From: Clostridium mediterraneense
Lineage (GTDB): Bacteria > Bacillota > Clostridia > Clostridiales > Clostridiaceae
Length of the DNA stretch: 64,000 nt
Assembly: GCF_900091705.1 (NCBI RefSeq)
Contig: NZ_LT594784.1
Location: 1 to 64,000, forward strand
Reading direction: 5' to 3'
The translations under genes and the position numbers were made by a program. A model generated the notes under the pieces. That model was not told the DNA's origin. It searched no databases and saw nothing but the letters and a program-made list of their open reading frames with translations. This document shows positions 1-64,000 of the stretch, piece by piece (position 1 is the first letter of the stretch; the number at the start of each line of letters is the position of its first letter).

Positions 1-2
1 AC

Positions 3-1886
3 AATAAAGAACTTATACCAGCAGTTTCAAAGACTGGTAAAACAGGAACAGAAACAGGACTTAAAACACCAGAAATTCCAAAAGGATATCATATAGTTAG
101 CATAACTAATGGAAATGGTGAAAAAGTTAGTGGAGTACCAACTGTATTTGGAAATAGCGATAACACAACAATTTATCATGTAGAAAAAGATATTACAGAT
201 AAAGTTTATGTTGATGTTAAAACTGAATCAGGAACTGTTTTAACTCCAAGTCATGAAGTAGCAAGTGGGGTACCTGGAGCTAAGATAGATGTTCAAATGC
301 CTGAAATTCCAAAGGATTATCATATTGTAAAAGTTATAGTTGATAATAAAGTGATTACTCCAGATAGTAATGGAAAATACGAATTACCTAATACTTTATC
401 AGATAATCAAAATCAAGAAGTTGATGATCATATAGAAGTTATTGTTGCAAAAAATCCAACAACAACGGTTGAAGAAAAATATCAAGATGGTACAAACGTT
501 GTTCCAGATAAAACAACAATAAATCTTCAAGGAACTAAGGTAGAAACAGGACTTCCAGAGCTTCCAGAAGGATATAAAGTAATTAAGATTACTGTAAATG
601 GAAAGGAAGTTTCACAAAATGAAGTTCCAACTGTTCAAAGTGCAGATAATCAAACAATTGTTTACACAATAGGAAAAATCCCAACAGATACTGGTAAAAT
701 AGTTGATGGAAATGGTGGTGGAGATGTAATTCATCATTTAGAAAAAGATATTACTGATAAAGTTTATATAAATGTTGTAACACAATCAGGAGATATTTTA
801 GTACCAAATCATGAAATTGCTAGTGGTAAACCTGGAAGTAAGATAGATATTAAAATACCTAATATTCCAGATGATTATCATATAACTAAAGTAATTGTTA
901 ATGATAATATATTAACTCCTAATGAAAATGGAAATTATCAATTACCTAAGACTTTATCATCAGATAAGTCAAAAGAAGTTGATTATAATATTAAAGTTAT
1001 AGTTGCTAAAAATATTTCATCAACTACAATAAATGAAGTTTATAGTAGTAATAATAAAGATGTTGTTCCAAGTAAAACTATAACAGGACCAGTTGGAAGC
1101 AAGGTAGATACTAACATTCCAGAGTTACCTAATGGTTATAAGATTGAAAAAATAATCGTAAATGGTAAGGTTGTAGAAAAATCAGAAGTTCCAACAGTTC
1201 AAGGAAATACTAATAACAATATAACTTATATAATAGGTAAGATTAATAATAGTGATATTACACCTAATAAACCAAATCATAATAATACAGGTAATACACC
1301 AAGTGATAATCATAATAATGATGATCATAAGAATAATACACCTGATAAACCAAATCATGATAATACAGGTAATACACCAAGTGATAATCATAAAAATGTA
1401 GCTCCTAATAAACCTAGTGATTCTACTCATAATAATGATGACCATAAGAACAATACACCTGATAAACCAAATCATGATAATACAGGTAATACAACAAGTG
1501 ATAATCATAATAATGTAGCTCCTAATAACCCTAGTGATTCTACTCATAATAATGATAATCATAAGAATAATACACCTGATAATAATACAGGTAAAATAGT
1601 TGATGATAATAATCATAAAAATGTAGAACCTACAAAGCCAGTTGATACTGGAAATACTGAAGGTAATAAGACTATTAATCCTAAAGTAGATAATACAAAT
1701 GAGTCTAATAATACTACATCAAAATCAAATGTAGATATTAATTCTTCAGGTGCTGAAAAGCAAATAAATGATCTACCTCATACTGGATTATCAAATAATG
1801 ATAATAATGTAGCTAAGGAAGCTGGAGTATTAGCAGGTATACTTTCAACTCTTGCAGCATTATTCTTGTTTAGAAAGAAGAAATAA
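3..1886 (+). CDS. LPXTG cell-wall-anchored repeat protein, 5' end missing
   Basis: The frame is open from base 3 to the stop, so the N-terminus lies outside the window. The visible part is an extracellular protein made of long tandem repeats of about 186 residues (180-737 and 738-about 1251, with part of an earlier unit before them). An Asn/His/Asp-rich linker follows, then the sorting motif LPHTG, a hydrophobic segment and a basic RKKK tail. This is the standard architecture of sortase-anchored surface proteins. The repeats contain short beta-rich motifs such as DITDKVYV and PEIPKDYHI, reminiscent of MucBP-like repeats, but the family cannot be fixed by eye. Surface location is near certain. 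A role in adhesion is inference. Confidence 0.9.
   Translation, partial: NKELIPAVSKTGKTGTETGLKTPEIPKGYHIVSITNGNGEKVSGVPTVFGNSDNTTIYHVEKDITDKVYVDVKTESGTVLTPSHEVASGVPGAKIDVQMPEIPKDYHIVKVIVDNKVITPDSNGKYELPNTLSDNQNQEVDDHIEVIVAKNPTTTVEEKYQDGTNVVPDKTTINLQGTKVETGLPELPEGYKVIKITVNGKEVSQNEVPTVQSADNQTIVYTIGKIPTDTGKIVDGNGGGDVIHHLEKDITDKVYINVVTQSGDILVPNHEIASGKPGSKIDIKIPNIPDDYHITKVIVNDNILTPNENGNYQLPKTLSSDKSKEVDYNIKVIVAKNISSTTINEVYSSNNKDVVPSKTITGPVGSKVDTNIPELPNGYKIEKIIVNGKVVEKSEVPTVQGNTNNNITYIIGKINNSDITPNKPNHNNTGNTPSDNHNNDDHKNNTPDKPNHDNTGNTPSDNHKNVAPNKPSDSTHNNDDHKNNTPDKPNHDNTGNTTSDNHNNVAPNNPSDSTHNNDNHKNNTPDNNTGKIVDDNNHKNVEPTKPVDTGNTEGNKTINPKVDNTNESNNTTSKSNVDINSSGAEKQINDLPHTGLSNNDNNVAKEAGVLAGILSTLAALFLFRKKK
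180..1251 (+). repeat. Two long tandem coding repeats (~558 bp each)
   Basis: Each unit starts with (V/L)EKDITDKVY and ends just before the next copy. Unit 1 spans 180-737 and unit 2 spans 738 to about 1251. They are clearly alike in protein but diverged in DNA, so this is not a very recent expansion. Confidence 0.75.
1261..1620 (+). repeat. Asn/His-rich short tandem repeats in the stalk
   Basis: Near-identical units encode variants of NNTPDKPNHDNTGNTPSDNH and NVAPNKPSDSTHNNDDHK, repeated two to three times with few DNA differences. This is a flexible wall-spanning region and a likely site of length variation by recombination. The high His content could bind metal ions; that is speculation. 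Confidence 0.8.
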
Positions 1887-1941
1887 AAATATTTAATTTC
1901 TAAACTTAGGAAAGACTAATTTATTATTAGTCATAAATAAT

Positions 1942-1996
1942 AAAAACCTCCATATGTTAAGTTTTTTATTAAAACTATAACAAATGGAGGTTTTTT
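1942..1996. terminator. Hairpin terminator after the surface protein
   Basis: The 12-bp arms AAAAACCTCCAT and ATGGAGGTTTTT form a stem followed by T residues, with A residues on the other side, so it can work in both directions. Its loop resembles the loop of the hairpin at 2571-2627. Confidence 0.85.
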
Positions 1997-2028
1997 GATT
2001 ATAATTAGTTATTTTAAATTTTATAAAC

Positions 2029-2127
2029 TTAAGCTATATCCTTAATTTCATAGCCTTTTTCTTCTAACAATTTAATTATGCTCTCTTCACCAAAAAAATG
2101 TAAGTAAGCTACTGCTACTATAAGCTT
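2029..2127 (-). pseudogene. C-terminal fragment of a TraB/GumN-like protein
   Basis: About 32 codons encode a peptide containing VAVAYLHFFGEESIIKLLEEKGY. This matches the conserved C-terminal signature of TraB/GumN (PrgY-type) proteins, where a V(A/G)xxHxxGExG(V/I)xxLLxxxGY pattern ends the domain. The fragment is in frame with the upstream membrane ORF (2146-2451), separated from it only by a TAA. This suggests a deletion that removed most of a TraB gene and fused its tail to another sequence. The family call rests on a short motif. Confidence 0.5.
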
Positions 2128-2145
2128 CTTTTTTAAGATTAAAGC

Positions 2146-2451
2146 TTAATAACTTTTAGCCTTATATTTTAAATAAATATTTTTTATAAGCCTAGTTATG
2201 AAATAAAAAATAATTACATTTACAACTATATCTAAAATATTTAAACTAAAGCTTTTATTATCAAATAGATTAGATAATATACTATCTCCTAAACCTTCTT
2301 TATCTTGTAATATAGTTATATAACCATATAAATAACCATATTTGAGGCTCTTACCTAGTCCATCTATATTTTGTATTTGAGGTGGTAAAAATAAGCTTAG
2401 AAATGTAAGAGTAGCAGCAATTTTAAATTCAAGTGTTTGAAATCTTCTCAA
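2146..2451 (-). CDS. Small membrane protein of unknown function
   Basis: The 101-residue product has hydrophobic stretches near residues 10-24 and 70-88 and a basic C-terminus, so it probably has two membrane spans. I do not recognise a family. Its stop codon is followed in the same frame by a TraB-like C-terminal remnant, so this may be a rearranged leftover rather than a working gene. A purine-rich AAGGGGG stretch precedes the start. Confidence 0.45.
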   Translation of the reverse strand: MRRFQTLEFKIAATLTFLSLFLPPQIQNIDGLGKSLKYGYLYGYITILQDKEGLGDSILSNLFDNKSFSLNILDIVVNVIIFYFITRLIKNIYLKYKAKSY

Positions 2452-2570
2452 TTATATCCCCCTTAAAAATTTTAATTTATTTCCCTTTATAATAATCTTT
2501 ATATACATATATTAACATGAAATGGATAATAATGTATTGATTTAACTTTTCAAATTAAGTATTTATATAA

Positions 2571-2627
2571 AAAAAGAACTCTATATGTTAAGTTTTTATT
2601 TAAACTACAACATATAGAGTTCTTTTT
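2571..2627. terminator. Bidirectional hairpin terminator of splB
   Basis: A long stem of AAAAAGAACTCTATATGTT against AACATATAGAGTTCTTTTT. The splB stop codon lies at its edge. The loop is nearly the same as that of the hairpin at 1942-1996. Confidence 0.85.
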
Positions 2628-3648
2628 AAATAATATATTTTATTTCACTTGATGGGAAATATTCATTTATCTTTTCTGTGAAAAATTCTTTTATTTCAAG
2701 CATATCTTCTTTTTTATAAACATATTTTCCATAGCCAAATTGACCATATTTATATGTTCTCTCATCATTATTCATTGGTAATGTATTACTTGGAAATATA
2801 TCCATTATTAAATTTTTAGCTCGTGGAGTATATCTATGAGAAATAACTTCAAAAGTTAATTTATGATTTAAATCACTAGGTAATTTCTTCTTTAACTCAT
2901 CTAATAATTCTTCATAATCATTTTTCCAGCCATCATAAATAAATACAGGGGCAATTATAAAGCCTAAAGGATAATTAGCCTTGGCTATTTTTACACTTGC
3001 ATCTATTCTTCTATTTCTAGAGGCAGTCCTTTTTTCATAATTTTTTATTACAAAGTCTGTATTTATAGTGAATCTTACTTCTGTTTTATTATTATGTTCT
3101 AAATCTAATAATGAATCAATATAGGGGTACTTTGTTACAAATCTAAACCTTGCAAAATCATTTTTTGCAAAGAATTCTATTGCTCTTTTTAATGAATTAG
3201 TATATGGTTCAACTGGTATTGGATCAGAGGTAGCAGAGCCTTCAAATATTGTAATATTAGGTTTTCTTTCATCAATATATTTTTGAGCTTGATTTAAAAT
3301 GTCCTCTATATTAACATTTATTTTTAAATAAGGTTTATCACCTAGATTAGTATTTAGATAACAGTACTGACAATTACCAATACAGCCACTTAACAAAGGT
3401 AATTGCCAATGTGCTGATGGCTTACATGACTGAAATTTTCCTACTTTCTTAACTCCTACTACAAGTGTGTTTTTCCCCTCTTTATAAAACTGCTGTGCAT
3501 CATCTCCAGGTATATGCTGCTTTATTCTATTATTTGCAATCTGAATAATTTCTATATTTTTATCATCCTTAAAATAATCATAAATATTCTTTCCAATTTC
3601 ATAATCTAATGAATTTTTTTCAAATACTATTCTCTTTGGTTTAAACAT
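2626..3648 (-). CDS. splB: Spore photoproduct lyase
   Basis: A radical S-adenosylmethionine enzyme that directly reverses the spore photoproduct (5-thyminyl-5,6-dihydrothymine) in DNA during germination. The 340-residue length fits the family. The iron-sulfur cluster motif is C89-IGN-C93-QY-C96, preceded by HWQLPLLSG and followed by YLNTNLG, all typical of SplB. The gene stands alone, with a terminator at its 3' end and an AGGGAAAA ribosome site before the ATG. It implies an endospore former. No splA-like gene is nearby. Confidence 0.95.
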   Translation of the reverse strand: MFKPKRIVFEKNSLDYEIGKNIYDYFKDDKNIEIIQIANNRIKQHIPGDDAQQFYKEGKNTLVVGVKKVGKFQSCKPSAHWQLPLLSGCIGNCQYCYLNTNLGDKPYLKINVNIEDILNQAQKYIDERKPNITIFEGSATSDPIPVEPYTNSLKRAIEFFAKNDFARFRFVTKYPYIDSLLDLEHNNKTEVRFTINTDFVIKNYEKRTASRNRRIDASVKIAKANYPLGFIIAPVFIYDGWKNDYEELLDELKKKLPSDLNHKLTFEVISHRYTPRAKNLIMDIFPSNTLPMNNDERTYKYGQFGYGKYVYKKEDMLEIKEFFTEKINEYFPSSEIKYII

Positions 3649-3760
3649 ATTTTTTCCCTCTCATATTAATATTAGTTGTATATTAATATAATCAGCATAG
3701 TACCTTGAATTTATACAAAAATATTAAAGGTAAGCTATATTTCAACTTATCCTTGTTTAT

Positions 3761-4342
3761 CTAAATTAAGATTATATGTTCATTTAATGCTTTTTCTACT
3801 TCATAAGAGCTTATACCAATATATCTTTGTGTTATAGTTGTGCTACTATGCTGAAGTAATTCTTTAACTAAAGCTATATTATAATTAGATTTTATATATA
3901 TTTGTGTAGCAAAATATTTTCTAAAGCTATGTGTACTAATATTTTCTAAACCTAGATAATCACAAGCGTATTTAAGCTTTTTCTGTACTGCTCTAACAGA
4001 TATATCAAATATCTTAGCAGTTGATTTTCTATCATTATCAATTGCATACATCTTTATATAAGCATATATTTCATCTGGAATTGTAAACTTTCTTAACTTC
4101 CCAGTTTTATCTTCTATTATATCTAATCTATATCTATTACCATCTTTAATTAAATCATTTAATTTTAAATTTAATACATCTCCTATTCTTAAGCCCAAAT
4201 TAGCTTGGACAACAAGTATAGTTGCTATCTTATCACTTCCATGAACAGTTTGTCCATTTTCCATAACAAATCCATTTCTTATTAAACTTATTATCTCTCT
4301 CATCTGTTCAGTAGTTAAAGCAACTGTTTTTTTATTAGCCAT
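3761..4342 (-). CDS. Minimal tyrosine recombinase (integrase/resolvase type)
   Basis: The 193-residue protein is essentially a catalytic domain without the usual N-terminal arm-binding domain. The active-site set is visible: R52 in GLRIGD, a Lys near residue 82 in the beta-hairpin, H138-x-x-R141 (HSFR), H165 (LLQHSS) and nucleophile Y174 (TQRYIG). Tyrosine recombinases of this size often resolve plasmid multimers or invert DNA. The 5' side holds a perfect inverted repeat (4496-4528) plus related half-sites, which look like its target. With a RepA_N initiator 6.5 kb away, dimer resolution is the favoured role, by inference. Confidence 0.88.
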   Translation of the reverse strand: MANKKTVALTTEQMREIISLIRNGFVMENGQTVHGSDKIATILVVQANLGLRIGDVLNLKLNDLIKDGNRYRLDIIEDKTGKLRKFTIPDEIYAYIKMYAIDNDRKSTAKIFDISVRAVQKKLKYACDYLGLENISTHSFRKYFATQIYIKSNYNIALVKELLQHSSTTITQRYIGISSYEVEKALNEHIILI

Positions 4343-4408
4343 ATAATTGTAGTTTCACTCCTTATAAAAATAAATTTTAAATTATTTACTTTTCATAAAA
4401 ATATTCAT

Positions 4409-4528
4409 ACTAATATTATATAATATTAGTTCGTATTTTGCATAAAAAAAGTTCGTTTATTAAAAATATATTTTTTATATTTAAGTAATATAGCTAAAGT
4501 TCGTATTATGTTATCAAATACGAACTTT
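4409..4528. other. Candidate recombination site for the adjacent tyrosine recombinase
   Basis: A perfect 12-bp inverted repeat, AAAGTTCGTATT (4496-4507) and AATACGAACTTT (4517-4528), is separated by a 9-bp centre, the geometry of a tyrosine-recombinase core. Two more partial copies lie upstream in direct orientation: AGTTCGTAT at 4428-4436 and AAAGTTCGTTT at 4448. A perfect 22-bp palindrome occupies 4409-4430. The rest of 4343-4836 is AT-rich with no gene. Confidence 0.55.
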
Positions 4529-4836
4529 TATATTTTTACTCTAAAATCTATAAAAGTTTTATAAAAAAACAACATATCAATTTTAAGATTTTTTTAAATT
4601 TCAAAAAATAATCTTATTGCTAAAGTTAAGTTTTTAATTCATCTTAAAATTTATTTTTCATTAAAATTGAATATAAAATAAATTTAAAAATAATATAAAT
4701 TTTATGACTTTTTTTGTGACTCTTTATATTACTTTAGTAACACTACAAAAGAACTTTTATTTAATATAATAAAGACATCAAGTGAGGAAAACAAAAAATA
4801 AATTTACATAAGATAGATTTTAAGGAGGAAATACAA

Positions 4837-5337
4837 ATGACAATGGAAAGCTGGATACTGATTATAGCATTACTATTATCAGTAATATTTAGACAACTTG
4901 GAGAAAGGGAGTTTACTTTTAAAAGTGTATTATTACCATTTGTGATTTGTGGCATATTTGCTTATAAATATTTAAGATCAATACCAACAGATAAAAACGA
5001 TATAATAGTACTTGTAATAATGACTTTACTAGGAGCAGTATTTGGATTGCTTATGACTGCAAGTGTCAAAACTAAAATTAAGGATAATAAAAAGTATACT
5101 ATATGTGGAATAACATATCTTTTACTATGGATAGTAGGACTTGGATGGAAAATTATTTTCTCTTATTATGCACAAGACTGGTATCCAGAAACTTTTGGTA
5201 AGTTTATGATAACTCACCACTTAAGCTTTAATGTAATAGGACCTGCATTTATATTCTTTACTTTTGCTATGATAATTGTAAGGGTAGTAGGAGTATTAGT
5301 TAAGTTTAAAATAAAAGAAAATACTATGATAGCATAA
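4837..5337 (+). CDS. Multi-span membrane protein, possibly CcdC/DUF1453-like
   Basis: The 166-residue protein has about five hydrophobic segments and few charged loops. Its RQLGEREF motif after the first span and the helix pattern resemble the CcdC/DUF1453 group, but this is a weak match by eye. A strong AAGGAGGAAATACAA ribosome site sets the ATG. It is monocistronic, with a hairpin terminator directly after the stop. The function is unknown. Confidence 0.7.
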   Translation: MTMESWILIIALLLSVIFRQLGEREFTFKSVLLPFVICGIFAYKYLRSIPTDKNDIIVLVIMTLLGAVFGLLMTASVKTKIKDNKKYTICGITYLLLWIVGLGWKIIFSYYAQDWYPETFGKFMITHHLSFNVIGPAFIFFTFAMIIVRVVGVLVKFKIKENTMIA

Positions 5338-5339
5338 GG

Positions 5340-5367
5340 AAAAGCTAGCAAATTGCTAGCTTTTTTT
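5340..5367 (+). terminator. Rho-independent terminator
   Basis: AAAGCTAGCAA pairs with TTGCTAGCTTT, followed by a run of T residues, immediately after the 166-residue membrane protein gene. Confidence 0.9.
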
Positions 5368-5369
5368 CT

Positions 5370-5760
5370 TATTTTAAAGATATATCACTAATATTTATAA
5401 TTAATTATTTAAAAATTAAAATTATTTAAAGCTGATAGAGTATACATTACAACATTTATAAGCTTTCCGCTAGTAATTTTTTTATTAAATATAGTATTTA
5501 GTAACATAAAAACTTCCCCTTAATTTATTTAGTAATTAATTTAATATATAAAATTTATATATAACTAAATACCTATGATTTATAAGTAATAATAGTATTT
5601 TACTTATACATTAATTAATTATATAATTAACTTGTAAACAAGATCACTAAAGAAAATAAATAATAATTTACTTATATAGAAATAAATTATATAATCTATT
5701 AGTGGATAAGATTACTAAAGAAAAAAATTAATAATAAAAATACAAATGAAAGGTGATAAT
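5370..5760. other. Gene-free AT-rich stretch upstream of the TDT transporter
   Basis: No coding sequence is seen. Two imperfect direct copies of an AAGAT(C/T)ACTAAAGAAAA motif lie at about 5640-5656 and 5708-5725, each followed by AT-rich DNA. They could be regulator sites for the transporter gene that starts at 5761. Confidence 0.35.
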
Positions 5761-6768
5761 ATGATTAAATATTTAAAGAAACTTGAAAATTACCCAATAG
5801 GCATAAGTGGAACTTGTCTTTCTTTTATAACACTTAGTAACTGCTGGATGCTTAAGGGAATAGATTACTTAAAAGTATTATCAATTATCTTAGCAATTGG
5901 AATGCTAACATTGATGGTAATTAGAGCAATTATGTTCCCAAAGAAAATGGCAAAAGAAATTGAAAACCCAGTACTTGGAACATTTTATCCAACAATAGGT
6001 ATGGTTACTTGGCTAGTTGCTAATTACTTCTATCCAAAGTTCCCAAAAACATGTACAATTTTATGGTTAGCAGCAGTTGTTTGGCACTATGGAATTGCAC
6101 TAATTTATACTTACCTTAGAATTAAAGAAAGAAACTTTAAAAATATAGTACCTACATGCTTTATTGTTTATACTGGAATGATTACAGGAACAGTTGCAAG
6201 TAAAGGAATTGCAGGAGTTGAACCAATAGCTAAATTCATGCTTTACTTTGGATTTATATTCTATACAGCACTTCTACCATTAGTATTATATATAGTATTT
6301 AGAAGTGAAAAGATGGAAGATCATAAACTTCCAACAGTAGGAATTATTTGTTCACCTGCCCCACTTGGAATAGTTGGTATGTTAACAATATACCAAAATC
6401 CAAATAAATATATGTTATGGTGGTTAATAATAACAGGATTATTACTACTTCCAGTAGTATACTCATACATCATTAAATTATTTAAAGATGGATTTAAACC
6501 AACACATGCATCATTTACATTCCCACTTGCAATAGCAACACTTGCTGCATTTAAATTATCAGCATACTTTGGAAGAATGGGCCACAGTAATTTTTCAGCA
6601 ACATTTAAATTACTTGGAAATATAGAAATATTTATCGCAACTTATGTTGTATTTGTAGTTCTTGTAAACTTCTTAATAATGTTTGTAAAAGCAATAAATC
6701 CAAGAGAAGAAGCAAAATTAGAAAGAGACTTTAAGTATATTAAAGAAGCAATAGCAGAAGAAAAATAA
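5761..6768 (+). CDS. TDT-family transporter (TehA/SLAC1-like)
   Basis: The protein of 335 residues is highly hydrophobic with about ten spans. It has features of the tellurite-resistance/dicarboxylate transporter (TDT) family: an N-terminal YPIGISG motif, a central ICSPAPLGIVG and a late THASFTFPLAIA segment. These proteins act as anion channels or weak-acid transporters, and the substrate cannot be read from sequence. The ATG at 5761 is chosen over an upstream in-frame ATG because GAAAGGTGATAAT sits just before it. A good terminator follows, so the gene is probably monocistronic. Confidence 0.82.
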   Translation: MIKYLKKLENYPIGISGTCLSFITLSNCWMLKGIDYLKVLSIILAIGMLTLMVIRAIMFPKKMAKEIENPVLGTFYPTIGMVTWLVANYFYPKFPKTCTILWLAAVVWHYGIALIYTYLRIKERNFKNIVPTCFIVYTGMITGTVASKGIAGVEPIAKFMLYFGFIFYTALLPLVLYIVFRSEKMEDHKLPTVGIICSPAPLGIVGMLTIYQNPNKYMLWWLIITGLLLLPVVYSYIIKLFKDGFKPTHASFTFPLAIATLAAFKLSAYFGRMGHSNFSATFKLLGNIEIFIATYVVFVVLVNFLIMFVKAINPREEAKLERDFKYIKEAIAEEK

Positions 6769-6776
6769 TAATAATA

Positions 6777-6811
6777 AAGACAGTATCTGAGTTTTTGATA
6801 CTGTCTTTTTA
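6777..6811 (+). terminator. Rho-independent terminator
   Basis: AAGACAGTATC pairs with GATACTGTCTT, followed by T residues, just after the TDT transporter stop codon. Confidence 0.9.
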
Positions 6812-6929
6812 TATTATAAAATTATCTACTTTTAAATCACCGTATTACCGATTTATTGAATAGTATATAGTTATTATTTTTAGTTGTTTATATATTTTTG
6901 ATTTCAAATATCATTTACGAGTATTTTAT

Positions 6930-7661
6930 TTAAGCAATACTTTTTCTAAAATAGTTAAGCTTTTTGATAACAACTAATATAAGACATATATATCCTAATA
7001 TATAAATAGTAAGTCCTATATCAAACTTATCTTCTGAGAAAAATAAAATATCTAATAATGTAGAAAATGTTGAGCTACAAACTATAATACTTGGTAAGAT
7101 TATTGATTTAATTCTACCTGCTTTAGTTTTTACATCCCTAAGATATCTAATAATTAAGCTCATTATTATAATTCCAATTATATTTATTACAATATAATAA
7201 AACTCCTCATTCTGTATAAACTTTTCCCCTAGAAAGTTTGATAATGTAAGTAATATTAATCCACTTATAGAGAAGGGAATACTAGAAAAAGCTACTCCTA
7301 GTAGGATATTATTATATATTATGTCACCTGAGTTCTTAGAAAGTTTTAAATCATTATTAGTTCTTTCCTCTAATTTTTCTTTATAATGATCATAATCTTT
7401 ATACTTTCTTTTAATAAAAATATATCTAAGTATAGGAATTACTAAGGTTGCTACTATTGGAATAGCCCAATATGAATGAAAAATATCTCCCCCATATTTT
7501 ATATCACCACTTATTCCTGCAATACAAATAACTATATAAATAAAACAATACATATGGCTAAATATATTCTTTAATAAACTATCCTTATCTAGTTTTATTC
7601 TAAATAAATTCCATATTAAAGCTACTATTGGAATCTCATATACAATAAGAAAAGTAGTCAT
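6930..7661 (-). CDS. Polytopic membrane protein of unknown function
   Basis: About 243 residues with seven or eight hydrophobic segments and one basic cytoplasmic loop (KRKYKDYDHYKEKLEERTN). I do not recognise a family. The ATG at 7661 overlaps the stop of the preceding small gene as ATGA, which suggests translational coupling. An alternative ATG four codons upstream (7673) has a poorer ribosome site. The two genes probably form one unit whose products work together in the membrane. Confidence 0.65.
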   Translation of the reverse strand: MTTFLIVYEIPIVALIWNLFRIKLDKDSLLKNIFSHMYCFIYIVICIAGISGDIKYGGDIFHSYWAIPIVATLVIPILRYIFIKRKYKDYDHYKEKLEERTNNDLKLSKNSGDIIYNNILLGVAFSSIPFSISGLILLTLSNFLGEKFIQNEEFYYIVINIIGIIIMSLIIRYLRDVKTKAGRIKSIILPSIIVCSSTFSTLLDILFFSEDKFDIGLTIYILGYICLILVVIKKLNYFRKSIA

Positions 7662-7870
7662 AAGCCATAACATACCTGCAATATTATAAATACTCCAAAT
7701 GCAGCAATAATAAAAAATAATATTGGAACTACTAATATAGCTCTTAAAAATGTAAATATTATAAGTATATTATTTTCTAAAACTCCACTAACATCTACAT
7801 TATAAAAATAATTATCAAACCTAAATATTTTATGTAATACTGCTTTTAATTCACTAATAAATCCTTTCAT
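7658..7870 (-). CDS. Small membrane protein coupled to the downstream gene
   Basis: About 70 residues with an amphipathic N-terminus (MKGFISELKAVLHKIFRF) and one long hydrophobic C-terminal segment. The ATG at 7870 is preferred because GGTGGAGGGAATT precedes it. The stop overlaps the start of the next membrane gene by 4 bp. No family is recognised. Confidence 0.6.
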   Translation of the reverse strand: MKGFISELKAVLHKIFRFDNYFYNVDVSGVLENNILIIFTFLRAILVVPILFFIIAAFGVFIILQVCYGL

Positions 7871-8011
7871 AATTCCCTCCACCATTTCTCATATATTTAC
7901 TATTTTATCATAATTAGAGATATTATTTTTAATTAAATAAATTTTTAGTTTTATATTTTGTATATTAGGAAATATGATACAATACTATTAATATAAATGG
8001 GAGTGTTTAAG

Positions 8012-8428
8012 ATGGAGAATATTAATTGTATATTTTGTAAAATTATAAAGAAAGAAGAGTCTTCGCATATTATTTATGAAGATGAACTTTTATGCTGATT
8101 TTTAGATATAGATCCTATTAATGAAGGACATGTATTGATAGTTCCTAAAAAACATTGTGATAGTATAGATAAACTAGATGATGATATTTTACTTAGGATT
8201 ATGAAAATATCTAAACATATATATAAAGCTATAAAGAAAGTATATAATTGTGATGGATATACTATGATGCAAAATGGTGGAGCATTTTCAGATTTTGGAC
8301 ATTATCATATGCACATTTTCCCTAGATATATAGGTGATAAGTTTGAGTGGAAATGCACGGAACTTACTAATACTAATAGTTTAGAGTTTGTCAAAAATAA
8401 ACTTAAAGCTGAACTTCAAGTTTATTAA
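8012..8428 (+). pseudogene. HIT-family hydrolase interrupted by an in-frame TGA
   Basis: The reading frame starts at ATG 8012 (GGGAG upstream) and encodes CIFCKII and HIIYEDELLC, then meets TGA at 8096-8098. It then continues in the same frame with FLDIDPINEGHVLIVPKKH and the histidine triad GHYHMHIFPRY. The complete product would be a normal HIT nucleotide hydrolase of about 138 residues. The TGA replaces a residue just before the conserved FLDIDP segment. A nonsense mutation is most likely. A selenocysteine is possible in principle, but no insertion hairpin is evident after the TGA. Confidence 0.8.
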
Positions 8429-8526
8429 AATTAAACTCTTATATTATTATATAAAAATGGTGATTATATAAAAGATTTTAATTATAAAATTAAAAAATAG
8501 AATTAAAAATTTTTATATCATAGATA

Positions 8527-8570
8527 AATAAGGTTTCAGAATTTACTGATAAGTTCTGAAACCTTATTTT
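8527..8570. terminator. Bidirectional terminator between HIT remnant and MFS gene
   Basis: A perfect 15-bp stem, AATAAGGTTTCAGAA against TTCTGAAACCTTATT, with AT-rich flanks, between two converging genes. Confidence 0.85.
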
Positions 8571-8654
8571 ATATTTTCTTAAAAATATTTATTACAAAGA
8601 TAATTTATAAAATTTTTAAAAGATATTGAAGAATTTATAAGTGAGATATGTAAT

Positions 8655-9890
8655 TTATGCTTTTACACTTATACTCTTATATAAAACTGGTATTACAGCT
8701 CCTATAAGAATTATACCCATAAAGAATGGGGCAGTATGACCAAGTAATACATAAATCTCTCCTCCAATAATAGGTCCAATTATTATTGCTAGAGATTGAA
8801 TAGCTTGGCTACCTCCTTGAATCCTTCCTTGTTCACTAGAATCACCAGACTTAGAAAGTATTCCATTAAATGAAGGTCCAAAGATTGAATCACCAAAGGC
8901 AAATATAAACATTCCAATAATAACAAGAGGATAGAATGAGAATATTGCTGATGCTGCAATAAAACTATAGCCTATAACTTCTGAACTCATTCCAAGAATC
9001 ACTATATGTATATCACTAAACTTCTTTAAAAGTTTAGGCATTATAAATGCTTGAGAAATAATATCTTGAATTCCCATAATTGAAAACATAAGTCCAATTA
9101 TTACAGGACTCCAATTAAAAGTATTTACTGTAAATTCTGAAAAAGTTGCTTGCAGCGCTCCATTTGGTACCCAAAGAAGAAACGCTGAAATAAGTAATCT
9201 TCGTAAGTTTTTCATAGAAAGTATATTTACAAGCTGTATAAATGGATTTAGTCTTGTAAAAGTGATATTTTTTAGTCTATTATTTTTATCAAGACTTTCA
9301 GGCATATAAATAATTCCATAAATAAGATTTAATAAAGTTATTATTACTACAAAGTACATAGGTACAGAATAGCCAAACTTAGCAAGAAGCCCACCTAGAG
9401 TAGGTCCAATAGCTCCTCCTATACCTGCAATAGCACTTATCCAACCAAAATATTTTGTTCTTTGCTCTCTAGGAGTAATATCTGCAAAATATGCAAAAAG
9501 AGTACTTATATTACCACCTGTTATACCATCTATTATTCTTCCAAGAAATAGTACCCATAAAGTTCCTCCCATTCCAAAGATTAAATAACCAATTGTGGAT
9601 CCTAAAAGACAAATTAAAAGTATTGGACGACGTCCATATCTATCACTTAAAGCTCCAAGTGCAGGAGCTGCAAAAAATACACAAACTGCATAAATAGAAG
9701 TTAATAGTGTAACAACTATAGCTTGATTTCCAGAATTACTTACATAAGGCTCTACTAAAAATGGAACTATAGGTGTTATTATACTAAAGCCTATTCCACA
9801 AAGAAATACAGATATAAGTCCAAATATTAAAGCTTTTTTATCTATAGTTTCTCCTGTATTTTGTTTATTATATGATTTAAATTTAAACAA
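8655..9890 (-). CDS. MFS drug efflux transporter, TetA-like
   Basis: A 411-residue major facilitator with 12 predicted spans. The motif A loop, GALSDRYGRRP, lies between spans 2 and 3 as in the DHA1 family. GRIIDGITGGN and the ADITPREQRTKYFGW segment are typical of tetracycline-type and related multidrug pumps. It starts at TTG 9890, set by AAAGGAG 8 bases upstream. Two copies of an 18-bp operator (9918-9935 and 9955-9972) lie before it, and a third copy lies before the divergently placed control region of the adjacent marR gene. It is probably induced when the MarR protein is released. The substrate is not known. Confidence 0.9.
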   Translation of the reverse strand: MFKFKSYNKQNTGETIDKKALIFGLISVFLCGIGFSIITPIVPFLVEPYVSNSGNQAIVVTLLTSIYAVCVFFAAPALGALSDRYGRRPILLICLLGSTIGYLIFGMGGTLWVLFLGRIIDGITGGNISTLFAYFADITPREQRTKYFGWISAIAGIGGAIGPTLGGLLAKFGYSVPMYFVVIITLLNLIYGIIYMPESLDKNNRLKNITFTRLNPFIQLVNILSMKNLRRLLISAFLLWVPNGALQATFSEFTVNTFNWSPVIIGLMFSIMGIQDIISQAFIMPKLLKKFSDIHIVILGMSSEVIGYSFIAASAIFSFYPLVIIGMFIFAFGDSIFGPSFNGILSKSGDSSEQGRIQGGSQAIQSLAIIIGPIIGGEIYVLLGHTAPFFMGIILIGAVIPVLYKSISVKA

Positions 9891-9917
9891 TTAAATTCTC
9901 CTTTCAAATTTATAATA

Positions 9918-9935
9918 TTGTTTCCCTGTCAACAA
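9918..9935. promoter_or_regulatory. MarR operator copy 1 (MFS promoter)
   Basis: TTGTTTCCCTGTCAACAA is an imperfect palindrome with TTGTT and AACAA arms. It is one of three near-identical 18-bp copies around the MFS and marR genes. Confidence 0.75.
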
Positions 9936-9954
9936 TAAAGATAATAAACTATTT

Positions 9955-9972
9955 TTGTTTCCATGTCAACAA
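9955..9972. promoter_or_regulatory. MarR operator copy 2 (MFS promoter)
   Basis: TTGTTTCCATGTCAACAA differs from copy 1 by one base and is placed 37 bases away from it. Confidence 0.75.
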
Positions 9973-9980
9973 AAAGATAA

Positions 9981-10019
9981 AACAAAAAAACAGCTTACTT
10001 TTAATAAAGTTAGCTGCCT
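9981..10019 (-). terminator. Terminator of the marR gene
   Basis: Read on the minus strand, GCAGCTAACTTT pairs with AAAGTAAGCTG and a run of seven T residues follows. Confidence 0.75.
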
Positions 10020-10038
10020 TTAATTTCATTACTTAAAT

Positions 10039-10512
10039 TTATTCTGATTTAATATCTATATCTTGTTTCTTTAATTCTGTATCTAAATGCTTACTGTATC
10101 TTTCTACAAAATTAATCATATCTTTAAGTTGCTGCTCTGTTACTTGCTCAAATACTACTTTATCTCTTTCTAAAAACTCCTTATGTAGCTCTTCATGAGT
10201 TTCAAAAATTTCTTTTCCTTGCTTCGTAAGCTTAAAATAAATTTCTTTTTTATTTTCTGTTTTTTGGTAACTTTCTATGTAACCTTTATTTATAAGTTTC
10301 TTAGTAACTTTACTCATAGCACCTCTAGTCATATAAAAGGCCTCAGCAAGTTTTGTTACGTTGGTATCAATATTTTTCCCAATATATTCAATACAATGTA
10401 CTTCTGAAGCCTTATATCCTTCAAGGCTTTTCTCCATCTTAGGCTTATTAAGATAAGCTATCTTATTAAATAGTTCCCTAAAACCATCCATAACCTGTTC
10501 TTCCTTATTCAT
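10039..10512 (-). CDS. MarR-family transcriptional regulator
   Basis: The 157-residue protein has a winged-helix core (about residues 35-110): SEVHCIEYIG, NVTKLAEAFYMTRGAMSKVTKKL as the recognition helix region, and a wing ending in the TKQGKEIFETHEELH helix. It probably represses the downstream MFS pump and itself. The three 18-bp TTGTT-N8-AACAA sites at 9918, 9955 and 10561 lie exactly upstream of both genes. A terminator between the two genes means they are separate transcripts under one control. The ribosome site is AGGAGGATAGGCC. Confidence 0.92.
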   Translation of the reverse strand: MNKEEQVMDGFRELFNKIAYLNKPKMEKSLEGYKASEVHCIEYIGKNIDTNVTKLAEAFYMTRGAMSKVTKKLINKGYIESYQKTENKKEIYFKLTKQGKEIFETHEELHKEFLERDKVVFEQVTEQQLKDMINFVERYSKHLDTELKKQDIDIKSE

Positions 10513-10560
10513 GGCCTATCCTCCTATCTTTTGGTACATTACTAATATTATATTAAAGTT

Positions 10561-10578
10561 TTGTTTCTATTTCAACAA
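10561..10578. promoter_or_regulatory. MarR operator copy 3 (marR promoter)
   Basis: TTGTTTCTATTTCAACAA is the third copy of the 18-bp element, about 50 bases upstream of the marR start. It implies autoregulation. Confidence 0.7.
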
Positions 10579-10821
10579 TCCTAAAATACCTATCTCAAGA
10601 ATTGTATAGCTTAATTCTAAAAATATATTCTATATTACAACTCATATAAATCTAATTTCAAAAAAATATAAAAAATATTTATTTTTTCTAAAAAATTCTC
10701 TAACTCAGGTATATATACTTAGTAGGGATTAATTCCTTTAAGTTTATAAAAAGTATATAGAAATTATTATGCTAATAGTTAACTACTATTTACATAATAA
10801 AATTTAGGAGAGTGTTATATT

Positions 10822-11727
10822 ATGAAAAGTAATGAATTAAAAATAGCTAAAAATAAGTTTTTCACATTAGAAACTGAAAATAGAAGAAAGTTTTATCAAG
10901 TACCAAAGCAATTTATGGACAAAAACTCAAAATATTTTAATATGAATCTTATAAGTAAATTATTATATGGAATATTACTAGATAGGCATAGTTTATCTAT
11001 AAAAAATAATTGGCTTGATAAAGAAAATAGAATTTATTTTATATTTATTCAAGCTGAACTTTGTGACCTTTTAGGAGTTAAAGACCCTAAGACAGTTAGA
11101 AAATACTTAAAACAACTTGAAGAATATAATCTTTTATATAGAAAAAAACAAGGCAAAAACTTACCTGATTTATTATACTTACTTCAAATTGATACAGAGC
11201 AAAATAATATTTCAGAAGATAATAATAAGACAGGGAAAGATTCCCCATCAAAACAAGGAGATATTCCCTCTCAGGATAAGGATGATTCCCCTAAGAATAA
11301 TACTGAAATAAATAATATTAATAAAAATAATACTAAGAAAGAAAAGAAAAGTATAAAAGAAATTAATAAAGATATAGTTCAAATAAATATAGAAACTAAC
11401 TCTAATCTTTCCTTTTCTACTCTTAAAAATAAAGAAAAAGATTTAAAAGTTATACTCCCAAAAGAAATTTATCCACTAGCTACTACACCATTTATTCAAA
11501 GACTAAAAGCTGATAGAGATTTTAAGGGGTTAGATTTTGATACAAAAAGCTATAACTCATTAATAGATGCTATAACTATAACATCTGAAAAAGATAAAGT
11601 TGAAATGCTTGGAATAAGTCAATATGCTTACTTTAAAAATACTTTAATTAATATACTTAAAATGCAAAAGACAATAAATAATAATAAACAAAATAATTAT
11701 GCTGATGAAGATATACTTGGTTGGTAA
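10822..11727 (+). CDS. repA: RepA_N-family plasmid replication initiator
   Basis: The 301-residue protein has the conserved N-terminal domain of RepA_N initiators (about residues 15-120): FYQVPKQFM, LISKLLYGILLDRHSLSIKN, then a winged helix-turn-helix with LCDLLGVKDPKTVRKYLKQL and the RKKQGKNLPDLLYLLQ ending. These initiators drive theta replication of low-copy Firmicute plasmids and megaplasmids. A low-complexity linker (residues about 130-190) carries the iteron-like DNA repeats typical of origins located inside repA. The C-terminal part is host-specific and poorly conserved. The ribosome site is TTAGGAGAG. A related gene on an integrated element cannot be excluded. Confidence 0.88.
   Translation: MKSNELKIAKNKFFTLETENRRKFYQVPKQFMDKNSKYFNMNLISKLLYGILLDRHSLSIKNNWLDKENRIYFIFIQAELCDLLGVKDPKTVRKYLKQLEEYNLLYRKKQGKNLPDLLYLLQIDTEQNNISEDNNKTGKDSPSKQGDIPSQDKDDSPKNNTEINNINKNNTKKEKKSIKEINKDIVQINIETNSNLSFSTLKNKEKDLKVILPKEIYPLATTPFIQRLKADRDFKGLDFDTKSYNSLIDAITITSEKDKVEMLGISQYAYFKNTLINILKMQKTINNNKQNNYADEDILGW
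11230..11295. repeat. Iteron-like repeats inside repA, candidate replication origin
   Basis: Three direct copies of (G/T)ATTCCC(C/T) start at 11239, 11262 and 11284, spaced 23 and 22 bp. Each is preceded by an A(A/G)GGA-type purine stretch. Two-helical-turn spacing within the linker of a RepA_N gene matches the known placement of oriV in this plasmid family. Confidence 0.65.
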
Positions 11728-11827
11728 AACTTATTTAAATCTAATTATTAATACTCTAATGATTTCAATGTATTTAAATCTTAACCATTAATTCCAATAA
11801 ATATAGTATATTTAATTAAAAAGTAAA

Positions 11828-11870
11828 AGATATCCTTATATAAATTAAAGATATTTATATAAGGATATCT
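11828..11870. repeat. Perfect 18-bp inverted repeat downstream of repA
   Basis: AGATATCCTTATATAAAT and its exact complement are separated by 7 bases, 26 bases before the next start codon. There is no T run after it, so it is a poor terminator. It could be a protein-binding or mRNA structural element. Confidence 0.7.
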
Positions 11871-11896
11871 GTAAAATTAATTAGGAGTAATTATAT

Positions 11897-12295
11897 ATGA
11901 CAAAACACGAAACTGTAGAAGAAAGAAGCTTAGATGAAGCGATTGAATATTTTGAAAAAAAGTATAAAAATATAAAGACAAAATCAGATGAATATAATTA
12001 TTTTAGTGAGCTCTCATATTTTATCAGTGATCAACATAAGAAAATACAAAATTTAAATCTAAATGATCGTAATTGGTGTGTTAGATTAGTAAGTGGTACC
12101 AAGTATAAATTTATGATAACTATACCAGAAGTATTTCAAAATGCCCCCCTTACTTTTCAACAAATAGCTGCACTAAAAAGATATTCTGAATATGTATTAG
12201 AAAATAAAAGTACAATCAATTTACTTTATAAAAATGGATATTTTCTAATTTATATTATTATAGTTGTATGTATAGTATTTTTAGCAAATAAATAA
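11897..12295 (+). CDS. Tail-anchored protein, LDEA paralog family
   Basis: The 132-residue protein has a soluble N-terminal part with the motif RSLDEAIEYFEKKY (about residues 10-24) and a C-terminal membrane segment (YFLIYIIIVVCIVFLANK). The segment before the span (LTFQQIAALKRYSEYVLE) is shared with the proteins at 13368, 15685 and 23655. Together they form a local family with the order LDEAI motif, LTxxQ segment, membrane tail. The cytoplasmic side is likely for the bulk of the protein. I know of no function. Ribosome site TTAGGAG. Confidence 0.7.
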   Translation: MTKHETVEERSLDEAIEYFEKKYKNIKTKSDEYNYFSELSYFISDQHKKIQNLNLNDRNWCVRLVSGTKYKFMITIPEVFQNAPLTFQQIAALKRYSEYVLENKSTINLLYKNGYFLIYIIIVVCIVFLANK

Positions 12296-12450
12296 CTATC
12301 CTCTTATCTACCTCTTCCATTCTTTATCTTACAATTACTTATAATTGAATTTAATTAATATATTAATATTAGACAATAAAAAAGAAGATTAAAAATCTAA
12401 CTCCTTACTCTTCAAATAATATATTTAAAAATAATTTACTCTTTACTTTC
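12265..12450 (+). repeat. Segmental duplication, copy 1 (copy 2 at about 14020-14195)
   Basis: The end of the LDEA-family gene (coding FLANK) and about 150 bases beyond it recur at 14020-14195, with long identical runs such as AGCAAATAAATAACTATCC and CTCTTATCTACCTCTT. The copied segment includes an AGAAGATTAA hairpin. In copy 2 only the tail of the gene remains. Confidence 0.75.
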
Positions 12451-12486
12451 TACTACAATCCTAAACTTATTTAATACTAAATAAGT

Positions 12487-12656
12487 TTAGAAATAAGGAT
12501 CGGGCTTTATAGCTTGTCTAATACCGGCTATATAAACTATAATTATAAATATTAAAAATAATATTTGTAAAATATAACTTTTAGCAAGAACAAAATGAAC
12601 TATTATATACATTGGTATAGGTAAAATAAATAATAACGTAATAGTTTGTTGTCTCT
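12487..12656 (-). pseudogene. C-terminal remnant of an LDEA-family membrane protein
   Basis: The minus strand encodes IVHFVLAKSYILQILFLI and VYIAGIRQAIKPDPYF. This closely matches the end of the intact protein at 13368-13919 (IVHFALAKSHVLQILFLI and NTNPYS) in both protein and DNA. The rest of the gene is missing. Confidence 0.75.
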
Positions 12657-13044
12657 TAATTTTTTACTTCTATTAATCTACATAAGATTATTTCAGCTGA
12701 TAGTATAATAATTTCTAGTTTAAATAATAAATTATCATAACCATTCCAAATGAAAAATCCTATTAGATAAATAATAGCTAGTCCTGCTATAAAAAAATGA
12801 ACTATACTTTCATAATAAAATTTCGCTTAAATATACCTTTCATATACTTTATATTCTTTATTATAAAATATATGAAAAACATAAATTGTATAGAAAATAT
12901 TATTTGTAAGGTAGTAAATATATTAAAATTATATTTGTTAAGTACAATTTTAGCTTGGCTTAAATCAAGTATTAATATAATCCATGTTATTAATATATAC
13001 ATAAGCATAACACTTAAGTATTGATATTTTTTAATTTTTATCAT
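12657..13044 (-). pseudogene. Four-span membrane protein broken by a frameshift
   Basis: The first part (13044-12802) encodes about 76 hydrophobic residues starting MIKIKKYQYLSVMLMYILI. Near 12810-12830 the frame shifts by one base, and the continuation encodes VHFFIAGLAIIYLIGFFIW and ends IILCRLIEVKN. Joined, they would make a protein of about 125 residues with four spans. It lies between remnants of duplicated genes and is probably dead. The family is unknown. Confidence 0.6.
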
Positions 13045-13233
13045 ATGTAACTCCTATAACTAATGTTTATTGATAATAATTATACATAAATTTATATAAA
13101 TTTAAAAATATAATCCATATAATAACTAAAACTTCTTTAAAAGGGCATAATATCATTTAAAATTCTCTATATTTATTCTGTATATGGAAAATAGTTCTGA
13201 TTTCTTCTTTTTTTACTTCTCTTAGTTTATTAT

Positions 13234-13362
13234 TTAATGAACATCTACAATATTATTTGAAATATACCTAAGCATATCAGTTATTCTACATAAATTAGAT
13301 CCTATTACTAGACTATAATATAAATTAAATTCTTTATTATTAAATAAATCTTCTTTAATTCA
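13234..13362 (-). pseudogene. C-terminal remnant of the 17609-type membrane protein
   Basis: The minus-strand codons NNKEFNLYYSLVIGSNLCRI and SNNIVDVH match the end of the intact protein at 17609-18433 (CNKEYNLYYALVTSPNLWRI and SNNIVDVY). Only the last 40 or so codons remain. Confidence 0.75.
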
Positions 13363-13367
13363 TATAA

Positions 13368-13919
13368 TTATGAATAAGGATTAGTATTTTTAATATTTTT
13401 AATACCGCTTATATAAACTATAATTACAAGTATTAAAAATAATATTTGTAAAACATGACTTTTAGCAAGTGCAAAATGAACTATTAGATATATTGGTATA
13501 AGTAAAATAATCATAAGAGCAATATTGCTACTTTTATTAAATTTTTTTAATCTATTAACTACATCTTCCCTTTCAAGATAAGTAACAAAATCTTGTAATT
13601 CTAAAATTTGTTCCTCTGTAGCACCAATATCTTCATCTTTTTTTCTTTTTAATATTTCTAATTTATACATCGTATTATGACCATAACTTTTAACATTTAT
13701 ATGATATTCACCATTACTTAATGTTTTAATTATTTCTCTTCGTTTTTCTGACATCCCTAAAAAATTCACAAGGTCTCTACCATAAAAAGCTAATTGATCC
13801 TCTAATTTTTTGTTACTCAAGTTCTTATTAATTATCTCATTATACCAATTTTTATATTTATCTATAGCTTCTTGAACATCATGGTATATAATCTTTTGAG
13901 GTAATAATCCTCCTGGCAT
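13368..13919 (-). CDS. Membrane-anchored protein, LDEA paralog family, long form
   Basis: About 183 residues. The soluble part has VQEAIDKYKNWYNEI in place of the LDEAI motif. The shared segment ATEEQILELQDFVTYLEREDVVNRLKKF is followed by two C-terminal membrane spans, one more than in its relatives. The ATG at 13919 is chosen because the sequence before it (GAAGATGATCAG) aligns with the leader of the paralog at 16101; a TTG six codons earlier is possible. A second, decayed copy of its 3' end lies at 12487-12656. Function unknown. Confidence 0.65.
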   Translation of the reverse strand: MPGGLLPQKIIYHDVQEAIDKYKNWYNEIINKNLSNKKLEDQLAFYGRDLVNFLGMSEKRREIIKTLSNGEYHINVKSYGHNTMYKLEILKRKKDEDIGATEEQILELQDFVTYLEREDVVNRLKKFNKSSNIALMIILLIPIYLIVHFALAKSHVLQILFLILVIIVYISGIKNIKNTNPYS

Positions 13920-14329
13920 CTGATCATCTTCTTTCAAAAATTATACTTATAATAATATATATTATACATTTACTATAAAATAAAAACAAAAAATATCTTG
14001 TAAATTAATTATATTTTTATCTGTAATATTTTTAGCAAATAAATAACTATCCTCTTATCTACCTCTTACCTTCTTTATCTCATAATTACTTATAACTAAG
14101 TTTAATTAATATAGTAATGTCTAAACATAAAAAAGAAGATTAAGAATCTAACTCCTTAATCTTCAAATAATATATTTAAAATAATTACTCTTCACTTCCT
14201 ATTACCAATATATATATAATAAAATCTAATAAATACAAAAGTATTTATTAGGTAAATTTTTATTATTCTTTAAATAAAAGGAACTTTTGTAATATACCAT
14301 AAACTTCTTACATATTCTTATTTTAAATT

Positions 14330-14583
14330 ATTGTTATTATAATTTATCAAATATTATATTTAATAAGCTTTTATAACTTTCTTAGAATATGTTCTAAATT
14401 TAACTAATCATTATAACATTAGCAAGTATTAAAATAAAAAATAACTCCCCAATATTATATTTATAATTAATTTCAGTAAAATAATTCTACTAAATATATC
14501 TGATTGTCTCCAATCTTTAACCATATAATTTTAACTAGATGTTATATTATAGTATATTTTATATTATAAAGAAGATTTTACAA
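14330..14583. repeat. Decayed copy of the 18640-19767 intergenic and gene end
   Basis: The stretch at 14332-14400 (TTATTGTTATTATAATTTAT and what follows) resembles 18649-18720, which holds the 3' end of the 284-residue membrane gene. The stretch before 14584 resembles the leader at 19690-19767. Almost the whole gene has been lost in this copy. No intact gene is seen between 13920 and 14583. Confidence 0.6.
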
Positions 14584-15048
14584 ATGACCAATAATTCAAA
14601 AGAAAATTCCTACTTTAAGAAGAGTATTTTACAATATTCATTAATAATTATTATGATTATTCTTTCTATTTACATTGTATTTTATAATCTTTCTCATAAT
14701 TACCCAGATAAACTTACAAATCAAACACTTTTAATCTGGTTTGTTCCTAGAATTATTTCTTCATTCATAATAGTATTTATATTACTAAGAGCATGTAGTT
14801 TATTAGTTATAAATTCTAAAAATTCTTCTTTAAAAGATTTTTTATCAATAAAAAATTATATAGTTCTAGGATCAGTATTTTTAGCAATTCTATCATCTAA
14901 TTATCTATTTAGTGTTATATCAAATAGTACAGATTTAACACTGAATTTAATGCATAACTTTTCAATATTTATTGTCTTAATTTTAATTTTATTTCTTCTA
15001 ATAGGAATACTTTTTTTAACAATATTAGGATTACCTAAAAAAGACTAA
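14584..15048 (+). CDS. Four-span membrane protein, paralog of 19768-20238
   Basis: About 154 residues with four hydrophobic segments. It aligns along its whole length with the protein at 19768-20238 (shared SNYL/ILQYSL start, SHNYP(D/N)K loop, CSLL, and SSLKDFLS(I/L)KN). The ATG at 14584 is set by that alignment and by the matching leader AAGATTTTACAA; an in-frame ATG at 14539 lies upstream of the shared region. Family and function are unknown. Gene, leader and terminator were duplicated together. Confidence 0.75.
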   Translation: MTNNSKENSYFKKSILQYSLIIIMIILSIYIVFYNLSHNYPDKLTNQTLLIWFVPRIISSFIIVFILLRACSLLVINSKNSSLKDFLSIKNYIVLGSVFLAILSSNYLFSVISNSTDLTLNLMHNFSIFIVLILILFLLIGILFLTILGLPKKD

Positions 15049-15054
15049 ATATAT

Positions 15055-15114
15055 AAAATAACCCTTAATTATTAGAGTAAATTAAATTTACAATAAGAAT
15101 TAAAGGTTATTTTA
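15055..15114 (+). terminator. Terminator-like hairpin, duplicated
   Basis: AAAATAACCCTTAATT pairs with AATTAAAGGTTATTTT. A related hairpin with the same central sequence (AAATTTACAAT) follows the paralog at 20259-20319. Confidence 0.75.
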
Positions 15115-15173
15115 TTATTTATCTTTCTTTATATATTTTACTTAATATTTATATTAATAAAATTTTTTAAACC

Positions 15174-15659
15174 TTGATCTACCCTAAAACTCCTACTCTT
15201 TTAAGCTTAAAGAATCCTAAAAGTCCAAGTAGTGCTATACCTCCATCTACTAAAATATACTCTCCACCCCCTTCTATAAGTTTAAGTACATACGGTACTA
15301 TACCTTCAAATTCTATTCCTATACTATTATCAGGTTGTGGAACTAACTTAATAGTTTCATTAGTTGTATTTATTAAAGTATATACTGTATTAGTGAAAGG
15401 GAATACAGTTAATATAAAATTTATAAATAAAACTATAAATACTCTAAAAGAAAATTCTGCTAGATTAATTGAAGAAAAGGGAGAAGATGTTTTAGAATTT
15501 TCAGATAAAACTCCAGAGATATTTGAAAGCTTAGATGAGTTAGAAAGTACAGAAAATGAAGAAATTATTATTAATACATGGGAAGATTTTGTTACATGCT
15601 TTGATTCACCAACTGGAGAAGAAGTACTTACAGCATTAGCACTTACGCTTTGTTTTTAA
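15174..15659 (+). pseudogene. Composite region with coding-like sequence on both strands
   Basis: The plus strand is open for 161 codons, but only its second half looks protein-like (KENSARLIEEKGEDVLEF to FDSPTGEEVLTALALTLCF). The first half is Ser/Pro-rich, as expected for the back of another gene. On the minus strand, 15347-15179 reads PQPDNSIGIEFEGIVPYVLK, EYILVDGGIALLGLLGFF, KLKRVGVLG and then a stop, which looks like a genuine C-terminus with a membrane segment. I interpret this as two gene remnants placed head to head. The region has no convincing ribosome site on either strand. Confidence 0.35.
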
Positions 15660-15668
15660 TCTAAAATT

Positions 15669-15700
15669 AAATAATAGAGCTTATTTAGGCTCTATTATTT
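15669..15700. terminator. Bidirectional terminator
   Basis: AAATAATAGAGC pairs with GCTCTATTATTT between converging reading frames. The stop codon of the minus-strand gene lies in the stem. Confidence 0.8.
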
Positions 15701-16101
15701 AGACACCATAATATTGTCAGTAATACTATTGTCAAATAAACAGTTGCTACCCTAATATTTTGATATTTAATATATCTTTTAACATCATTTTGCTTTAAAT
15801 AATCATTAAACTTTTTTAATTCTTTTATTTGCTCTGTTGTTAAATATGTTGTAGATTTTTTTTTATCATTAAAAATATCTAACCTTAAATCATTATTAGT
15901 CCATTTTTTAGCAATAACTGTATACTTATAAGCTTCTAAATTATCAATTTTCTCAGAATTAATCTCTGGAGTAATAAAACCATGAAGTCTAGTCATATAT
16001 CCTTTTTCATCTCGAGTATCTTTAACTTTTTCATAATAATCATTTAAATATTTAATTGCTTCATCTAAATCCATTTCTTCATAAGTGTAATAATTAGGCA
16101 T
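15685..16101 (-). CDS. Tail-anchored protein, LDEA paralog family
   Basis: 138 residues starting MPNYYTYEEMDLDEAIKYLN, with a soluble middle part rich in Lys and Asp. It then has the family segment LTTEQIKELKKFNDYLKQ and a single C-terminal span (VATVYLTIVLLTILWC). The ATG at 16101 is chosen because GGAGATGATATT precedes it and the MPN start is shared with copies at 24122, 24473 and 24644; the frame is open further upstream without a good site. It is probably an inner-membrane protein facing the cytoplasm. Function unknown. Confidence 0.75.
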   Translation of the reverse strand: MPNYYTYEEMDLDEAIKYLNDYYEKVKDTRDEKGYMTRLHGFITPEINSEKIDNLEAYKYTVIAKKWTNNDLRLDIFNDKKKSTTYLTTEQIKELKKFNDYLKQNDVKRYIKYQNIRVATVYLTIVLLTILWCLNNRA

Positions 16102-16199
16102 AATATCATCTCCATCTAAATTATAGCAATATTTTATATGCAGGTATTTACAACTAAGTAAAATAGATAGCAAAATTCTAAAGATTATCAATAGTTAGT

Positions 16200-16289
16200 T
16201 CTAATGATGATTCACCAAATGAAGATAATTTACGAGATAAAGATGATTTATCATATATAATGGAAATATACCTATACACCCTGATATAA
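16200..16289 (+). pseudogene. Short acidic coding remnant
   Basis: A frame without start encodes SNDDSPNEDNLRDKDDLSYI and ends at TAA 16287. Its composition is that of a real protein tail, not of intergenic DNA here. The hairpin AATAAGCTAACAC/GTGTTGTCTTATT at 16302-16330 may have been its terminator. The parent gene is not identifiable. Confidence 0.3.
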
Positions 16290-16354
16290 TAGAATGAAAA
16301 AAATAAGCTAACACTTAGTGTTGTCTTATTATATTAAAAGGAGCAAGAAATCAT

Positions 16355-16828
16355 ATGAACTTTACTAAAATATATGACTATATTTTAAATAAATATAATT
16401 TAACAAAAGAAGAAGCTGAAATTATAGCAGTATATTCATATAGTTTTTCATACAGCTTTTTTATATTGGATTTAATAAAAGAAGCAAATAAAGTAATTAT
16501 TGAAAATGGAAGAAAAATTATAAGAGAAGAATTTAGTACTACAGTTATAGAAAAAGATTATATAGGAATAGATGACTCCTATAATGATATTTGTTTTCTT
16601 ATAGAGGATACAGATAATATAGATGAAGAAAATTTCTTGGAAATAAAGTCTCAATTAAAAGTAAAAATAGATATAAAAAAATTTTTAATGATAATGAGCG
16701 AAGTTTGTTATTTAGCTATTGAAGGATACAATAGGACTAATCAAGTTGGTAAATATTCAAAAGAAGAAGCACTTATATTATATAAATTTTTATCAGAGAA
16801 TATAGATAGATTTTTATTTGACAACTGA
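16355..16828 (+). CDS. Soluble acidic protein of unknown function
   Basis: 157 residues, no signal peptide and no membrane span. It is mostly helical by composition, with clusters of Asp and Glu (IEDTDNIDEENFLEIK). AAAGGAGCAAGAAATCAT precedes the ATG, so it is probably translated. I recognise no domain. It stands alone among duplicated membrane-protein genes; a link to them is only positional. Confidence 0.6.
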   Translation: MNFTKIYDYILNKYNLTKEEAEIIAVYSYSFSYSFFILDLIKEANKVIIENGRKIIREEFSTTVIEKDYIGIDDSYNDICFLIEDTDNIDEENFLEIKSQLKVKIDIKKFLMIMSEVCYLAIEGYNRTNQVGKYSKEEALILYKFLSENIDRFLFDN

Positions 16829-17224
16829 ACCTTGCATAACCAAGCTCATATGCTTCCCTTATTACTCCGTGAGTTTCTGCTTCATATTTCTCGTAAACCT
16901 ACTATCTCCACAAATATTAATTTAGATAGTTCGTACCCTACTAAATCTATAATTAATTTAAGTTTATATTCTTAAATCCTTATTTTAAAACATTAATAAT
17001 AGCATTTTTATTCCTATTCCATTCTGATACACAGTTAATATATATCTAAAATCTAATATCTAATAAATACTTTTCTTTTTCCCCAATTTTAGGAGGTATT
17101 ATTTTAGTTAATATAAATAGAATAATACATTAATGATAACACTATAAAAATAAATCTAGCCATTAAAATTATATCTGAATATTAAAGCATTTATAACTTT
17201 CCTCTACATCATCTTACTCTAAAT
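16829..17224. other. Gene-free stretch with one coding-like remnant
   Basis: Near 16832-16905 the minus strand reads YEAETHGVIREAYELGYARF, a peptide with clear protein character but no start and no continuation. It is probably the end of a lost gene. The rest is AT-rich with no signal I can name. Confidence 0.35.
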
Positions 17225-17263
17225 AAAAAAGTGGATATTTAATACTCATCTCCACTTTTTTTA
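17225..17263. terminator. Hairpin terminator
   Basis: AAAAAAGTGGA pairs with TCCACTTTTTT. It is well placed to end the small minus-strand gene at 17284-17439. Confidence 0.8.
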
Positions 17264-17283
17264 TACTAACATTCAAATTTAAT

Positions 17284-17439
17284 CTATTTCTTCTTTTTAT
17301 AATCTAAAGCAAGCCCAATAGCAACACCTAGACATAAGCCTATTGGTATTTGATCAAATATTACCCCAAAGATAAGCCCTACTCCAGTAAAAAGAGGAAA
17401 ATAATAACTACTGTTCTTTTTAGCATTGTTTTCACTCAT
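17284..17439 (-). CDS. 51-residue glycine-zipper membrane microprotein
   Basis: The frame starts MSENNAKKNSSYYFPLFTGV and continues with two short Gly-spaced helices (GVGLIFGVIFDQIP and IGLCLGVAIGLALDY), then a KKKK tail. AAGGGGG lies 8 bases before the ATG and a terminator follows, so this is a real gene despite its size. Glycine-zipper proteins of this kind insert as helical hairpins in the membrane. The specific role is unknown. Confidence 0.7.
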   Translation of the reverse strand: MSENNAKKNSSYYFPLFTGVGLIFGVIFDQIPIGLCLGVAIGLALDYKKKK

Positions 17440-17608
17440 AAATTTTACCCCCTTAATTAATAACTACTATATTATTATACATAATCTGTATATTATAATT
17501 CTAGTGATTATCTAATAAATATAGAACTTATATAATAATTGTGCGGTAATACCTCCATTTAAATTATAAAAATATCTTATATATACTAATATAGATATAA
17601 TTTATTAT

Positions 17609-18433
17609 TTAATAAACATCTACAATATTATTTGAAACGCTACCTACAATGATAGTAACATTATCACCTATTCTCCATAAATTCGGGCTTGTTACTAAAG
17701 CATAATATAAATTATATTCTTTATTACAAAAATAATAATTTTGATCAGGGGAGTTATGCTGGGTTTCTTTTACATTAATACATCTAGCATTAATAACTAT
17801 ATAACTATTAAAAAAGTAATCAAAAATTTTTAAACAAATTGGTCTTCCTATTAAAAATAAAAAAAATACATATATCCCCATAGTAATTAGTACAGAATCA
17901 CTATTAGTTAATATTTGTGCTAAGGTACTTATAACTCCTGATACCATTAAAGCTTCTATAAAATTTCCTAGTAACAATAACTCATTTCTTCTTCTTTTCT
18001 CCCTTAATTGATTTTTTACTATTATATTTTTTAAATAATAATTATACTCATCCTCTAATAAGTTAAATTCACACATTCTAAAAAATATAATTAAAAGTAC
18101 AAATATAAATACTGGAAGTATTAAATATATATTTATATCTGATTTTAAAATAAAATACATACTTACTGATAGCATAATAATAATTTTATAAATTAATAAA
18201 ATACTTTTATAAAAGTATATTTTATTAATCTTTTTCAGACTTAGTGCCTTAATATTATTAAATCCTGATATTAATAATATTAATTGTATAGCACTAATTA
18301 TAAATAAAATAAAATCTTGTCCATAAATAACATGTCCACTTAGATAATTACATGCTAATACCCAAAGCCATACAAAACTCAAATATGTACTTATCTGTGA
18401 AAATTTTTTATTATATTTTAAGATAAAATCCAT
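17609..18433 (-). CDS. Polytopic membrane protein with C-terminal soluble domain
   Basis: 274 residues: six or so hydrophobic segments up to about residue 210, then a small cytoplasmic or extracellular beta-rich domain ending YALVTSPNLWRIGDNVTIIV and SNNIVDVY. The same layout, membrane part plus a C-terminal domain with a hydrophobic VTxIxG-type strand, is seen in the proteins at 18677-19531 and 48592-49476. A decayed copy of the end lies at 13234-13362. The family is not recognised. The start has a weak ribosome site, so it may lie slightly further in. Confidence 0.65.
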   Translation of the reverse strand: MDFILKYNKKFSQISTYLSFVWLWVLACNYLSGHVIYGQDFILFIISAIQLILLISGFNNIKALSLKKINKIYFYKSILLIYKIIIMLSVSMYFILKSDINIYLILPVFIFVLLIIFFRMCEFNLLEDEYNYYLKNIIVKNQLREKRRRNELLLLGNFIEALMVSGVISTLAQILTNSDSVLITMGIYVFFLFLIGRPICLKIFDYFFNSYIVINARCINVKETQHNSPDQNYYFCNKEYNLYYALVTSPNLWRIGDNVTIIVGSVSNNIVDVY

Positions 18434-18676
18434 CTTTCTATCGTTCTACTTAAATCTTTATTTAATATTAATATTTCTAAATTTTATTATATATAGCTCC
18501 TATAAATGTAGTATATTACCAATATTACATCTAACCTTATGTAAATCCAAAATTACCCATTAACTAGATTTTTATTTATCCTTTAAATAAAAAGAACTTC
18601 TGCAATATATCAGAAGTTTTTTTACATATTTCTATTTAAAATTATTGTTATTATTATAATTTATTAAATATTATAT

Positions 18677-19531
18677 CTAGTAAAATCCTATAACTTGTTC
18701 AGAATGTAATCCAAATATAACTGTTACAACTTGCTTATTTGTATAAATTCTTTTTTCTGTAGGAATAGATACTCTCATATCTATTCCTACAATTTTTACA
18801 ATATGATGTCCCCCTGTTCTTTTTCCAGGTTGTTCATACCCAATGCAAATACCTTTAGCTTTTATAAAAGAATTATTTTTACAATCTAACATTTGTGGAT
18901 AAGGCATTCTATCAATAAAAATATATATAAAAAGTATACAGAAAATTAAATAGGGGTATATAGTATTAGGAGATAAATTTAAATATGTAAGTGGATAAAG
19001 TAATGGTATCATTATTAATATAGATACAATTAAAGTTGCAAAAATAGATGAATAAAATCCTTTCCATTTATCATATCTCTCTAATTCTTTTAAACTTATT
19101 TTCTGTTCCTGAAACATAATATCTAACTTCACCTGTTCTTCTCTATAAATTTTAAAATCTAATATTATACAAAATATAAGTTCAATAGACATAAAAATAG
19201 TAGGTATCCCTACATACCAAAATCCATTAATTAAAAGATATACTCCTTCAATTATACTTAAAAGAAAGAACATACAATTTGATCTTACTCCTTTTAAGTC
19301 TTTAAATTTAAAATTAGATATTTTAAATTCATTAAAAGATATTTTATTTTTTTTGATATATCTTATAAATAAAAATGTTGGTATCAGATAAAGAATAAAT
19401 ACTATACCTTTCCCTATTAAAGTAAGTAAAGGGGTAATGCTATATGAAGAAGGTATAATTAAAAAAGCTATATTAGGAAGCAAGAAATTGAATAAATAAA
19501 TACCATCCTTAATTGATAATTTTTCTTTCAT
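18677..19531 (-). CDS. Polytopic membrane protein with C-terminal soluble domain
   Basis: 284 residues with about six spans, a charged stretch near the middle (FKIYREEQVKLDIMFQEQK) and a C-terminal domain containing CIGYEQPGKRTGGHHIVKIV and VVTVIFGLHSEQVIGFY. The C-terminal layout is like that of 48592-49476 (GICIDKGKVRTRHSGVTGYF and VVIIHGAISKRVL). Part of its 3' end is duplicated near 14340-14400. TTTAGGAGATTTAGTTTAA precedes the ATG. Function unknown. Confidence 0.68.
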   Translation of the reverse strand: MKEKLSIKDGIYLFNFLLPNIAFLIIPSSYSITPLLTLIGKGIVFILYLIPTFLFIRYIKKNKISFNEFKISNFKFKDLKGVRSNCMFFLLSIIEGVYLLINGFWYVGIPTIFMSIELIFCIILDFKIYREEQVKLDIMFQEQKISLKELERYDKWKGFYSSIFATLIVSILIMIPLLYPLTYLNLSPNTIYPYLIFCILFIYIFIDRMPYPQMLDCKNNSFIKAKGICIGYEQPGKRTGGHHIVKIVGIDMRVSIPTEKRIYTNKQVVTVIFGLHSEQVIGFY

Positions 19532-19767
19532 TTAAACTAAATCTCCTAAAAAGTATAAATAATACCTAATTATATCATCTATATTTTCCAAAATAGTAAA
19601 TATTAGATTTCATTTTTAAATTCTAAAATATACAAATTAGTTTTTATTTTATATTTTAATTCTGCTTTAATATAAATTTAGTCTATATCGTTTCTAATTT
19701 TTAACCATATAACTAAAATTAAATTCTATATTTAACCATATTTTTAATTATAAGGGAGATTTTATAA

Positions 19768-20238
19768 ATGGCTAACCATGATTTAAAAGAGAAAAATTCA
19801 ATTTTTAAAAAATTAATTTTACAATATTCATTAATAGTTTCTATAGTGATGATTTCCATATATATTCTATTCTTTAATGTTTCACATAACTATCCTAATA
19901 AATTTAATACTCAAACAGTTTTAACATGGTATTTTCCTCAAATTATATTTGCATTCATAATAGCATTTACCTTACTAGGAATCTGTAGTTTATTAATTGT
20001 CAATCATAATATTTCTTCTTTAAAAGATTTTTTATCACTAAAAAATTCTATAATAATACTCTTAATGTTTATAGTAATTTCAATATGTCATTATTCACTT
20101 AGTCTTTTACAAACTAGTATAAGCATAGCAGAAAATTTAATGTATGCTTTTGATATATTTTCTGCTTTATTTATAGTTTTATTTATCTTTATAGGAGTCC
20201 TATCTTTAACTATATTAAAATCACTCTCTAAAAAATAA
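19768..20238 (+). CDS. Four-span membrane protein, paralog of 14584-15048
   Basis: 156 residues, four hydrophobic segments, and full-length similarity to the protein at 14584-15048. A good AAGGGAGATTTTATAA ribosome site and a following hairpin terminator, both also present in the paralog, show that the transcription unit was copied as a whole. The C-terminus is basic (KSLSKK). Family unknown. Confidence 0.75.
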   Translation: MANHDLKEKNSIFKKLILQYSLIVSIVMISIYILFFNVSHNYPNKFNTQTVLTWYFPQIIFAFIIAFTLLGICSLLIVNHNISSLKDFLSLKNSIIILLMFIVISICHYSLSLLQTSISIAENLMYAFDIFSALFIVLFIFIGVLSLTILKSLSKK

Positions 20239-20258
20239 TTCACTTTATCCTATATAAA

Positions 20259-20319
20259 AAAAATAAGCTTTAATTCTTAAAGTAAACTAAATTTACAATG
20301 AAAATTAAAGCTTATTTTT
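20259..20319 (+). terminator. Terminator, duplicated with its gene
   Basis: AAAAATAAGCTTTAATTC pairs with GAAAATTAAAGCTTATTTTT, followed by T-rich DNA. Confidence 0.8.
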
Positions 20320-20594
20320 CTATTCCTATATATTTTTATTACTCTATAATATCTATAATAAAATGTGATGTTCATTCAAGCACTAGAGTAATTTTTTGAT
20401 CTTTCTTATAAGTCGTTACACGATATAAGATATATAACTAGTATTTTTTCACTAGACTTAATACATTTAACTTTCTCAGGTATTTTAAAATAAGGCTCTG
20501 TTAGATAATTGTGTTATTAATTATACTCCAAATAGGTTATAATATAGGTACCAACTATACTTCACCATATTATATAGAAAAGATTACTTATATT

Positions 20595-21380
20595 ATGCAA
20601 AAAGTAGATATAAAAGCCATAATTAAAGATTTGAATAATGAGGAACTTAGAGATTTAATTTCAGTAGCACAAGTAGTTTTAAATGCTTTATTTAGTTCTG
20701 ATAAAATCAAGGATAATATTAAGGAAAGTAGATTTTCTAAGGGATACGGATGTCCTAAATGTCAATGTAAGGATGTTAATAAAAATGATAAGACTAGAGG
20801 CAGACAAAGATATATTTGTAAAAGATGTCATTGCACTTTTGATGAGTTTACTATATCACCTTTCTCTAGCACTAACTTAAGATTAGATAAATGACTTAAA
20901 TACTGTGAATTAATGATACTAAGACTTTCTATAAGACAATGTGCAACTAAAAAAGGAAATATAATATGGGAGCAGTTTGTAATAGTAGAATTACAACTAA
21001 TGATATCGTTAGATTTTTGATGGAAAAATAGGAGAAGATGTTACTTTCGTGGTTGATAGTCACAAATCTTTCTTTAATATAAATAAAGACCTAAATATTG
21101 AATTAAAACGAGTTCTTAGAGGTAAATCTATGCTAGATAGTGTGTTTATCATCTACAACATGTAAATTCTCTTCATAGTGGATTTAAGAGATGGTTAATG
21201 CCCTTTGACGGAGTTTCTACTAAATACATCTCGAACTACTTGGCTTGGTTTAAATTTTTGTAATTAAGCAAGAAGAATAAAAATAGTGATAGAATTAAGG
21301 ATATGTTGGTTAATGTGGCAACTAAAGAAGTTTATATAACTATAAATACTATCAGGAATAGATATATTGAATTAGTTTAA
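20595..21380 (+). pseudogene. IS1595-family transposase, decayed
   Basis: The N-terminal 100 codons are intact and include the zinc ribbon GCPKCQCKDVNKND and YICKRCHCTFDEF (two CxxC pairs) typical of IS1595 transposases. After TAA at 20892 the frame is broken several times. Recognisable pieces follow in different frames: FVVDSHKSFFNINKDLN, HVNSLHSGFKRWLMPFDGVS with TKYISNYLAWFKF (the conserved family C-terminus), and a last piece ending RNRYIELV. The enzyme cannot be functional. Confidence 0.85.
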
Positions 21381-21599
21381 AGCTAAGAAACTCTTAATAA
21401 GATTTTTTATTGATTAAAAAGATATTTCATAATTGTTATATAATGTAAAATAAAAATACTGTTGATATAATATAGATAAATAGGAATTTGTAATTTTCTT
21501 GTATGTAAAAAAAACGTGCAGATTTGATAATTATAATTGGTAGAGTTAGTTCTTATCAAATAATATAATAAAATTATAAACTGATAAGGAGGAAAAACA

Positions 21600-22064
21600 A
21601 TGAAATTAGGAAATAGTTTATTTCATGCAAGAAAAAAATGTGGACTTTTGCAAGAAGAAGTAGCAGAAAAACTAGGTATAAGTAGACAAACTGTTTCAAA
21701 ATGGGAAACAGATGAGACAGTTCCAGATATTCGTCAGTCGAAAAAAATGGCGGTATTATACAATATATCGTTAGATGAACTGATTGATTTTGATATTGAT
21801 ATAAAAGAAATACAGGAGACTATTGACAAAACAAGTGAAGAAACGGAAGAAAAAATTGACTGGACAAATGCGTGGGGGAAAAAATATCCTATTCTGCTTA
21901 AGTATCAAAATATAGTGAATATTCCTAATTACGCTCGTAGATTAAATAAAATGCTGAATGAAATAGAACAGGAATATCAATTTAATGAACAAGATGCTAT
22001 GTTGGTTCTTAAAGATATTTTGTATAACGTTTGGAAAAATCGTAAAAATAAATCAAATCACTAA
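21600..22064 (+). CDS. XRE-family regulator carried in the IS element
   Basis: 154 residues. Residues 5-60 form a classical Cro/C1 helix-turn-helix (LFHARKKCGLLQEEVAEKL, GISRQTVSKWETDETVPDI), then an acidic linker and a helical C-terminal part (NIPNYARRLNKMLNEIEQEY). A strong AAGGAGGAAAAACA site precedes the ATG. Its base composition is slightly richer in GC than its neighbours, in line with arrival on the mobile element. It may control its own promoter or a host gene. It is intact although the transposase is dead. Confidence 0.88.
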   Translation: MKLGNSLFHARKKCGLLQEEVAEKLGISRQTVSKWETDETVPDIRQSKKMAVLYNISLDELIDFDIDIKEIQETIDKTSEETEEKIDWTNAWGKKYPILLKYQNIVNIPNYARRLNKMLNEIEQEYQFNEQDAMLVLKDILYNVWKNRKNKSNH

Positions 22065-22288
22065 ATTCTAATTTAGCTAAGATATTGGATAGATAATATT
22101 AATATATTACGAAATAATTTATATAAAAATAGCTAGACAACAGAAACTACAATATGTGTAGCTATTTTTTTACTTATTTATCACGCAATTATCTAACAGA
22201 ACCTAAAATAATTATTAAGTTTTTGTAATTATTTAAAATAACCTGGAGAATAAACATTCACCAGGTTATAAATATTCATAAATATATT

Positions 22289-22718
22289 TTAATTTACTAT
22301 TAAAAAATCTTTAGATTTAAATCCTTTATCCTTTAATTTAGACTCCATTTCTCTTCTAGCATAATCTTTATTAGCTTCAGTTACTAGTTTATTAGTATAT
22401 AATCCATCATCCCTCCAAGAGAATGTTATTTTATAAGGATAGTTATAATTTTCTAAAGTATAATTATATGCCATACCATTAATTCTAGGTGTATTATCAT
22501 ACACTTCTTTTACAGCTTCTTTGATTTGCTTCCTTTCTAGTAAAACTCTTTCTGTTTCTTCTTTTTCATAATCTACTTTTGGCATAAACCCCTTACCATT
22601 AATACTATATATATATATAAATCAACAAATAAAACTACAATAAATGTAAATATAGCTACTATAATTCCTATCATTACCTTCTTTAATATATTTTTTTAGG
22701 ATTTATCTTTTTCTCCAT
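22289..22718 (-). pseudogene. Single-span membrane protein gene with two frameshifts in simple repeats
   Basis: Read from ATG 22718 (GGGGGACATTAA before it), the protein would start MEKKINPK. It shifts by one base in an A7 run (22691-22697), continues with the span KKVMIGIIVAIFTFIVVLFV, and shifts again within a TA dinucleotide run (about 22605-22619). It then runs intact as INGKGFMPKVDYEKEETERV to the stop. The last 98 residues can still be made alone from ATG 22585 (AAGGGG upstream). Either this is a pseudogene or the two slippery tracts switch the full-length form on and off. The soluble domain family is unknown. Confidence 0.6.
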
Positions 22719-23127
22719 TTAATGTCCCCCTTTAATTGTATAAAATCTATTATCTACTATACAATTCAATTAGAACATTAGTATTAACAAAGCTTTAATT
22801 TATACTAAACACCTTTTTTTACTTACATCTAATAATTTTTTTCTATTATAAAAATATATTAATACTATTACATCTTCCTTAAAACTCAGTTATATATTAA
22901 ATTAAATTATTTTATAATTCACTTATATTTAAAACAAATAAATATATATATAATAAAAATCCATTTAAATATAAGGATCTATTTTAAATAGTAGTTCATA
23001 TATGATACTTTTTTAAAATAAGTTATAATATATAATTTATGTATAATAAGAATATAAAGTAATGAATTATTATGTTATGTGACGCACAAAATTAATATAG
23101 GATTTATTTATGTTTAGGAGAAATGTA
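22719..23127. other. Gene-free AT-rich stretch
   Basis: No gene is seen. It holds one copy of the dispersed palindrome (AAATTATTTTATAATTC at 22904-22920) followed by AT-rich DNA that resembles the flanks of the copies at 28650 and 30854. Confidence 0.5.
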
Positions 23128-23367
23128 ATGAATCAAATTAAATTTAAATTACAAGCAAAAGTAATGGCTTTAATATCTTTTATAGGAAGTATATTTTAAA
23201 TTAGATTAATAATAGGAATTTCAATGAAACATATAGATATATTCATATTTGTCTCTATTACATATATAGAATTTAAAATTTTAGAAAATATTATTTGGAG
23301 ATGCCCTAAAGGAAAGTATACTAATACTATAAATAAATGTTTATATTGTAACTATGAATTAATCTAA
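23128..23367 (+). pseudogene. Small membrane zinc-ribbon protein with an in-frame stop
   Basis: From ATG 23128 (TTAGGAG upstream) the frame encodes MNQIKFKLQAKVMALISFIG, hits one TAA at about 23197, and continues in the same frame through a hydrophobic segment to WRCPKGKYTNTINKCLYCNY. The final part is a degenerate CPxC...CxYC ribbon, in which one Cys of the first pair is lost. The complete product would be about 79 residues. Confidence 0.55.
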
Positions 23368-23479
23368 TATTTATTACTATAATAAATTATTGAGCTAAGT
23401 ATATGTTAAAACCCCTACTTTAATATGCTAAGAATAAGTTTAATAAAGCCTTAGAGCTGATGGAATATTATACTTATAA

Positions 23480-23650
23480 CAACTTTAAGAATTATAATTA
23501 TTATTTTAATTGGATATCTAGCTACTTTAATAATTGTTAAACATGATAAAATAAATTTTAATTTTTTAAATATATATCCTTAAAAGTCAAAAAAATCATT
23601 ATCTAAAGAACTTTTTGTTCAATAATAATAATTAGCTATAATAGAAACTC
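23480..23650 (+). pseudogene. Membrane-protein remnant
   Basis: A startless frame encodes LITTLRIIIIILIGYLATLI and then KHDKINFNFLNIYP before a stop. A 48-base part of it recurs imperfectly at about 24548-24596, so the area has recombined. Confidence 0.35.
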
Positions 23651-23654
23651 TATT

Positions 23655-24122
23655 TTAATTATAAATTTGAACTAAAAAAATTATAAAAATTAAAATTATA
23701 GATACAAGTATAAGATATACATATTGTTGTTTTCTAAATTTTTTTATATTATTTTGTACAGTACTTAGCTCCAGATAATTAATGAATTTTATTAAATGCT
23801 CTCTTTGATTATTCGTTAATTTAGTTGCAGATTTTTTGGAATCATAATAAATATATAAGTAATATTTGGTATTAACATTTTTATCATAATAACATTCAGC
23901 TTTAACTTCAATTACATACTTATGATTTAAGAATCCATGGACTTTTAAATCATAAAGTTCTTGAGTTTTAAATTCAGGTGCAATAAACGTATTCAATGCG
24001 ATATCGAAATAATATGCATCAAACTCTTTAGATGAATTTTTTATTTTTTCAATATATAGATTATCAAAATATTCAAAGGCTTCATCTAAAGAACAACTAG
24101 TCATATGTCTAGGATTTGGCAT
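23655..24122 (-). CDS. Tail-anchored protein, LDEA paralog family
   Basis: 155 residues starting MPNPRHMTSCSLDEAFEYFD. The soluble middle part has several Tyr-rich strands (KYYLYIYYDSKKSATKL). The family segment LTNNQREHLIKFINYLELS and a C-terminal span (YLILVSIILIFIIFLVQIYN) follow. The upstream DNA (TTTAAATGGAGGTAATATC) matches the leader of the paralog at 16101. Two further copies decayed to N-terminal fragments lie just upstream (24372 and 24540). Function unknown. Confidence 0.75.
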   Translation of the reverse strand: MPNPRHMTSCSLDEAFEYFDNLYIEKIKNSSKEFDAYYFDIALNTFIAPEFKTQELYDLKVHGFLNHKYVIEVKAECYYDKNVNTKYYLYIYYDSKKSATKLTNNQREHLIKFINYLELSTVQNNIKKFRKQQYVYLILVSIILIFIIFLVQIYN

Positions 24123-24371
24123 GATATTACCTCCATTTAAATTATAACTATATTTTATACCATCTTATATATAAAAGAAGCTTCTATTAAAGTAATTGAA
24201 GAATAAGAAGAATATCTATAAGTACATTAATATAGTTAGTGACAATATTAGAATCAATAGAGGGGAATCTAATAACTACTACAATAATAACTATTTATTA
24301 CTAATTTAAGCTTTAATTAAAGTAAACTATTAAATATTTTTCCTTCATTTACTTAAATAAGAATAAGTATC

Positions 24372-24473
24372 CTACTTAATTTCTTTAGTATTCTTAGTTC
24401 TTTTATAATAATCATTAAAATAATCAATTACTTCATCTAATAGAATATCTCTATAACTATGAAAATCTGGCAT
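24372..24473 (-). pseudogene. N-terminal fragment of an LDEA-family gene
   Basis: Encodes MPDFHSYRDILLDEVIDYFN and DYYKRTKNTKEIK, then a stop. It matches the first 33 residues of the family, and the rest of the gene is gone. Confidence 0.75.
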
Positions 24474-24539
24474 TATAATATACCTTCTAACATTCAAAAT
24501 CTGATATACAATTATTATAAAGAATAAATATGGCAAAAA

Positions 24540-24644
24540 TTATACAAATTCAGGAATTATAATTATTATTTTAGTTGAATATCTAGCTATTTTTTTAATT
24601 GCTTCATCTAAATCTATTTCTTCACAAGTGTAATAATTAGGCAT
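24540..24644 (-). pseudogene. N-terminal fragment of an LDEA-family gene fused to unrelated sequence
   Basis: Starts MPNYYTCEEIDLDEAIKK, nearly the same as the protein at 16101. It then changes to IARYSTKIIIIIPEFV, which comes from the DNA stretch shared with 23500-23550. A good AGGAGGTTGG site remains, so a 34-residue peptide could still be made. Confidence 0.7.
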
Positions 24645-24903
24645 TAAACCAACCTCCTATATACAAATTATATAATACTATATAGTTGTATCAATATTAT
24701 CTATTTTAAATCTAATATCCACCTCATATTACAAGTTTTAACAATAAGTTTCTTTTAAATAAATATCTTAAACATAAATAACAAACTCTTAACTATGTAA
24801 ATATTTCCTTAATTAAGAAATATTTTACAATTAGTTACTTAATTATTCAAATATAAGCTATATAATGATAATTGTAAAATGATATTAAAAGGAGGATTTA
24901 TTT

Positions 24904-25068
24904 ATGATAGGGAATATTAAAAGAAGTGGAATGTTATGTTCAGTAAATGGAATGTGGAAAGTTCAAGGAACACCATCAACTACTGTAAGAGCAAAAGAAG
25001 GGGATGTAATGCCTAGATTTAGAGGCAAAGATGTATCTTGGAGAATGATACAGCATCTACCAAGATAA
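24904..25068 (+). CDS. Small YjzC-like protein
   Basis: 54 residues with a very strong AAAGGAGGATTTATTT ribosome site and no membrane span. The core CSVNGMWKVQG, a TTVRAKEGDVMP stretch and SWRMI resemble the layout of YjzC-type small proteins (G-x-W segment, then a basic K-x-G-D-x-x-P motif and a Trp near the end). The resemblance is judged by eye only. A strong inverted repeat follows. Its codon use is normal and it is likely expressed. Confidence 0.6.
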   Translation: MIGNIKRSGMLCSVNGMWKVQGTPSTTVRAKEGDVMPRFRGKDVSWRMIQHLPR

Positions 25069-25078
25069 TAAATATTTT

Positions 25079-25112
25079 AGGTACTGAATAAAAAAATATT
25101 TATTCAGTACCT
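25079..25112. repeat. Inverted repeat after the YjzC-like gene
   Basis: AGGTACTGAATAAA pairs exactly with TTTATTCAGTACCT around a 6-base loop. No T run follows, so termination is uncertain. Confidence 0.7.
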
Positions 25113-25174
25113 CATATCCAATATACTAAAAACTCATAAGCCCTATATAGATAAAATTCTTATTAAAATAAAAT

Positions 25175-25222
25175 AAAAAAGGTATAAAGATTATAGAAGC
25201 TATAATTTTTGTATCTTTTTTA
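25175..25222. terminator. Hairpin terminator
   Basis: An imperfect 20-bp stem (GGTATAAAGATTATAG against CTATAATTTTTGTATC) is flanked by six A residues on one side and six T residues on the other. Confidence 0.7.
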
Positions 25223-25405
25223 TTTTTATTAGATAAATAACTAAAAATAATCTAAAAAATATAAACAAAAGGCACAATAAATAATATTATACCTTTTATT
25301 TAAACTTTAAATTTGTTCAAATTATAAGCTATTATAGTAATTACAATAATATAATTTAAAAACTATATTATTTTATAAATATTATTATCTAAATAAAAAT
25401 ATATC

Positions 25406-26737
25406 TTATTTAGAAACATTACCTGCTACATTTAGTACATCCCATGTTCTAGCAAAAGGAGGAGCATAACAAAGATCTAACATTCCAAGCTCTGTAGTTG
25501 TCATTTTATTATAAATAGCAGTAGCAAGTACATTTACTCTTTGTACTGCATCTTTCTTTCCAACAACTTGCCCACCTAGTATAACTTTACTATCTTTATC
25601 ATAGATAAGTTTTACATAGATTTTTTCTTGACCTGGATAATAATCTGTTTGATTCATATCTGATATAAATTTAGCTTTATAGTTTATTCCAAGTTTTTTT
25701 GCCTCTTCTTCATTTAAGCCAGTACGCCCAGCTTCCATATCTAATACTTTAATGCAGCTTGAACCTAAAATAAGCTGATATTTTGAATCTAAACCACCAA
25801 GATTTTCACCAACAATTCTTCCAAGTTTATTAGCACTTGTAGCTAATGGAATATAGCTGTTTCCTTTTAGCATATGAGGAACTATAGCACAATCTCCAGC
25901 TGAGTAGATATTTTTAACAGAAGTTTCCCCCTTATTATCTACTATAATAGCTCCATTTTCACTCATTTTAATTCCTGTATTTGAAATAAACTCAGTACTC
26001 GGTCTAACACCAGTAGCTAAAACTACAATATCAGCTTCAAAAGTCTTATTTCCTGCTACTACAGATTCAACCTTTTCACTTCCTCTAAGCTCTGTAACAG
26101 TTAAATTTGTATATAAAGCTATATTATGATTTGAAAGTTCCTCTTCAAGAATATCAGTTACTTCTTTATCAAAAGCTATATTAAGAATTCTATCTTCTCT
26201 TTGAAAAATACAAATTTCTTTGCCATATTGTTTTGCTGCTTCAACAAGTTCTAATCCTATAAAACCAGCTCCTATAATGGCAAGCTTTTTTAACTGTGGA
26301 TTTTCCATTGCCTTCTTTAAAGCTATACCATCTTCCATACTATGAAGAGTAAATACATTTTTAAGTTTTACATTCTTAATTGGTGGAATTATTGGACTAG
26401 CTCCAGTAGCTATCATTAATTTATCATAATTATCACTGACCTCTTCACCAGTTAATAGATTTTTAGCTATTACTATTTTTTTATTTACATCAATACTAAT
26501 AATTTCATGCTTAGTTAATACATCTATACCAGAGGATATTGCCTGCTCTTTAGTTCTAGCTATCATAGTATCAGTACTTTCAAAGAAGTTTCCTACATAA
26601 TAAGGAAGACCACAAGCACCAAAAGATATATAATCTCTTTTTTCATAAATAACTATTTCAGCCTCTTTATTAATTCTTCTTAATTTAGCTGCGACGCTCA
26701 TACCAGCAGCAGTACCTCCAATTATTATTACACGCAT
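25406..26737 (-). CDS. CoA-disulfide reductase / NADH oxidase family flavoprotein
   Basis: A 443-residue FAD- and NAD(P)H-dependent disulfide reductase. It has the N-terminal FAD fold (VIIIGGTAAG), the redox Cys of the single-cysteine subgroup (SFGACGLPYYVG, C42), a second dinucleotide fold (IIGAGFIGLE), the ATG motif (LATGVRPS), the FAD-binding GD motif (YSAGDCAIV), and the C-terminal dimer domain with DYYPGQ and CYAPPFARTWD. This places it with CoA-disulfide reductases and related NADH oxidases. ATG 26737 is preferred over GTG 26752, since GAGGG lies a suitable distance before it. The upstream neighbour is a cystine importer, which points to thiol-disulfide homeostasis. Confidence 0.88.
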   Translation of the reverse strand: MRVIIIGGTAAGMSVAAKLRRINKEAEIVIYEKRDYISFGACGLPYYVGNFFESTDTMIARTKEQAISSGIDVLTKHEIISIDVNKKIVIAKNLLTGEEVSDNYDKLMIATGASPIIPPIKNVKLKNVFTLHSMEDGIALKKAMENPQLKKLAIIGAGFIGLELVEAAKQYGKEICIFQREDRILNIAFDKEVTDILEEELSNHNIALYTNLTVTELRGSEKVESVVAGNKTFEADIVVLATGVRPSTEFISNTGIKMSENGAIIVDNKGETSVKNIYSAGDCAIVPHMLKGNSYIPLATSANKLGRIVGENLGGLDSKYQLILGSSCIKVLDMEAGRTGLNEEEAKKLGINYKAKFISDMNQTDYYPGQEKIYVKLIYDKDSKVILGGQVVGKKDAVQRVNVLATAIYNKMTTTELGMLDLCYAPPFARTWDVLNVAGNVSK

Positions 26738-26843
26738 TCCTATTTCCCTCACTTATATCTAGCATATTAGTTTCCTAATATTATATTAAAAATTTCTATA
26801 TCATTTTATTTATTTTTATATTAACAAATCTAAATAAATAATT

Positions 26844-28250
26844 TTATTCTTCAGATTCTGCTTCCTTTTTAATATTCATATCTTTAAATTGCTCCATATC
26901 TACTTTTCCTAACATTTTATCAACCATCATTGCATTAGTTAAAGCACCACTAACATTTAAGAAAGTTCTGCCCATATCTATTATTGGGTCAATAGCAAGG
27001 ATTGGACTAACTAATGGGAATAAAGAAGCCATTCCAACTCCAGATAAAGAAACTGATGCAGCCATAGTAGCTGTTCCTGGAATACCAGCAATCCCAAATG
27101 ATCCTAAAGCAACAACTATAATAGCCATTCCTATAAAAGTAAAATCTATTTGCATTCCTGTTATATTAGCAACAAATACTAATAATAAAGCAGGGAATAT
27201 ACCAGCACAACCTTGCATACCAGCTGTTGTTCCAAGTCCTGCAACAAAACTAGCTGTTCCATTATTAACTCCCATTTTATCTGATAAAGTCTCAATTGTA
27301 ACTGGTAGACATCCAACACTTGAACGAGATGTAAATGCTAAAACCATTGCAGAGACTGCTTTCTTTATATATATTACTGGATTATATCCAAATAAAGATA
27401 TTGCTATAAGTTGAATAATAAACATTACTATTACAGCTACATATAAAGCAATTACAAATATACCAACATCTAAAATACTAGAGATACCTCTTTGAGCTAT
27501 TGTATTTGCTAATAGTGGAATAACAGCATAAGGCATATATTTTATAATAGTCATAGCTACACTCATAATAATTTTATGGAGTGCATTAATCAAATCAAGA
27601 AAAGGTTTTATAACATCATAGTATCTTTTCTTCATTCTATTAGCTCCAAGGCCAAAGAATACTGAGAAAATTACTAAGGCTATAACATTAATATTTACCA
27701 TTGCTTCAGCAGGATTTGCTGGTAATAATCCTCTTAATGTATCAACCATTGTTTTTACTTCTCTTATTTCAGAAACTTCACCTGTAATATTCATACCACT
27801 ACCAACATTAAATATCATACCAACAGTAAGACCAACAATAGCGGCAATAACAACCATTACCATAGTTACAATAATAGAGTTTTTAGTAAGTTTACCTATA
27901 TTAGTACCCTCTTTCATGTTTATAATAACATGAACAATAGATACCATCACTAAAGGAACTACTAGCATTTTGATAAGGTCAATAAAGCCATTACCTATTA
28001 ATCCATACCATTTAGTTGTCTCAGTTACAAAGCTAATCTTCATAGGATCATTAGAAAATCCAGATACAGCTTGAATTAATATACCTAATATTAGTCCAAT
28101 CCCTGTACCAATAAGCATCCTCCTAGAGAAATTAACTTTTTTCTTTTGTAATCTATTCATTATAATAAATAATATTACTAGTATAGCTAAAAATAAAATT
28201 GTTTTGAGTTCACTAATCATTAGAAAGTCTTTAAAAAATACATTGTTCAT
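26844..28250 (-). CDS. tcyP: L-cystine/dicarboxylate symporter, TcyP-like
   Basis: 468 residues of the DAACS (glutamate/aspartate:cation symporter) family. The first span region is followed by a long loop with the VPLVMVSIVHVIINM segment, then the hairpin and span motifs SRSSVGCLPVTIETL and FGIAGIPGTATMAASVSLSG, and the late DMGRTFLNVSGALTNAMMVDK stretch. In this subgroup these match the sodium-coupled L-cystine carrier TcyP (YhcL). The ribosome site is GGGGG. It precedes the CoA-disulfide reductase gene by about 90 bases on the same strand, so the two may form an operon. Confidence 0.85.
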   Translation of the reverse strand: MNNVFFKDFLMISELKTILFLAILVILFIIMNRLQKKKVNFSRRMLIGTGIGLILGILIQAVSGFSNDPMKISFVTETTKWYGLIGNGFIDLIKMLVVPLVMVSIVHVIINMKEGTNIGKLTKNSIIVTMVMVVIAAIVGLTVGMIFNVGSGMNITGEVSEIREVKTMVDTLRGLLPANPAEAMVNINVIALVIFSVFFGLGANRMKKRYYDVIKPFLDLINALHKIIMSVAMTIIKYMPYAVIPLLANTIAQRGISSILDVGIFVIALYVAVIVMFIIQLIAISLFGYNPVIYIKKAVSAMVLAFTSRSSVGCLPVTIETLSDKMGVNNGTASFVAGLGTTAGMQGCAGIFPALLLVFVANITGMQIDFTFIGMAIIVVALGSFGIAGIPGTATMAASVSLSGVGMASLFPLVSPILAIDPIIDMGRTFLNVSGALTNAMMVDKMLGKVDMEQFKDMNIKKEAESEE

Positions 28251-28741
28251 AAACTGCCCCCGTTTTTTATTATTTTTTATGATTACTTTTCTCCATAAGT
28301 ACTTTTAATGCATTATGGCATTATCTTTTGATTTATCTTTATAATTTATAAGTTATATCCTGTTAGCTAAATCTCCTAATTTTACTTTAAATAATTGCCC
28401 CTTATTATTTTTATAGTAAACTTCTCAAGTACTGAAGATATAAAAGAAATTGCTATATTACAACTTAATAAACTATAAAGTTTGTTCTTATTAATATAAG
28501 TTATTTTATAAATATAGAATATATAACCTTATTGTTACAATAAATGAATCTATAAAACTAATAATGTTCATTTTATTTGTTTATTTTAATTTATAAAATT
28601 ATAGTATTCTAAAAATCTCTTATTGATTTTAATATATATATATTAAATCGAATTATTTTATAATTCATTTATATTTTAAAATAATATAAATATATATATT
28701 AAAAATATATATTTATATAAATAGCTTTTATTAAAATCAAA
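28251..28741. other. Control region upstream of tcyP
   Basis: About 490 bases without a gene. I looked for an S-box or T-box leader on the minus strand and saw none of their conserved blocks. A copy of the dispersed palindrome GAATTATTTTATAATTC is at 28650-28666. Confidence 0.5.
28650..28666. repeat. Dispersed 17-bp palindrome GAATTATTTTAWAATTC
   Basis: Close copies lie in intergenic DNA at 22904-22920, 28650-28666, 30854-30870, 49748-49764 (inverted, one arm imperfect) and 51504-51520 (inverted). Several share AT-rich flanks containing TCATTTATATT. It may be a binding site or part of a small repeat family. Confidence 0.6.
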
Positions 28742-28781
28742 ATAAAAAATGAGGAGTATTTAAATAAAGTTACTCCTCAAA
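28742..28781 (-). terminator. Terminator of the SDR gene
   Basis: On the minus strand TGAGGAGTA pairs with TACTCCTCA, followed by six T residues. Confidence 0.88.
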
Positions 28782-28841
28782 CTAAATAATATATTATTTC
28801 TACTTTTTTAAATATTTTATTAAATTAAATATCTTACTAAA

Positions 28842-29609
28842 TTATAAATCTTGAACTCCTCCACCATTAATCATTAAGCTTTGTCCTGAAACCCAATTAG
28901 CTAAAGGTGATACAAAAAAGAAAATAGCTGATGCTATATCTTCTGGTTGTCCTAGTCTTTTTAATGGGGTAGATTTTAACATATCTTTTTCAATATCAGA
29001 ATTTAAAACACTTTCTAAAGCAGGTGTTTTAATTGCTCCTGGCATCACACAATTAACTCTAATTGGAGCTAAATCAACAGACATTGATCTTGTTAGCTTT
29101 GCAACTGCTGCCTTTGTTGTTGCATATACAGACATATCTTTACTATTAATTATACTAGACATAGAACTTACATTGACTATAGAGCTAGTATCATTTTTAG
29201 GCATATATGGTAAACATAATTTTACTATTCTAAAAATACTAAAAAGATTTAAATTATATATTTTCTCTATATATTCATCACTTAACTCTTCAAAATATTC
29301 TCTTCCCCCACCTCCTCCACCAACATTATTAACTAAAATATCTATAGTCTTAAATTCTTTAGAAATTATATCAACCATTTCCTCACACGCTATACTATTT
29401 GAGACATCACACCTTATAGCTAAGGCATCACCTCCCATATCTTCTATTTCATATCTTACTCTATCAGCTTTTTTATAATCAATGTCACATACAGCAACAT
29501 TTGCTCCTGCCTCAGCTAACATTAATGCTGTAGCTCTACCTATACCAGATCCTCCTCCAGTAACTATTGCATTTTTACCTTTTAAACTTAAATTTTCTAA
29601 AACACTCAT
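28842..29609 (-). CDS. Short-chain dehydrogenase/reductase
   Basis: 255 residues of the classical SDR family. The NAD(P)-binding motif is TGGGSGIG near the N-terminus, with CDIDYKKADR as the second strand; a negatively charged D there suggests NAD preference. The structural NNVGGGGGG replaces the usual NNAG. The catalytic residues are the Ser in NVSSMSS, then Y-x-x-x-K in VYATTKAA. PGAIKTP and the NGGG end are typical. Start ATG 29609 is chosen from the GGAGATGAATATTTTA leader and the fold boundary; the frame is open further upstream. The substrate is not predictable. A hydroxysteroid or polyol dehydrogenase is possible. Confidence 0.85.
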   Translation of the reverse strand: MSVLENLSLKGKNAIVTGGGSGIGRATALMLAEAGANVAVCDIDYKKADRVRYEIEDMGGDALAIRCDVSNSIACEEMVDIISKEFKTIDILVNNVGGGGGGREYFEELSDEYIEKIYNLNLFSIFRIVKLCLPYMPKNDTSSIVNVSSMSSIINSKDMSVYATTKAAVAKLTRSMSVDLAPIRVNCVMPGAIKTPALESVLNSDIEKDMLKSTPLKRLGQPEDIASAIFFFVSPLANWVSGQSLMINGGGVQDL

Positions 29610-29829
29610 TAAAATATTCATCTCCAAATTATAATAAATTAATACAGTAAACTCCCTATTTATAATTCTCAATTATAGATAAAGTTATTGTAGCTATAAT
29701 TAAATATATAGTTTTTATTTTTTATTTATAATCTTTCTAAGCTATAATTTATTAAAACTTTTCTTAAAAGTAGTATTTAAATTCTAATATAAATTAAAGA
29801 GATAAGCTTATAGCCTACCTCCTTTAAAT

Positions 29830-30654
29830 TTAATTTATATAATTTTCTATAGAAGACCTTGGGATATTTATCTCAATATAATCACCAATTGCATGAGGAA
29901 CACTTAAGATAAGTACTACTTCATTACTTGTAAAATAAGATTGAGCTTCAGAAGTAGAACTACTATCAGTCTGTTGTAATAAGCTATTTAGATTCTCAAG
30001 TTTTAAATTATCAGGTGCTTGTACACCAAGTGATTGGAATTTTGATTCTACTGCTTTATTAAGGATATCTATAAATTTTTCATTTATATTAGCAATTTCA
30101 TTAAGGCGCATTAAACTTCCTTTTTCTATATTTATATTTAATGTAGACCTAAATTTACTTGGGTAAGCAGCAGTAGGAGAATTTATATCGCCTGAAAAGT
30201 AAATTGATATATATTTATTATTTTGAAACATAATCTGATAATTTATATTTAGTGTTGCTTCACCATTAGAATTATATAGACTATCAAGTTTCTTTACATA
30301 ATTTAATACTACTTCATTTACCTTATCTTTATTATTTATATTATTAAAAGTAGGATAAGGTATTCTTTTACTTAAATTTTCCTCTGTTTTACTAGCTGAT
30401 TCTTTCTTTGAGCTAGTATTTTCATTAGAATTATTATTTGTTGATTTAGTTTCTTCTTTTTCTAAATCTGTAGCTGTACTTTGAATATTATCTTCCTTTT
30501 CTACCTCTAAACTTTGGCTCTCATTTTCCTTTATATCTTCATTTTGAAGCTGATTTAAACTTGTAGTATTTTCTTTATTACTACATGATGTCATAGCTAA
30601 AGATGTTGCAATAAGAAAAGCACTAGTAATTAAATAAATTTTAGATCTTTTCAT
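29830..30654 (-). CDS. Lipoprotein with RsiV/PdaC-like (DUF3298) domain
   Basis: 274 residues. A signal peptide with a lipobox-like end (LAMTSC) predicts a lipid-anchored outer-surface protein. A low-complexity Ser/Asn/Glu linker follows up to about residue 100. The globular C-terminal part has YPTFNNINNKDKVNEVVLNY, then YISIYFSGD and a TLNINIEKGSLMRLNEI segment, the pattern of DUF4163/DUF3298 domains seen in RsiV and PdaC. The start at 30654 follows GGAGAGAGTT. RsiV binds lysozyme; whether this protein does is not known. Confidence 0.75.
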   Translation of the reverse strand: MKRSKIYLITSAFLIATSLAMTSCSNKENTTSLNQLQNEDIKENESQSLEVEKEDNIQSTATDLEKEETKSTNNNSNENTSSKKESASKTEENLSKRIPYPTFNNINNKDKVNEVVLNYVKKLDSLYNSNGEATLNINYQIMFQNNKYISIYFSGDINSPTAAYPSKFRSTLNINIEKGSLMRLNEIANINEKFIDILNKAVESKFQSLGVQAPDNLKLENLNSLLQQTDSSSTSEAQSYFTSNEVVLILSVPHAIGDYIEINIPRSSIENYIN

Positions 30655-30666
30655 AACTCTCTCCAT

Positions 30667-31029
30667 TCCTAGTATAAAACTTTTAGTGTAATTATTACTT
30701 AGAGTATATTTTTAATATTATCTAAATTAAATTTTTTATTATATTAACTTTACACTCCACTAACATTCTAAATTACATTATTTGTAATTATATTACAAAA
30801 TATTACTTTAGTAAAGAAATATATTTGATTCTAGATTTTATTTTTATATAAAAGAATTATTTTAAAATTCATTTATATTAGTAAAAAATATAAATATACT
30901 TTATTAAAATATATAGTTATATAAATAGCTATTATTTTAATTATTATAAATATTTCTAAATAATAATTTTATTTTTAAGCTTTAAATATAAGACTCTACT
31001 TTAAATAAATATTGATAATAAAACTTATA
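30667..31029. other. Gene-free AT-rich stretch
   Basis: Promoter region of the lipoprotein gene. A copy of the dispersed palindrome (GAATTATTTTAAAATTC) lies at 30854-30870. Nothing else is recognisable. Confidence 0.5.
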
Positions 31030-31057
31030 AAAGTGGACAAATTAATTTGTCCACTTT
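31030..31057. terminator. Perfect palindromic hairpin
   Basis: AAAGTGGACAAATT meets its exact complement with no loop spacing. It probably ends the small minus-strand gene at 31126-31248. A shorter relative without the left arm lies at 50008-50022. Confidence 0.7.
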
Positions 31058-31125
31058 ATTTATAAATCATAATACTTTAAGATAATTTATTTATCCTTTA
31101 TAGATTTAAATTTAGAAATAATTAT

Positions 31126-31248
31126 CTATCCAAGCCATTGTCCATAATAAGCTATTACTCCAAGAGTTCCCCCAATAAGACTAAAAACTACTGCTACTCC
31201 TAAGATAGCAATAGGATTATTACAAATATTATTAATTTTTTCTTTCAT
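31126..31248 (-). CDS. 40-residue membrane microprotein
   Basis: Encodes MKEKINNICNNPIAILGVAV, a second Gly-rich hydrophobic part (FSLIGGTLGVIAYY), and a short end GQWLG. GGGGGATTTTTT lies before the ATG. The charged N-terminus and one long span suggest a bitopic membrane peptide. It has its own promoter space and a downstream hairpin. Function unknown. Confidence 0.6.
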   Translation of the reverse strand: MKEKINNICNNPIAILGVAVVFSLIGGTLGVIAYYGQWLG

Positions 31249-31485
31249 AAAAAATCCCCCTTCTATACCTCTTATTTATTCTAATACTTCAATACCTTGT
31301 ATTCTTATTATACATAAAATATGGATTATAATTCCAATAATTATATAAATTAAGTAAATAAAGAAAACTTAATCTACTCCATTAATAAAAATATATTTAA
31401 ATAAAAATCAAACTTTTCTATTTAGCTCTAAACTTAAGTTTTTTTATTTCGATAATAATCTTAAAAGAATATAGGGGGAATAAAA

Positions 31486-31884
31486 TTGAATAAGAAACTT
31501 TTAATAGTTCTTAGCTTGGTTTCTATAACTCTTTTTTCATTTGTAGGATGTGCAAATGAAAAGAAAACGCCTGCTAAGAAAAATACATATGAAGTTTTAG
31601 AAGAAAAGAAGGTTAATGAAAAGGATATTAAGGGAGTTATATCTGAAGATTATAAAATTGAATGGGTTGAAATTAAAGATAAAATCTTAGTAGTAAAAGT
31701 TAGTGCAGATTTAGATAATGTAAATAGCGTATATAGACTTGGAAAAGATATTTCTGAATATATTAAGGAAAATAATAAAGATAAAATAGCTAAAGATTCT
31801 GTAACAAAGACTGAAGTTGAATTTATTGGAGCAGAAACTAACTGGCTATATGATGGAACAAATACTATAAAGAAAATAAAGTAG
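31486..31884 (+). CDS. Small lipoprotein of unknown function
   Basis: 132 residues starting at TTG 31486, with AGGGGGAATAAAA before it. The signal peptide ends in the lipobox FSFVGC, so it is probably lipid-anchored. The mature part is a small alpha/beta domain (YKIEWVEIKDKILVVKVSAD) with no recognised family. It sits 12 bases upstream of a secreted protein gene, probably in one operon. Confidence 0.8.
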   Translation: MNKKLLIVLSLVSITLFSFVGCANEKKTPAKKNTYEVLEEKKVNEKDIKGVISEDYKIEWVEIKDKILVVKVSADLDNVNSVYRLGKDISEYIKENNKDKIAKDSVTKTEVEFIGAETNWLYDGTNTIKKIK

Positions 31885-31896
31885 GTGAAATAATTT

Positions 31897-32844
31897 ATGT
31901 ATAAGAAAAAGATAAGCTTAGTTACATCTTGTGCATTAGCTTTAAACTTATTTTTAGGAGCAAATGTATTTGCACTTGAAAAAGATACAATAAATATAAA
32001 AGATAATTCTGCATCAATAGAAGAATATGCAAAGCTTTTAGGTGGAACTTTTGAAAAAGAAAAAATAACAGAGAACTTTGGAAATAAAAATTATCCTAAG
32101 AATAAATATATTGTTAAATTTAATGATGGACTAGAAGAGGAAAATGGAGCAACAATTGAAATCTATGAAAATAGACAAGAAATTTATATTAATGAAAAAT
32201 ATACTCCACTAGCAACAGATGAGGTTAATGGCTTTGTTGTACCTTCTGATCAAAAAATAGTTATTGAAAAGGATAAAGTAAATTTACCTGTTGAATTCTT
32301 TGAGAAAAATTTAAGTACAAAGCTTGAAGGAGAGAAATTAAAAATAGTATTAGAAGAAGAAAAAGATACTGAGTTAGAAGAAGAAGATACAACTGATGAA
32401 AATACTAAAAATCAAAATACTTTAGAAACTAATACAGCTATTAATAATACAGAAAATACTACTCAAAATAATCAAACTAGCAATAATACTAATTTAAATA
32501 ATTCTCCAAATAATAATAACACTAATAACTCTACTAACAGTAATAATTCTAGTTCTGATACACAAAAACCAAGTAAGCCAAATAACTCAAATAGCTCAAA
32601 TAATTCAAACAGCTCAAATAAACCAAGTAAACCAAATAATTCTACAGGTAACTCTAATACAGGAACAACAACTCCACCAGTAACTCCACCAACAACACCA
32701 GTTATTCCTGAAACACCAGTTATTCCTGAGACACCAAATCCACCTGAATCATCAGACTCTAATACTTCAACTCCAGATGATTCACAAAATCAATATGACT
32801 CATCACAATCTGAAAATGCTACAAATCTTACAGATACTAATTAA
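31897..32844 (+). CDS. Secreted protein with low-complexity Asn/Ser/Thr/Pro tail
   Basis: 315 residues. The Sec signal peptide ends near FLGANVFA. The globular part (about residues 27-155) ends with a copper-amine-oxidase-N-like repeat (EIYINEKYTPLA, VPSDQKIVIEKDKVNLPVEFF), often found in Clostridium cell-surface proteins. The rest is a disordered Asn/Ser-rich stretch with NKPSKPNNS repeats and a Pro-rich part (TPVIPETPVIPETP). There is no LPXTG or other anchor. It is co-transcribed with the preceding lipoprotein and followed by a terminator. Confidence 0.78.
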   Translation: MYKKKISLVTSCALALNLFLGANVFALEKDTINIKDNSASIEEYAKLLGGTFEKEKITENFGNKNYPKNKYIVKFNDGLEEENGATIEIYENRQEIYINEKYTPLATDEVNGFVVPSDQKIVIEKDKVNLPVEFFEKNLSTKLEGEKLKIVLEEEKDTELEEEDTTDENTKNQNTLETNTAINNTENTTQNNQTSNNTNLNNSPNNNNTNNSTNSNNSSSDTQKPSKPNNSNSSNNSNSSNKPSKPNNSTGNSNTGTTTPPVTPPTTPVIPETPVIPETPNPPESSDSNTSTPDDSQNQYDSSQSENATNLTDTN

Positions 32845-32848
32845 ATAT

Positions 32849-32881
32849 AAAAGAACTCCTATTCTCTAGGAGTTCTTTTTA
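32849..32881 (+). terminator. Rho-independent terminator
   Basis: AAAAGAACTCCTA pairs with TAGGAGTTCTTTT, followed by T residues, just after the secreted-protein gene. Confidence 0.92.
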
Positions 32882-32921
32882 TTTTAAATTTCTTTTTAAA
32901 AATTTTATTATGAACGTTTAT

Positions 32922-32962
32922 AATTGTTTTTGATTGTTTTTGAAATATTTTGATTGATTTTT
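32922..32962. promoter_or_regulatory. Repeated TTTTGATTG boxes upstream of fruR
   Basis: Three close repeats, AATTGTTTTTGATTG, TGTTTTTGAAAT and TTTTGATTGATTTTT, lie about 100-140 bases before fruR. Direct repeats of this kind are typical operators of DeoR-family sugar regulators. FruR is the likely ligand. Confidence 0.5.
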
Positions 32963-33060
32963 ATTTTTATTTATCTTATAATGATATTGTAAACAATTAC
33001 TTTTGAAATTTTATTTGATTTAAAAGTTAAAAATAAATATTTTGAATAGGAGATAATATT

Positions 33061-33807
33061 ATGTTGACAGAAAAAAGACATGAAATAATTTTATCTTTAT
33101 TAAATAAGAAAAATTTTGTTAGTTTAAAAGAGATATTAAAAGCTACTAATAGTTCTGAATCTACTATTAGAAGAGATTTAAAATCCTTAGAAATAGAAAA
33201 TAAACTTAAAAGAGTTCACGGAGGGGCAAAATCACTTTCACGTAATTCTATTGAAGCGTCTTATAATGAAAAATCTTCTTTAAATATAGATGAAAAGAAA
33301 TCTATAGCACTTTTAGCTAGTACTTTAATTGAAGATGGAGATTGTATCTATTTAGATGGTGGAACAACAACTTATAGTCTTATAGAATTTTTAAGTACTA
33401 AAAAAGATATTTTAGTTGTTACTAATGGAATACATCATATAAATGCTCTTCTTGATAATAATATTAAATGCTTTATAGTTGGAGGTAATTTAAAACAATC
33501 CACTAGAGTAGTTTTGGGATCAGAAGCTATAAACTTCTTAAATAAGTTTAGATTTGATAAAGCTTTTTTAGGTACTAATGGTGCTCATTGTGAACTTGGA
33601 TTTACTACTCCAGATATAGAAGAAGCTTCTATAAAAGAAGCAGCTATAAAACTATCTAAAGAATCCTTTATTTTATGCGATAGTTCTAAGATTGATGCTG
33701 TATCTTTTGTAAAATTTGCTGATATAAATCAATGTACTTTAATAAGTACTTCAAATGAAAAAATAAATAAATTTAAAAATTTAACTGAGATAAAGGTGGT
33801 AGATTAG
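33061..33807 (+). CDS. fruR: DeoR-family fructose operon regulator
   Basis: 248 residues. The N-terminal DeoR helix-turn-helix (LTEKRHEIILSLLNKKNFVSL, then STIRRDLKSLE and KRVHGGA) is followed by a sugar-phosphate-binding domain with DGDCIYLDGGTTTYSL, VVTNGIHHINAL and the ISTSNEK end. It is the first gene of a three-gene operon with fruK (2 bases after its stop) and fruA. In such operons FruR represses until fructose 1-phosphate is made. The ribosome site is GGAGATAATATT. Confidence 0.93.
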   Translation: MLTEKRHEIILSLLNKKNFVSLKEILKATNSSESTIRRDLKSLEIENKLKRVHGGAKSLSRNSIEASYNEKSSLNIDEKKSIALLASTLIEDGDCIYLDGGTTTYSLIEFLSTKKDILVVTNGIHHINALLDNNIKCFIVGGNLKQSTRVVLGSEAINFLNKFRFDKAFLGTNGAHCELGFTTPDIEEASIKEAAIKLSKESFILCDSSKIDAVSFVKFADINQCTLISTSNEKINKFKNLTEIKVVD

Positions 33808-33809
33808 CT

Positions 33810-34724
33810 ATGATATATACATTAACATTAAATCCATCTATAGATTATTTAGTAAATGTAGATGATTTTACACTAGGAAAAGTTAATAGAGGAATTTCAG
33901 ATAATAAGTTTCCTGGTGGTAAGGGAATAAATGTTTCTCGAGTATTAAAAAATTTTGATATAGATAGTATATGTCTTGGTTTTATTGGTGGGTTTACTGG
34001 AGAATTTATAGATAACTTTTTAAAATCTACAGGGGTAAAAACAGATTTTATTAAAGTTTCTGGAGATAGCAGAATAAATGTAAAAATAAAATCATCAAAA
34101 GAAACAGAATTAAATGGTTCTGGACCTAAAGTAAATAATGATGATTTAAACAAGCTTTTTGATAAATTAGACGCTCTAAATTCAGAAGATATCTTAGTTT
34201 TAGCTGGAAATATTCAAAGTTCTCTTCCTAGTAATTTGTATCTTAAAATACAAAAACTTTTAGAGAAAAAAGGAGTTAAAGTTATTGTAGATACTTCAGG
34301 TAAACCTTTACTAGAAGCAATACAACTAAAACCATTTTTAATCAAACCAAATAATCATGAAATTGAAGAAATATTTAATGTTAAAATTTCTAATGATGAT
34401 GAATTAATATATTATGGTAAAAAATTAGTTTATATGGGGGCTGAAAATGTAATTATATCATTAGGTGGTAATGGAGCTATTTTAATTACAGAAGATAAAG
34501 TTTTCAGGGGTAATGCACCTAAAGGTATTGTAAAAAATTCAGTAGGTGCTGGTGATTCTCTAGTTGCTGGCTTCCTTTCAGAGTATATCAAAAATAAAAA
34601 TATAGTAAATTCCTTTAAGATGGGTATTGCAACAGGAAGTGCTAGTGCATTTTCAACAGATTTATGTACCAGAAATGATGTTAAACATCTTCTTTGTGAA
34701 ATAACTATAAAAGAACAACTATAA
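33810..34724 (+). CDS. fruK: 1-phosphofructokinase
   Basis: 304 residues of the PfkB family. It phosphorylates fructose 1-phosphate to fructose 1,6-bisphosphate. Visible features are the start IYTLTLNPSIDYLVNVDDF, the substrate motif PGGKGINVSRVLKNF, and the ATP/anion-hole motif NSVGAGDSLVAGF with the catalytic Asp. Its length and order are typical. It lies between fruR and fruA, with GGTGG as ribosome site inside the end of fruR. Confidence 0.95.
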   Translation: MIYTLTLNPSIDYLVNVDDFTLGKVNRGISDNKFPGGKGINVSRVLKNFDIDSICLGFIGGFTGEFIDNFLKSTGVKTDFIKVSGDSRINVKIKSSKETELNGSGPKVNNDDLNKLFDKLDALNSEDILVLAGNIQSSLPSNLYLKIQKLLEKKGVKVIVDTSGKPLLEAIQLKPFLIKPNNHEIEEIFNVKISNDDELIYYGKKLVYMGAENVIISLGGNGAILITEDKVFRGNAPKGIVKNSVGAGDSLVAGFLSEYIKNKNIVNSFKMGIATGSASAFSTDLCTRNDVKHLLCEITIKEQL

Positions 34725-34747
34725 AAGACATTTAAGGGGGATAAAAA

Positions 34748-36619
34748 ATGAAAATATCAAATTTGTTATGCAAGGCAACAATAAACTTAGATTTAAAAGT
34801 TGAAAATAAAAATGATGTTATAGACCAACTAGTTGAGCTTTTAGACTTTGCTGGTAAATTAAATAATAAAGAAAAGTTTAAAGAAGAAATCCTAAAAAGA
34901 GAAAATCTCAGTTCTACTGGTATTGGTGAAGGTATTGCCATTCCTCACGGTAAAACTTCTGCTGTTAAAGAAGCTTCTCTAGCTCTTGGTATTGTAAAAA
35001 ATGGTGTTGACTATGATTCTCTAGATGGAGAACCTGTACACATAGTATTTATGATAGCAGCTGGTGAAAGTGCTAATGCCGATCATTTAGAAACTTTATC
35101 TAAATTATCAGTACTTCTTATGAACCCTGAGTTCAAAAGTGCTCTTCTATCACTTAAAACTCCAGCAGAAGTACTAGACTTAATTGATAAATTTGAAGAT
35201 GATGAGGAAGAAGAAGAAACTCCTCCTATTAGTAATAATAAAAAATATATTTTAGCTGTTACAGCTTGTCCAACTGGTATTGCTCATACTTATATGGCCG
35301 CTGATAGTTTAAAGAAAACTGCTAATGATCTTGGTTATGATATAAAGGTTGAAACTAATGGTTCAACAGGGGTAAAAAACAAACTTACAGATGAAGATAT
35401 TAAAAATGCTGATGGCATTATAGTAGCTGCTGATAAGCAAGTTGAAATGGCTAGATTTGATGGTAAAAGAGTTGTTATTGTTCCAGTTGCACAAGCAATA
35501 AAAAAATCAAAGGAATTAATAGAAGAAAGTATTTCTGGAAAAGCTCCAGTATATTCAAATAAAAATACTTCCTCTTCTACTTCTTCTGGTAAAAGTGAAA
35601 GAACTGGTTTTTATAAACACTTAATGAATGGTGTTTCAAATATGCTTCCTTTTGTAGTAGGCGGTGGTATTTTAATAGCTATATCATTTATGTTCGGTAT
35701 TCATTCTGCTGACCCATCTAGTTCACAATATAATCAATTTGCTGCTTTATTAAATACAATTGGTGGTAAAAATGCATTTGCATTAATGATACCTGTTCTT
35801 GCTGGATTTATTGGAATGAGCATTGCTGATAGACCTGGCTTTGCTCCTGCTATGGTAGGTGGTTTTATTGCAGCTAATAGTGGAGCTGGTTTCCTTGGTG
35901 GTTTAATAGCTGGATTCCTTGGTGGTTATAGTATTATTTTATTAAAAAAATTATTTGCAAAGTTACCAGAATCTTTAGATGGAATTAAACCAGTATTACT
36001 TTATCCTTTATTCGGTGTATTAATAACTGGTGTTGTAATGTACTTAGTTGTAGTTGGACCTGTAGGTGCTTTAAATAATGGTATGGCTGACTGGCTTAAT
36101 GCTTTAGGAACTGGAAATAAAGTTTTACTTGGTTTAGTTTTAGGTGCAATGATGTCTATAGATATGGGAGGTCCTTTAAATAAAGCAGCTTATGCATTTG
36201 GTATAGCTCTTGTAAGTACTGGCAATTATTATCCTATGGCTGCTATAATGGCTGGTGGAATGGTTCCTCCATTAGCAACTGCTATAGCAACTACATTCTT
36301 TAAAAATAAATTTACAGCTGATGAAAGAAAAGCTGGTTTAACAAATTATATAATGGGTGCTTGTTTTATAACAGAAGGAGCTATTCCATTTGCTGCTGCT
36401 GACCCATTAAGAATAATCCCATCTTGTGCAATTGGTGCTGCTATAACAGGGGCTCTTACAATGCTTGCAAATATTCAATTACCTGCTCCTCACGGTGGAC
36501 TTTTTGTAATTCCTGTTGTAATGGGAAATCCTTTATTATATATTCTTGCAATAATCGTTGGATCAGTGATTTCAGGAATATTAATAGGAATATTAAAAAA
36601 ATCACCTCAAAAAGCTTAA
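34748..36619 (+). CDS. fruA: PTS fructose transporter, fused IIA-IIB-IIC
   Basis: 623 residues with three domains. IIA (about 1-150) carries the phosphorylated His67 in GIAIPHG. IIB (about 165-265) carries Cys174 in AVTACPTGIAHTYMAA. IIC (about 285-620) has the membrane part with IADRPGFAPAMVGGF, DMGGPLNKAAYAFG and APHGG. It takes up fructose with phosphorylation at C1, and the product is passed to FruK. A charged linker (DDEEEEETPP) joins IIA and IIB. The terminator at 36678-36718 ends the operon. Confidence 0.96.
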   Translation: MKISNLLCKATINLDLKVENKNDVIDQLVELLDFAGKLNNKEKFKEEILKRENLSSTGIGEGIAIPHGKTSAVKEASLALGIVKNGVDYDSLDGEPVHIVFMIAAGESANADHLETLSKLSVLLMNPEFKSALLSLKTPAEVLDLIDKFEDDEEEEETPPISNNKKYILAVTACPTGIAHTYMAADSLKKTANDLGYDIKVETNGSTGVKNKLTDEDIKNADGIIVAADKQVEMARFDGKRVVIVPVAQAIKKSKELIEESISGKAPVYSNKNTSSSTSSGKSERTGFYKHLMNGVSNMLPFVVGGGILIAISFMFGIHSADPSSSQYNQFAALLNTIGGKNAFALMIPVLAGFIGMSIADRPGFAPAMVGGFIAANSGAGFLGGLIAGFLGGYSIILLKKLFAKLPESLDGIKPVLLYPLFGVLITGVVMYLVVVGPVGALNNGMADWLNALGTGNKVLLGLVLGAMMSIDMGGPLNKAAYAFGIALVSTGNYYPMAAIMAGGMVPPLATAIATTFFKNKFTADERKAGLTNYIMGACFITEGAIPFAAADPLRIIPSCAIGAAITGALTMLANIQLPAPHGGLFVIPVVMGNPLLYILAIIVGSVISGILIGILKKSPQKA

Positions 36620-36677
36620 TTAATTTAAAATATTATCTTAGTTAAGGACATAAAAAAAATCTTAAACTCTATAAACT

Positions 36678-36718
36678 TAAAAGATGATTTTGGTATTAAA
36701 CCAAAGTCATCTTTTTTA
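36678..36718 (+). terminator. Terminator of the fru operon
   Basis: AAAAGATGATTTTGGT pairs with ACCAAAGTCATCTTTT, with T residues after. Confidence 0.92.
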
Positions 36719-37022
36719 ATTCTATTAAACTCTATTATTATTGTTTTTCACTTTTATTAGATCAAATTCCATTTAAAGGTATATTAATTAAAAAGTCATA
36801 TACTTAAATATATATTTTATAATAAAAGTATAAAAAGTTACTATTTGAAGGAACAAATAAAAAACTAAAATATATGTATTCTATATTAGGAAAATTAAAG
36901 ATCTTATTAAAAAAGTAGTCTTAGAAAAAAACTACTTTTTATTTTTAAGCCATTATTTAATTTATAAAAATTTATAAATTAGTATTTTAATTAAATTAAA
37001 AGTGATATAAATAGAAAATATT
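36719..37022. other. Gene-free stretch with a second terminator-like hairpin
   Basis: No gene is seen. A hairpin at 36910-36946 (AAAAAGTAGT with ACTACTTTTT, then T-rich DNA) could insulate the following CRISPR-Cas region from upstream transcription. Confidence 0.6.
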
Positions 37023-37281
37023 ATGAAAACAAAAATAGTTTTAAATATTAAAGATAAAAATAATTTATTAAATAAATCAATTATTATTTGAAGATGTTAA
37101 TCTTGAATATACAGAAAAAATTTTAGCAGTAGTAAGTATGCTTGAAGATTTAGTGAATAAAGATATATGCATAACAGCAGATAATAATGAAATACATAAT
37201 AAAGAGTTAGACGAAGCAATCCTATTAACATTACTTAATTCAAATTTATTTTCTGAAGTACTAATTCCTAAGCAAGACTAA
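37023..37281 (+). pseudogene. Frameshifted small gene before the cas operon
   Basis: ATG 37023 opens MKTKIVLNIKDKNNLLNKSI, then the frame ends at TGA. Shifting by one base near 37080-37090 restores a good frame with LFEDVNLEYTEKILAVVSML, EDLVNKDICITADNNEIH and an end SEVLIPKQD. The joined product would be about 85 residues, acidic and soluble. I do not recognise it. It is co-directional with cas6 and about 165 bases from it. Confidence 0.5.
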
Positions 37282-37446
37282 GTATAGTTGTTAACCCCTT
37301 ATAATAACCTTTCTACCATTATTATAAGTTACTTCATAATTTCCTTTTTTATTAAAATCATTTACATTTTATAATATATTATGTAAAATAAGTTAATAAA
37401 TGTAATAATATTATTATTAATTATTAATAACTAAATAGGAGGATAT

Positions 37447-38100
37447 ATGAGATTAAAACTTATAGGAAAAATAATTGAAGATCTTGATAAAGATAATACA
37501 AGTCTTAATCACGAAACCTATAGTATGATATTAGCTAATATAAACACAGAAATGGCTAAAAGATTACATACAAAAGATAGATTTAAACGACTTTTTACCT
37601 TTAGTAGAGTTTATATAAATGGAGATGGTCTTCATCTATACATTTCTGGTGAAGATAGCTTAATGAAAGATTTTATAAACTATTTGATGTTTAATCAAAT
37701 GATACGAATTGGAAGTAAAGTTATTGTTATAAACGCCATTAATCCTTTAAAAAATAAAGTAAATGAAAAAGAATTATATACCTTTAAAGCAAATCTAATT
37801 GTCAATGAAAAAGAAAATAGAAAGGTATGTTTATCACAAGATTTTGATTACATAAGAAAAAGAATAAACGAAATAGCTACTGATAAATATAAAGAAATAT
37901 ATCATAAAGATCCAGAAGGTTCAATTGAAACAACTATAATTCAAGCTAAAAAAACTTATACAAGATATAAAAATCACTATCTCAACAGTTGGAAAATGAT
38001 TTTTAATCTTAAAGGTGATTATGAGCTTATAAACTTAATTTACAATGTTGGAATAGGAGAAAATACAGCATCAGGACACGGATTAATGTGGGAGGTGTAA
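37447..38100 (+). CDS. cas6: Cas6 CRISPR RNA endonuclease
   Basis: 217 residues. It cuts CRISPR precursor RNA at the repeats to give crRNAs. The RAMP fold is indicated by a basic KRLHTKDRFKRLFTFS region, a central RIGSKVIVINA strand and the C-terminal glycine-rich loop GIGENTASGHGLMWEV (about residues 201-216), the signature of Cas6. It is the first gene of the cas operon, with ribosome site TAGGAGGATAT, and its stop is 3 bases before cas8. Because single repeats also lie before cas5 and cas3, Cas6 could also cleave those messages. Confidence 0.93.
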   Translation: MRLKLIGKIIEDLDKDNTSLNHETYSMILANINTEMAKRLHTKDRFKRLFTFSRVYINGDGLHLYISGEDSLMKDFINYLMFNQMIRIGSKVIVINAINPLKNKVNEKELYTFKANLIVNEKENRKVCLSQDFDYIRKRINEIATDKYKEIYHKDPEGSIETTIIQAKKTYTRYKNHYLNSWKMIFNLKGDYELINLIYNVGIGENTASGHGLMWEV

Positions 38101-38103
38101 AAT

Positions 38104-39468
38104 TTGCTTAAATTCAAAATACCTAAAACATCAAATGATATAGAAGATTTATGTATAACATATGGAATAGTTGCTCTATTGGAGCATGTAGATGCTGAGA
38201 TAGAAATAATTAAAGATAGTCTTAATCATTATCTTATAGAATGTGAAGATTTTAATCTTGAAAAGGTTAATCAAAAAGATTTTAAATTAACACTAGATGA
38301 TATGAAAAGTACTACTCCCTTATTAAATAAAAAAAATATAGAAAATAATATTCAAGCTATATATAAATTAATAAAAGAACGTGGAAGTGATATTTTAAAT
38401 TACTATCTAACAGAAGATAAGTCCTATATAAAAGGCTTAAACAATGATAGTGTTGGTTTTTGTGGTAATGTATTTTTCATGACAGGATTAAGATTAAATG
38501 CTACAGTCTCATCTTTTAAAACACCAAAACATCAAAAATATTTATCTTTAATTGGATGGAGCAAATATGTTAGTAAGCTTCAAATAATAAAGAAAAATAG
38601 TAAGATAAATGATAAAAATACTGAACACTTTATTTACTTAATTCCAAAAATAAAAGAAGTTGAGCAAATTGATAAGATAGTTTTATGGAGTAAAGACCGT
38701 GAGACAGGACTTAATAAAGAACTTAATTTTATTAGCGATGAAAGTGTTAATACAGCTTTAGCTAAAGTCTTATTGTCAAACATAGAACATGAAATAACTT
38801 CAGATGGATATGATGGATTTTATTCAGTAGTTTTAATACCATCTAATCAAAAAACTATACCAAATACATTTAAAACAATTAATTTTTTAGATGAATTATT
38901 AAGTAATAATTTAATTGAATGGTTTAATCTAAAACTTTATAACATTGACATTAGAGAATATGCCGCAAAATTTATACTTGATATGAATAATTATTCAAAA
39001 CTATCTAACTTTATAAAAATAATGTCTAAAAAAGATTATTATGAAAAAAATGGTGAAGTTAAAATGGGATATATCCCTCAAAATATAATTAAGGAGTTGT
39101 TATCCATGCAAAATGATAAAGTTATAGAAATCTATAATAACAAATCAGTTAAAATACTTGGACGAGGGTTAAATAGACTATTAAAAGATAATAAAGGATA
39201 TGAAGTACAAGTCAGTATTCTAAATACTAATAATCTAGAGCAACTAATGAAAGGAATAACCAAGCTTTGTACATTATATAGAAGATATTATAGTGAAGAA
39301 AATAAAATTAAATCTATTATAAATGATGAGCAAATAGATAAAATATTTAAGCTTATAGATAATAATAAGGATGCAAAAGTTGTTGCAGATGCAATACTTT
39401 TTAATTCTAAAATATTTTTAGCTGAAAATAATACTGATAATAAAGTAAAAGATGAGGTAAATAGCTAA
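38104..39468 (+). CDS. cas8: Cas8, large subunit of a type I Cascade
   Basis: 454 residues from a TTG start (GGGAGGTG before it). It has no sequence hallmark recognisable by eye, as usual for Cas8. Its position between cas6 and cas7 and its size fit a type I-A/I-B-like large subunit, which reads the PAM and holds the crRNA 5' end. The GFCGNVFFMTGLRLNATVSS part is a plausible core. Its last 120 codons have their own strong start (39106), giving a predicted Cas11 small subunit. No separate cas11 gene exists. Confidence 0.82.
   Translation: MLKFKIPKTSNDIEDLCITYGIVALLEHVDAEIEIIKDSLNHYLIECEDFNLEKVNQKDFKLTLDDMKSTTPLLNKKNIENNIQAIYKLIKERGSDILNYYLTEDKSYIKGLNNDSVGFCGNVFFMTGLRLNATVSSFKTPKHQKYLSLIGWSKYVSKLQIIKKNSKINDKNTEHFIYLIPKIKEVEQIDKIVLWSKDRETGLNKELNFISDESVNTALAKVLLSNIEHEITSDGYDGFYSVVLIPSNQKTIPNTFKTINFLDELLSNNLIEWFNLKLYNIDIREYAAKFILDMNNYSKLSNFIKIMSKKDYYEKNGEVKMGYIPQNIIKELLSMQNDKVIEIYNNKSVKILGRGLNRLLKDNKGYEVQVSILNTNNLEQLMKGITKLCTLYRRYYSEENKIKSIINDEQIDKIFKLIDNNKDAKVVADAILFNSKIFLAENNTDNKVKDEVNS
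39106..39468 (+). CDS. cas11: Predicted Cas11 small subunit from an internal start in cas8
   Basis: AAGGAG at 39091-39096 lies 9 bases before ATG 39106, which is in frame with cas8 (codon 335). The product would be 120 residues, basic and helical (MQNDKVIEIYNNKSVKILGR start, LEQLMKGITKLCTLYRRYY middle). Internal translation of the small subunit from cas8 is established for subtypes I-B, I-C and I-D. A strong Shine-Dalgarno in the middle of a gene at just this place is the evidence here. Confidence 0.65.
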   Translation: MQNDKVIEIYNNKSVKILGRGLNRLLKDNKGYEVQVSILNTNNLEQLMKGITKLCTLYRRYYSEENKIKSIINDEQIDKIFKLIDNNKDAKVVADAILFNSKIFLAENNTDNKVKDEVNS

Positions 39469-39514
39469 ATTATAAAGTTAAATATATATATAAGATTTAA
39501 GGAGTGTAATAATA

Positions 39515-40468
39515 ATGAATAAAATAGCAATAATGATGAAAATTAAATTAGCTGCAGAAGCTTTAAATAATGAAGAAAGTATAGGAAATGTAGTAATTCC
39601 AAGACAAATAACAATAGATGGAGAAAATAGACAAGCGATTTCTGGGGACATGTTAAAGCACTTACACACAAGAAATTTAAGACTCCTAGCAGATGAAACA
39701 GAATTATGTGAGGGCTGTAAAATATTTAGCCCTAATAAAAATTCATCACCAGTAGAAAAAGATGATAATCTTAGTGAATCAGGAAATAGAGTTAAGAATT
39801 GTATAATTGATGATGTTGAAGGCTTTATGGATCCAAAGGGTTCAGCTAAAAGAAGAAGTCCTATCAATTTTAGCTTTGCTATAGCTATTGAAGAAAATGA
39901 ATATCAAAATCTACTTCATACTAAAGTAGATACTACAGATGAAGCTGGAAAAAAGAAAAAGAAAATTAGTAAAATTCCTAAAAAAACTGACCCTAATGAA
40001 AACAATAACAAAATCGTTGAAAGTTTATTATTAGATGAAAGTAATCAATCAGATGAATCAAAAAATCAAAACGAAGAAAGTAAGAATACACAAATGATAT
40101 TTTATAAACCAGTTAGAAGTAATGAATATGCTCTAACAATACAATTAGAGTTAGATAGAATAGGACTTGATGATCAAAAATTAAAATATTCAGTGGATGA
40201 AGCTACTCAAAAATTAAGACAACAAAAAGCTATAATGGCATTAAGAAATATGTTTTTAGATATGGAAGGAGCTATGTGTTCAACAAGACTTCCACATTTA
40301 ATAAATATAGAAGGTATCTTAGTTAAAAAGACTGATAAAAATCAAGTTTTAAGTAAATATAGTGCTTTAAATGATGATTATAAAGAAGTAAATCAAAAAA
40401 TATCTAATGAAAGTCTTATTTTTAATAATATAGAAGAATTCTGTGATGTAATAAATTCATTAATTTAA
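39515..40468 (+). CDS. cas7: Cas7 (DevR/Csa2-like) Cascade backbone protein
   Basis: 317 residues. It forms the helical backbone along the crRNA. DevR-family features are visible: RQAISGDMLKHLHTRNLRLL, a cysteine pair CEGC, the IIDDVEGFMDP and KRRSPINFSFAIAI segments, and late MALRNMFLDMEGAMC. A Lys/Asp/Asn-rich insert (about residues 145-195) interrupts the fold, probably the thumb region. The ribosome site is AAGGAGTGTAATA. The sequence style is nearer to Csa2/DevR Cas7 than to Csh2, so the subtype is left open between I-A and I-B. Confidence 0.88.
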   Translation: MNKIAIMMKIKLAAEALNNEESIGNVVIPRQITIDGENRQAISGDMLKHLHTRNLRLLADETELCEGCKIFSPNKNSSPVEKDDNLSESGNRVKNCIIDDVEGFMDPKGSAKRRSPINFSFAIAIEENEYQNLLHTKVDTTDEAGKKKKKISKIPKKTDPNENNNKIVESLLLDESNQSDESKNQNEESKNTQMIFYKPVRSNEYALTIQLELDRIGLDDQKLKYSVDEATQKLRQQKAIMALRNMFLDMEGAMCSTRLPHLINIEGILVKKTDKNQVLSKYSALNDDYKEVNQKISNESLIFNNIEEFCDVINSLI

Positions 40469-40486
40469 AAGCTAATTTTCATTATA

Positions 40487-40623
40487 TTTTACCAGATACT
40501 TTTTGCTATTCAGCTTATAATTCCAAATAATAAAAATATAAATCACTGGTAAAAAATAAATAAAATAGTCCTATTAATGGATTTATAAAGTTTTTTTATT
40601 TTTAAAATGGCTATTTTACTATT
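40487..40623 (+). promoter_or_regulatory. Second copy of the CRISPR leader, before cas5
   Basis: 137 bases that align along their whole length with the true leader at 41321-41458. Both begin with TTTTACCAG, which pairs with CTGGTAAAA further in (40546-40554 here), and both end TTTTTAAAATGGCTATTTT-ACTATT directly before a repeat. The last 60 bases are nearly identical. Confidence 0.88.
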
Positions 40624-40653
40624 ATTAGAATTTTATATAAGTATTATCAAATA
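40624..40653 (+). repeat. Single degenerate CRISPR repeat in the cas5 leader
   Basis: The first 24 bases equal the array repeat. The last part reads ATCAAATA in place of ATTAAAAG, so the crRNA handle is altered while the Cas6-recognised body is kept. It ends 25 bases before the cas5 start codon, with the AAAGGAG site in between. Confidence 0.88.
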
Positions 40654-40678
40654 AAATTTAATCTTAAAGGAGAAATTT

Positions 40679-41320
40679 ATGAAAAAAGTAACTTATAAAA
40701 CTAGCAATCTATTTAGCTTTAAAAAATATAATCATGCAGATACTTTAGCACAAAGCTATGAATATCCAACTATTTATGGAATTAGATGTGCTATTATAGG
40801 AGCAATAATTCAAACTGACGGAATAGAAAAAGCAAAAGAATTATTTTTTAAAGTAAAGAATAGCAACATATATATTCAATATCCAAAATCATATTTTAAA
40901 ACTGTTGTTAAACAAAGTAGATTAAAAACAACTGATAAAAGAAGTAAAAAAGAAAAAGATGATGATGAAAAGAATGGAATAACTCCTAATTTGACAGTTT
41001 CAACTATGGGTGCAAGAGAATATTTAGATTTAAAGGAAGTTATATTTTATATTGATAATTTAATTCCCAATATAGAAATGTATTTAAAAAATATAGACTG
41101 GATAGGAAATGCTGAAAGTATAGTTTATTTAGACAAAATAGAAGAGGTTAATTTATTAGAAAATATACTAAAAAAATGGGATAAAAAAAATTGTGTTGAA
41201 ATTTTTGAACAACATGATTGGAATAGCAAAACAAGTTTTGATTCTATATATACATATAGCAACAAATATAAACATCATCATGATACTTTTTACTGTGAAA
41301 TAAGTAATATCCAATTATAA
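40679..41320 (+). CDS. cas5: Cas5 Cascade subunit
   Basis: 213 residues. Cas5 caps the 5' handle of the crRNA in Cascade. The N-terminal RAMP start with a Phe/Tyr-rich strand (FSFKKYNHADTLAQSYEYPT) and the conserved turn YGIRCAIIGAIIQ are characteristic. A basic loop (KQSRLKTTDKRSKKEKDDDEKN) follows. Unlike most operons it does not overlap cas7. A 210-base gap with a leader copy and one repeat precedes it, and the true leader begins at the base after its stop. The ribosome site is AAAGGAGAAATTT. Confidence 0.85.
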   Translation: MKKVTYKTSNLFSFKKYNHADTLAQSYEYPTIYGIRCAIIGAIIQTDGIEKAKELFFKVKNSNIYIQYPKSYFKTVVKQSRLKTTDKRSKKEKDDDEKNGITPNLTVSTMGAREYLDLKEVIFYIDNLIPNIEMYLKNIDWIGNAESIVYLDKIEEVNLLENILKKWDKKNCVEIFEQHDWNSKTSFDSIYTYSNKYKHHHDTFYCEISNIQL

Positions 41321-41458
41321 TTTTACCAGGCAATCTTACCAAAGCTAGTTATAATCACAAATCTAAAAAATATAAATCGCTGGTAAAAAACAAATAGAAT
41401 GGCTCTATTAGTTAGTTTATAAAGTATTTTATATTTTTAAAATGGCTATTTTACTATT
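41321..41458 (+). promoter_or_regulatory. CRISPR leader
   Basis: 138 AT-rich bases between the cas5 stop and the first repeat. It contains the inverted pair TTTTACCAG (41321-41329) and CTGGTAAAA (41380-41388). Transcription of the array in the plus direction is supported by this position and by the repeat end ATTAAAAG, which resembles the usual ATTGAAAG handle. Confidence 0.85.
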
Positions 41459-44400
41459 ATTAGAATTTTATATAAGTATTATTAAAAGTAGCATTAGAAT
41501 TTTTCTTAGTAGCATCTGCTGCACATTAGAATTTTATATAAGTATTATTAAAAGTCACCAGCTCTGAATAAAGAAATATTATTTGTTGTACATTAGAATT
41601 TTATATAAGTATTATTAAAAGGCACTTCTTAAGACATCTCCAGTATCATTATCTGGTATTAGAATTTTATATAAGTATTATTAAAAGTTACCAACCTTAT
41701 TAGGATTAAATTCTAAAGTAGCAAATTAGAATTTTATATAAGTATTATTAAAAGTATAGCCTTGTAGCATAAACTTTACGTAAACTGTGACATTAGAATT
41801 TTATATAAGTATTATTAAAAGTTTGTAAACTCCATAAAATCACCCCACTTTTTGAATTAGAATTTTATATAAGTATTATTAAAAGAGATGCTCATTTTCC
41901 ATTTATTAATTTTACAATCGAATTAGAATTTTATATAAGTATTATTAAAAGTATGCTTAGCACAAAACAAAGCTCCTTGCAAAGATTTATTAGAATTTTA
42001 TATAAGTATTATTAAAAGAATAAAGGGCTTTTAATTAATGCTGATATAAATGGAATTAGAATTTTATATAAGTATTATTAAAAGAGTTAAATATAATTAT
42101 TTTTTAAAAGATTTAGCTAATTAGAATTTTATATAAGTATTATTAAAAGCTTCTCTATTAATCTTTTCATTGAGGCTATCTACATTAGAATTTTATATAA
42201 GTATTATTAAAAGAATAGAAATTCTATTCAAGTATATTTTCAAAATGGATTAGAATTTTATATAAGTATTATTAAAAGAAATAAAGCTACACAAGCTCTA
42301 AATGACGCTAAAAGATTAGAATTTTATATAAGTATTATTAAAAGTTAAAATAATTAATTAATTCTTCTTCAATCCCCATATTATTAGAATTTTATATAAG
42401 TATTATTAAAAGTCTTTCCAGTAAAGAGTTTTTACCTTAGTAGCATATATTAGAATTTTATATAAGTATTATTAAAAGCCTAATGGATTTGGTGCAGGAT
42501 TTGGAAATAATAAATTAGAATTTTATATAAGTATTATTAAAAGGTTTTTACTGGATTTACAATTCCAAGTAATATAAGTTATTAGAATTTTATATAAGTA
42601 TTATTAAAAGTTTATTATTAGGATTTAAAGAAGCTATTAAAGATAATTAGAATTTTATATAAGTATTATTAAAAGATCTATCATTGATATTAAGTTTGAG
42701 AATGATTTAGAATTAGAATTTTATATAAGTATTATTAAAAGTTATTTTCTTAGCTTTTTTAATAGCATAACAACCATTAGAATTTTATATAAGTATTATT
42801 AAAAGGATATGACTAAAGTACTTATAGATGATTATGTTAAAATTAGAATTTTATATAAGTATTATTAAAAGTGTGTAGCCTTTTCGGCAGGTCTGAATAT
42901 GTCAGATTAGAATTTTATATAAGTATTATTAAAAGTTATCAGTTATTACATCTTTTATTCTTACAGAAATTAGAATTTTATATAAGTATTATTAAAAGAA
43001 CCTGTAAAATTAGTAAAAATAATAATGAAATATATTAGAATTTTATATAAGTATTATTAAAAGAATCCATACTTTTTACCAATTCCTCCACTATTCCAAA
43101 TTAGAATTTTATATAAGTATTATTAAAAGTAATAATGAGACTCGCTTTGTAATGCCCATGCTAAGATTAGAATTTTATATAAGTATTATTAAAAGGAATT
43201 TTTCAATGAGGATTTAGAAGAAGAAAGTGGAATTAGAATTTTATATAAGTATTATTAAAAGAATCTACGACAAACAATAGAACGAGATAAAAACATAATT
43301 AGAATTTTATATAAGTATTATTAAAAGTTGTTTTATTGTATTTTCTTAGCTATTTTATAAGAATTAGAATTTTATATAAGTATTATTAAAAGTTAAGATT
43401 AATAGACGTAAATTTTGGCATAACTTTAATTAGAATTTTATATAAGTATTATTAAAAGTATTAAAATCTTTAACCATTACAGTTGCTTTAAATATTAGAA
43501 TTTTATATAAGTATTATTAAAAGTGGAAAAAGGGATCTGGGATTTAGATTACGATAAGGATTAGAATTTTATATAAGTATTATTAAAAGTTGGACTGCTT
43601 TTGCTAATGGTGTTGGAGTTTATGAATTAGAATTTTATATAAGTATTATTAAAAGGCAACACTATAATGCCTATACATTGTAAAAAACTCAAATTAGAAT
43701 TTTATATAAGTATTATTAAAAGTAATAGAAGATAAAACTATAAATAAAGCAAGTCCACATTAGAATTTTATATAAGTATTATTAAAAGAAAAAGGGGTGC
43801 TATACATTTCCATTGCATATTTTTATTAGAATTTTATATAAGTATTATTAAAAGTTTATACAGTTCTTTGACGAGTTTATGACCATGAAGATTAGAATTT
43901 TATATAAGTATTATTAAAAGGTAGGAGAGTATGGTGGTTCTAGGTATATGGATTTATTAGAATTTTATATAAGTATTATTAAAAGTATGATAGTTCTGTG
44001 ACTTCTAGTGTTTGACCGTATTAGAATTTTATATAAGTATTATTAAAAGTATTAATGCCCCCTTTCCTCTAGAACCTCTTTATAAATTAGAATTTTATAT
44101 AAGTATTATTAAAAGATGAAAACAATAATGAAAAAGGTTATGGATGGAGAAATTAGAATTTTATATAAGTATTATTAAAAGATAGTTTTGGAAATTCAAC
44201 AGCTAATGGAGTTGAAGATTAGAATTTTATATAAGTATTATTAAAAGAGAACTCGAAGAACTATTCTTAACAAGTCTTAATAAATTAGAATTTTATATAA
44301 GTATTATTAAAAGTTTGATAAGTACCATTAGGATTTAATTTAGTTTTTAAATTAGAATTTTATATAAGTATTATTAAAAGTTGCTTTTTCAGGATTGTCT

Positions 44401-45631
44401 ATTTCAGAAATATTATAATTAGAATTTTATATAAGTATTATTAAAAGTTGATAATCCGTACTTATCCATTAGCTTTGCTGCTTATTAGAATTTTATATAA
44501 GTATTATTAAAAGATTATAAGAGCAGTTCCAGTCCAGTTATTTTCATCTAATTAGAATTTTATATAAGTATTATTAAAAGAAAAAATGAGGAGCTTCTTA
44601 AACAAATAAAAGAAAAATTAGAATTTTATATAAGTATTATTAAAAGATTAATGATGATATGATTATTTCCAAAGTGCAGCTAATTAGAATTTTATATAAG
44701 TATTATTAAAAGTATCCAGTTCGTTCTTTTATGATCACCTTTTCTTATTAGAATTTTATATAAGTATTATTAAAAGTAGAGAAGATAAAGATGATAACTA
44801 TGATTATGGTATATTAGAATTTTATATAAGTATTATTAAAAGCCTTTAGTTATTAGTTATATAATAGAAAGGCAATTAATTAGAATTTTATATAAGTATT
44901 ATTAAAAGAGATTTTTAAAATAACTTATATATTCAGCTTCTTTATTAGAATTTTATATAAGTATTATTAAAAGATATTCTACTGGTATTTTTGTAGCTGC
45001 TATAATTCTATTAGAATTTTATATAAGTATTATTAAAAGTCAGCTAAGGCATCTTCTTTAACTCCTGTATGATCTAATTAGAATTTTATATAAGTATTAT
45101 TAAAAGACATGTGCTAGTCTTAATATTGATGATCCCCTAGAATTAGAATTTTATATAAGTATTATTAAAAGGGGCTTAGAGCAACAAATTACAGGGCTTA
45201 TACCAGGATTAGAATTTTATATAAGTATTATTAAAAGGAAATACAGGAAGCTGAAAATTATAATAATGAAAATATTAGAATTTTATATAAGTATTATTAA
45301 AAGAGACTAGTTTCAGTTTCTTCAAGTGCTTCTGCTAATTAGAATTTTATATAAGTATTATTAAAAGTTATGAAAGTAAGGTTGTAGTAAAAAACTTAAA
45401 TAGATTAGAATTTTATATAAGTATTATTAAAAGTTAAGTATCTGCCAAGCTCTTTGACGTGATATAGGTTATTAGAATTTTATATAAGTATTATTAAAAG
45501 ACATATGAATAATTATTATTATCATATTGGTTTATAATTAGAATTTTATATAAGTATTATTAAAAGTAAATTCCTTCTTCATCTAATTCTCTAAAATCTA
45601 CATTAGAATTTTATATAAATATTATTAAAAT
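41459..45631 (+). CRISPR. CRISPR array, 64 repeats of 30 bp and 63 spacers
   Basis: Repeats start ATTAGAATTTT, contain ATATAAGTATT and end ATTAAAAG. I counted 64 starts from 41459 to 45602 by eye. Periods are 63-68 bp, giving spacers of about 33-38 bp. All repeats up to 45566 appear identical. The last (45602-45631) has ATAAATATT for ATAAGTATT and ends in T, marking the old end. Several spacers read as plausible phage protein fragments, but no source could be checked. The array lies between cas5 and cas3. No acquisition genes are in the window. Confidence 0.98.
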
Positions 45632-45662
45632 TTTTATATTAAATAATCATAAAGGAGTAAAA

Positions 45663-47714
45663 ATGAAAGCTAAAGAATTCTTTGAAAAAATAGGTTTTAA
45701 TGAACTAAGCGAAATACAAGAAAAAGTATTAAATAGTAATAAAAATATCTTAATCCTTGGGAGTTGTGGAAGTGGTAAAACAGAAGCTATGCTTTCAAAA
45801 CTTATTGAATGGGATGACAAAGGAATATTAATAGAACCAATGAAAACTCTAGCTTCAAGTTTAAAGGATAGGCTTAATTATTATAGTGATATATTACATT
45901 TAGATAGCTGGACTATTCAACATAGTTCAGATTCAGAGGATAAATTTTTATCTAATAAATATTGCGTTACAACAATAGATCAAATATTAAGTGGATATTT
46001 AGCGATAGGTATGCAATCTTTTATACGTGGAAAAAATGTTTTAAGAAGTAATTTAGTTTTTGATGAAGTTCAATTATTTGATCCAGATAAAATGCTTTTA
46101 ACAACTATAAATATGCTTAAAGATATAAATAAGCTTGGAAATAAGTTTATTATAATGACTGCTACAATGCCTGAATATTTAATTAATTTTCTTAAAGATG
46201 AATTTAATATGGATGTTATTATATCAGAAACAGTTAGGGTTAAGAATAGAAAAAATACTATACGTTATGTAGATGTACTTAATTATAAAGAAATAAATAA
46301 TTATCAAAATAAGCAGATAATTATATGTAATACTATAAAATCTATGAAAGAAATTTATTCTAAGCTAGATAAAGACAGAGTTATTATTTTAAATAGTAAG
46401 TTTTTAAAAAATGATAGGGAAAAGATTGAAAAAGAAATGCTTTATTATTTTGGAAAAGATAGTACTGAAAATAATAAAATACTTCTAACTACTCAAATAG
46501 TTGAAGCAGGTATGGATATAAGTGCTAATAGATTATATTCAGAAGCCTGTCCTATTGATAATCTAGTTCAAAGAGATGGACGATGTGCTAGATGGGGTGG
46601 ATTAGGTGAAGTAATTGTTTTTAATTCTAATGAATCTAAAAATATATATAATACTGAAATTGTCCAAAAAACTAGTGAATATATAATAAAAAATCAAGGT
46701 ATAGAATTTAGTTGGGATATTCAAAAGCAATGGATAAATGAAATATTAAATGACTTTTATAAAGAAAAGATAAATAATATTCAGTTAGAATGTAATAAAG
46801 TTGATTTTAGATTTACTGATAGGAACAAACTTATAAGATGTATTAAAAATGTAAATATAATAGTTAGAAATGACGAACTAACAAAAGAAGATTTCAAAAG
46901 AGCTAGCATAAGTATATCTTTAAATGAACTTGATAAAATAGCTTTACATAATAATCTTTATATATTAAACAAAGGTCGAATAGAAGAAAAAGGAGTTGCA
47001 AGCATAGATATAGGTGAAACTATTATAATTCAAGGTAATAATTGTGTATATGATAAATTAGGATTTAGATATGAAGAAAATGTCTTTATAGATGATAATT
47101 TTATAGATGATTTTCCCTTAATAGAAACTGATGATTTAAAATTTGATGATTATGTAATTGAAACTTGGCTAGAACATGCGACTTCAGTAAAAAATAAAAT
47201 GAAAGAAAGATTAGAAAAAGAAAATTTTAATGATTATATTATAAATAATATTAATGATATATCTTTCTATGCAGGACTACATGACCTAGGTAAATTAGAT
47301 AAGGAATGGCTTTCTAAAGCTCCTGGTAATATCCCACTAGCCCACTTTCCTTTTAATCCAAAAGCAAGAAAAGCAGCTAAAAGAGATCATGCTGCTATAA
47401 GCTATTATAATATAAAAGATTATACTGATAAAATAATAGCAAATATGGTCTTACAACATCATGGAAGATATTCAACTGGTCAAGCACATAGAATTACCAC
47501 AACTCCTTGGGATTTTCATAATAATAGTAAATCTATATTACAAGAATACGGCTTTATTGAGGATATAAATTATAGTAGTAAAGATAAAATTATAAAAAAT
47601 AAAGAAGTTATAACACCTGCTAAAGATGAATGGATAACATTACTTTATCTTACAGGTACTTTAATGGAATGTGAAATAGACGCTATAAAAAAACATATAT
47701 TAAAGCATAAATAA
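45663..47714 (+). CDS. cas3: Cas3 helicase-nuclease with C-terminal HD domain
   Basis: 683 residues. The superfamily 2 helicase part holds Walker A GSCGSGKT (33-40), the DEVQ box (134-137), motif III TAT (166-168), and motif VI QRDGRCARWG (303-312). An HD nuclease domain follows: H505 (LEHATS), H540-D541 (GLHDLGK), H576 (RDHAA) and H599-H600 (LQHHGR). Cas3 normally has HD first, so this order is reversed, as if separate cas3' and cas3'' genes had fused. It is recruited by Cascade to shred target DNA. The gene starts 31 bases after the last repeat (AAAGGAGTAAAA site), so it is probably read from the array promoter. Confidence 0.93.
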   Translation: MKAKEFFEKIGFNELSEIQEKVLNSNKNILILGSCGSGKTEAMLSKLIEWDDKGILIEPMKTLASSLKDRLNYYSDILHLDSWTIQHSSDSEDKFLSNKYCVTTIDQILSGYLAIGMQSFIRGKNVLRSNLVFDEVQLFDPDKMLLTTINMLKDINKLGNKFIIMTATMPEYLINFLKDEFNMDVIISETVRVKNRKNTIRYVDVLNYKEINNYQNKQIIICNTIKSMKEIYSKLDKDRVIILNSKFLKNDREKIEKEMLYYFGKDSTENNKILLTTQIVEAGMDISANRLYSEACPIDNLVQRDGRCARWGGLGEVIVFNSNESKNIYNTEIVQKTSEYIIKNQGIEFSWDIQKQWINEILNDFYKEKINNIQLECNKVDFRFTDRNKLIRCIKNVNIIVRNDELTKEDFKRASISISLNELDKIALHNNLYILNKGRIEEKGVASIDIGETIIIQGNNCVYDKLGFRYEENVFIDDNFIDDFPLIETDDLKFDDYVIETWLEHATSVKNKMKERLEKENFNDYIINNINDISFYAGLHDLGKLDKEWLSKAPGNIPLAHFPFNPKARKAAKRDHAAISYYNIKDYTDKIIANMVLQHHGRYSTGQAHRITTTPWDFHNNSKSILQEYGFIEDINYSSKDKIIKNKEVITPAKDEWITLLYLTGTLMECEIDAIKKHILKHK

Positions 47715-47715
47715 T

Positions 47716-47747
47716 AAAGGGCTAAAGAAATAATCTTTAGCCTTTTT
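47716..47747 (+). terminator. Terminator of the array-cas3 unit
   Basis: AAAGGGCTAAAGA pairs with TCTTTAGCCTTTT, then T residues, directly after the cas3 stop. Confidence 0.92.
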
Positions 47748-47861
47748 ATTACCTATAAGAATATATTAAAAATTCTCCTTAAATTGAAATTAATAATATA
47801 AATAGGTTATAATCTAGCACATACTAATAAGTATAAATAATAAGTAATGGAGAACTTTAAA

Positions 47862-48473
47862 ATGAAACGTTTATTAGATAAATTAAAGAATACTGATATT
47901 TCTAAAAAAGTTTATACTATTGGAATTGATGGTTTAGGAGGAGCAGGAAAAAGTACTTTAGTTGAGTCATTAAAATTAGAATTACAGAAAGAAAACTATA
48001 ATTCTTATGTTTTACATATTGATGATTTTATTCATCCAAAGAAAGTTAGATATAATGATTCTAAGGAAGAATGGTATTGTTATTATAATTTACAGTGGAG
48101 ATATGATTATTTAATAAAAGAAATTTTAAATCCTATAAAAAATGGAGAAGAAATAGATAAAGATATAGAATTCTATGATAAAGAAAATGATATATATATT
48201 AAAAAGCATATCTATATACCACATAATTCTGTCCTATTATTAGAAGGAGTATTTCTTCAAAGAAAAGAACTAAAAGATTATTTAGATTTTGTAATTTATC
48301 TTGATGTACCACAAGAAATTAGATTAGATAGAGTTTTAAAAAGAGATGTTTATATAGGCTCAACTGATGATATAAAAAATAAATATAATAGAAGATATTT
48401 CCCAGCTGAGGATAGATATATACTTGAATGCTCTCCTTCTAAGAATGCTGATTTTGTATTAGAAACTAAATAA
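47862..48473 (+). CDS. P-loop kinase, uridine kinase-like
   Basis: 203 residues. Walker A is GIDGLGGAGKST near the N-terminus, then HIDDFIHPKK (substrate Asp pair typical of uridine kinase/phosphoribulokinase-like enzymes), LLLEGVFLQR as the central strand, and DRVLKRD with the Arg lid. This layout fits small nucleoside or panthothenate-type kinases, and the substrate is unsure. ATG 47862 is chosen because GGAG lies 9 bases before it; an ATG five codons upstream lacks a site. It stands alone between terminators. Confidence 0.8.
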   Translation: MKRLLDKLKNTDISKKVYTIGIDGLGGAGKSTLVESLKLELQKENYNSYVLHIDDFIHPKKVRYNDSKEEWYCYYNLQWRYDYLIKEILNPIKNGEEIDKDIEFYDKENDIYIKKHIYIPHNSVLLLEGVFLQRKELKDYLDFVIYLDVPQEIRLDRVLKRDVYIGSTDDIKNKYNRRYFPAEDRYILECSPSKNADFVLETK

Positions 48474-48541
48474 TATTAAATTTTTTACTAATACTTTGAT
48501 ATATCTTTAAATAATTTATAGGTATATTTTTTAAGTAAAAT

Positions 48542-48571
48542 AAAAGGAAGCTTTTTTAGCTTCCTTTTAAA
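48542..48571. terminator. Bidirectional terminator
   Basis: AAAAGGAAGC pairs with GCTTCCTTTT around a TTTTTTA loop, between converging genes. Confidence 0.88.
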
Positions 48572-48591
48572 ATTTATATATTAAATTAGCT

Positions 48592-49476
48592 TTAACTACT
48601 TATTCTATAATGGTGTAATACTCTTTTTGAAATAGCTCCATGTATAATAACCACTTTATCAGTAATATCATACATATCCCCCTCATCTTTTGATACACGT
48701 ATATACATATATCTTTCATTTTCAAAATCTACAATTTTATAAAAATAACCTGTTACACCACTATGTCTAGTTCTTACTTTGCCCTTATCTATACATATTC
48801 CAGTAGTCTTAACATAAGTTCCAAATATTTTATCAATTATATATCTAGGTAATGCTGTGAAGTTCATAAATATTATTGCAAAAATAAGTACATACCAATC
48901 AAAACTGCCCATTATAAGAAATATAAGTCCAAGTACAAACCATACTCCTAGTATATTTTCTTTTCTAGGATTGTTAGGTAAATCTTTTATATCAAATCTT
49001 GGATTAAACCAAAGCTTAAATCTCCATAATATATTAGGCTTTCTATATTCTTTATTACTACTATTCATAGCTGCCATCCATTTAAGTTGTCTTTCACTTA
49101 GCTTTTTGTCATCTATTAAATCTAAAATAACAGCTTGAACTATTAAAATAGATATTAAAATTATACTAGGAATTAACTCAAAAAGATTTAATGATGGATA
49201 CTTCTTCATTGCTATAAATATATATGCTCCTAATACTAAAACTAACAAAGTAATTTTTATATATTTAGATAATACATCTTTGAGCTTTATTCTTTTTAAT
49301 TTATCCCTTGAACTAAATATTGCAAAAGCACAAAATACCTCTACTATAATAAACCAAGTGATCTCACTGTGAATTGAATAATATAATTCTGTAGAACTAA
49401 CTAAATTATAAAAACTTAAAGCTAAAGTAATTATTACAAAGTTTGTAAGTCTTAAACTTCCACTTCCCCTTGACAT
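48592..49476 (-). CDS. Polytopic membrane protein with C-terminal soluble domain
   Basis: 294 residues with about six spans, a charged cytoplasmic loop in the middle (DDKKLSERQLKWMAAMNSS) and a C-terminal domain with GICIDKGKVRTRHSGVTGYF and DKVVIIHGAISKRVLHH. The C-terminal part resembles those of the proteins at 17609 and 18677, so the three form a loose family. The ribosome site is GAGGGGGAGTTAT. Function unknown. Confidence 0.7.
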   Translation of the reverse strand: MSRGSGSLRLTNFVIITLALSFYNLVSSTELYYSIHSEITWFIIVEVFCAFAIFSSRDKLKRIKLKDVLSKYIKITLLVLVLGAYIFIAMKKYPSLNLFELIPSIILISILIVQAVILDLIDDKKLSERQLKWMAAMNSSNKEYRKPNILWRFKLWFNPRFDIKDLPNNPRKENILGVWFVLGLIFLIMGSFDWYVLIFAIIFMNFTALPRYIIDKIFGTYVKTTGICIDKGKVRTRHSGVTGYFYKIVDFENERYMYIRVSKDEGDMYDITDKVVIIHGAISKRVLHHYRISS

Positions 49477-50047
49477 ATAACTCCCCCTCTTCTTTTGTTT
49501 ATAAATTATATTAAAACATATATAAATAAACTGCCTTTGAACTATATTTAAATATATTAATAATTTTAATTATGTACTCTATAAATCTACTGATAAAATA
49601 AAAAATACCAAGAGCAACTCTCTTAGTATTTTTAATTTGTTATATTAAGAATAAATAAAACATGCTGATATATCATTATAAATGTATAAAGCGCTTTGAA
49701 CTTTAAAACATTAAATTTCTATTTTATTATACTAAACATCTTATATTGTATTTTAAAATAATTCAATTAAATTAAAATGCAATATATTTTTATAATAAAA
49801 AAATACTATTTTAATTCTTTATTCAACAAATTAATAAACTTAGATTTTATATCTATAAAATTACTAACATTCTTTTTTATTTAGAACTACTCTTTCCTAC
49901 TTTTTATATTCAAATATATTAATTAATCCCTTTTACACTTACAAACTTTTTTTATTATATTATTATTTGGCTCTATTTTAAAGCAGCATTGATAATAGAA
50001 CTTATAATTAATTTGTCCACTTTACTTCTTAATCCTAATAATTTAAA
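49477..50047. other. Mostly gene-free stretch
   Basis: A hairpin terminator lies at 49601-49633 (AAAAATACCAAGAG with CTCTTAGTATTTTT). A copy of the dispersed palindrome (inverted) is at 49748-49764. A GGCTCTATTTTAAAGCAGCA stretch with TTAATTTGTCCACTTTA at about 49971-50025 resembles DNA at 31000-31060. No other gene is seen. Confidence 0.5.
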
Positions 50048-50203
50048 TTATTCATAAATTCTAGTTATTGCTTCATCCCAGTTAGATTGTGATAACTTAG
50101 ATGATTGTGTTCTATAACCATACCAAACATTTCTTTTTTTAGGCCTAGATACTTTAAATAAAACACTTATGATAAGTAATAAAATTGAAATCTCCATTAA
50201 CAT
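50048..50203 (-). pseudogene. Truncated SdpI-like membrane protein
   Basis: 51 residues: one span (EISILLLIISVLF), then KKRNVWYGYRTQSSKLSQSN with WDEA, and a stop soon after. The G-Y-R-T-x-x-S...W-x-x-A motif is the hallmark of SdpI-type (toxin immunity) and related membrane proteins. In these, one or two more spans normally follow the motif and are missing here. GGAGGAGTATTTATA before the ATG is strong, so a short product may still be made. Confidence 0.55.
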
Positions 50204-50439
50204 TATAAATACTCCTCCAATACCAATACTTTAGCTTTTAATCATATTTTATACAATAAAGACTTTATAAGATAGTAAAATTATAATTCATATTTTTAGA
50301 AATACATCAAAAATCAACTAAATTAAATTATATTTTTTTAGTATTAATGTTATATTTTTTTAATTCTAATTTCATTAATAACATTAAATTGTATTTTTAT
50401 GCTATAATATGTCTATTATTTTACATAGGGAGAAAACAA

Positions 50440-51354
50440 ATGAAAAAAATACTAATATTTATAATATTATTTGCTGCAATTGGTAGTGGTGCTATTGCAT
50501 ATGCTTTTGAAAAAGACTCTAATAATTCAGTAAATTCTACAGAGTCAAATAACCAACAAGCTTTTAATAATTCATCAAGCAATAATACAGATAATTCAGA
50601 TTCTCAGGTAGCTCAAAATACTGAAAATCAATCTAATAACTCAAATAGTAGTAATAATGAAAACTCAAAATCTAATATTGAGCTTAATAAAGTTATACCT
50701 ATTAATAAATATGTATTCTATAAAGGTAATGAATTAAATATATATGAAGAAATGAATATGAATAGCAATATCAAGGGTACAGTATCTTGGGGATTCTATA
50801 TTGTATCAAAAGAAACTATCGAAAAAGATCGAAAATATCAAGATTGGTATAAAATTAGATTTGGTGGAGCAATGTCTCATGTTTATGAAGGATATATACA
50901 ATCTAATGATTTGAACAAGCACATAAAATATGTAACTGAAAAAGAATTTGGTGGAAGCCTTACAGGTAATTTCTTTGATCCACCTATAGCAACTAATACT
51001 AATTCTGAAGCTCCATATGTACCATCTGATTTTTATGGTACTTGGACAGCTACAAAGATTACAGGAACAGACTCTTTCTTTGGTGATGCAACATTATCAA
51101 CAATAGATAAAAATATTACTATAGGAAAAGATTCTTTTAAATTTAATGAATCTAATTTCAAAGGAAATTGGCAAGTAGAACCTTTTGATGCAGATAAATT
51201 CTTTGCTAGAGTTAAATGTTCTACTTCACAAGCAGGACTATTTTCAATAAAATATATACTTATTAATAACTCTGAATTTTATTTATATATTGTAGATAGA
51301 AATCATTTAATTTTTAATATGGAGGGTGTCTTCTTTGAATTCCAAAGGGATTAA
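50440..51354 (+). CDS. Secreted or membrane-anchored SH3-like domain protein
   Basis: 304 residues. An N-terminal hydrophobic segment (ILIFIILFAAIGSGAIAYAF) serves as signal or anchor. A Ser/Asn-rich linker leads to an SH3b-like part (KGNELNIYEEMNMNSNIKGT, WYKIRF, YEGYIQSNDL), then a second beta-rich domain from about residue 195 (FYGTWTATKITGTDSFFG) that recalls small lipocalin-like folds. ATG 50440 is chosen for its AGGGAGAAAACAA site; the frame upstream is only AT-rich filler. A terminator follows at 51394-51431. Confidence 0.72.
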   Translation: MKKILIFIILFAAIGSGAIAYAFEKDSNNSVNSTESNNQQAFNNSSSNNTDNSDSQVAQNTENQSNNSNSSNNENSKSNIELNKVIPINKYVFYKGNELNIYEEMNMNSNIKGTVSWGFYIVSKETIEKDRKYQDWYKIRFGGAMSHVYEGYIQSNDLNKHIKYVTEKEFGGSLTGNFFDPPIATNTNSEAPYVPSDFYGTWTATKITGTDSFFGDATLSTIDKNITIGKDSFKFNESNFKGNWQVEPFDADKFFARVKCSTSQAGLFSIKYILINNSEFYLYIVDRNHLIFNMEGVFFEFQRD

Positions 51355-51393
51355 TAACTAAAAACTATACTTAGTATAAATTAAATATAAAAA

Positions 51394-51431
51394 TAAAAAG
51401 TAGATTCATTTTTTATGAATCTACTTTTTTA
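51394..51431. terminator. Hairpin terminator
   Basis: AAAAAGTAGATTCAT pairs with ATGAATCTACTTTTT, with T residues after. It ends the SH3-like gene at 50440-51354. Confidence 0.9.
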
Positions 51432-51618
51432 ATATTTTTATTTATAAGCTTAAAAATATTAAATAATAATCTGTTATAAATATACTACTAAACCTCATAA
51501 ATCGAATTTTAAAATAATTCAATTGAATTAATATTAAATAATAAAATATTGTTTAATATTTTATTTTAGATTTACATCTAATTCTAAATTTAAAGAACTC
51601 ATAAACTTAGAATTAATC

Positions 51619-53028
51619 CTATTCTTGTAACCCCATTCCCAAAGGATAACCAGTAGTACTATTAACATACCAATAAGGTCTTTTATCTCCAAAGTAGTTA
51701 GTATATACATAATAAACTCCTTCACCTTTACTATTTTCACGATATACTACCTTTGTTATTTTTTGATGTTGATCAGATGAATCTAACATTTCTTGAATAT
51801 TCTTTGTAGCTTGTTGTAATGTAAAAGGTACAGCTGGTACTATTTTAATTAATTCTTTAGCTGCTTTTTTAAATTCACCTGCTGTAATATTCTTGCTAAG
51901 AGCCTCAGTACCATTAGCTTTTACAAACGCCTCTACTAATTGTGAATCTGAAACAGTATTAAACCAAGGTTTTGACCACATTGTTCCATTAGCCCAAGAA
52001 TTATTAAAACAATTATACTGAGCAGTTAGAATCCAATATCTCATAAAACTACTTAACTGAGAATTAGAGATAGCTTGTCCTGTTGTATTTTCAACAATAA
52101 CAGTATTAAGGATAAATGATTGATTAGGTGCTGGTTTTATAAGCTTAATTTCTTTCTTATTACCATTTATATCTTTATTAAAGTAATTAATAGTTGCATT
52201 TAAAGTAACAGTTGGGATATATCCATAAAAATTATTTACTTTTATATAACTCCAGCCATTAGAGTGATTTATAATCTCAACTTTATAATTACCACTAAGA
52301 AGTGTTGTTACAACCTTAGAATAAAAATTAGGCTTTATATTCATTTTAAGACTTTCGCCATAAGGTACAGATATATTTATATCTTCATAATTATTAGAAT
52401 TTTGTATTTTAGGCTTTAATATAGGTATCTTGAGTACTCCTCCTATATTTATTATTCCAACATACTCTTGATAAATATAGCCTATAGTTCCATCATAATT
52501 TACCTTATACCACTGACCTTTTTTACCCAATATATCAAGTCTTGCATCATTTTTTAATTTAGCAAGAATATCTGACCCCATTGTAGCATTAGCTCTTAAA
52601 TTAACTCTACTACTTACATTAATAATAAATCCTTGTTGATCAATAGACTTATAAGGATCATTAACTCCACTAGTTATTATTTGTAGATTATTAGCTGAGA
52701 TATAGCCTACTGCCCCAGTTTCTTGAACCTTAACTTTATAAAAATTATTTCCTGAACTTTGTATTGTAAGCATTTCTCCTACTGAAATATAACTTGTTAT
52801 ATTTGAACTAGCACTTGCACTTGAATATAAAACAATTGGACTATTATCCCTATTTACTACTACCGCTCTTTCTCCTATTGTACTTGTTGGTGCTGAAAGT
52901 AAAACTTTATTTACTACCTTTGTATTATCATTAATTGTTTTTATATTATTAATAGCATTTGCTCCTATCATAACTCCTGATAGCATTAAGCTTCCCATAA
53001 TAATACTTGTTATCTTATGTTTTAACAT
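51619..53028 (-). CDS. Secreted multi-SH3-domain protein A
   Basis: 469 residues. The signal peptide ends after about residue 26 (LMLSGVMIGANA). Three bacterial SH3 domains follow: around residues 50-115 (SPIVLYSSASASSNITSYIS), 130-195 (SRVNLRANATMGSDILAKL, GYIYQEYVG) and 210-275. The C-terminal 190 residues form another domain of unknown type with FMRYWILTAQYNCFNNSWAN and end PYWYVNSTTGYPLGMGLQE. SH3b domains bind cell-wall peptides, so an envelope role is likely. The first 190 residues are almost identical to the protein at 53235-54521. AAAGGAGATTTTAAT precedes the ATG. Confidence 0.85.
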   Translation of the reverse strand: MLKHKITSIIMGSLMLSGVMIGANAINNIKTINDNTKVVNKVLLSAPTSTIGERAVVVNRDNSPIVLYSSASASSNITSYISVGEMLTIQSSGNNFYKVKVQETGAVGYISANNLQIITSGVNDPYKSIDQQGFIINVSSRVNLRANATMGSDILAKLKNDARLDILGKKGQWYKVNYDGTIGYIYQEYVGIINIGGVLKIPILKPKIQNSNNYEDINISVPYGESLKMNIKPNFYSKVVTTLLSGNYKVEIINHSNGWSYIKVNNFYGYIPTVTLNATINYFNKDINGNKKEIKLIKPAPNQSFILNTVIVENTTGQAISNSQLSSFMRYWILTAQYNCFNNSWANGTMWSKPWFNTVSDSQLVEAFVKANGTEALSKNITAGEFKKAAKELIKIVPAVPFTLQQATKNIQEMLDSSDQHQKITKVVYRENSKGEGVYYVYTNYFGDKRPYWYVNSTTGYPLGMGLQE

Positions 53029-53185
53029 ATTAAAATCTCCTTTTAATATCTACATTTATTCTAAAAATATCTAAATAAACTGTTATATCATAACAAATAT
53101 AAAAATATTTTTTATTGCAAAATACTATATCTAGCTATTTGAATTTTTATATAATATAAAATTATTATTTTAAAATATTTTTGCA

Positions 53186-53228
53186 TTATAATATCTGAAT
53201 CAAATTAATTTTGATTCAGATATTATAC
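53186..53228. repeat. Inverted repeat after the second SH3 gene
   Basis: ATAATATCTGAATCAAA pairs with TTTGATTCAGATATTAT. It sits just past the stop of the gene at 53235 but lacks a clear T run, so termination is uncertain. Confidence 0.65.
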
Positions 53229-53234
53229 TTATAT

Positions 53235-54521
53235 TTATAAGCCTGATTTATTTGTATCTTTCCAATCTATATAATCTGTTTTATTACCAAATATCTTTGC
53301 AAAGTTTTCGTAGAAGTTTGGTAAATAAACAAGTCCTGTTCCACTAACATATAGCTGAGCTGTTGGATTTTTAAATCCATTTGAATGATTTGGAGTATAT
53401 CTTACAGAATAAAGAGTTTGTCCATCTTTAACTATTGTTTTATTTAAATCTATATCAAGTTTTGGAACGTCTTGATTTAAAGACTTGGAAACATCATTAT
53501 CTACTATATATTGTGTTGCTATTTGATAAATTTGCTTATACTTTTCTTTATTACTTAAGCTATTAAATTGATTTATAAGTGGTGTTAAATCATTAGATTT
53601 TAATCTTTTACCTGATAAACTTACATATCCATATACTTGCTCATGAGGAGGAAGTCCTCCCATAGCTAAAGCTTCTGATAAACCATTATATAGATAATAA
53701 TATTTAGTTCCATCAACTGTAGTACTTAAATTAAGATTAGTAACAATATAAGGTCCTGGTATACATTCCATTGATGTTTTAGCTCTTAATGTATCATAAA
53801 GCTTTTGATATTCATTAGAGAATAATTGTGTGTTATTAGAATTATTTGATTTAACTTTATTAACATTATTAGATTGTACTGAAGTTGTATTACCCTTAGT
53901 ATTATTTATATTTATATTTTTATTACTTGATAAATCAGCACTACTTAAACCAATATATTCTTGATAAATATAGCCTACAGTCCCATCATAATTTACTTTA
54001 TACCACTGACCTTGTTTTCCAAGTACATTAATCTTTGTGTTATTAGTTAATTTATTAAGTATATTTGAATGCATTGTGGCATTTGCTCTTAAATTAACTT
54101 TGCTACTTACATTTATTATGTAGCCCTCTTTATTAACTGTATTATAAGGATCATTAACCCCACTAGTTATTATTTGAATATTATTAGCTGAAATATATCC
54201 TACTGCTCCTGTTTCTTGAACCTTAACTTTATAAAAATTATTTCCTGGAGCTTGTATTGTAAGCATTTCTCCTACTGAAATATAACTTGTTATATTTGAA
54301 CTAGCACTTGCACTTGAATATAAAACAAGTGGGCTATTATCCCTATTTACTACTACTGCTCTTTCTCCTATTGTACTTATTGGTGCTGAAAGTAAAACTT
54401 TATTTACTACCTTTGTATTATCATTAATTGTTTTTGCATTATTAATAGAATTTGCTCCTATCATAACTCCTGATAGCATTAATGTCCCCATAATAATGCT
54501 TATTATCTTATGCTTTAACAT
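53235..54521 (-). CDS. Secreted double-SH3-domain protein B
   Basis: 428 residues. The signal peptide and two SH3 domains are nearly the same as in the neighbour at 51619-53028 (SPLVLYSSASASSNITSYIS, SKVNLRANATMHSNILNKL). After an Asn-rich linker (residues about 200-235) comes an unrelated C-terminal domain with CIPGPYIVTNLNLSTTVDGT and GLPPHEQVYGYVSLSGKRL. A recent duplication followed by a change of the C-terminal module explains the pair. The gene has its own GGAGACTTTAAA site and a separate promoter space. Confidence 0.85.
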   Translation of the reverse strand: MLKHKIISIIMGTLMLSGVMIGANSINNAKTINDNTKVVNKVLLSAPISTIGERAVVVNRDNSPLVLYSSASASSNITSYISVGEMLTIQAPGNNFYKVKVQETGAVGYISANNIQIITSGVNDPYNTVNKEGYIINVSSKVNLRANATMHSNILNKLTNNTKINVLGKQGQWYKVNYDGTVGYIYQEYIGLSSADLSSNKNININNTKGNTTSVQSNNVNKVKSNNSNNTQLFSNEYQKLYDTLRAKTSMECIPGPYIVTNLNLSTTVDGTKYYYLYNGLSEALAMGGLPPHEQVYGYVSLSGKRLKSNDLTPLINQFNSLSNKEKYKQIYQIATQYIVDNDVSKSLNQDVPKLDIDLNKTIVKDGQTLYSVRYTPNHSNGFKNPTAQLYVSGTGLVYLPNFYENFAKIFGNKTDYIDWKDTNKSGL

Positions 54522-54842
54522 TTTAAAGTCTCCTTTTTTAAAAAATATATATTCTAAAAATAAAATTTAATATTTCTTTCTTTAATTCCAATTTATCACT
54601 TTAGTAACTATAAAAAGAGTCGAAAATTTTCCAAATTAAATTTATTTTGCTAAATTAAAGAAACAAAGTTATTATGATATATTTCAAAATATTTACTTAA
54701 TAAAAACATTAGAAACCATATTATTAAAACTAATATTTAAACTAAATTTTAATATCTTAATAATTTATATTATATGTATTTTTACTTTTAATCCTTTTAA
54801 TGGTATATTTATTTTAATAAATTAAAAGGAGATTAATTATTT

Positions 54843-55583
54843 ATGATTTTATTAAAAAATATAACTAAACAATATGGTACTTTTAAAGCAGTAGATAATC
54901 TTAATATTGAGATATCAGAGGGGAATATTATAGGCTTAATTGGTCCAAATGGCTCTGGAAAAACAACTACTATTAATATGATTGTAGGTTTATCAGAGCC
55001 ATCAAAGGGTACTATTGAGATATTTGGTGAAAAAATAAATGAAAATCCTATTTTAATAAAAAAGAACCTAGGATATGTTAGTGATGAATCACATAGGTTT
55101 TTAAAACTTAAAGGAATAGAATATCTTAATTTTATAGCAGATATTTATAAAATTCCTACTGATAAAAGACAAAAGTCCATTTTAGAACTATCTGAAATTT
55201 TTGAAATGACAAATCATTTAGATAAAAGAATAGAAAAATACTCAAAAGGAATGAAACAGAAGATAACTATTATTTCCTCTCTATTACACAATCCAAAATT
55301 ATGGATTTTAGATGAGCCGTTTAATGGATTAGATCCTACATCATGTTATACATTAAAAAAATTTATGAAAGAATATGCAAAGCAAGGAAACATAGTATTA
55401 GTTTCATCTCACATATTAGAAATAATGGAGAATTTATGTGATGAGCTAATTTTAATTAAGTATGGTAAAACTATATATCACGGGAATATAGAAACTTTAA
55501 AGAAAAACTTTAAAGAAGATAAGTCCTTAGAAGAAATCTATATGGAGGTACTAGATAATGAAGGAATTTTTGAGCTTGGTTAA
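54843..55583 (+). CDS. ABC transporter ATP-binding protein
   Basis: 246 residues. Walker A is GPNGSGKTT, the Q loop follows (LGYVSDESH, unusual in that Ser-Asp replaces the common Q-x-E), the signature is YSKGMKQK, Walker B LWILDEPFNGLDP and the H loop LVSSHI. It powers the permease encoded next, whose start lies 26 bases inside this gene. The family is the drug/antibiotic exporter type (CcmA-like). The ribosome site is AAAAGGAGATTAATT. The substrate is not clear. Confidence 0.93.
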   Translation: MILLKNITKQYGTFKAVDNLNIEISEGNIIGLIGPNGSGKTTTINMIVGLSEPSKGTIEIFGEKINENPILIKKNLGYVSDESHRFLKLKGIEYLNFIADIYKIPTDKRQKSILELSEIFEMTNHLDKRIEKYSKGMKQKITIISSLLHNPKLWILDEPFNGLDPTSCYTLKKFMKEYAKQGNIVLVSSHILEIMENLCDELILIKYGKTIYHGNIETLKKNFKEDKSLEEIYMEVLDNEGIFELG

Positions 55584-57090
55584 AGTTGATTTAAGAATAA
55601 AATACAATACAATTTTTAATTCAGATAATAATCTTGAAAAAATAATTATAGCTGCTATTGCTCTATTATTGCTAGTAATACCACTAGAAATTATAATTAT
55701 CAAAAATTATCCAATATTAAATTCTCTTAATGCAGAAAATCTTATATTCAATATTATAATAAATATTGAAAGTTTACTTATATTTATTGTAACTATAATT
55801 GGAATAAGTAATAACTTTTTCTTAGAACATGATATTTTAAGTTTATGGTTCTATCCATTAAAATCCCAAAGTATATTTTTTTCTAAATGTATTTTAGAAT
55901 ATTTAAAAGGATTATTAATAGGCTTAATAGGACTAATTTTTCTAATAACTTATGGAATACTAAGTAATTGGACAATCTACTATTATTTAAAAGCAATATT
56001 TTTAACTTTAATAATTCCAATAATATGTATAATTATTATACTAAATACTTTTCTATTTATATCAACATTCTTTACTAATATAAAAAAGAGTTTATTAAAT
56101 AAAATATTTTTTTATATTGTACAATCTTTAAATATAATTTATATATATTTTTATATTACAAATACTAAAATCAATTTTTTCAGAATCAATAATTTTATAT
56201 CATCATTATTTTTTAATAAAATATCATTTAATTTTATAATACTATCTTTGCTTTTTCTTAATATAATTTTATTTTTATTTTATACAAGTGATATATATTT
56301 AGATATAGTTCTATCTAATTTCAAATTAATCTCTCCTAAAAATAAAGTTAAAAGAAATAAAAACTTAAATTTCAAAGTATATAATATTCTATATTCCTCT
56401 ATAAAAAGAGAATTAAAAGAGATTTTAAGAACTCCAATTTTAATAGTAAATGCTATTATACCTAATATTGTATTTCTTATATTAATTATATTAATAACAC
56501 CTTCAATATCTAATGCTATAAAATCAGTTGATTTCTTTTTAATATTTTTAATTGTTTTACTATCAATAACTATGACAAGCCTTAATACTGTTTCAAATTT
56601 TGCTTTTTCAAGGGAAACTAATAACTTAAAATATTTAAGATATCTTCCTCTAAGTATCAATCAATTATTTATTTCAAAAATTATTTTAGCTTTCTTATTT
56701 AATATAATAAATCTAATTTCTATAAACATATTAATTATATCAATTAATAAAAATGTACTATATATACTATTCTTAAACATAATTGCAATATTAACTATGC
56801 TCTCAATAATTCTAATAAATATTACTACAGATTATAATTCAATAAAAAAATCAATATTAAATTTATCAGATTTATTTAATGATATAGAATTAATTCTTAA
56901 ACCCATTATAAAAACTATACCTTTAACACTAATTTATATGATAGTATTTGTTTTTACTGTAAGAATAAACTTATCATATAATTTAAAAGGCATAATAATA
57001 ATTACAACATCTTTATTATTAAATATATTACCTATAATATTAAATTGTAATAAGATAAAATCTTTTAAAATAAATAATCTATTTGATTAA
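55558..57090 (+). CDS. ABC transporter permease
   Basis: 510 residues, extremely hydrophobic, with about 12 spans and short basic loops such as KNKVKRNKNLNFKV. It overlaps the ATPase gene by 26 bases, which indicates coupled translation and one transporter. No conserved export-family motif is visible, so the substrate (a peptide, lipid or drug) is unknown. Confidence 0.82.
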   Translation: MKEFLSLVKVDLRIKYNTIFNSDNNLEKIIIAAIALLLLVIPLEIIIIKNYPILNSLNAENLIFNIIINIESLLIFIVTIIGISNNFFLEHDILSLWFYPLKSQSIFFSKCILEYLKGLLIGLIGLIFLITYGILSNWTIYYYLKAIFLTLIIPIICIIIILNTFLFISTFFTNIKKSLLNKIFFYIVQSLNIIYIYFYITNTKINFFRINNFISSLFFNKISFNFIILSLLFLNIILFLFYTSDIYLDIVLSNFKLISPKNKVKRNKNLNFKVYNILYSSIKRELKEILRTPILIVNAIIPNIVFLILIILITPSISNAIKSVDFFLIFLIVLLSITMTSLNTVSNFAFSRETNNLKYLRYLPLSINQLFISKIILAFLFNIINLISINILIISINKNVLYILFLNIIAILTMLSIILINITTDYNSIKKSILNLSDLFNDIELILKPIIKTIPLTLIYMIVFVFTVRINLSYNLKGIIIITTSLLLNILPIILNCNKIKSFKINNLFD

Positions 57091-57282
57091 TCTAATAATT
57101 GTAAACTTTTATTATTTAATTTTTTAATTTTTAAAGAATTTATAAACCTTAAATATTAGACTATATTATAATTAAGTAAATAAAATCCAATAAAGGTATT
57201 TTATTAAAGATTAATAAGTTTAATATTTATTATATAAAACATTAAATAAACTATGATAAAAATACTTAATTTAATCTAATAA

Positions 57283-57330
57283 GACTATCTCATAAAGGGA
57301 TTTTTTCCTTTGAGATAGTCAATTTTTATT
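57283..57330. terminator. Terminator after the ABC transporter operon
   Basis: GACTATCTCATAAAGG pairs with CCTTTGAGATAGTC around a T-rich loop, then T-rich DNA. Confidence 0.85.
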
Positions 57331-57357
57331 TTAAATATATAATTTATAAGTTTATTT

Positions 57358-57374
57358 TTCCTAAGACTTAGGAA
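57358..57374. promoter_or_regulatory. Candidate operator TTCCTAAGACTTAGGAA
   Basis: A perfect 8-bp inverted repeat around one central base, 61 bases before the activator gene. A sister palindrome (TTTCCTAAGCTTAGGAAA) lies at 59927-59944 before the PTS IIA gene. Confidence 0.6.
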
Positions 57375-57434
57375 CTAGACTTATAAATTATAAGAAAATA
57401 ATAATGCTATATTAAATATAGAGGGGTGAACTAT

Positions 57435-59342
57435 ATGTTAAACACTAGACAGCTACATATTATTGATATTTTAAATGATAATCTTACTTGGATAACAGGA
57501 AAAGAAATATCAAATATTTTAAATGTATCAGATCGTACAATTCGTCTAGATATTTCTACAATTAATAATCACTATAATTCTTTATTAATAGAATCAAATA
57601 AACGCTTTGGATATAAGATAAATAAAACTTTACTTCATAAACAAAATGTTAAAACTAGAGATGTAGTACCACAGACTTCTAATGAAAGATGCATTTATAT
57701 AATTCAAAAGCTTCTTTTTAAAAGTAAGGAAATTAATTTAATATCTTTACAAGATCAAGTATTTGTTAGTGAGTATTCTATAGATAATGATATAAAAAAG
57801 ATTCGTAAAATAATAAGTGAATATCCTAGTTTAAAACTAGTTCGTTCTAAAAATCATATTAGTTTATCTGGTAATGAAGCAGATAAACGTAAATTATATA
57901 AACATCTATTAACAGAAGAAACTCAAGGAAACTTTATGAACCTAAACTCTATTGCAAACTTATGGAGCAGCTTTAATCTATTAGAAGTTAAAGATATTTT
58001 AGAAAATGTCTGCAATAAATATGATTATAAGATTCGTGAAATAACTTTTCCTATGATTATAATTCATGCAGGAGTCGCAATAGAGAGAATTATAAATCAT
58101 AACTATATTAAAACTGTAAATAGCTATGAGAAATTAAAAAATAGTAAGGAATATCAGATTTCCTATGAATTTTTTACTCTAGTAAGTAAGCATATAAAAA
58201 TTGAAATAGTTGAAGAGGAAATTAGCTTATTTGCCTTATTATTAATGGGTAAAAAAAGCAGTGAATATAGAAAAGATATTATTAAAGAAGAATTGGATAA
58301 GAATATTGATGAATTAGTAGAACTTGTAATTAATGAAATAAAAGAATATTTTGATATTGATTTTTCTAAGGATTTAGATTTAAAGGTAGGTTTATCTATG
58401 CATCTACAATCTTTATTAGAAAGACAGAAAAACAAAGTAAAAATTACTAATATATATCTTCAAGAAATTAAAAGAAAATATCCATTAGTATTTGAAATGG
58501 CAGTTCGTGCTGGTGGAGTTATTCAAAATTTAAAAAGTGAATATATAAATGAGAATGAACTAGCTTTTTTAGCTCTGCATCTAGGAGCTGCTTATGAACG
58601 TGTAAATATTAATAAGAGATATCGTGCAATTATGATAATTCCTCATAATCAAATGTTATCAAAAATGTGTATTGATAAATTAAATAATAGATTTAATGAC
58701 AGAATGGATATTATTACAAAGCATAACTTTTTTGAAGAAAAAATGATTTTAGAAGAGGACCCAGACATCATCATCACTACAGTACCACTAAAACATACTT
58801 TAAAAATCCCGACAGTTAATATTACCTTATTTGTTAATCTTGAAGATGAAAGTAAGGTATTTAAAGCATTAAATGAATTAGATAAAAAAAGAAATCATAC
58901 TGAATTTGTAGAGCTAATTAAAGGCCTTATGAGACAAGATTTATTTTATGTAAAGAAAAATATGAAAAGCTCAACAGAAATTATTGAGTACTTATGTAAA
59001 GAATTAATATCTAAGGGATTAGCAAATGAATCATATAAAGAAGATGTTTTAAAAAGAGAAAATATTTCTGCAACATCTTTTGTATATGGATTTGCTGTAC
59101 CTCACTCTATTGAAGTATCAGCTAATGAATCTTGTATATCTACTATGATACTAAACACACCAGTTAAATGGGGTGAATATGAAGTAAAATTGGTTATTTT
59201 ACTAGCTATTAGAGAAACAGATAATCATTTATTAAGAGTATTCTTTGATTGGCTAAGTAGTATTGTTACAGATTCAAATAAATTTAGTCAATTATTAGAA
59301 ATTGATTCTCATGAAAAATTAATAAAAGAAATAATATCATAG
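57435..59342 (+). CDS. PRD-containing PTS-controlled transcriptional activator (BglG/LicR type)
   Basis: 635 residues. An N-terminal helix-turn-helix (ITGKEISNILNVSDRTIRLD) is followed by a second winged part, then two PTS-regulation domains (about residues 175-280 and 285-390, with conserved His in FPMIIIHAGVAIE and LALHLGAAYE), a IIB-like domain and a C-terminal IIA-like domain (about 490-635, His in YGFAVPHS). This is the layout of LicR/MtlR-type activators. It should control the PTS operon that follows. ATG 57435 is preferred over GTG 57426, as GAGGGG precedes it by a good distance. The two CCTAAG palindromes are candidate binding sites. Confidence 0.92.
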   Translation: MLNTRQLHIIDILNDNLTWITGKEISNILNVSDRTIRLDISTINNHYNSLLIESNKRFGYKINKTLLHKQNVKTRDVVPQTSNERCIYIIQKLLFKSKEINLISLQDQVFVSEYSIDNDIKKIRKIISEYPSLKLVRSKNHISLSGNEADKRKLYKHLLTEETQGNFMNLNSIANLWSSFNLLEVKDILENVCNKYDYKIREITFPMIIIHAGVAIERIINHNYIKTVNSYEKLKNSKEYQISYEFFTLVSKHIKIEIVEEEISLFALLLMGKKSSEYRKDIIKEELDKNIDELVELVINEIKEYFDIDFSKDLDLKVGLSMHLQSLLERQKNKVKITNIYLQEIKRKYPLVFEMAVRAGGVIQNLKSEYINENELAFLALHLGAAYERVNINKRYRAIMIIPHNQMLSKMCIDKLNNRFNDRMDIITKHNFFEEKMILEEDPDIIITTVPLKHTLKIPTVNITLFVNLEDESKVFKALNELDKKRNHTEFVELIKGLMRQDLFYVKKNMKSSTEIIEYLCKELISKGLANESYKEDVLKRENISATSFVYGFAVPHSIEVSANESCISTMILNTPVKWGEYEVKLVILLAIRETDNHLLRVFFDWLSSIVTDSNKFSQLLEIDSHEKLIKEIIS

Positions 59343-59352
59343 GAGGTATTAT

Positions 59353-59934
59353 ATGAAAGCAAACTCTATAAAAGAAAAGAAAATTGATAAATCTAAAGAA
59401 GTTTCATTAACTAGCCGTTTTTTAAGTTACTTAATAGATTGGTATGTAGGTGGCTTATGTACTTCTATTCCTATATCTATAATCTCACAAAAATTAACTA
59501 ACACCATGCTTAATCAAAATATTATTGAATTTAAAGAGCCTTATGGAATAATTGCTGGAGTTTTAGCTATTCTTTTTGCAATATTTTATTTTGTTATTGT
59601 TCCAACTTATATATATAAGGGACAAACTCTTGGTAAAAGAATTTGCAAAATTAAGATTGTACAAAAATCTAATAAAGATATTACCTTAAAGAATATGTTA
59701 CTTAGACAAGTGCTAGGAATTATGATTATTGAAGGTACTTTAATATCAGCAAGTGCTATTTGGCATAGTGTTTTAACTATTATTACAAAGATTAATTTTG
59801 TTTCACCATTAATGTATGCAGGTTTTATATTAACAGGTCTTAGTATTATTTTAATGCTATTTAAAGGAGAGAATCGTGCTATACATGATTATTTAGCTGG
59901 AACAAAAGTAATAGTTTCAAAAAATATTTCCTAA
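59353..59934 (+). CDS. RDD-family membrane protein
   Basis: 193 residues with four to five spans. The family marks are RFLSYLIDW near the start, TLGKRICKIKIV in the middle, and AIHDYLAGTKVI at the end. RDD proteins are of mixed or unknown function, some acting as transporters. It lies 10 bases after the activator gene and just before the PTS genes, with AGGAGG as ribosome site. Its stop codon lies inside the second CCTAAG palindrome. Confidence 0.88.
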   Translation: MKANSIKEKKIDKSKEVSLTSRFLSYLIDWYVGGLCTSIPISIISQKLTNTMLNQNIIEFKEPYGIIAGVLAILFAIFYFVIVPTYIYKGQTLGKRICKIKIVQKSNKDITLKNMLLRQVLGIMIIEGTLISASAIWHSVLTIITKINFVSPLMYAGFILTGLSIILMLFKGENRAIHDYLAGTKVIVSKNIS

Positions 59935-59944
59935 GCTTAGGAAA
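59927..59944. promoter_or_regulatory. Candidate operator TTTCCTAAGCTTAGGAAA
   Basis: A perfect 18-bp palindrome overlapping the stop codon of the RDD gene and 72 bases before the IIA gene. It matches the one at 57358-57374 except for one central base. Confidence 0.6.
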
Positions 59945-60015
59945 TCGTATACAGTTTTTTAGACACTACTTCTTATATAATTAAAATATAAATATTAAAG
60001 CTATTGGAGGAGAAA

Positions 60016-60339
60016 ATGGAAGGGTTAGAATTAATAAGTTTCAATATTATATCATCTGTTGGAATGGCAAAATCAAATTATATTGAGTCAATGAAAATTG
60101 CTGAAAAAGGTGATTTTAACTTAGCAAATGAAAAGATAAAAGAAGGGGACAAATTTATAGATCAGGCTCATAATGCACATAGCGAGTTAATTCAGCAAGA
60201 AGCAAGTGGTAATTGTGTAACTCCAAATATCTTACTTATGCATGCAGAAGACCAATTAATTTCTGCTGAAACAACTAAGATTATGTCAATTGAAATAATA
60301 AAATTAAACAAACGTATTCATAGTTTGGAAAATAAATAG
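60016..60339 (+). CDS. PTS lactose/cellobiose-type IIA component
   Basis: 107 residues, all-helical IIA of the Lac/Cel class. The phosphorylated His is H76 in LMHAEDQL, and QAHNAHSELIQQEA is the conserved helix of the trimer. It transfers phosphate from HPr to the IIB protein encoded next. ATG 60016 is chosen with GGAGG just before it, rather than an upstream TTG. First of three PTS genes in an operon. Confidence 0.92.
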   Translation: MEGLELISFNIISSVGMAKSNYIESMKIAEKGDFNLANEKIKEGDKFIDQAHNAHSELIQQEASGNCVTPNILLMHAEDQLISAETTKIMSIEIIKLNKRIHSLENK

Positions 60340-60357
60340 AAAGAGAAGGTGTAAAAT

Positions 60358-60681
60358 ATGAAAAAGATTTATTTATTTTGTAGTGCAGGAATGTCAACAA
60401 GTATGTTAGCAAGTAATATGCAGAAAGTAGCTAATGATCACAAGCTTCCTATTGAGGTAGCAGCTTTTCCACATAATAAGCTAGATGAAATTATAAATAG
60501 CAAACATCCAGATTGTATTTTACTTGGACCTCAAGTTAAGTATATGTATGATGAAACTGTTGAACAATTTGGAAACTTAGGTATTCCAATTGCTGTTATA
60601 GACCAAGCTGACTATGGAATGATGAACGGAGAAAAAGTGCTAAAAACAGCAATTAAGTTAATTAAAGCAAATAAAAAATAA
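60358..60681 (+). CDS. PTS lactose/cellobiose-type IIB component
   Basis: 107 residues. The phosphorylated Cys is C8 in YLFCSAGMSTSML, the standard loop of the Cel-type IIB. ILLGPQVKY and the IPIAVIDQADYGMMNGEKVL end are conserved. It sits between IIA and IIC and passes the phosphate to the incoming sugar. The ribosome site is AGAAGGTGTAAA. Confidence 0.94.
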   Translation: MKKIYLFCSAGMSTSMLASNMQKVANDHKLPIEVAAFPHNKLDEIINSKHPDCILLGPQVKYMYDETVEQFGNLGIPIAVIDQADYGMMNGEKVLKTAIKLIKANKK

Positions 60682-60710
60682 AATAAAAATTAAATAAGGG
60701 GGAGATATAT

Positions 60711-62066
60711 GTGTTTAAAAAGTTAGAAAAAATATTGATTCCTTTAGCTGAAGCTATCGGTAGAAATAAATACTTAATGTCAATTAGAGATGGTTTTCTA
60801 TTATCTACACCACTATTAATTGCAGGTTCAATTTTCTTATTAATAGCTAACTTTCCAATACCTGCTTGGACTAATTTTCTTCAATCAGTAATAGTAAATA
60901 AAAATACTGGTGAAAACCTAATTAGTTTTATTGAAAAACCATCAGGTGCAACATTTACTATCATGGCTGTTTTTGCAGTAATAGGTATTGCTTATTCATT
61001 TGCTAAACATTTAAAAACTAATCCTATCTTTGGATCAGCTGTAGCTATAATGTCATGGTTCTTAATTATGCCTTATACAGTTACAGGAAAAGTAGATGGA
61101 GCAGAAGTAAGCTTAACTGGTATTCCAACAGGATGGGTTGGAGCAAAAGGTATTTTTGTTGGTATTATTTGTGCATTTGTATCAGTTCATATCTATGCTT
61201 TTATAGAAAAAAAAGGTTGGACAATTAAAATGCCTGCAGGTGTTCCACCTACAGTAGTTCAATCATTTGCAGCCTTAATTCCTGCAACAGTAGTTATGAC
61301 TGTATTCTTTACAATCAACTTATTATTTGGATTCCTTGGAACTGATGTATTCTCAATTATTTTTGAATTCTTACAAACACCATTATTAAATATTGGAGAC
61401 ACTGTAGGAGCAATGGTAATTGCTTATATCTTCTTACACTTATTCTGGTTCTTTGGAATTAATGGTGGATCAGTAGTTGGAGCAGTATTTAATCCTATTC
61501 TACAAACTTTATCTGCTGAAAACTTAGAGTTCTTTAAAACAGGAATTGGTGAAGCAAATATCATTTCTCAACAATTCCAAGATTTATTTGCAACATTTGG
61601 TGGAGCTGGATCAACATTATCTTTAATTATTGCAATGTTATTCTTCTGTAAATCAAAACGTATTACTGAACTTGGAAAACTTTCATTAGTACCTGGAATA
61701 TTCGGAATTAATGAACCAATTATATTTGGACTACCAATCGTATTAAATCCAATGATGTTAGTTCCATTTATTTTAGTACCAACTGTTAATATTGTTATTT
61801 CCTACTTTGCAATGGCCGCAGACCTTGTTCCAGTATGTAATGGTATAAATATTCCATGGACAACCCCTCTTATTATTTCAGGACTTCTTGCAACTAACTG
61901 GGTTGGAGCCTTACTACAAGCTGGATTATTAGTTCTTGGTGTATTTATCTACATGCCATTTATTAAAATGATGGATAAACAATATTTAGAAGATGAACTA
62001 AAAGCACAACAAGAACAAGAAGAAGATGATTTCTCATTAGATGACTTATCTTTTGACGATTTATAG
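60711..62066 (+). CDS. PTS lactose/cellobiose-type IIC permease
   Basis: 451 residues, starting at GTG 60711 (GGGGGAG before it). About ten spans. The substrate-site motifs of the Lac family are visible: HLFWFFGINGGSVVG, then GIFGINEPIIFGLPIVLNPM. NGINIPWTTPLIISG follows. An acidic tail (EQEEDDFSLDDLSFDDL) closes the protein. It imports a beta-linked disaccharide or similar glycoside. The neighbouring glycosylasparaginase hints at a GlcNAc-containing compound. Confidence 0.94.
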   Translation: MFKKLEKILIPLAEAIGRNKYLMSIRDGFLLSTPLLIAGSIFLLIANFPIPAWTNFLQSVIVNKNTGENLISFIEKPSGATFTIMAVFAVIGIAYSFAKHLKTNPIFGSAVAIMSWFLIMPYTVTGKVDGAEVSLTGIPTGWVGAKGIFVGIICAFVSVHIYAFIEKKGWTIKMPAGVPPTVVQSFAALIPATVVMTVFFTINLLFGFLGTDVFSIIFEFLQTPLLNIGDTVGAMVIAYIFLHLFWFFGINGGSVVGAVFNPILQTLSAENLEFFKTGIGEANIISQQFQDLFATFGGAGSTLSLIIAMLFFCKSKRITELGKLSLVPGIFGINEPIIFGLPIVLNPMMLVPFILVPTVNIVISYFAMAADLVPVCNGINIPWTTPLIISGLLATNWVGALLQAGLLVLGVFIYMPFIKMMDKQYLEDELKAQQEQEEDDFSLDDLSFDDL

Positions 62067-62077
62067 GAGATGAATTT

Positions 62078-62602
62078 ATGAAAGTAATTATGATTTATGA
62101 TCAAATTCAATCAGGAGCAGGAATTAAAGATGACCATATGATTCCTCTTGGAGCAAAAAAAGAAGCAATTGGACCAGCTATTATGATGGAACCTTATTTA
62201 AAAGAAATAGGAGCTAAAGTAATTGCTTGTTTATATTGTGGTGATGGATTTTATAAAGAAAATCCTGATGAAGTAACTCGTAAACTATGTGCTATGGTAG
62301 AAAAAATTAAACCAGATGTAGTTATGTGTGGACCAGCTTTTAATTATGAGGGCTTTGGTAATATGGCAGCAAATATTGCTTATGCAATTAATGAAAGAAC
62401 TTCTATTCCAGCACTTGCTGCTATGTCTAAAGAAAATGAAAATACTATTAGAGAATTTAAAGATAAAGTTCATATAGTTGAAACACCTAAAAAAGGTGGT
62501 ATAGGATTAAATAAGTCTTTAAAAGGAATGTGCCAATTAGCTAAAGCAATGGTTAATAAAGAAGATTTAGATTCTATTACTTCAGAATATTGTTTTAAAT
62601 AA
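62078..62602 (+). CDS. GrdB-related putative oxidoreductase
   Basis: 174 residues resembling part of the glycine/sarcosine/betaine reductase component B. Family marks are ACLYCGDGF, VVMCGPAFNYEGFGNMAANI and KKGGIGLNKSL. The selenocysteine site of true GrdB is absent. Such short GrdB-like proteins are found beside PTS and amidohydrolase genes in clostridia and their reaction is not established. Conserved Cys residues could be catalytic. It follows IIC by 11 bases in the same operon. Confidence 0.78.
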   Translation: MKVIMIYDQIQSGAGIKDDHMIPLGAKKEAIGPAIMMEPYLKEIGAKVIACLYCGDGFYKENPDEVTRKLCAMVEKIKPDVVMCGPAFNYEGFGNMAANIAYAINERTSIPALAAMSKENENTIREFKDKVHIVETPKKGGIGLNKSLKGMCQLAKAMVNKEDLDSITSEYCFK

Positions 62603-62656
62603 AAACTTATATTCTAAAATTTAAAATAAATATAATTAAAATTTATTATAAAAATT

Positions 62657-62682
62657 AAAGGGTTGTTTTTTAACAGCCCTTT
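62657..62682 (+). terminator. Intra-operon hairpin
   Basis: AAAGGGTTGTT pairs with AACAGCCCTTT (one G-U pair). No T run follows. It may be a partial terminator or a stability element between the GrdB-like and glycosylasparaginase genes. Confidence 0.6.
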
Positions 62683-62706
62683 ATGAAAATTAAAGGAGAT
62701 TTAAAT

Positions 62707-63675
62707 ATGTGGGGTATAATTGCAACATGGCGTATGGCTGTAGAAGGAATCACAGTAGCTAGTGAAATGTTAAAAGAAAATAAAGATGCAGGAGATGCTA
62801 TTGAAGCTGCTATTAGAGAGGTAGAAGATTTTCCTTATTATAAATCAGTAGGTTATGGTGGACTTCCTAATGAAGAAATGGTAGTTGAACTAGATGCTGC
62901 ATATATGGATGGAGATACTTTAGATATAGGAGCTGTTGCTGCTATTAAAGATTATGCAAATCCAGTAAGTATAGCAAGAAGACTTTCAAAAGAAAAAGTA
63001 AATAGTATGTTAGTTGGAGAAGGTGCTGAAAAATTTGCACATAAAGAAGGCTTTGAAAGAAAAAATATGCTAACAGATAGAGCTAAAATTCATTATAAAA
63101 ATAGATTAAGAGAAATAAAGGATTTAGAAATAAAGCCATATTCAGGACATGACACAGTTGGAATGGTATGTCTAGATACTAAAGGAAAAATGACATCTGC
63201 TACATCTACAAGTGGATTATTTATGAAAAAAAGTGGTCGTGTTGGAGATTCTCCGATTTCAGGTTCTGGTTTTTATGTCGATAGTAAAATTGGTGGAGCT
63301 AGTGCTACAGGACTTGGAGAAGATCTTATGAAAGGCTGTGTTTCTTATGAAATAGTACGATTAATGAAAGATGGTATGCATCCACAAGAAGCTTGTGAAA
63401 AAGCAGTTAATATGTTTGATTTAGAATTAAAAGAACGTCGTGGAAAAGCTGGAGATATGTCACTTATAGCAATGAATAATAAAGGAGAATGGGGAGTAGC
63501 TACAAATATTGAAGGATTTTCTTTTGCAGTAGCAACTGAAAATCAAGAACCAATTGTATATTTAACAAAAAATATAGATGGAAAATGTATTCATGAAGTA
63601 GCTAGCAAGGAATGGTTAGAAAATTATATGAAAACTAGAACTGCTCCTCTAGTAGAAAAAACAATATGCACATAG
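62707..63675 (+). CDS. Glycosylasparaginase (N4-(beta-N-acetylglucosaminyl)-L-asparaginase)
   Basis: 322 residues of the Ntn-hydrolase asparaginase-2 family. The precursor cuts itself before the nucleophile Thr150 in GHDTVGMV. Substrate-site residues are seen in RVGDSPISGSGFYVD and in SATGLGEDLMKG (the usual T-G-x-G-E/D loop). It splits GlcNAc-Asn into asparagine or aspartate and the aminosugar. ATG 62707 is chosen, with AAAGGAGATTTAAAT before it; an ATG eight codons earlier lies in the hairpin. No signal peptide, so it acts in the cytoplasm on imported substrate. Confidence 0.9.
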   Translation: MWGIIATWRMAVEGITVASEMLKENKDAGDAIEAAIREVEDFPYYKSVGYGGLPNEEMVVELDAAYMDGDTLDIGAVAAIKDYANPVSIARRLSKEKVNSMLVGEGAEKFAHKEGFERKNMLTDRAKIHYKNRLREIKDLEIKPYSGHDTVGMVCLDTKGKMTSATSTSGLFMKKSGRVGDSPISGSGFYVDSKIGGASATGLGEDLMKGCVSYEIVRLMKDGMHPQEACEKAVNMFDLELKERRGKAGDMSLIAMNNKGEWGVATNIEGFSFAVATENQEPIVYLTKNIDGKCIHEVASKEWLENYMKTRTAPLVEKTICT

Positions 63676-64000
63676 AAATTATAAAAGAAGTAGAAAATCT
63701 ATCTAAAGAAATTATAGAAAATATTATTGATATAGTAAAAATTGATAGTGTAAAATCTAATCCTTCTACTGATGCACCTTTTGGTCTTGGTATTAAAGAA
63801 GCATTAGATAAAACATTAAAACTCTCTCAGTCTCTAGGCTTTAAAACAAAAAATATAGATAATTATATCGGATATGCAAGTTATGGAGAAAGTGATGATT
63901 ATATCTGTGCTATTGGTCATTTAGATGTAGTTGAAGTTGGAACTGGTTGGAAACAACCACCCTTTAGTGGATATGTAAAAGATGGTATTATTTATAGTAG
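63666..64000 (+). CDS. M20-family dipeptidase, PepV-like, 3' end missing
   Basis: The first 111 residues are present and the gene runs off the window. The N-terminal segment VKIDSVKSNPS-TDAPFGLGI and the metal-binding GHLDVVEVGTGWKQPPF (His and Asp ligands) identify the PepV/Xaa-His dipeptidase branch of M20 metallopeptidases. It overlaps the glycosylasparaginase gene by 10 bases. In this operon it would split peptides that accompany or remain after removal of the sugar. Confidence 0.9.
   Translation, partial: MHIEIIKEVENLSKEIIENIIDIVKIDSVKSNPSTDAPFGLGIKEALDKTLKLSQSLGFKTKNIDNYIGYASYGESDDYICAIGHLDVVEVGTGWKQPPFSGYVKDGIIYS

Follow-up and report, generated by a model that had tools for sequence, protein, structure and literature searches.

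We find that the gap between cas7 and cas5 of a type I-A cas operon in Clostridium mediterraneense holds a copy of the CRISPR array's leader that runs into a single repeat. The most economical reading is that this element is a second CRISPR cassette devoid of spacers, with an intact site at which Cas6 could cut the operon message, and we put the probability of this reading at about one half. Its origin is moderately supported; its function we infer from the part of the repeat that is preserved.

A leader copy and a lone repeat in a type I-A cas operon

The window analysed here, a stretch of 64,000 nucleotides, is part of contig C4 of a low-GC clostridial genome of 3.08 Mb. It contains a cas operon with the order cas6, cas8a, cas7, a 210-base gap, cas5a, leader, array, and cas3 (Table 1). 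This operon encodes a divergent type I-A effector and lacks cas1, cas2, and cas4. The core of the assignment is formed by PADLOC matches for Cas8a (7e-38) and Cas5a (9e-15), together with a DevR-family Cas7 (4e-46); Pfam and NCBIfam profile searches with the cas8a product returned no match. The split cas3'/cas3'' expected of type I-A is absent, with a single cas3 gene here, and no open reading frame of at least 80 amino acids at the locus corresponds to a separate small subunit Csa5. The end of Cas8a weakly matches Cas11a (PADLOC). No solved structures with sequence similarity to Cas7 or Cas5 were found. The 4.2-kb array (41459-45662) sits within the operon, between cas5 and cas3, so that transcription of cas3 would either pass through the array or start at a promoter inside it. 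The newest spacer (41489-41524) includes ATTAGAATTTT, identical to the opening 11 bases of the repeat, which may be a coincidence.

Table 1. Features of the type I-A cas operon and its lone element (window positions).
Feature	Position	Strand	Evidence
cas6	37447-38100	+	TIGR01877 (5e-16), PF01881 (1e-13); top PADLOC models generic Cas6 and Cas6b
cas8a, type I-A large subunit	38104-39468	+	PADLOC Cas8a PDLC01586 (7e-38)
cas7, DevR/Csa2 family	39515-40468	+	PF01905 (4e-46), TIGR01875 (4e-35)
Leader copy in cas7-cas5 gap	40487-40623	+	Alignment with 41321-41458; boxes in common with type I-B leader of contig C3
Lone repeat	40624-40653	+	Positions 1-24 as in array repeat; handle ATCAAATA instead of ATTAAAAG
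Trailer and cas5 ribosome-binding site	40654-40678	+	15 of 17 bases like trailer 3' of the array's last repeat
cas5a	40679-41320	+	PADLOC Cas5a PDLC01390 (9e-15)
Array leader	41321-41458	+	Alignment with leader copy; boxes
CRISPR array	41459-45631	+	64 repeats (63 identical, last degenerate); 63 spacers of 33-38 bases
Degenerate terminal repeat	45602-45631	+	31 bases 5' of cas3 ATG
cas3, helicase then HD domain	45663-47714	+	TIGR01587 (4e-49), TIGR01596 (8e-7), PF18019 (2e-7)

The leader copy (40487-40623) aligns with the array leader (41321-41458) at a score of 133, compared with a maximum of 42 among 2000 dinucleotide shuffles. The duplication of the leader, which the initial annotation had proposed, is therefore far above chance. 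BLAST identity of 87% takes in the repeat; the leader by itself is 79% identical. Set against the 63 identical array repeats (ATTAGAATTTTATATAAGTATTATTAAAAG), the lone repeat (ATTAGAATTTTATATAAGTATTATCAAATA) is the same at 27 of 30 positions, and its three changes all fall within the last eight bases, the handle. It ends 25 bases before the cas5 ATG (40679), and a search of the 3.08 Mb genome, allowing up to two mismatches, gave no further copy of the repeat body beyond the array. The annotation's description of one repeat 25 bases ahead of cas5, with an intact body and a changed handle, thus holds, and at this mismatch limit the copy at 40624-40653 is the only one outside the array genome-wide. 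The lone element resembles a CRISPR array in that a leader adjoins its first repeat; an array has at least two repeats with a spacer between them, and the lone element has one repeat.

Differences between the two leaders, which affect 29 of 138 alignment columns, are unevenly placed. A run of 51 consecutive identical columns takes in the last 27 of the leader and the first 24 of the repeat (P = 4.5e-6 under an even spread). Gene conversion between the neighbouring copies could also produce this run. When the type I-B leader of contig C3 serves as outgroup, 70 of 82 shared positions are retained in the lone leader, versus 39 of 56 unshared ones (P = 0.034). The same outgroup assigns 12 changes to the branch of the lone leader and 8 to that of the array leader, a difference that is not significant (P = 0.50), so the lone leader is not visibly decaying faster. 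One base has been deleted from the copy, in an AT-rich stretch between the leader boxes. Within the lone repeat, the part read by Cas6 is intact, and the handle, the part bound by Cas5, is changed (roles of repeat positions as in PMC9458426).

The type I-B locus on contig C3 encodes the only Cas1 of the genome and has the order cas7-cas5-cas3-array-cas4-cas1-cas2. Its leader and both window leaders have in common ACCAG, a ATCRCTGGTAAAAAA-type box, and ATGGCTATTTTACTATT at the repeat junction. Among 208 family genomes the spaced leader motif occurs three times, always in this genome. These shared boxes, and the location of the only Cas1, suggest that the adaptation proteins of the type I-B locus probably supply the type I-A array with its spacers. 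It is thus likely, judging from leader and gene content, that the type I-A effector (37447-47714) acquires spacers in trans via the type I-B locus (L020:2638-16385). The 16-base leader end was also matched in the genus genomes G001, G004, and G005, in no case adjoining repeats. An inverted pair, TTTACCAG ... CTGGTAAA, about 43-45 bases apart, is present in all three leaders (40487-40623, 41321-41458, and L020:9293-9431) and is possibly a protein-binding or adaptation element.

Comparison with other loci and with guide-type regulators

The survey comprised 60 Cas1 loci of the family, drawn from 115 Cas1-encoding genomes, together with the window and the type I-B locus on contig C3; 58 array-bearing family loci, the window included, were scanned. 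A leader copy apart from any array, together with a lone repeat, was found in two of the 58: the window and L184, a type I-B locus in another genus of the family (genome G163; L184:17350-18256, minus strand). As in the window, L184 has a leader copy (score 95 versus its array leader), a lone repeat with no second repeat, and an adjoining cas gene. It differs from the window in that the gene is cas6 (PF01881), 184 bases past the repeat, with a terminator-like hairpin between the two, and in that the handle is unchanged, the repeat being perfect (30/30). Outside the family, the type I-A locus L097 (genome G647) likewise has a leader copy (score 94) and a repeat (33/37) inside the cas locus, between cas6 and cas1. 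Unlike the window, however, it continues as a one-spacer mini-array, with a 36-base spacer, a truncated second repeat, and then a terminator-like hairpin.

Of 17 further type I-A loci from the phylum, none carries a lone repeat next to cas5. Other leader-copy matches were discarded: those at L147, L166, and L181 score like runs of masked bases, and those at L150, L163, L172, L176, and L179 were judged collectively to represent trailers, duplicated DNA, or sequence flanking other arrays. No close relative of the window's cas5 or cas7 was found, and a pattern scan of genome and viral contigs gave no Cas5 or Cas7 relatives. A tblastn match in G125 was set aside as chance, its gene neighbourhood being unrelated; G345 gave a weak Cas7 match, and the plasmid collection held no near match, only distant DevR proteins.

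Stand-alone repeats also occur near cas operons elsewhere in the family (L148, L154, L168, L170, L176, L180, L194, L196, and L199). Six of these loci (L148, L154, L168, L170, L176, and L194) have a clear truncated second repeat 21-34 bases on, and in five type I-B loci (L148, L154, L170, L176, and L194) a repeat of this kind, followed by its truncated partner, lies upstream of the cas operon. The single repeat of L196 is accompanied by a 21-base seed match (PAM TCA) that lies 114 bases further downstream, ahead of cas6. In L161 (718-1664), clustered repeats 64-65 bases apart surround a small open reading frame upstream of the cas operon and are possibly small arrays.

Stand-alone repeats of this sort have been surveyed before: Shmakov et al. 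(2023) reportedly catalogued repeat copies outside arrays near cas genes, mostly of type I, and their cases are said to be mainly mini-arrays with spacers aimed at cas promoters. CreR and CreA are crRNA-like regulatory RNAs that arise from stand-alone repeats in cas loci (PMC9458426, PMC8501985; review PMC12737573). CreR-like elements consist of a stand-alone repeat, a short spacer, and usually a truncated second repeat, with a target near the cas promoter. The window shares with them a stand-alone, partly degenerate repeat within a cas locus (one repeat, 27/30, where they have one or two degenerate repeats outside an array). It differs in its full leader copy, in a repeat body that is intact and not broadly degenerate, and in lacking a promoter-matching spacer and a second repeat, the latter being usual but not universal among such elements.

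The initial annotation had suggested that the lone repeat could yield such an RNA, guiding Cascade to its own promoter. On this reading, the RNA would lead Cascade to the cas promoter and repress the cas genes. The mini-arrays upstream of cas operons in the same family speak for this idea, but the sequence around the lone repeat does not bear it out. The best candidate for a truncated second repeat 3' of the lone repeat matches at 13 of 20 positions (P = 0.35). The 30-36 bases downstream match the cas intergenic regions no better than chance, with no convincing seed match (P = 0.50) and nothing in the region upstream of cas6. Ten frame offsets across five regions gave two nominal matches, namely the trailer similarity and a 10-base AT-rich match within the leader copy. 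The positive controls were detected: L148 returned its second repeat and a target (seed 15, PAM TCA), and L196 its target (seed 21, PAM TCA), each at 0 of 300 shuffles. Most mini-arrays in relatives likewise show no target by the seed test, so the negative result for the lone repeat is informative, not absolute. Protospacer searches for the array's own PAM gave two weak phage matches and no clear ones in genus genomes. Furthermore, the handle gripped by Cas5 is changed, so a cleavage product should load into Cascade poorly or not at all. We thus rejected a guide RNA as the leading reading and regard it as highly improbable.

Predicted processing and origin of the element

No terminator-like sites were found in 40440-41560, including the cas7-cas5 gap, so read-through from upstream may suffice for cas5. 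RNA from the cas6, cas8a, and cas7 genes, or from the leader itself, would cross the lone repeat. Cas6 would then cut there, giving a cas6-cas8a-cas7 piece and a separate cas5 message that would begin with the altered eight-base handle. The cas3 message would arise likewise, by a Cas6 cut at the array's terminal repeat that releases a 5' handle. Since the repeat is predicted to be unstructured, recognition by Cas6 would rest on its sequence. The repeat part read by Cas6 is intact, and a cas5 message spanning it should therefore carry a Cas6 target, in agreement with what the annotation had anticipated.

In Cascade, the cas7 product is present in many copies and the cas5 product in one. The lone repeat might be a built-in switch: by cutting the polycistronic cas message in the cas7-cas5 gap, Cas6 would tune the ratio of subunits or exert feedback on Cas5, and the altered handle would keep the cas5 message from being captured as a guide. 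We consider such a dedicated role unlikely.

As to origin, leader, array, and trailer were most likely duplicated as one unit, and the duplicated array then emptied of its spacers through recombination between repeats. The lone repeat is altered at its 3' end alone, as the last repeats of arrays tend to be. The sequence 3' of the lone repeat (TAATCTTAAAGGAGAAA) and that 3' of the array's degenerate last repeat (TAATCATAAAGGAGTAA) are alike at 15 of 17 positions, and the layouts are parallel: cas5 begins 25 bases past the lone repeat, cas3 31 bases past the terminal one. Among pairs of upstream regions in this genome the trailer similarity has P = 0.007, rising to 0.037 when both must contain AAGGAG and are so matched for the ribosome-binding site; the similarity is weak. 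It is a hint, short of proof, that the duplication extended from the leader as far as the trailer, over a whole array. The flanks upstream of the two leaders, whose homology would have shown the direction of the duplication, are not significantly similar (P = 0.07 to 0.20). No relative with a filled array at the cas7-cas5 position is known.

Alternatives and implications

The element could also be an inert leftover of a duplicated leader and array end, without effect on cas5. This is a serious possibility, although we judge it short of even odds. Its placement between cas7 and cas5 in a single genome, the degenerate handle, and the base lost between the leader boxes are all consistent with a relic. 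The leader end and repeat body are unchanged, however, although the rest of the leader differs by 21%, and the branch lengths carry no sign of faster decay. Alternatively, the leader copy may serve as a promoter at which a separate cas5 transcript begins, as the annotation had thought probable. Leaders normally contain the array promoter, and the copy retains the leader end. Promoter-like sites nevertheless number 10, against 10.3 expected from shuffles; the copy's counterpart of the array leader's best -35/-10 pair has its two boxes one base closer together, and transcription from upstream is unblocked by any terminator-like site. We hold such a promoter possible but doubtful.

A leader and one repeat are a known minimal acquisition substrate in other systems, and the element might be a live zero-spacer array that the Cas1-Cas2-Cas4 proteins of the type I-B locus can fill. 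In its leader boxes and leader-repeat junction the element agrees with both filled arrays of the genome, and the only Cas1 is encoded at that locus. Yet the element has 0 spacers, versus 63 in the array 800 bases away, and equal use would have filled it, barring a recent emptying or selection against insertions; on balance, continuing acquisition seems distinctly improbable. Solitary repeats just 3' of promoters have been described, and the solitary repeat units that give rise to Racr resemble the window in having a single repeat after a promoter-like region (PMC10651486). The units studied are carried by phages and plasmids and work against the system of their host (PMC10651486); the window's repeat is in a host cas operon. 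A decoy of this type, with repeat RNA titrating Cas6 or Cas7 and so limiting the system, would fit a solitary repeat after a leader (cf. PMC10651486). Inside the host's own operon, beside the 64 repeats of the array, it would be a small share of the repeat pool, and we give the idea very little credence.

The usual interpretation of stand-alone repeats in cas loci is that they are guide-RNA regulators. The window, which has a complete leader copy but no guide, points to a different route, in which emptied arrays are left in cas operons. This genome, moreover, combines a type I-A effector with a type I-B system on another contig, with which it apparently shares leader motifs and perhaps spacer acquisition. 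Our results suggest that the repeat of an emptied array could serve as a site of cas mRNA processing. Should Cas6 indeed cut at this point, the operon would show, in a natural setting, how Cas6 can influence the expression of the effector complex to which it belongs.
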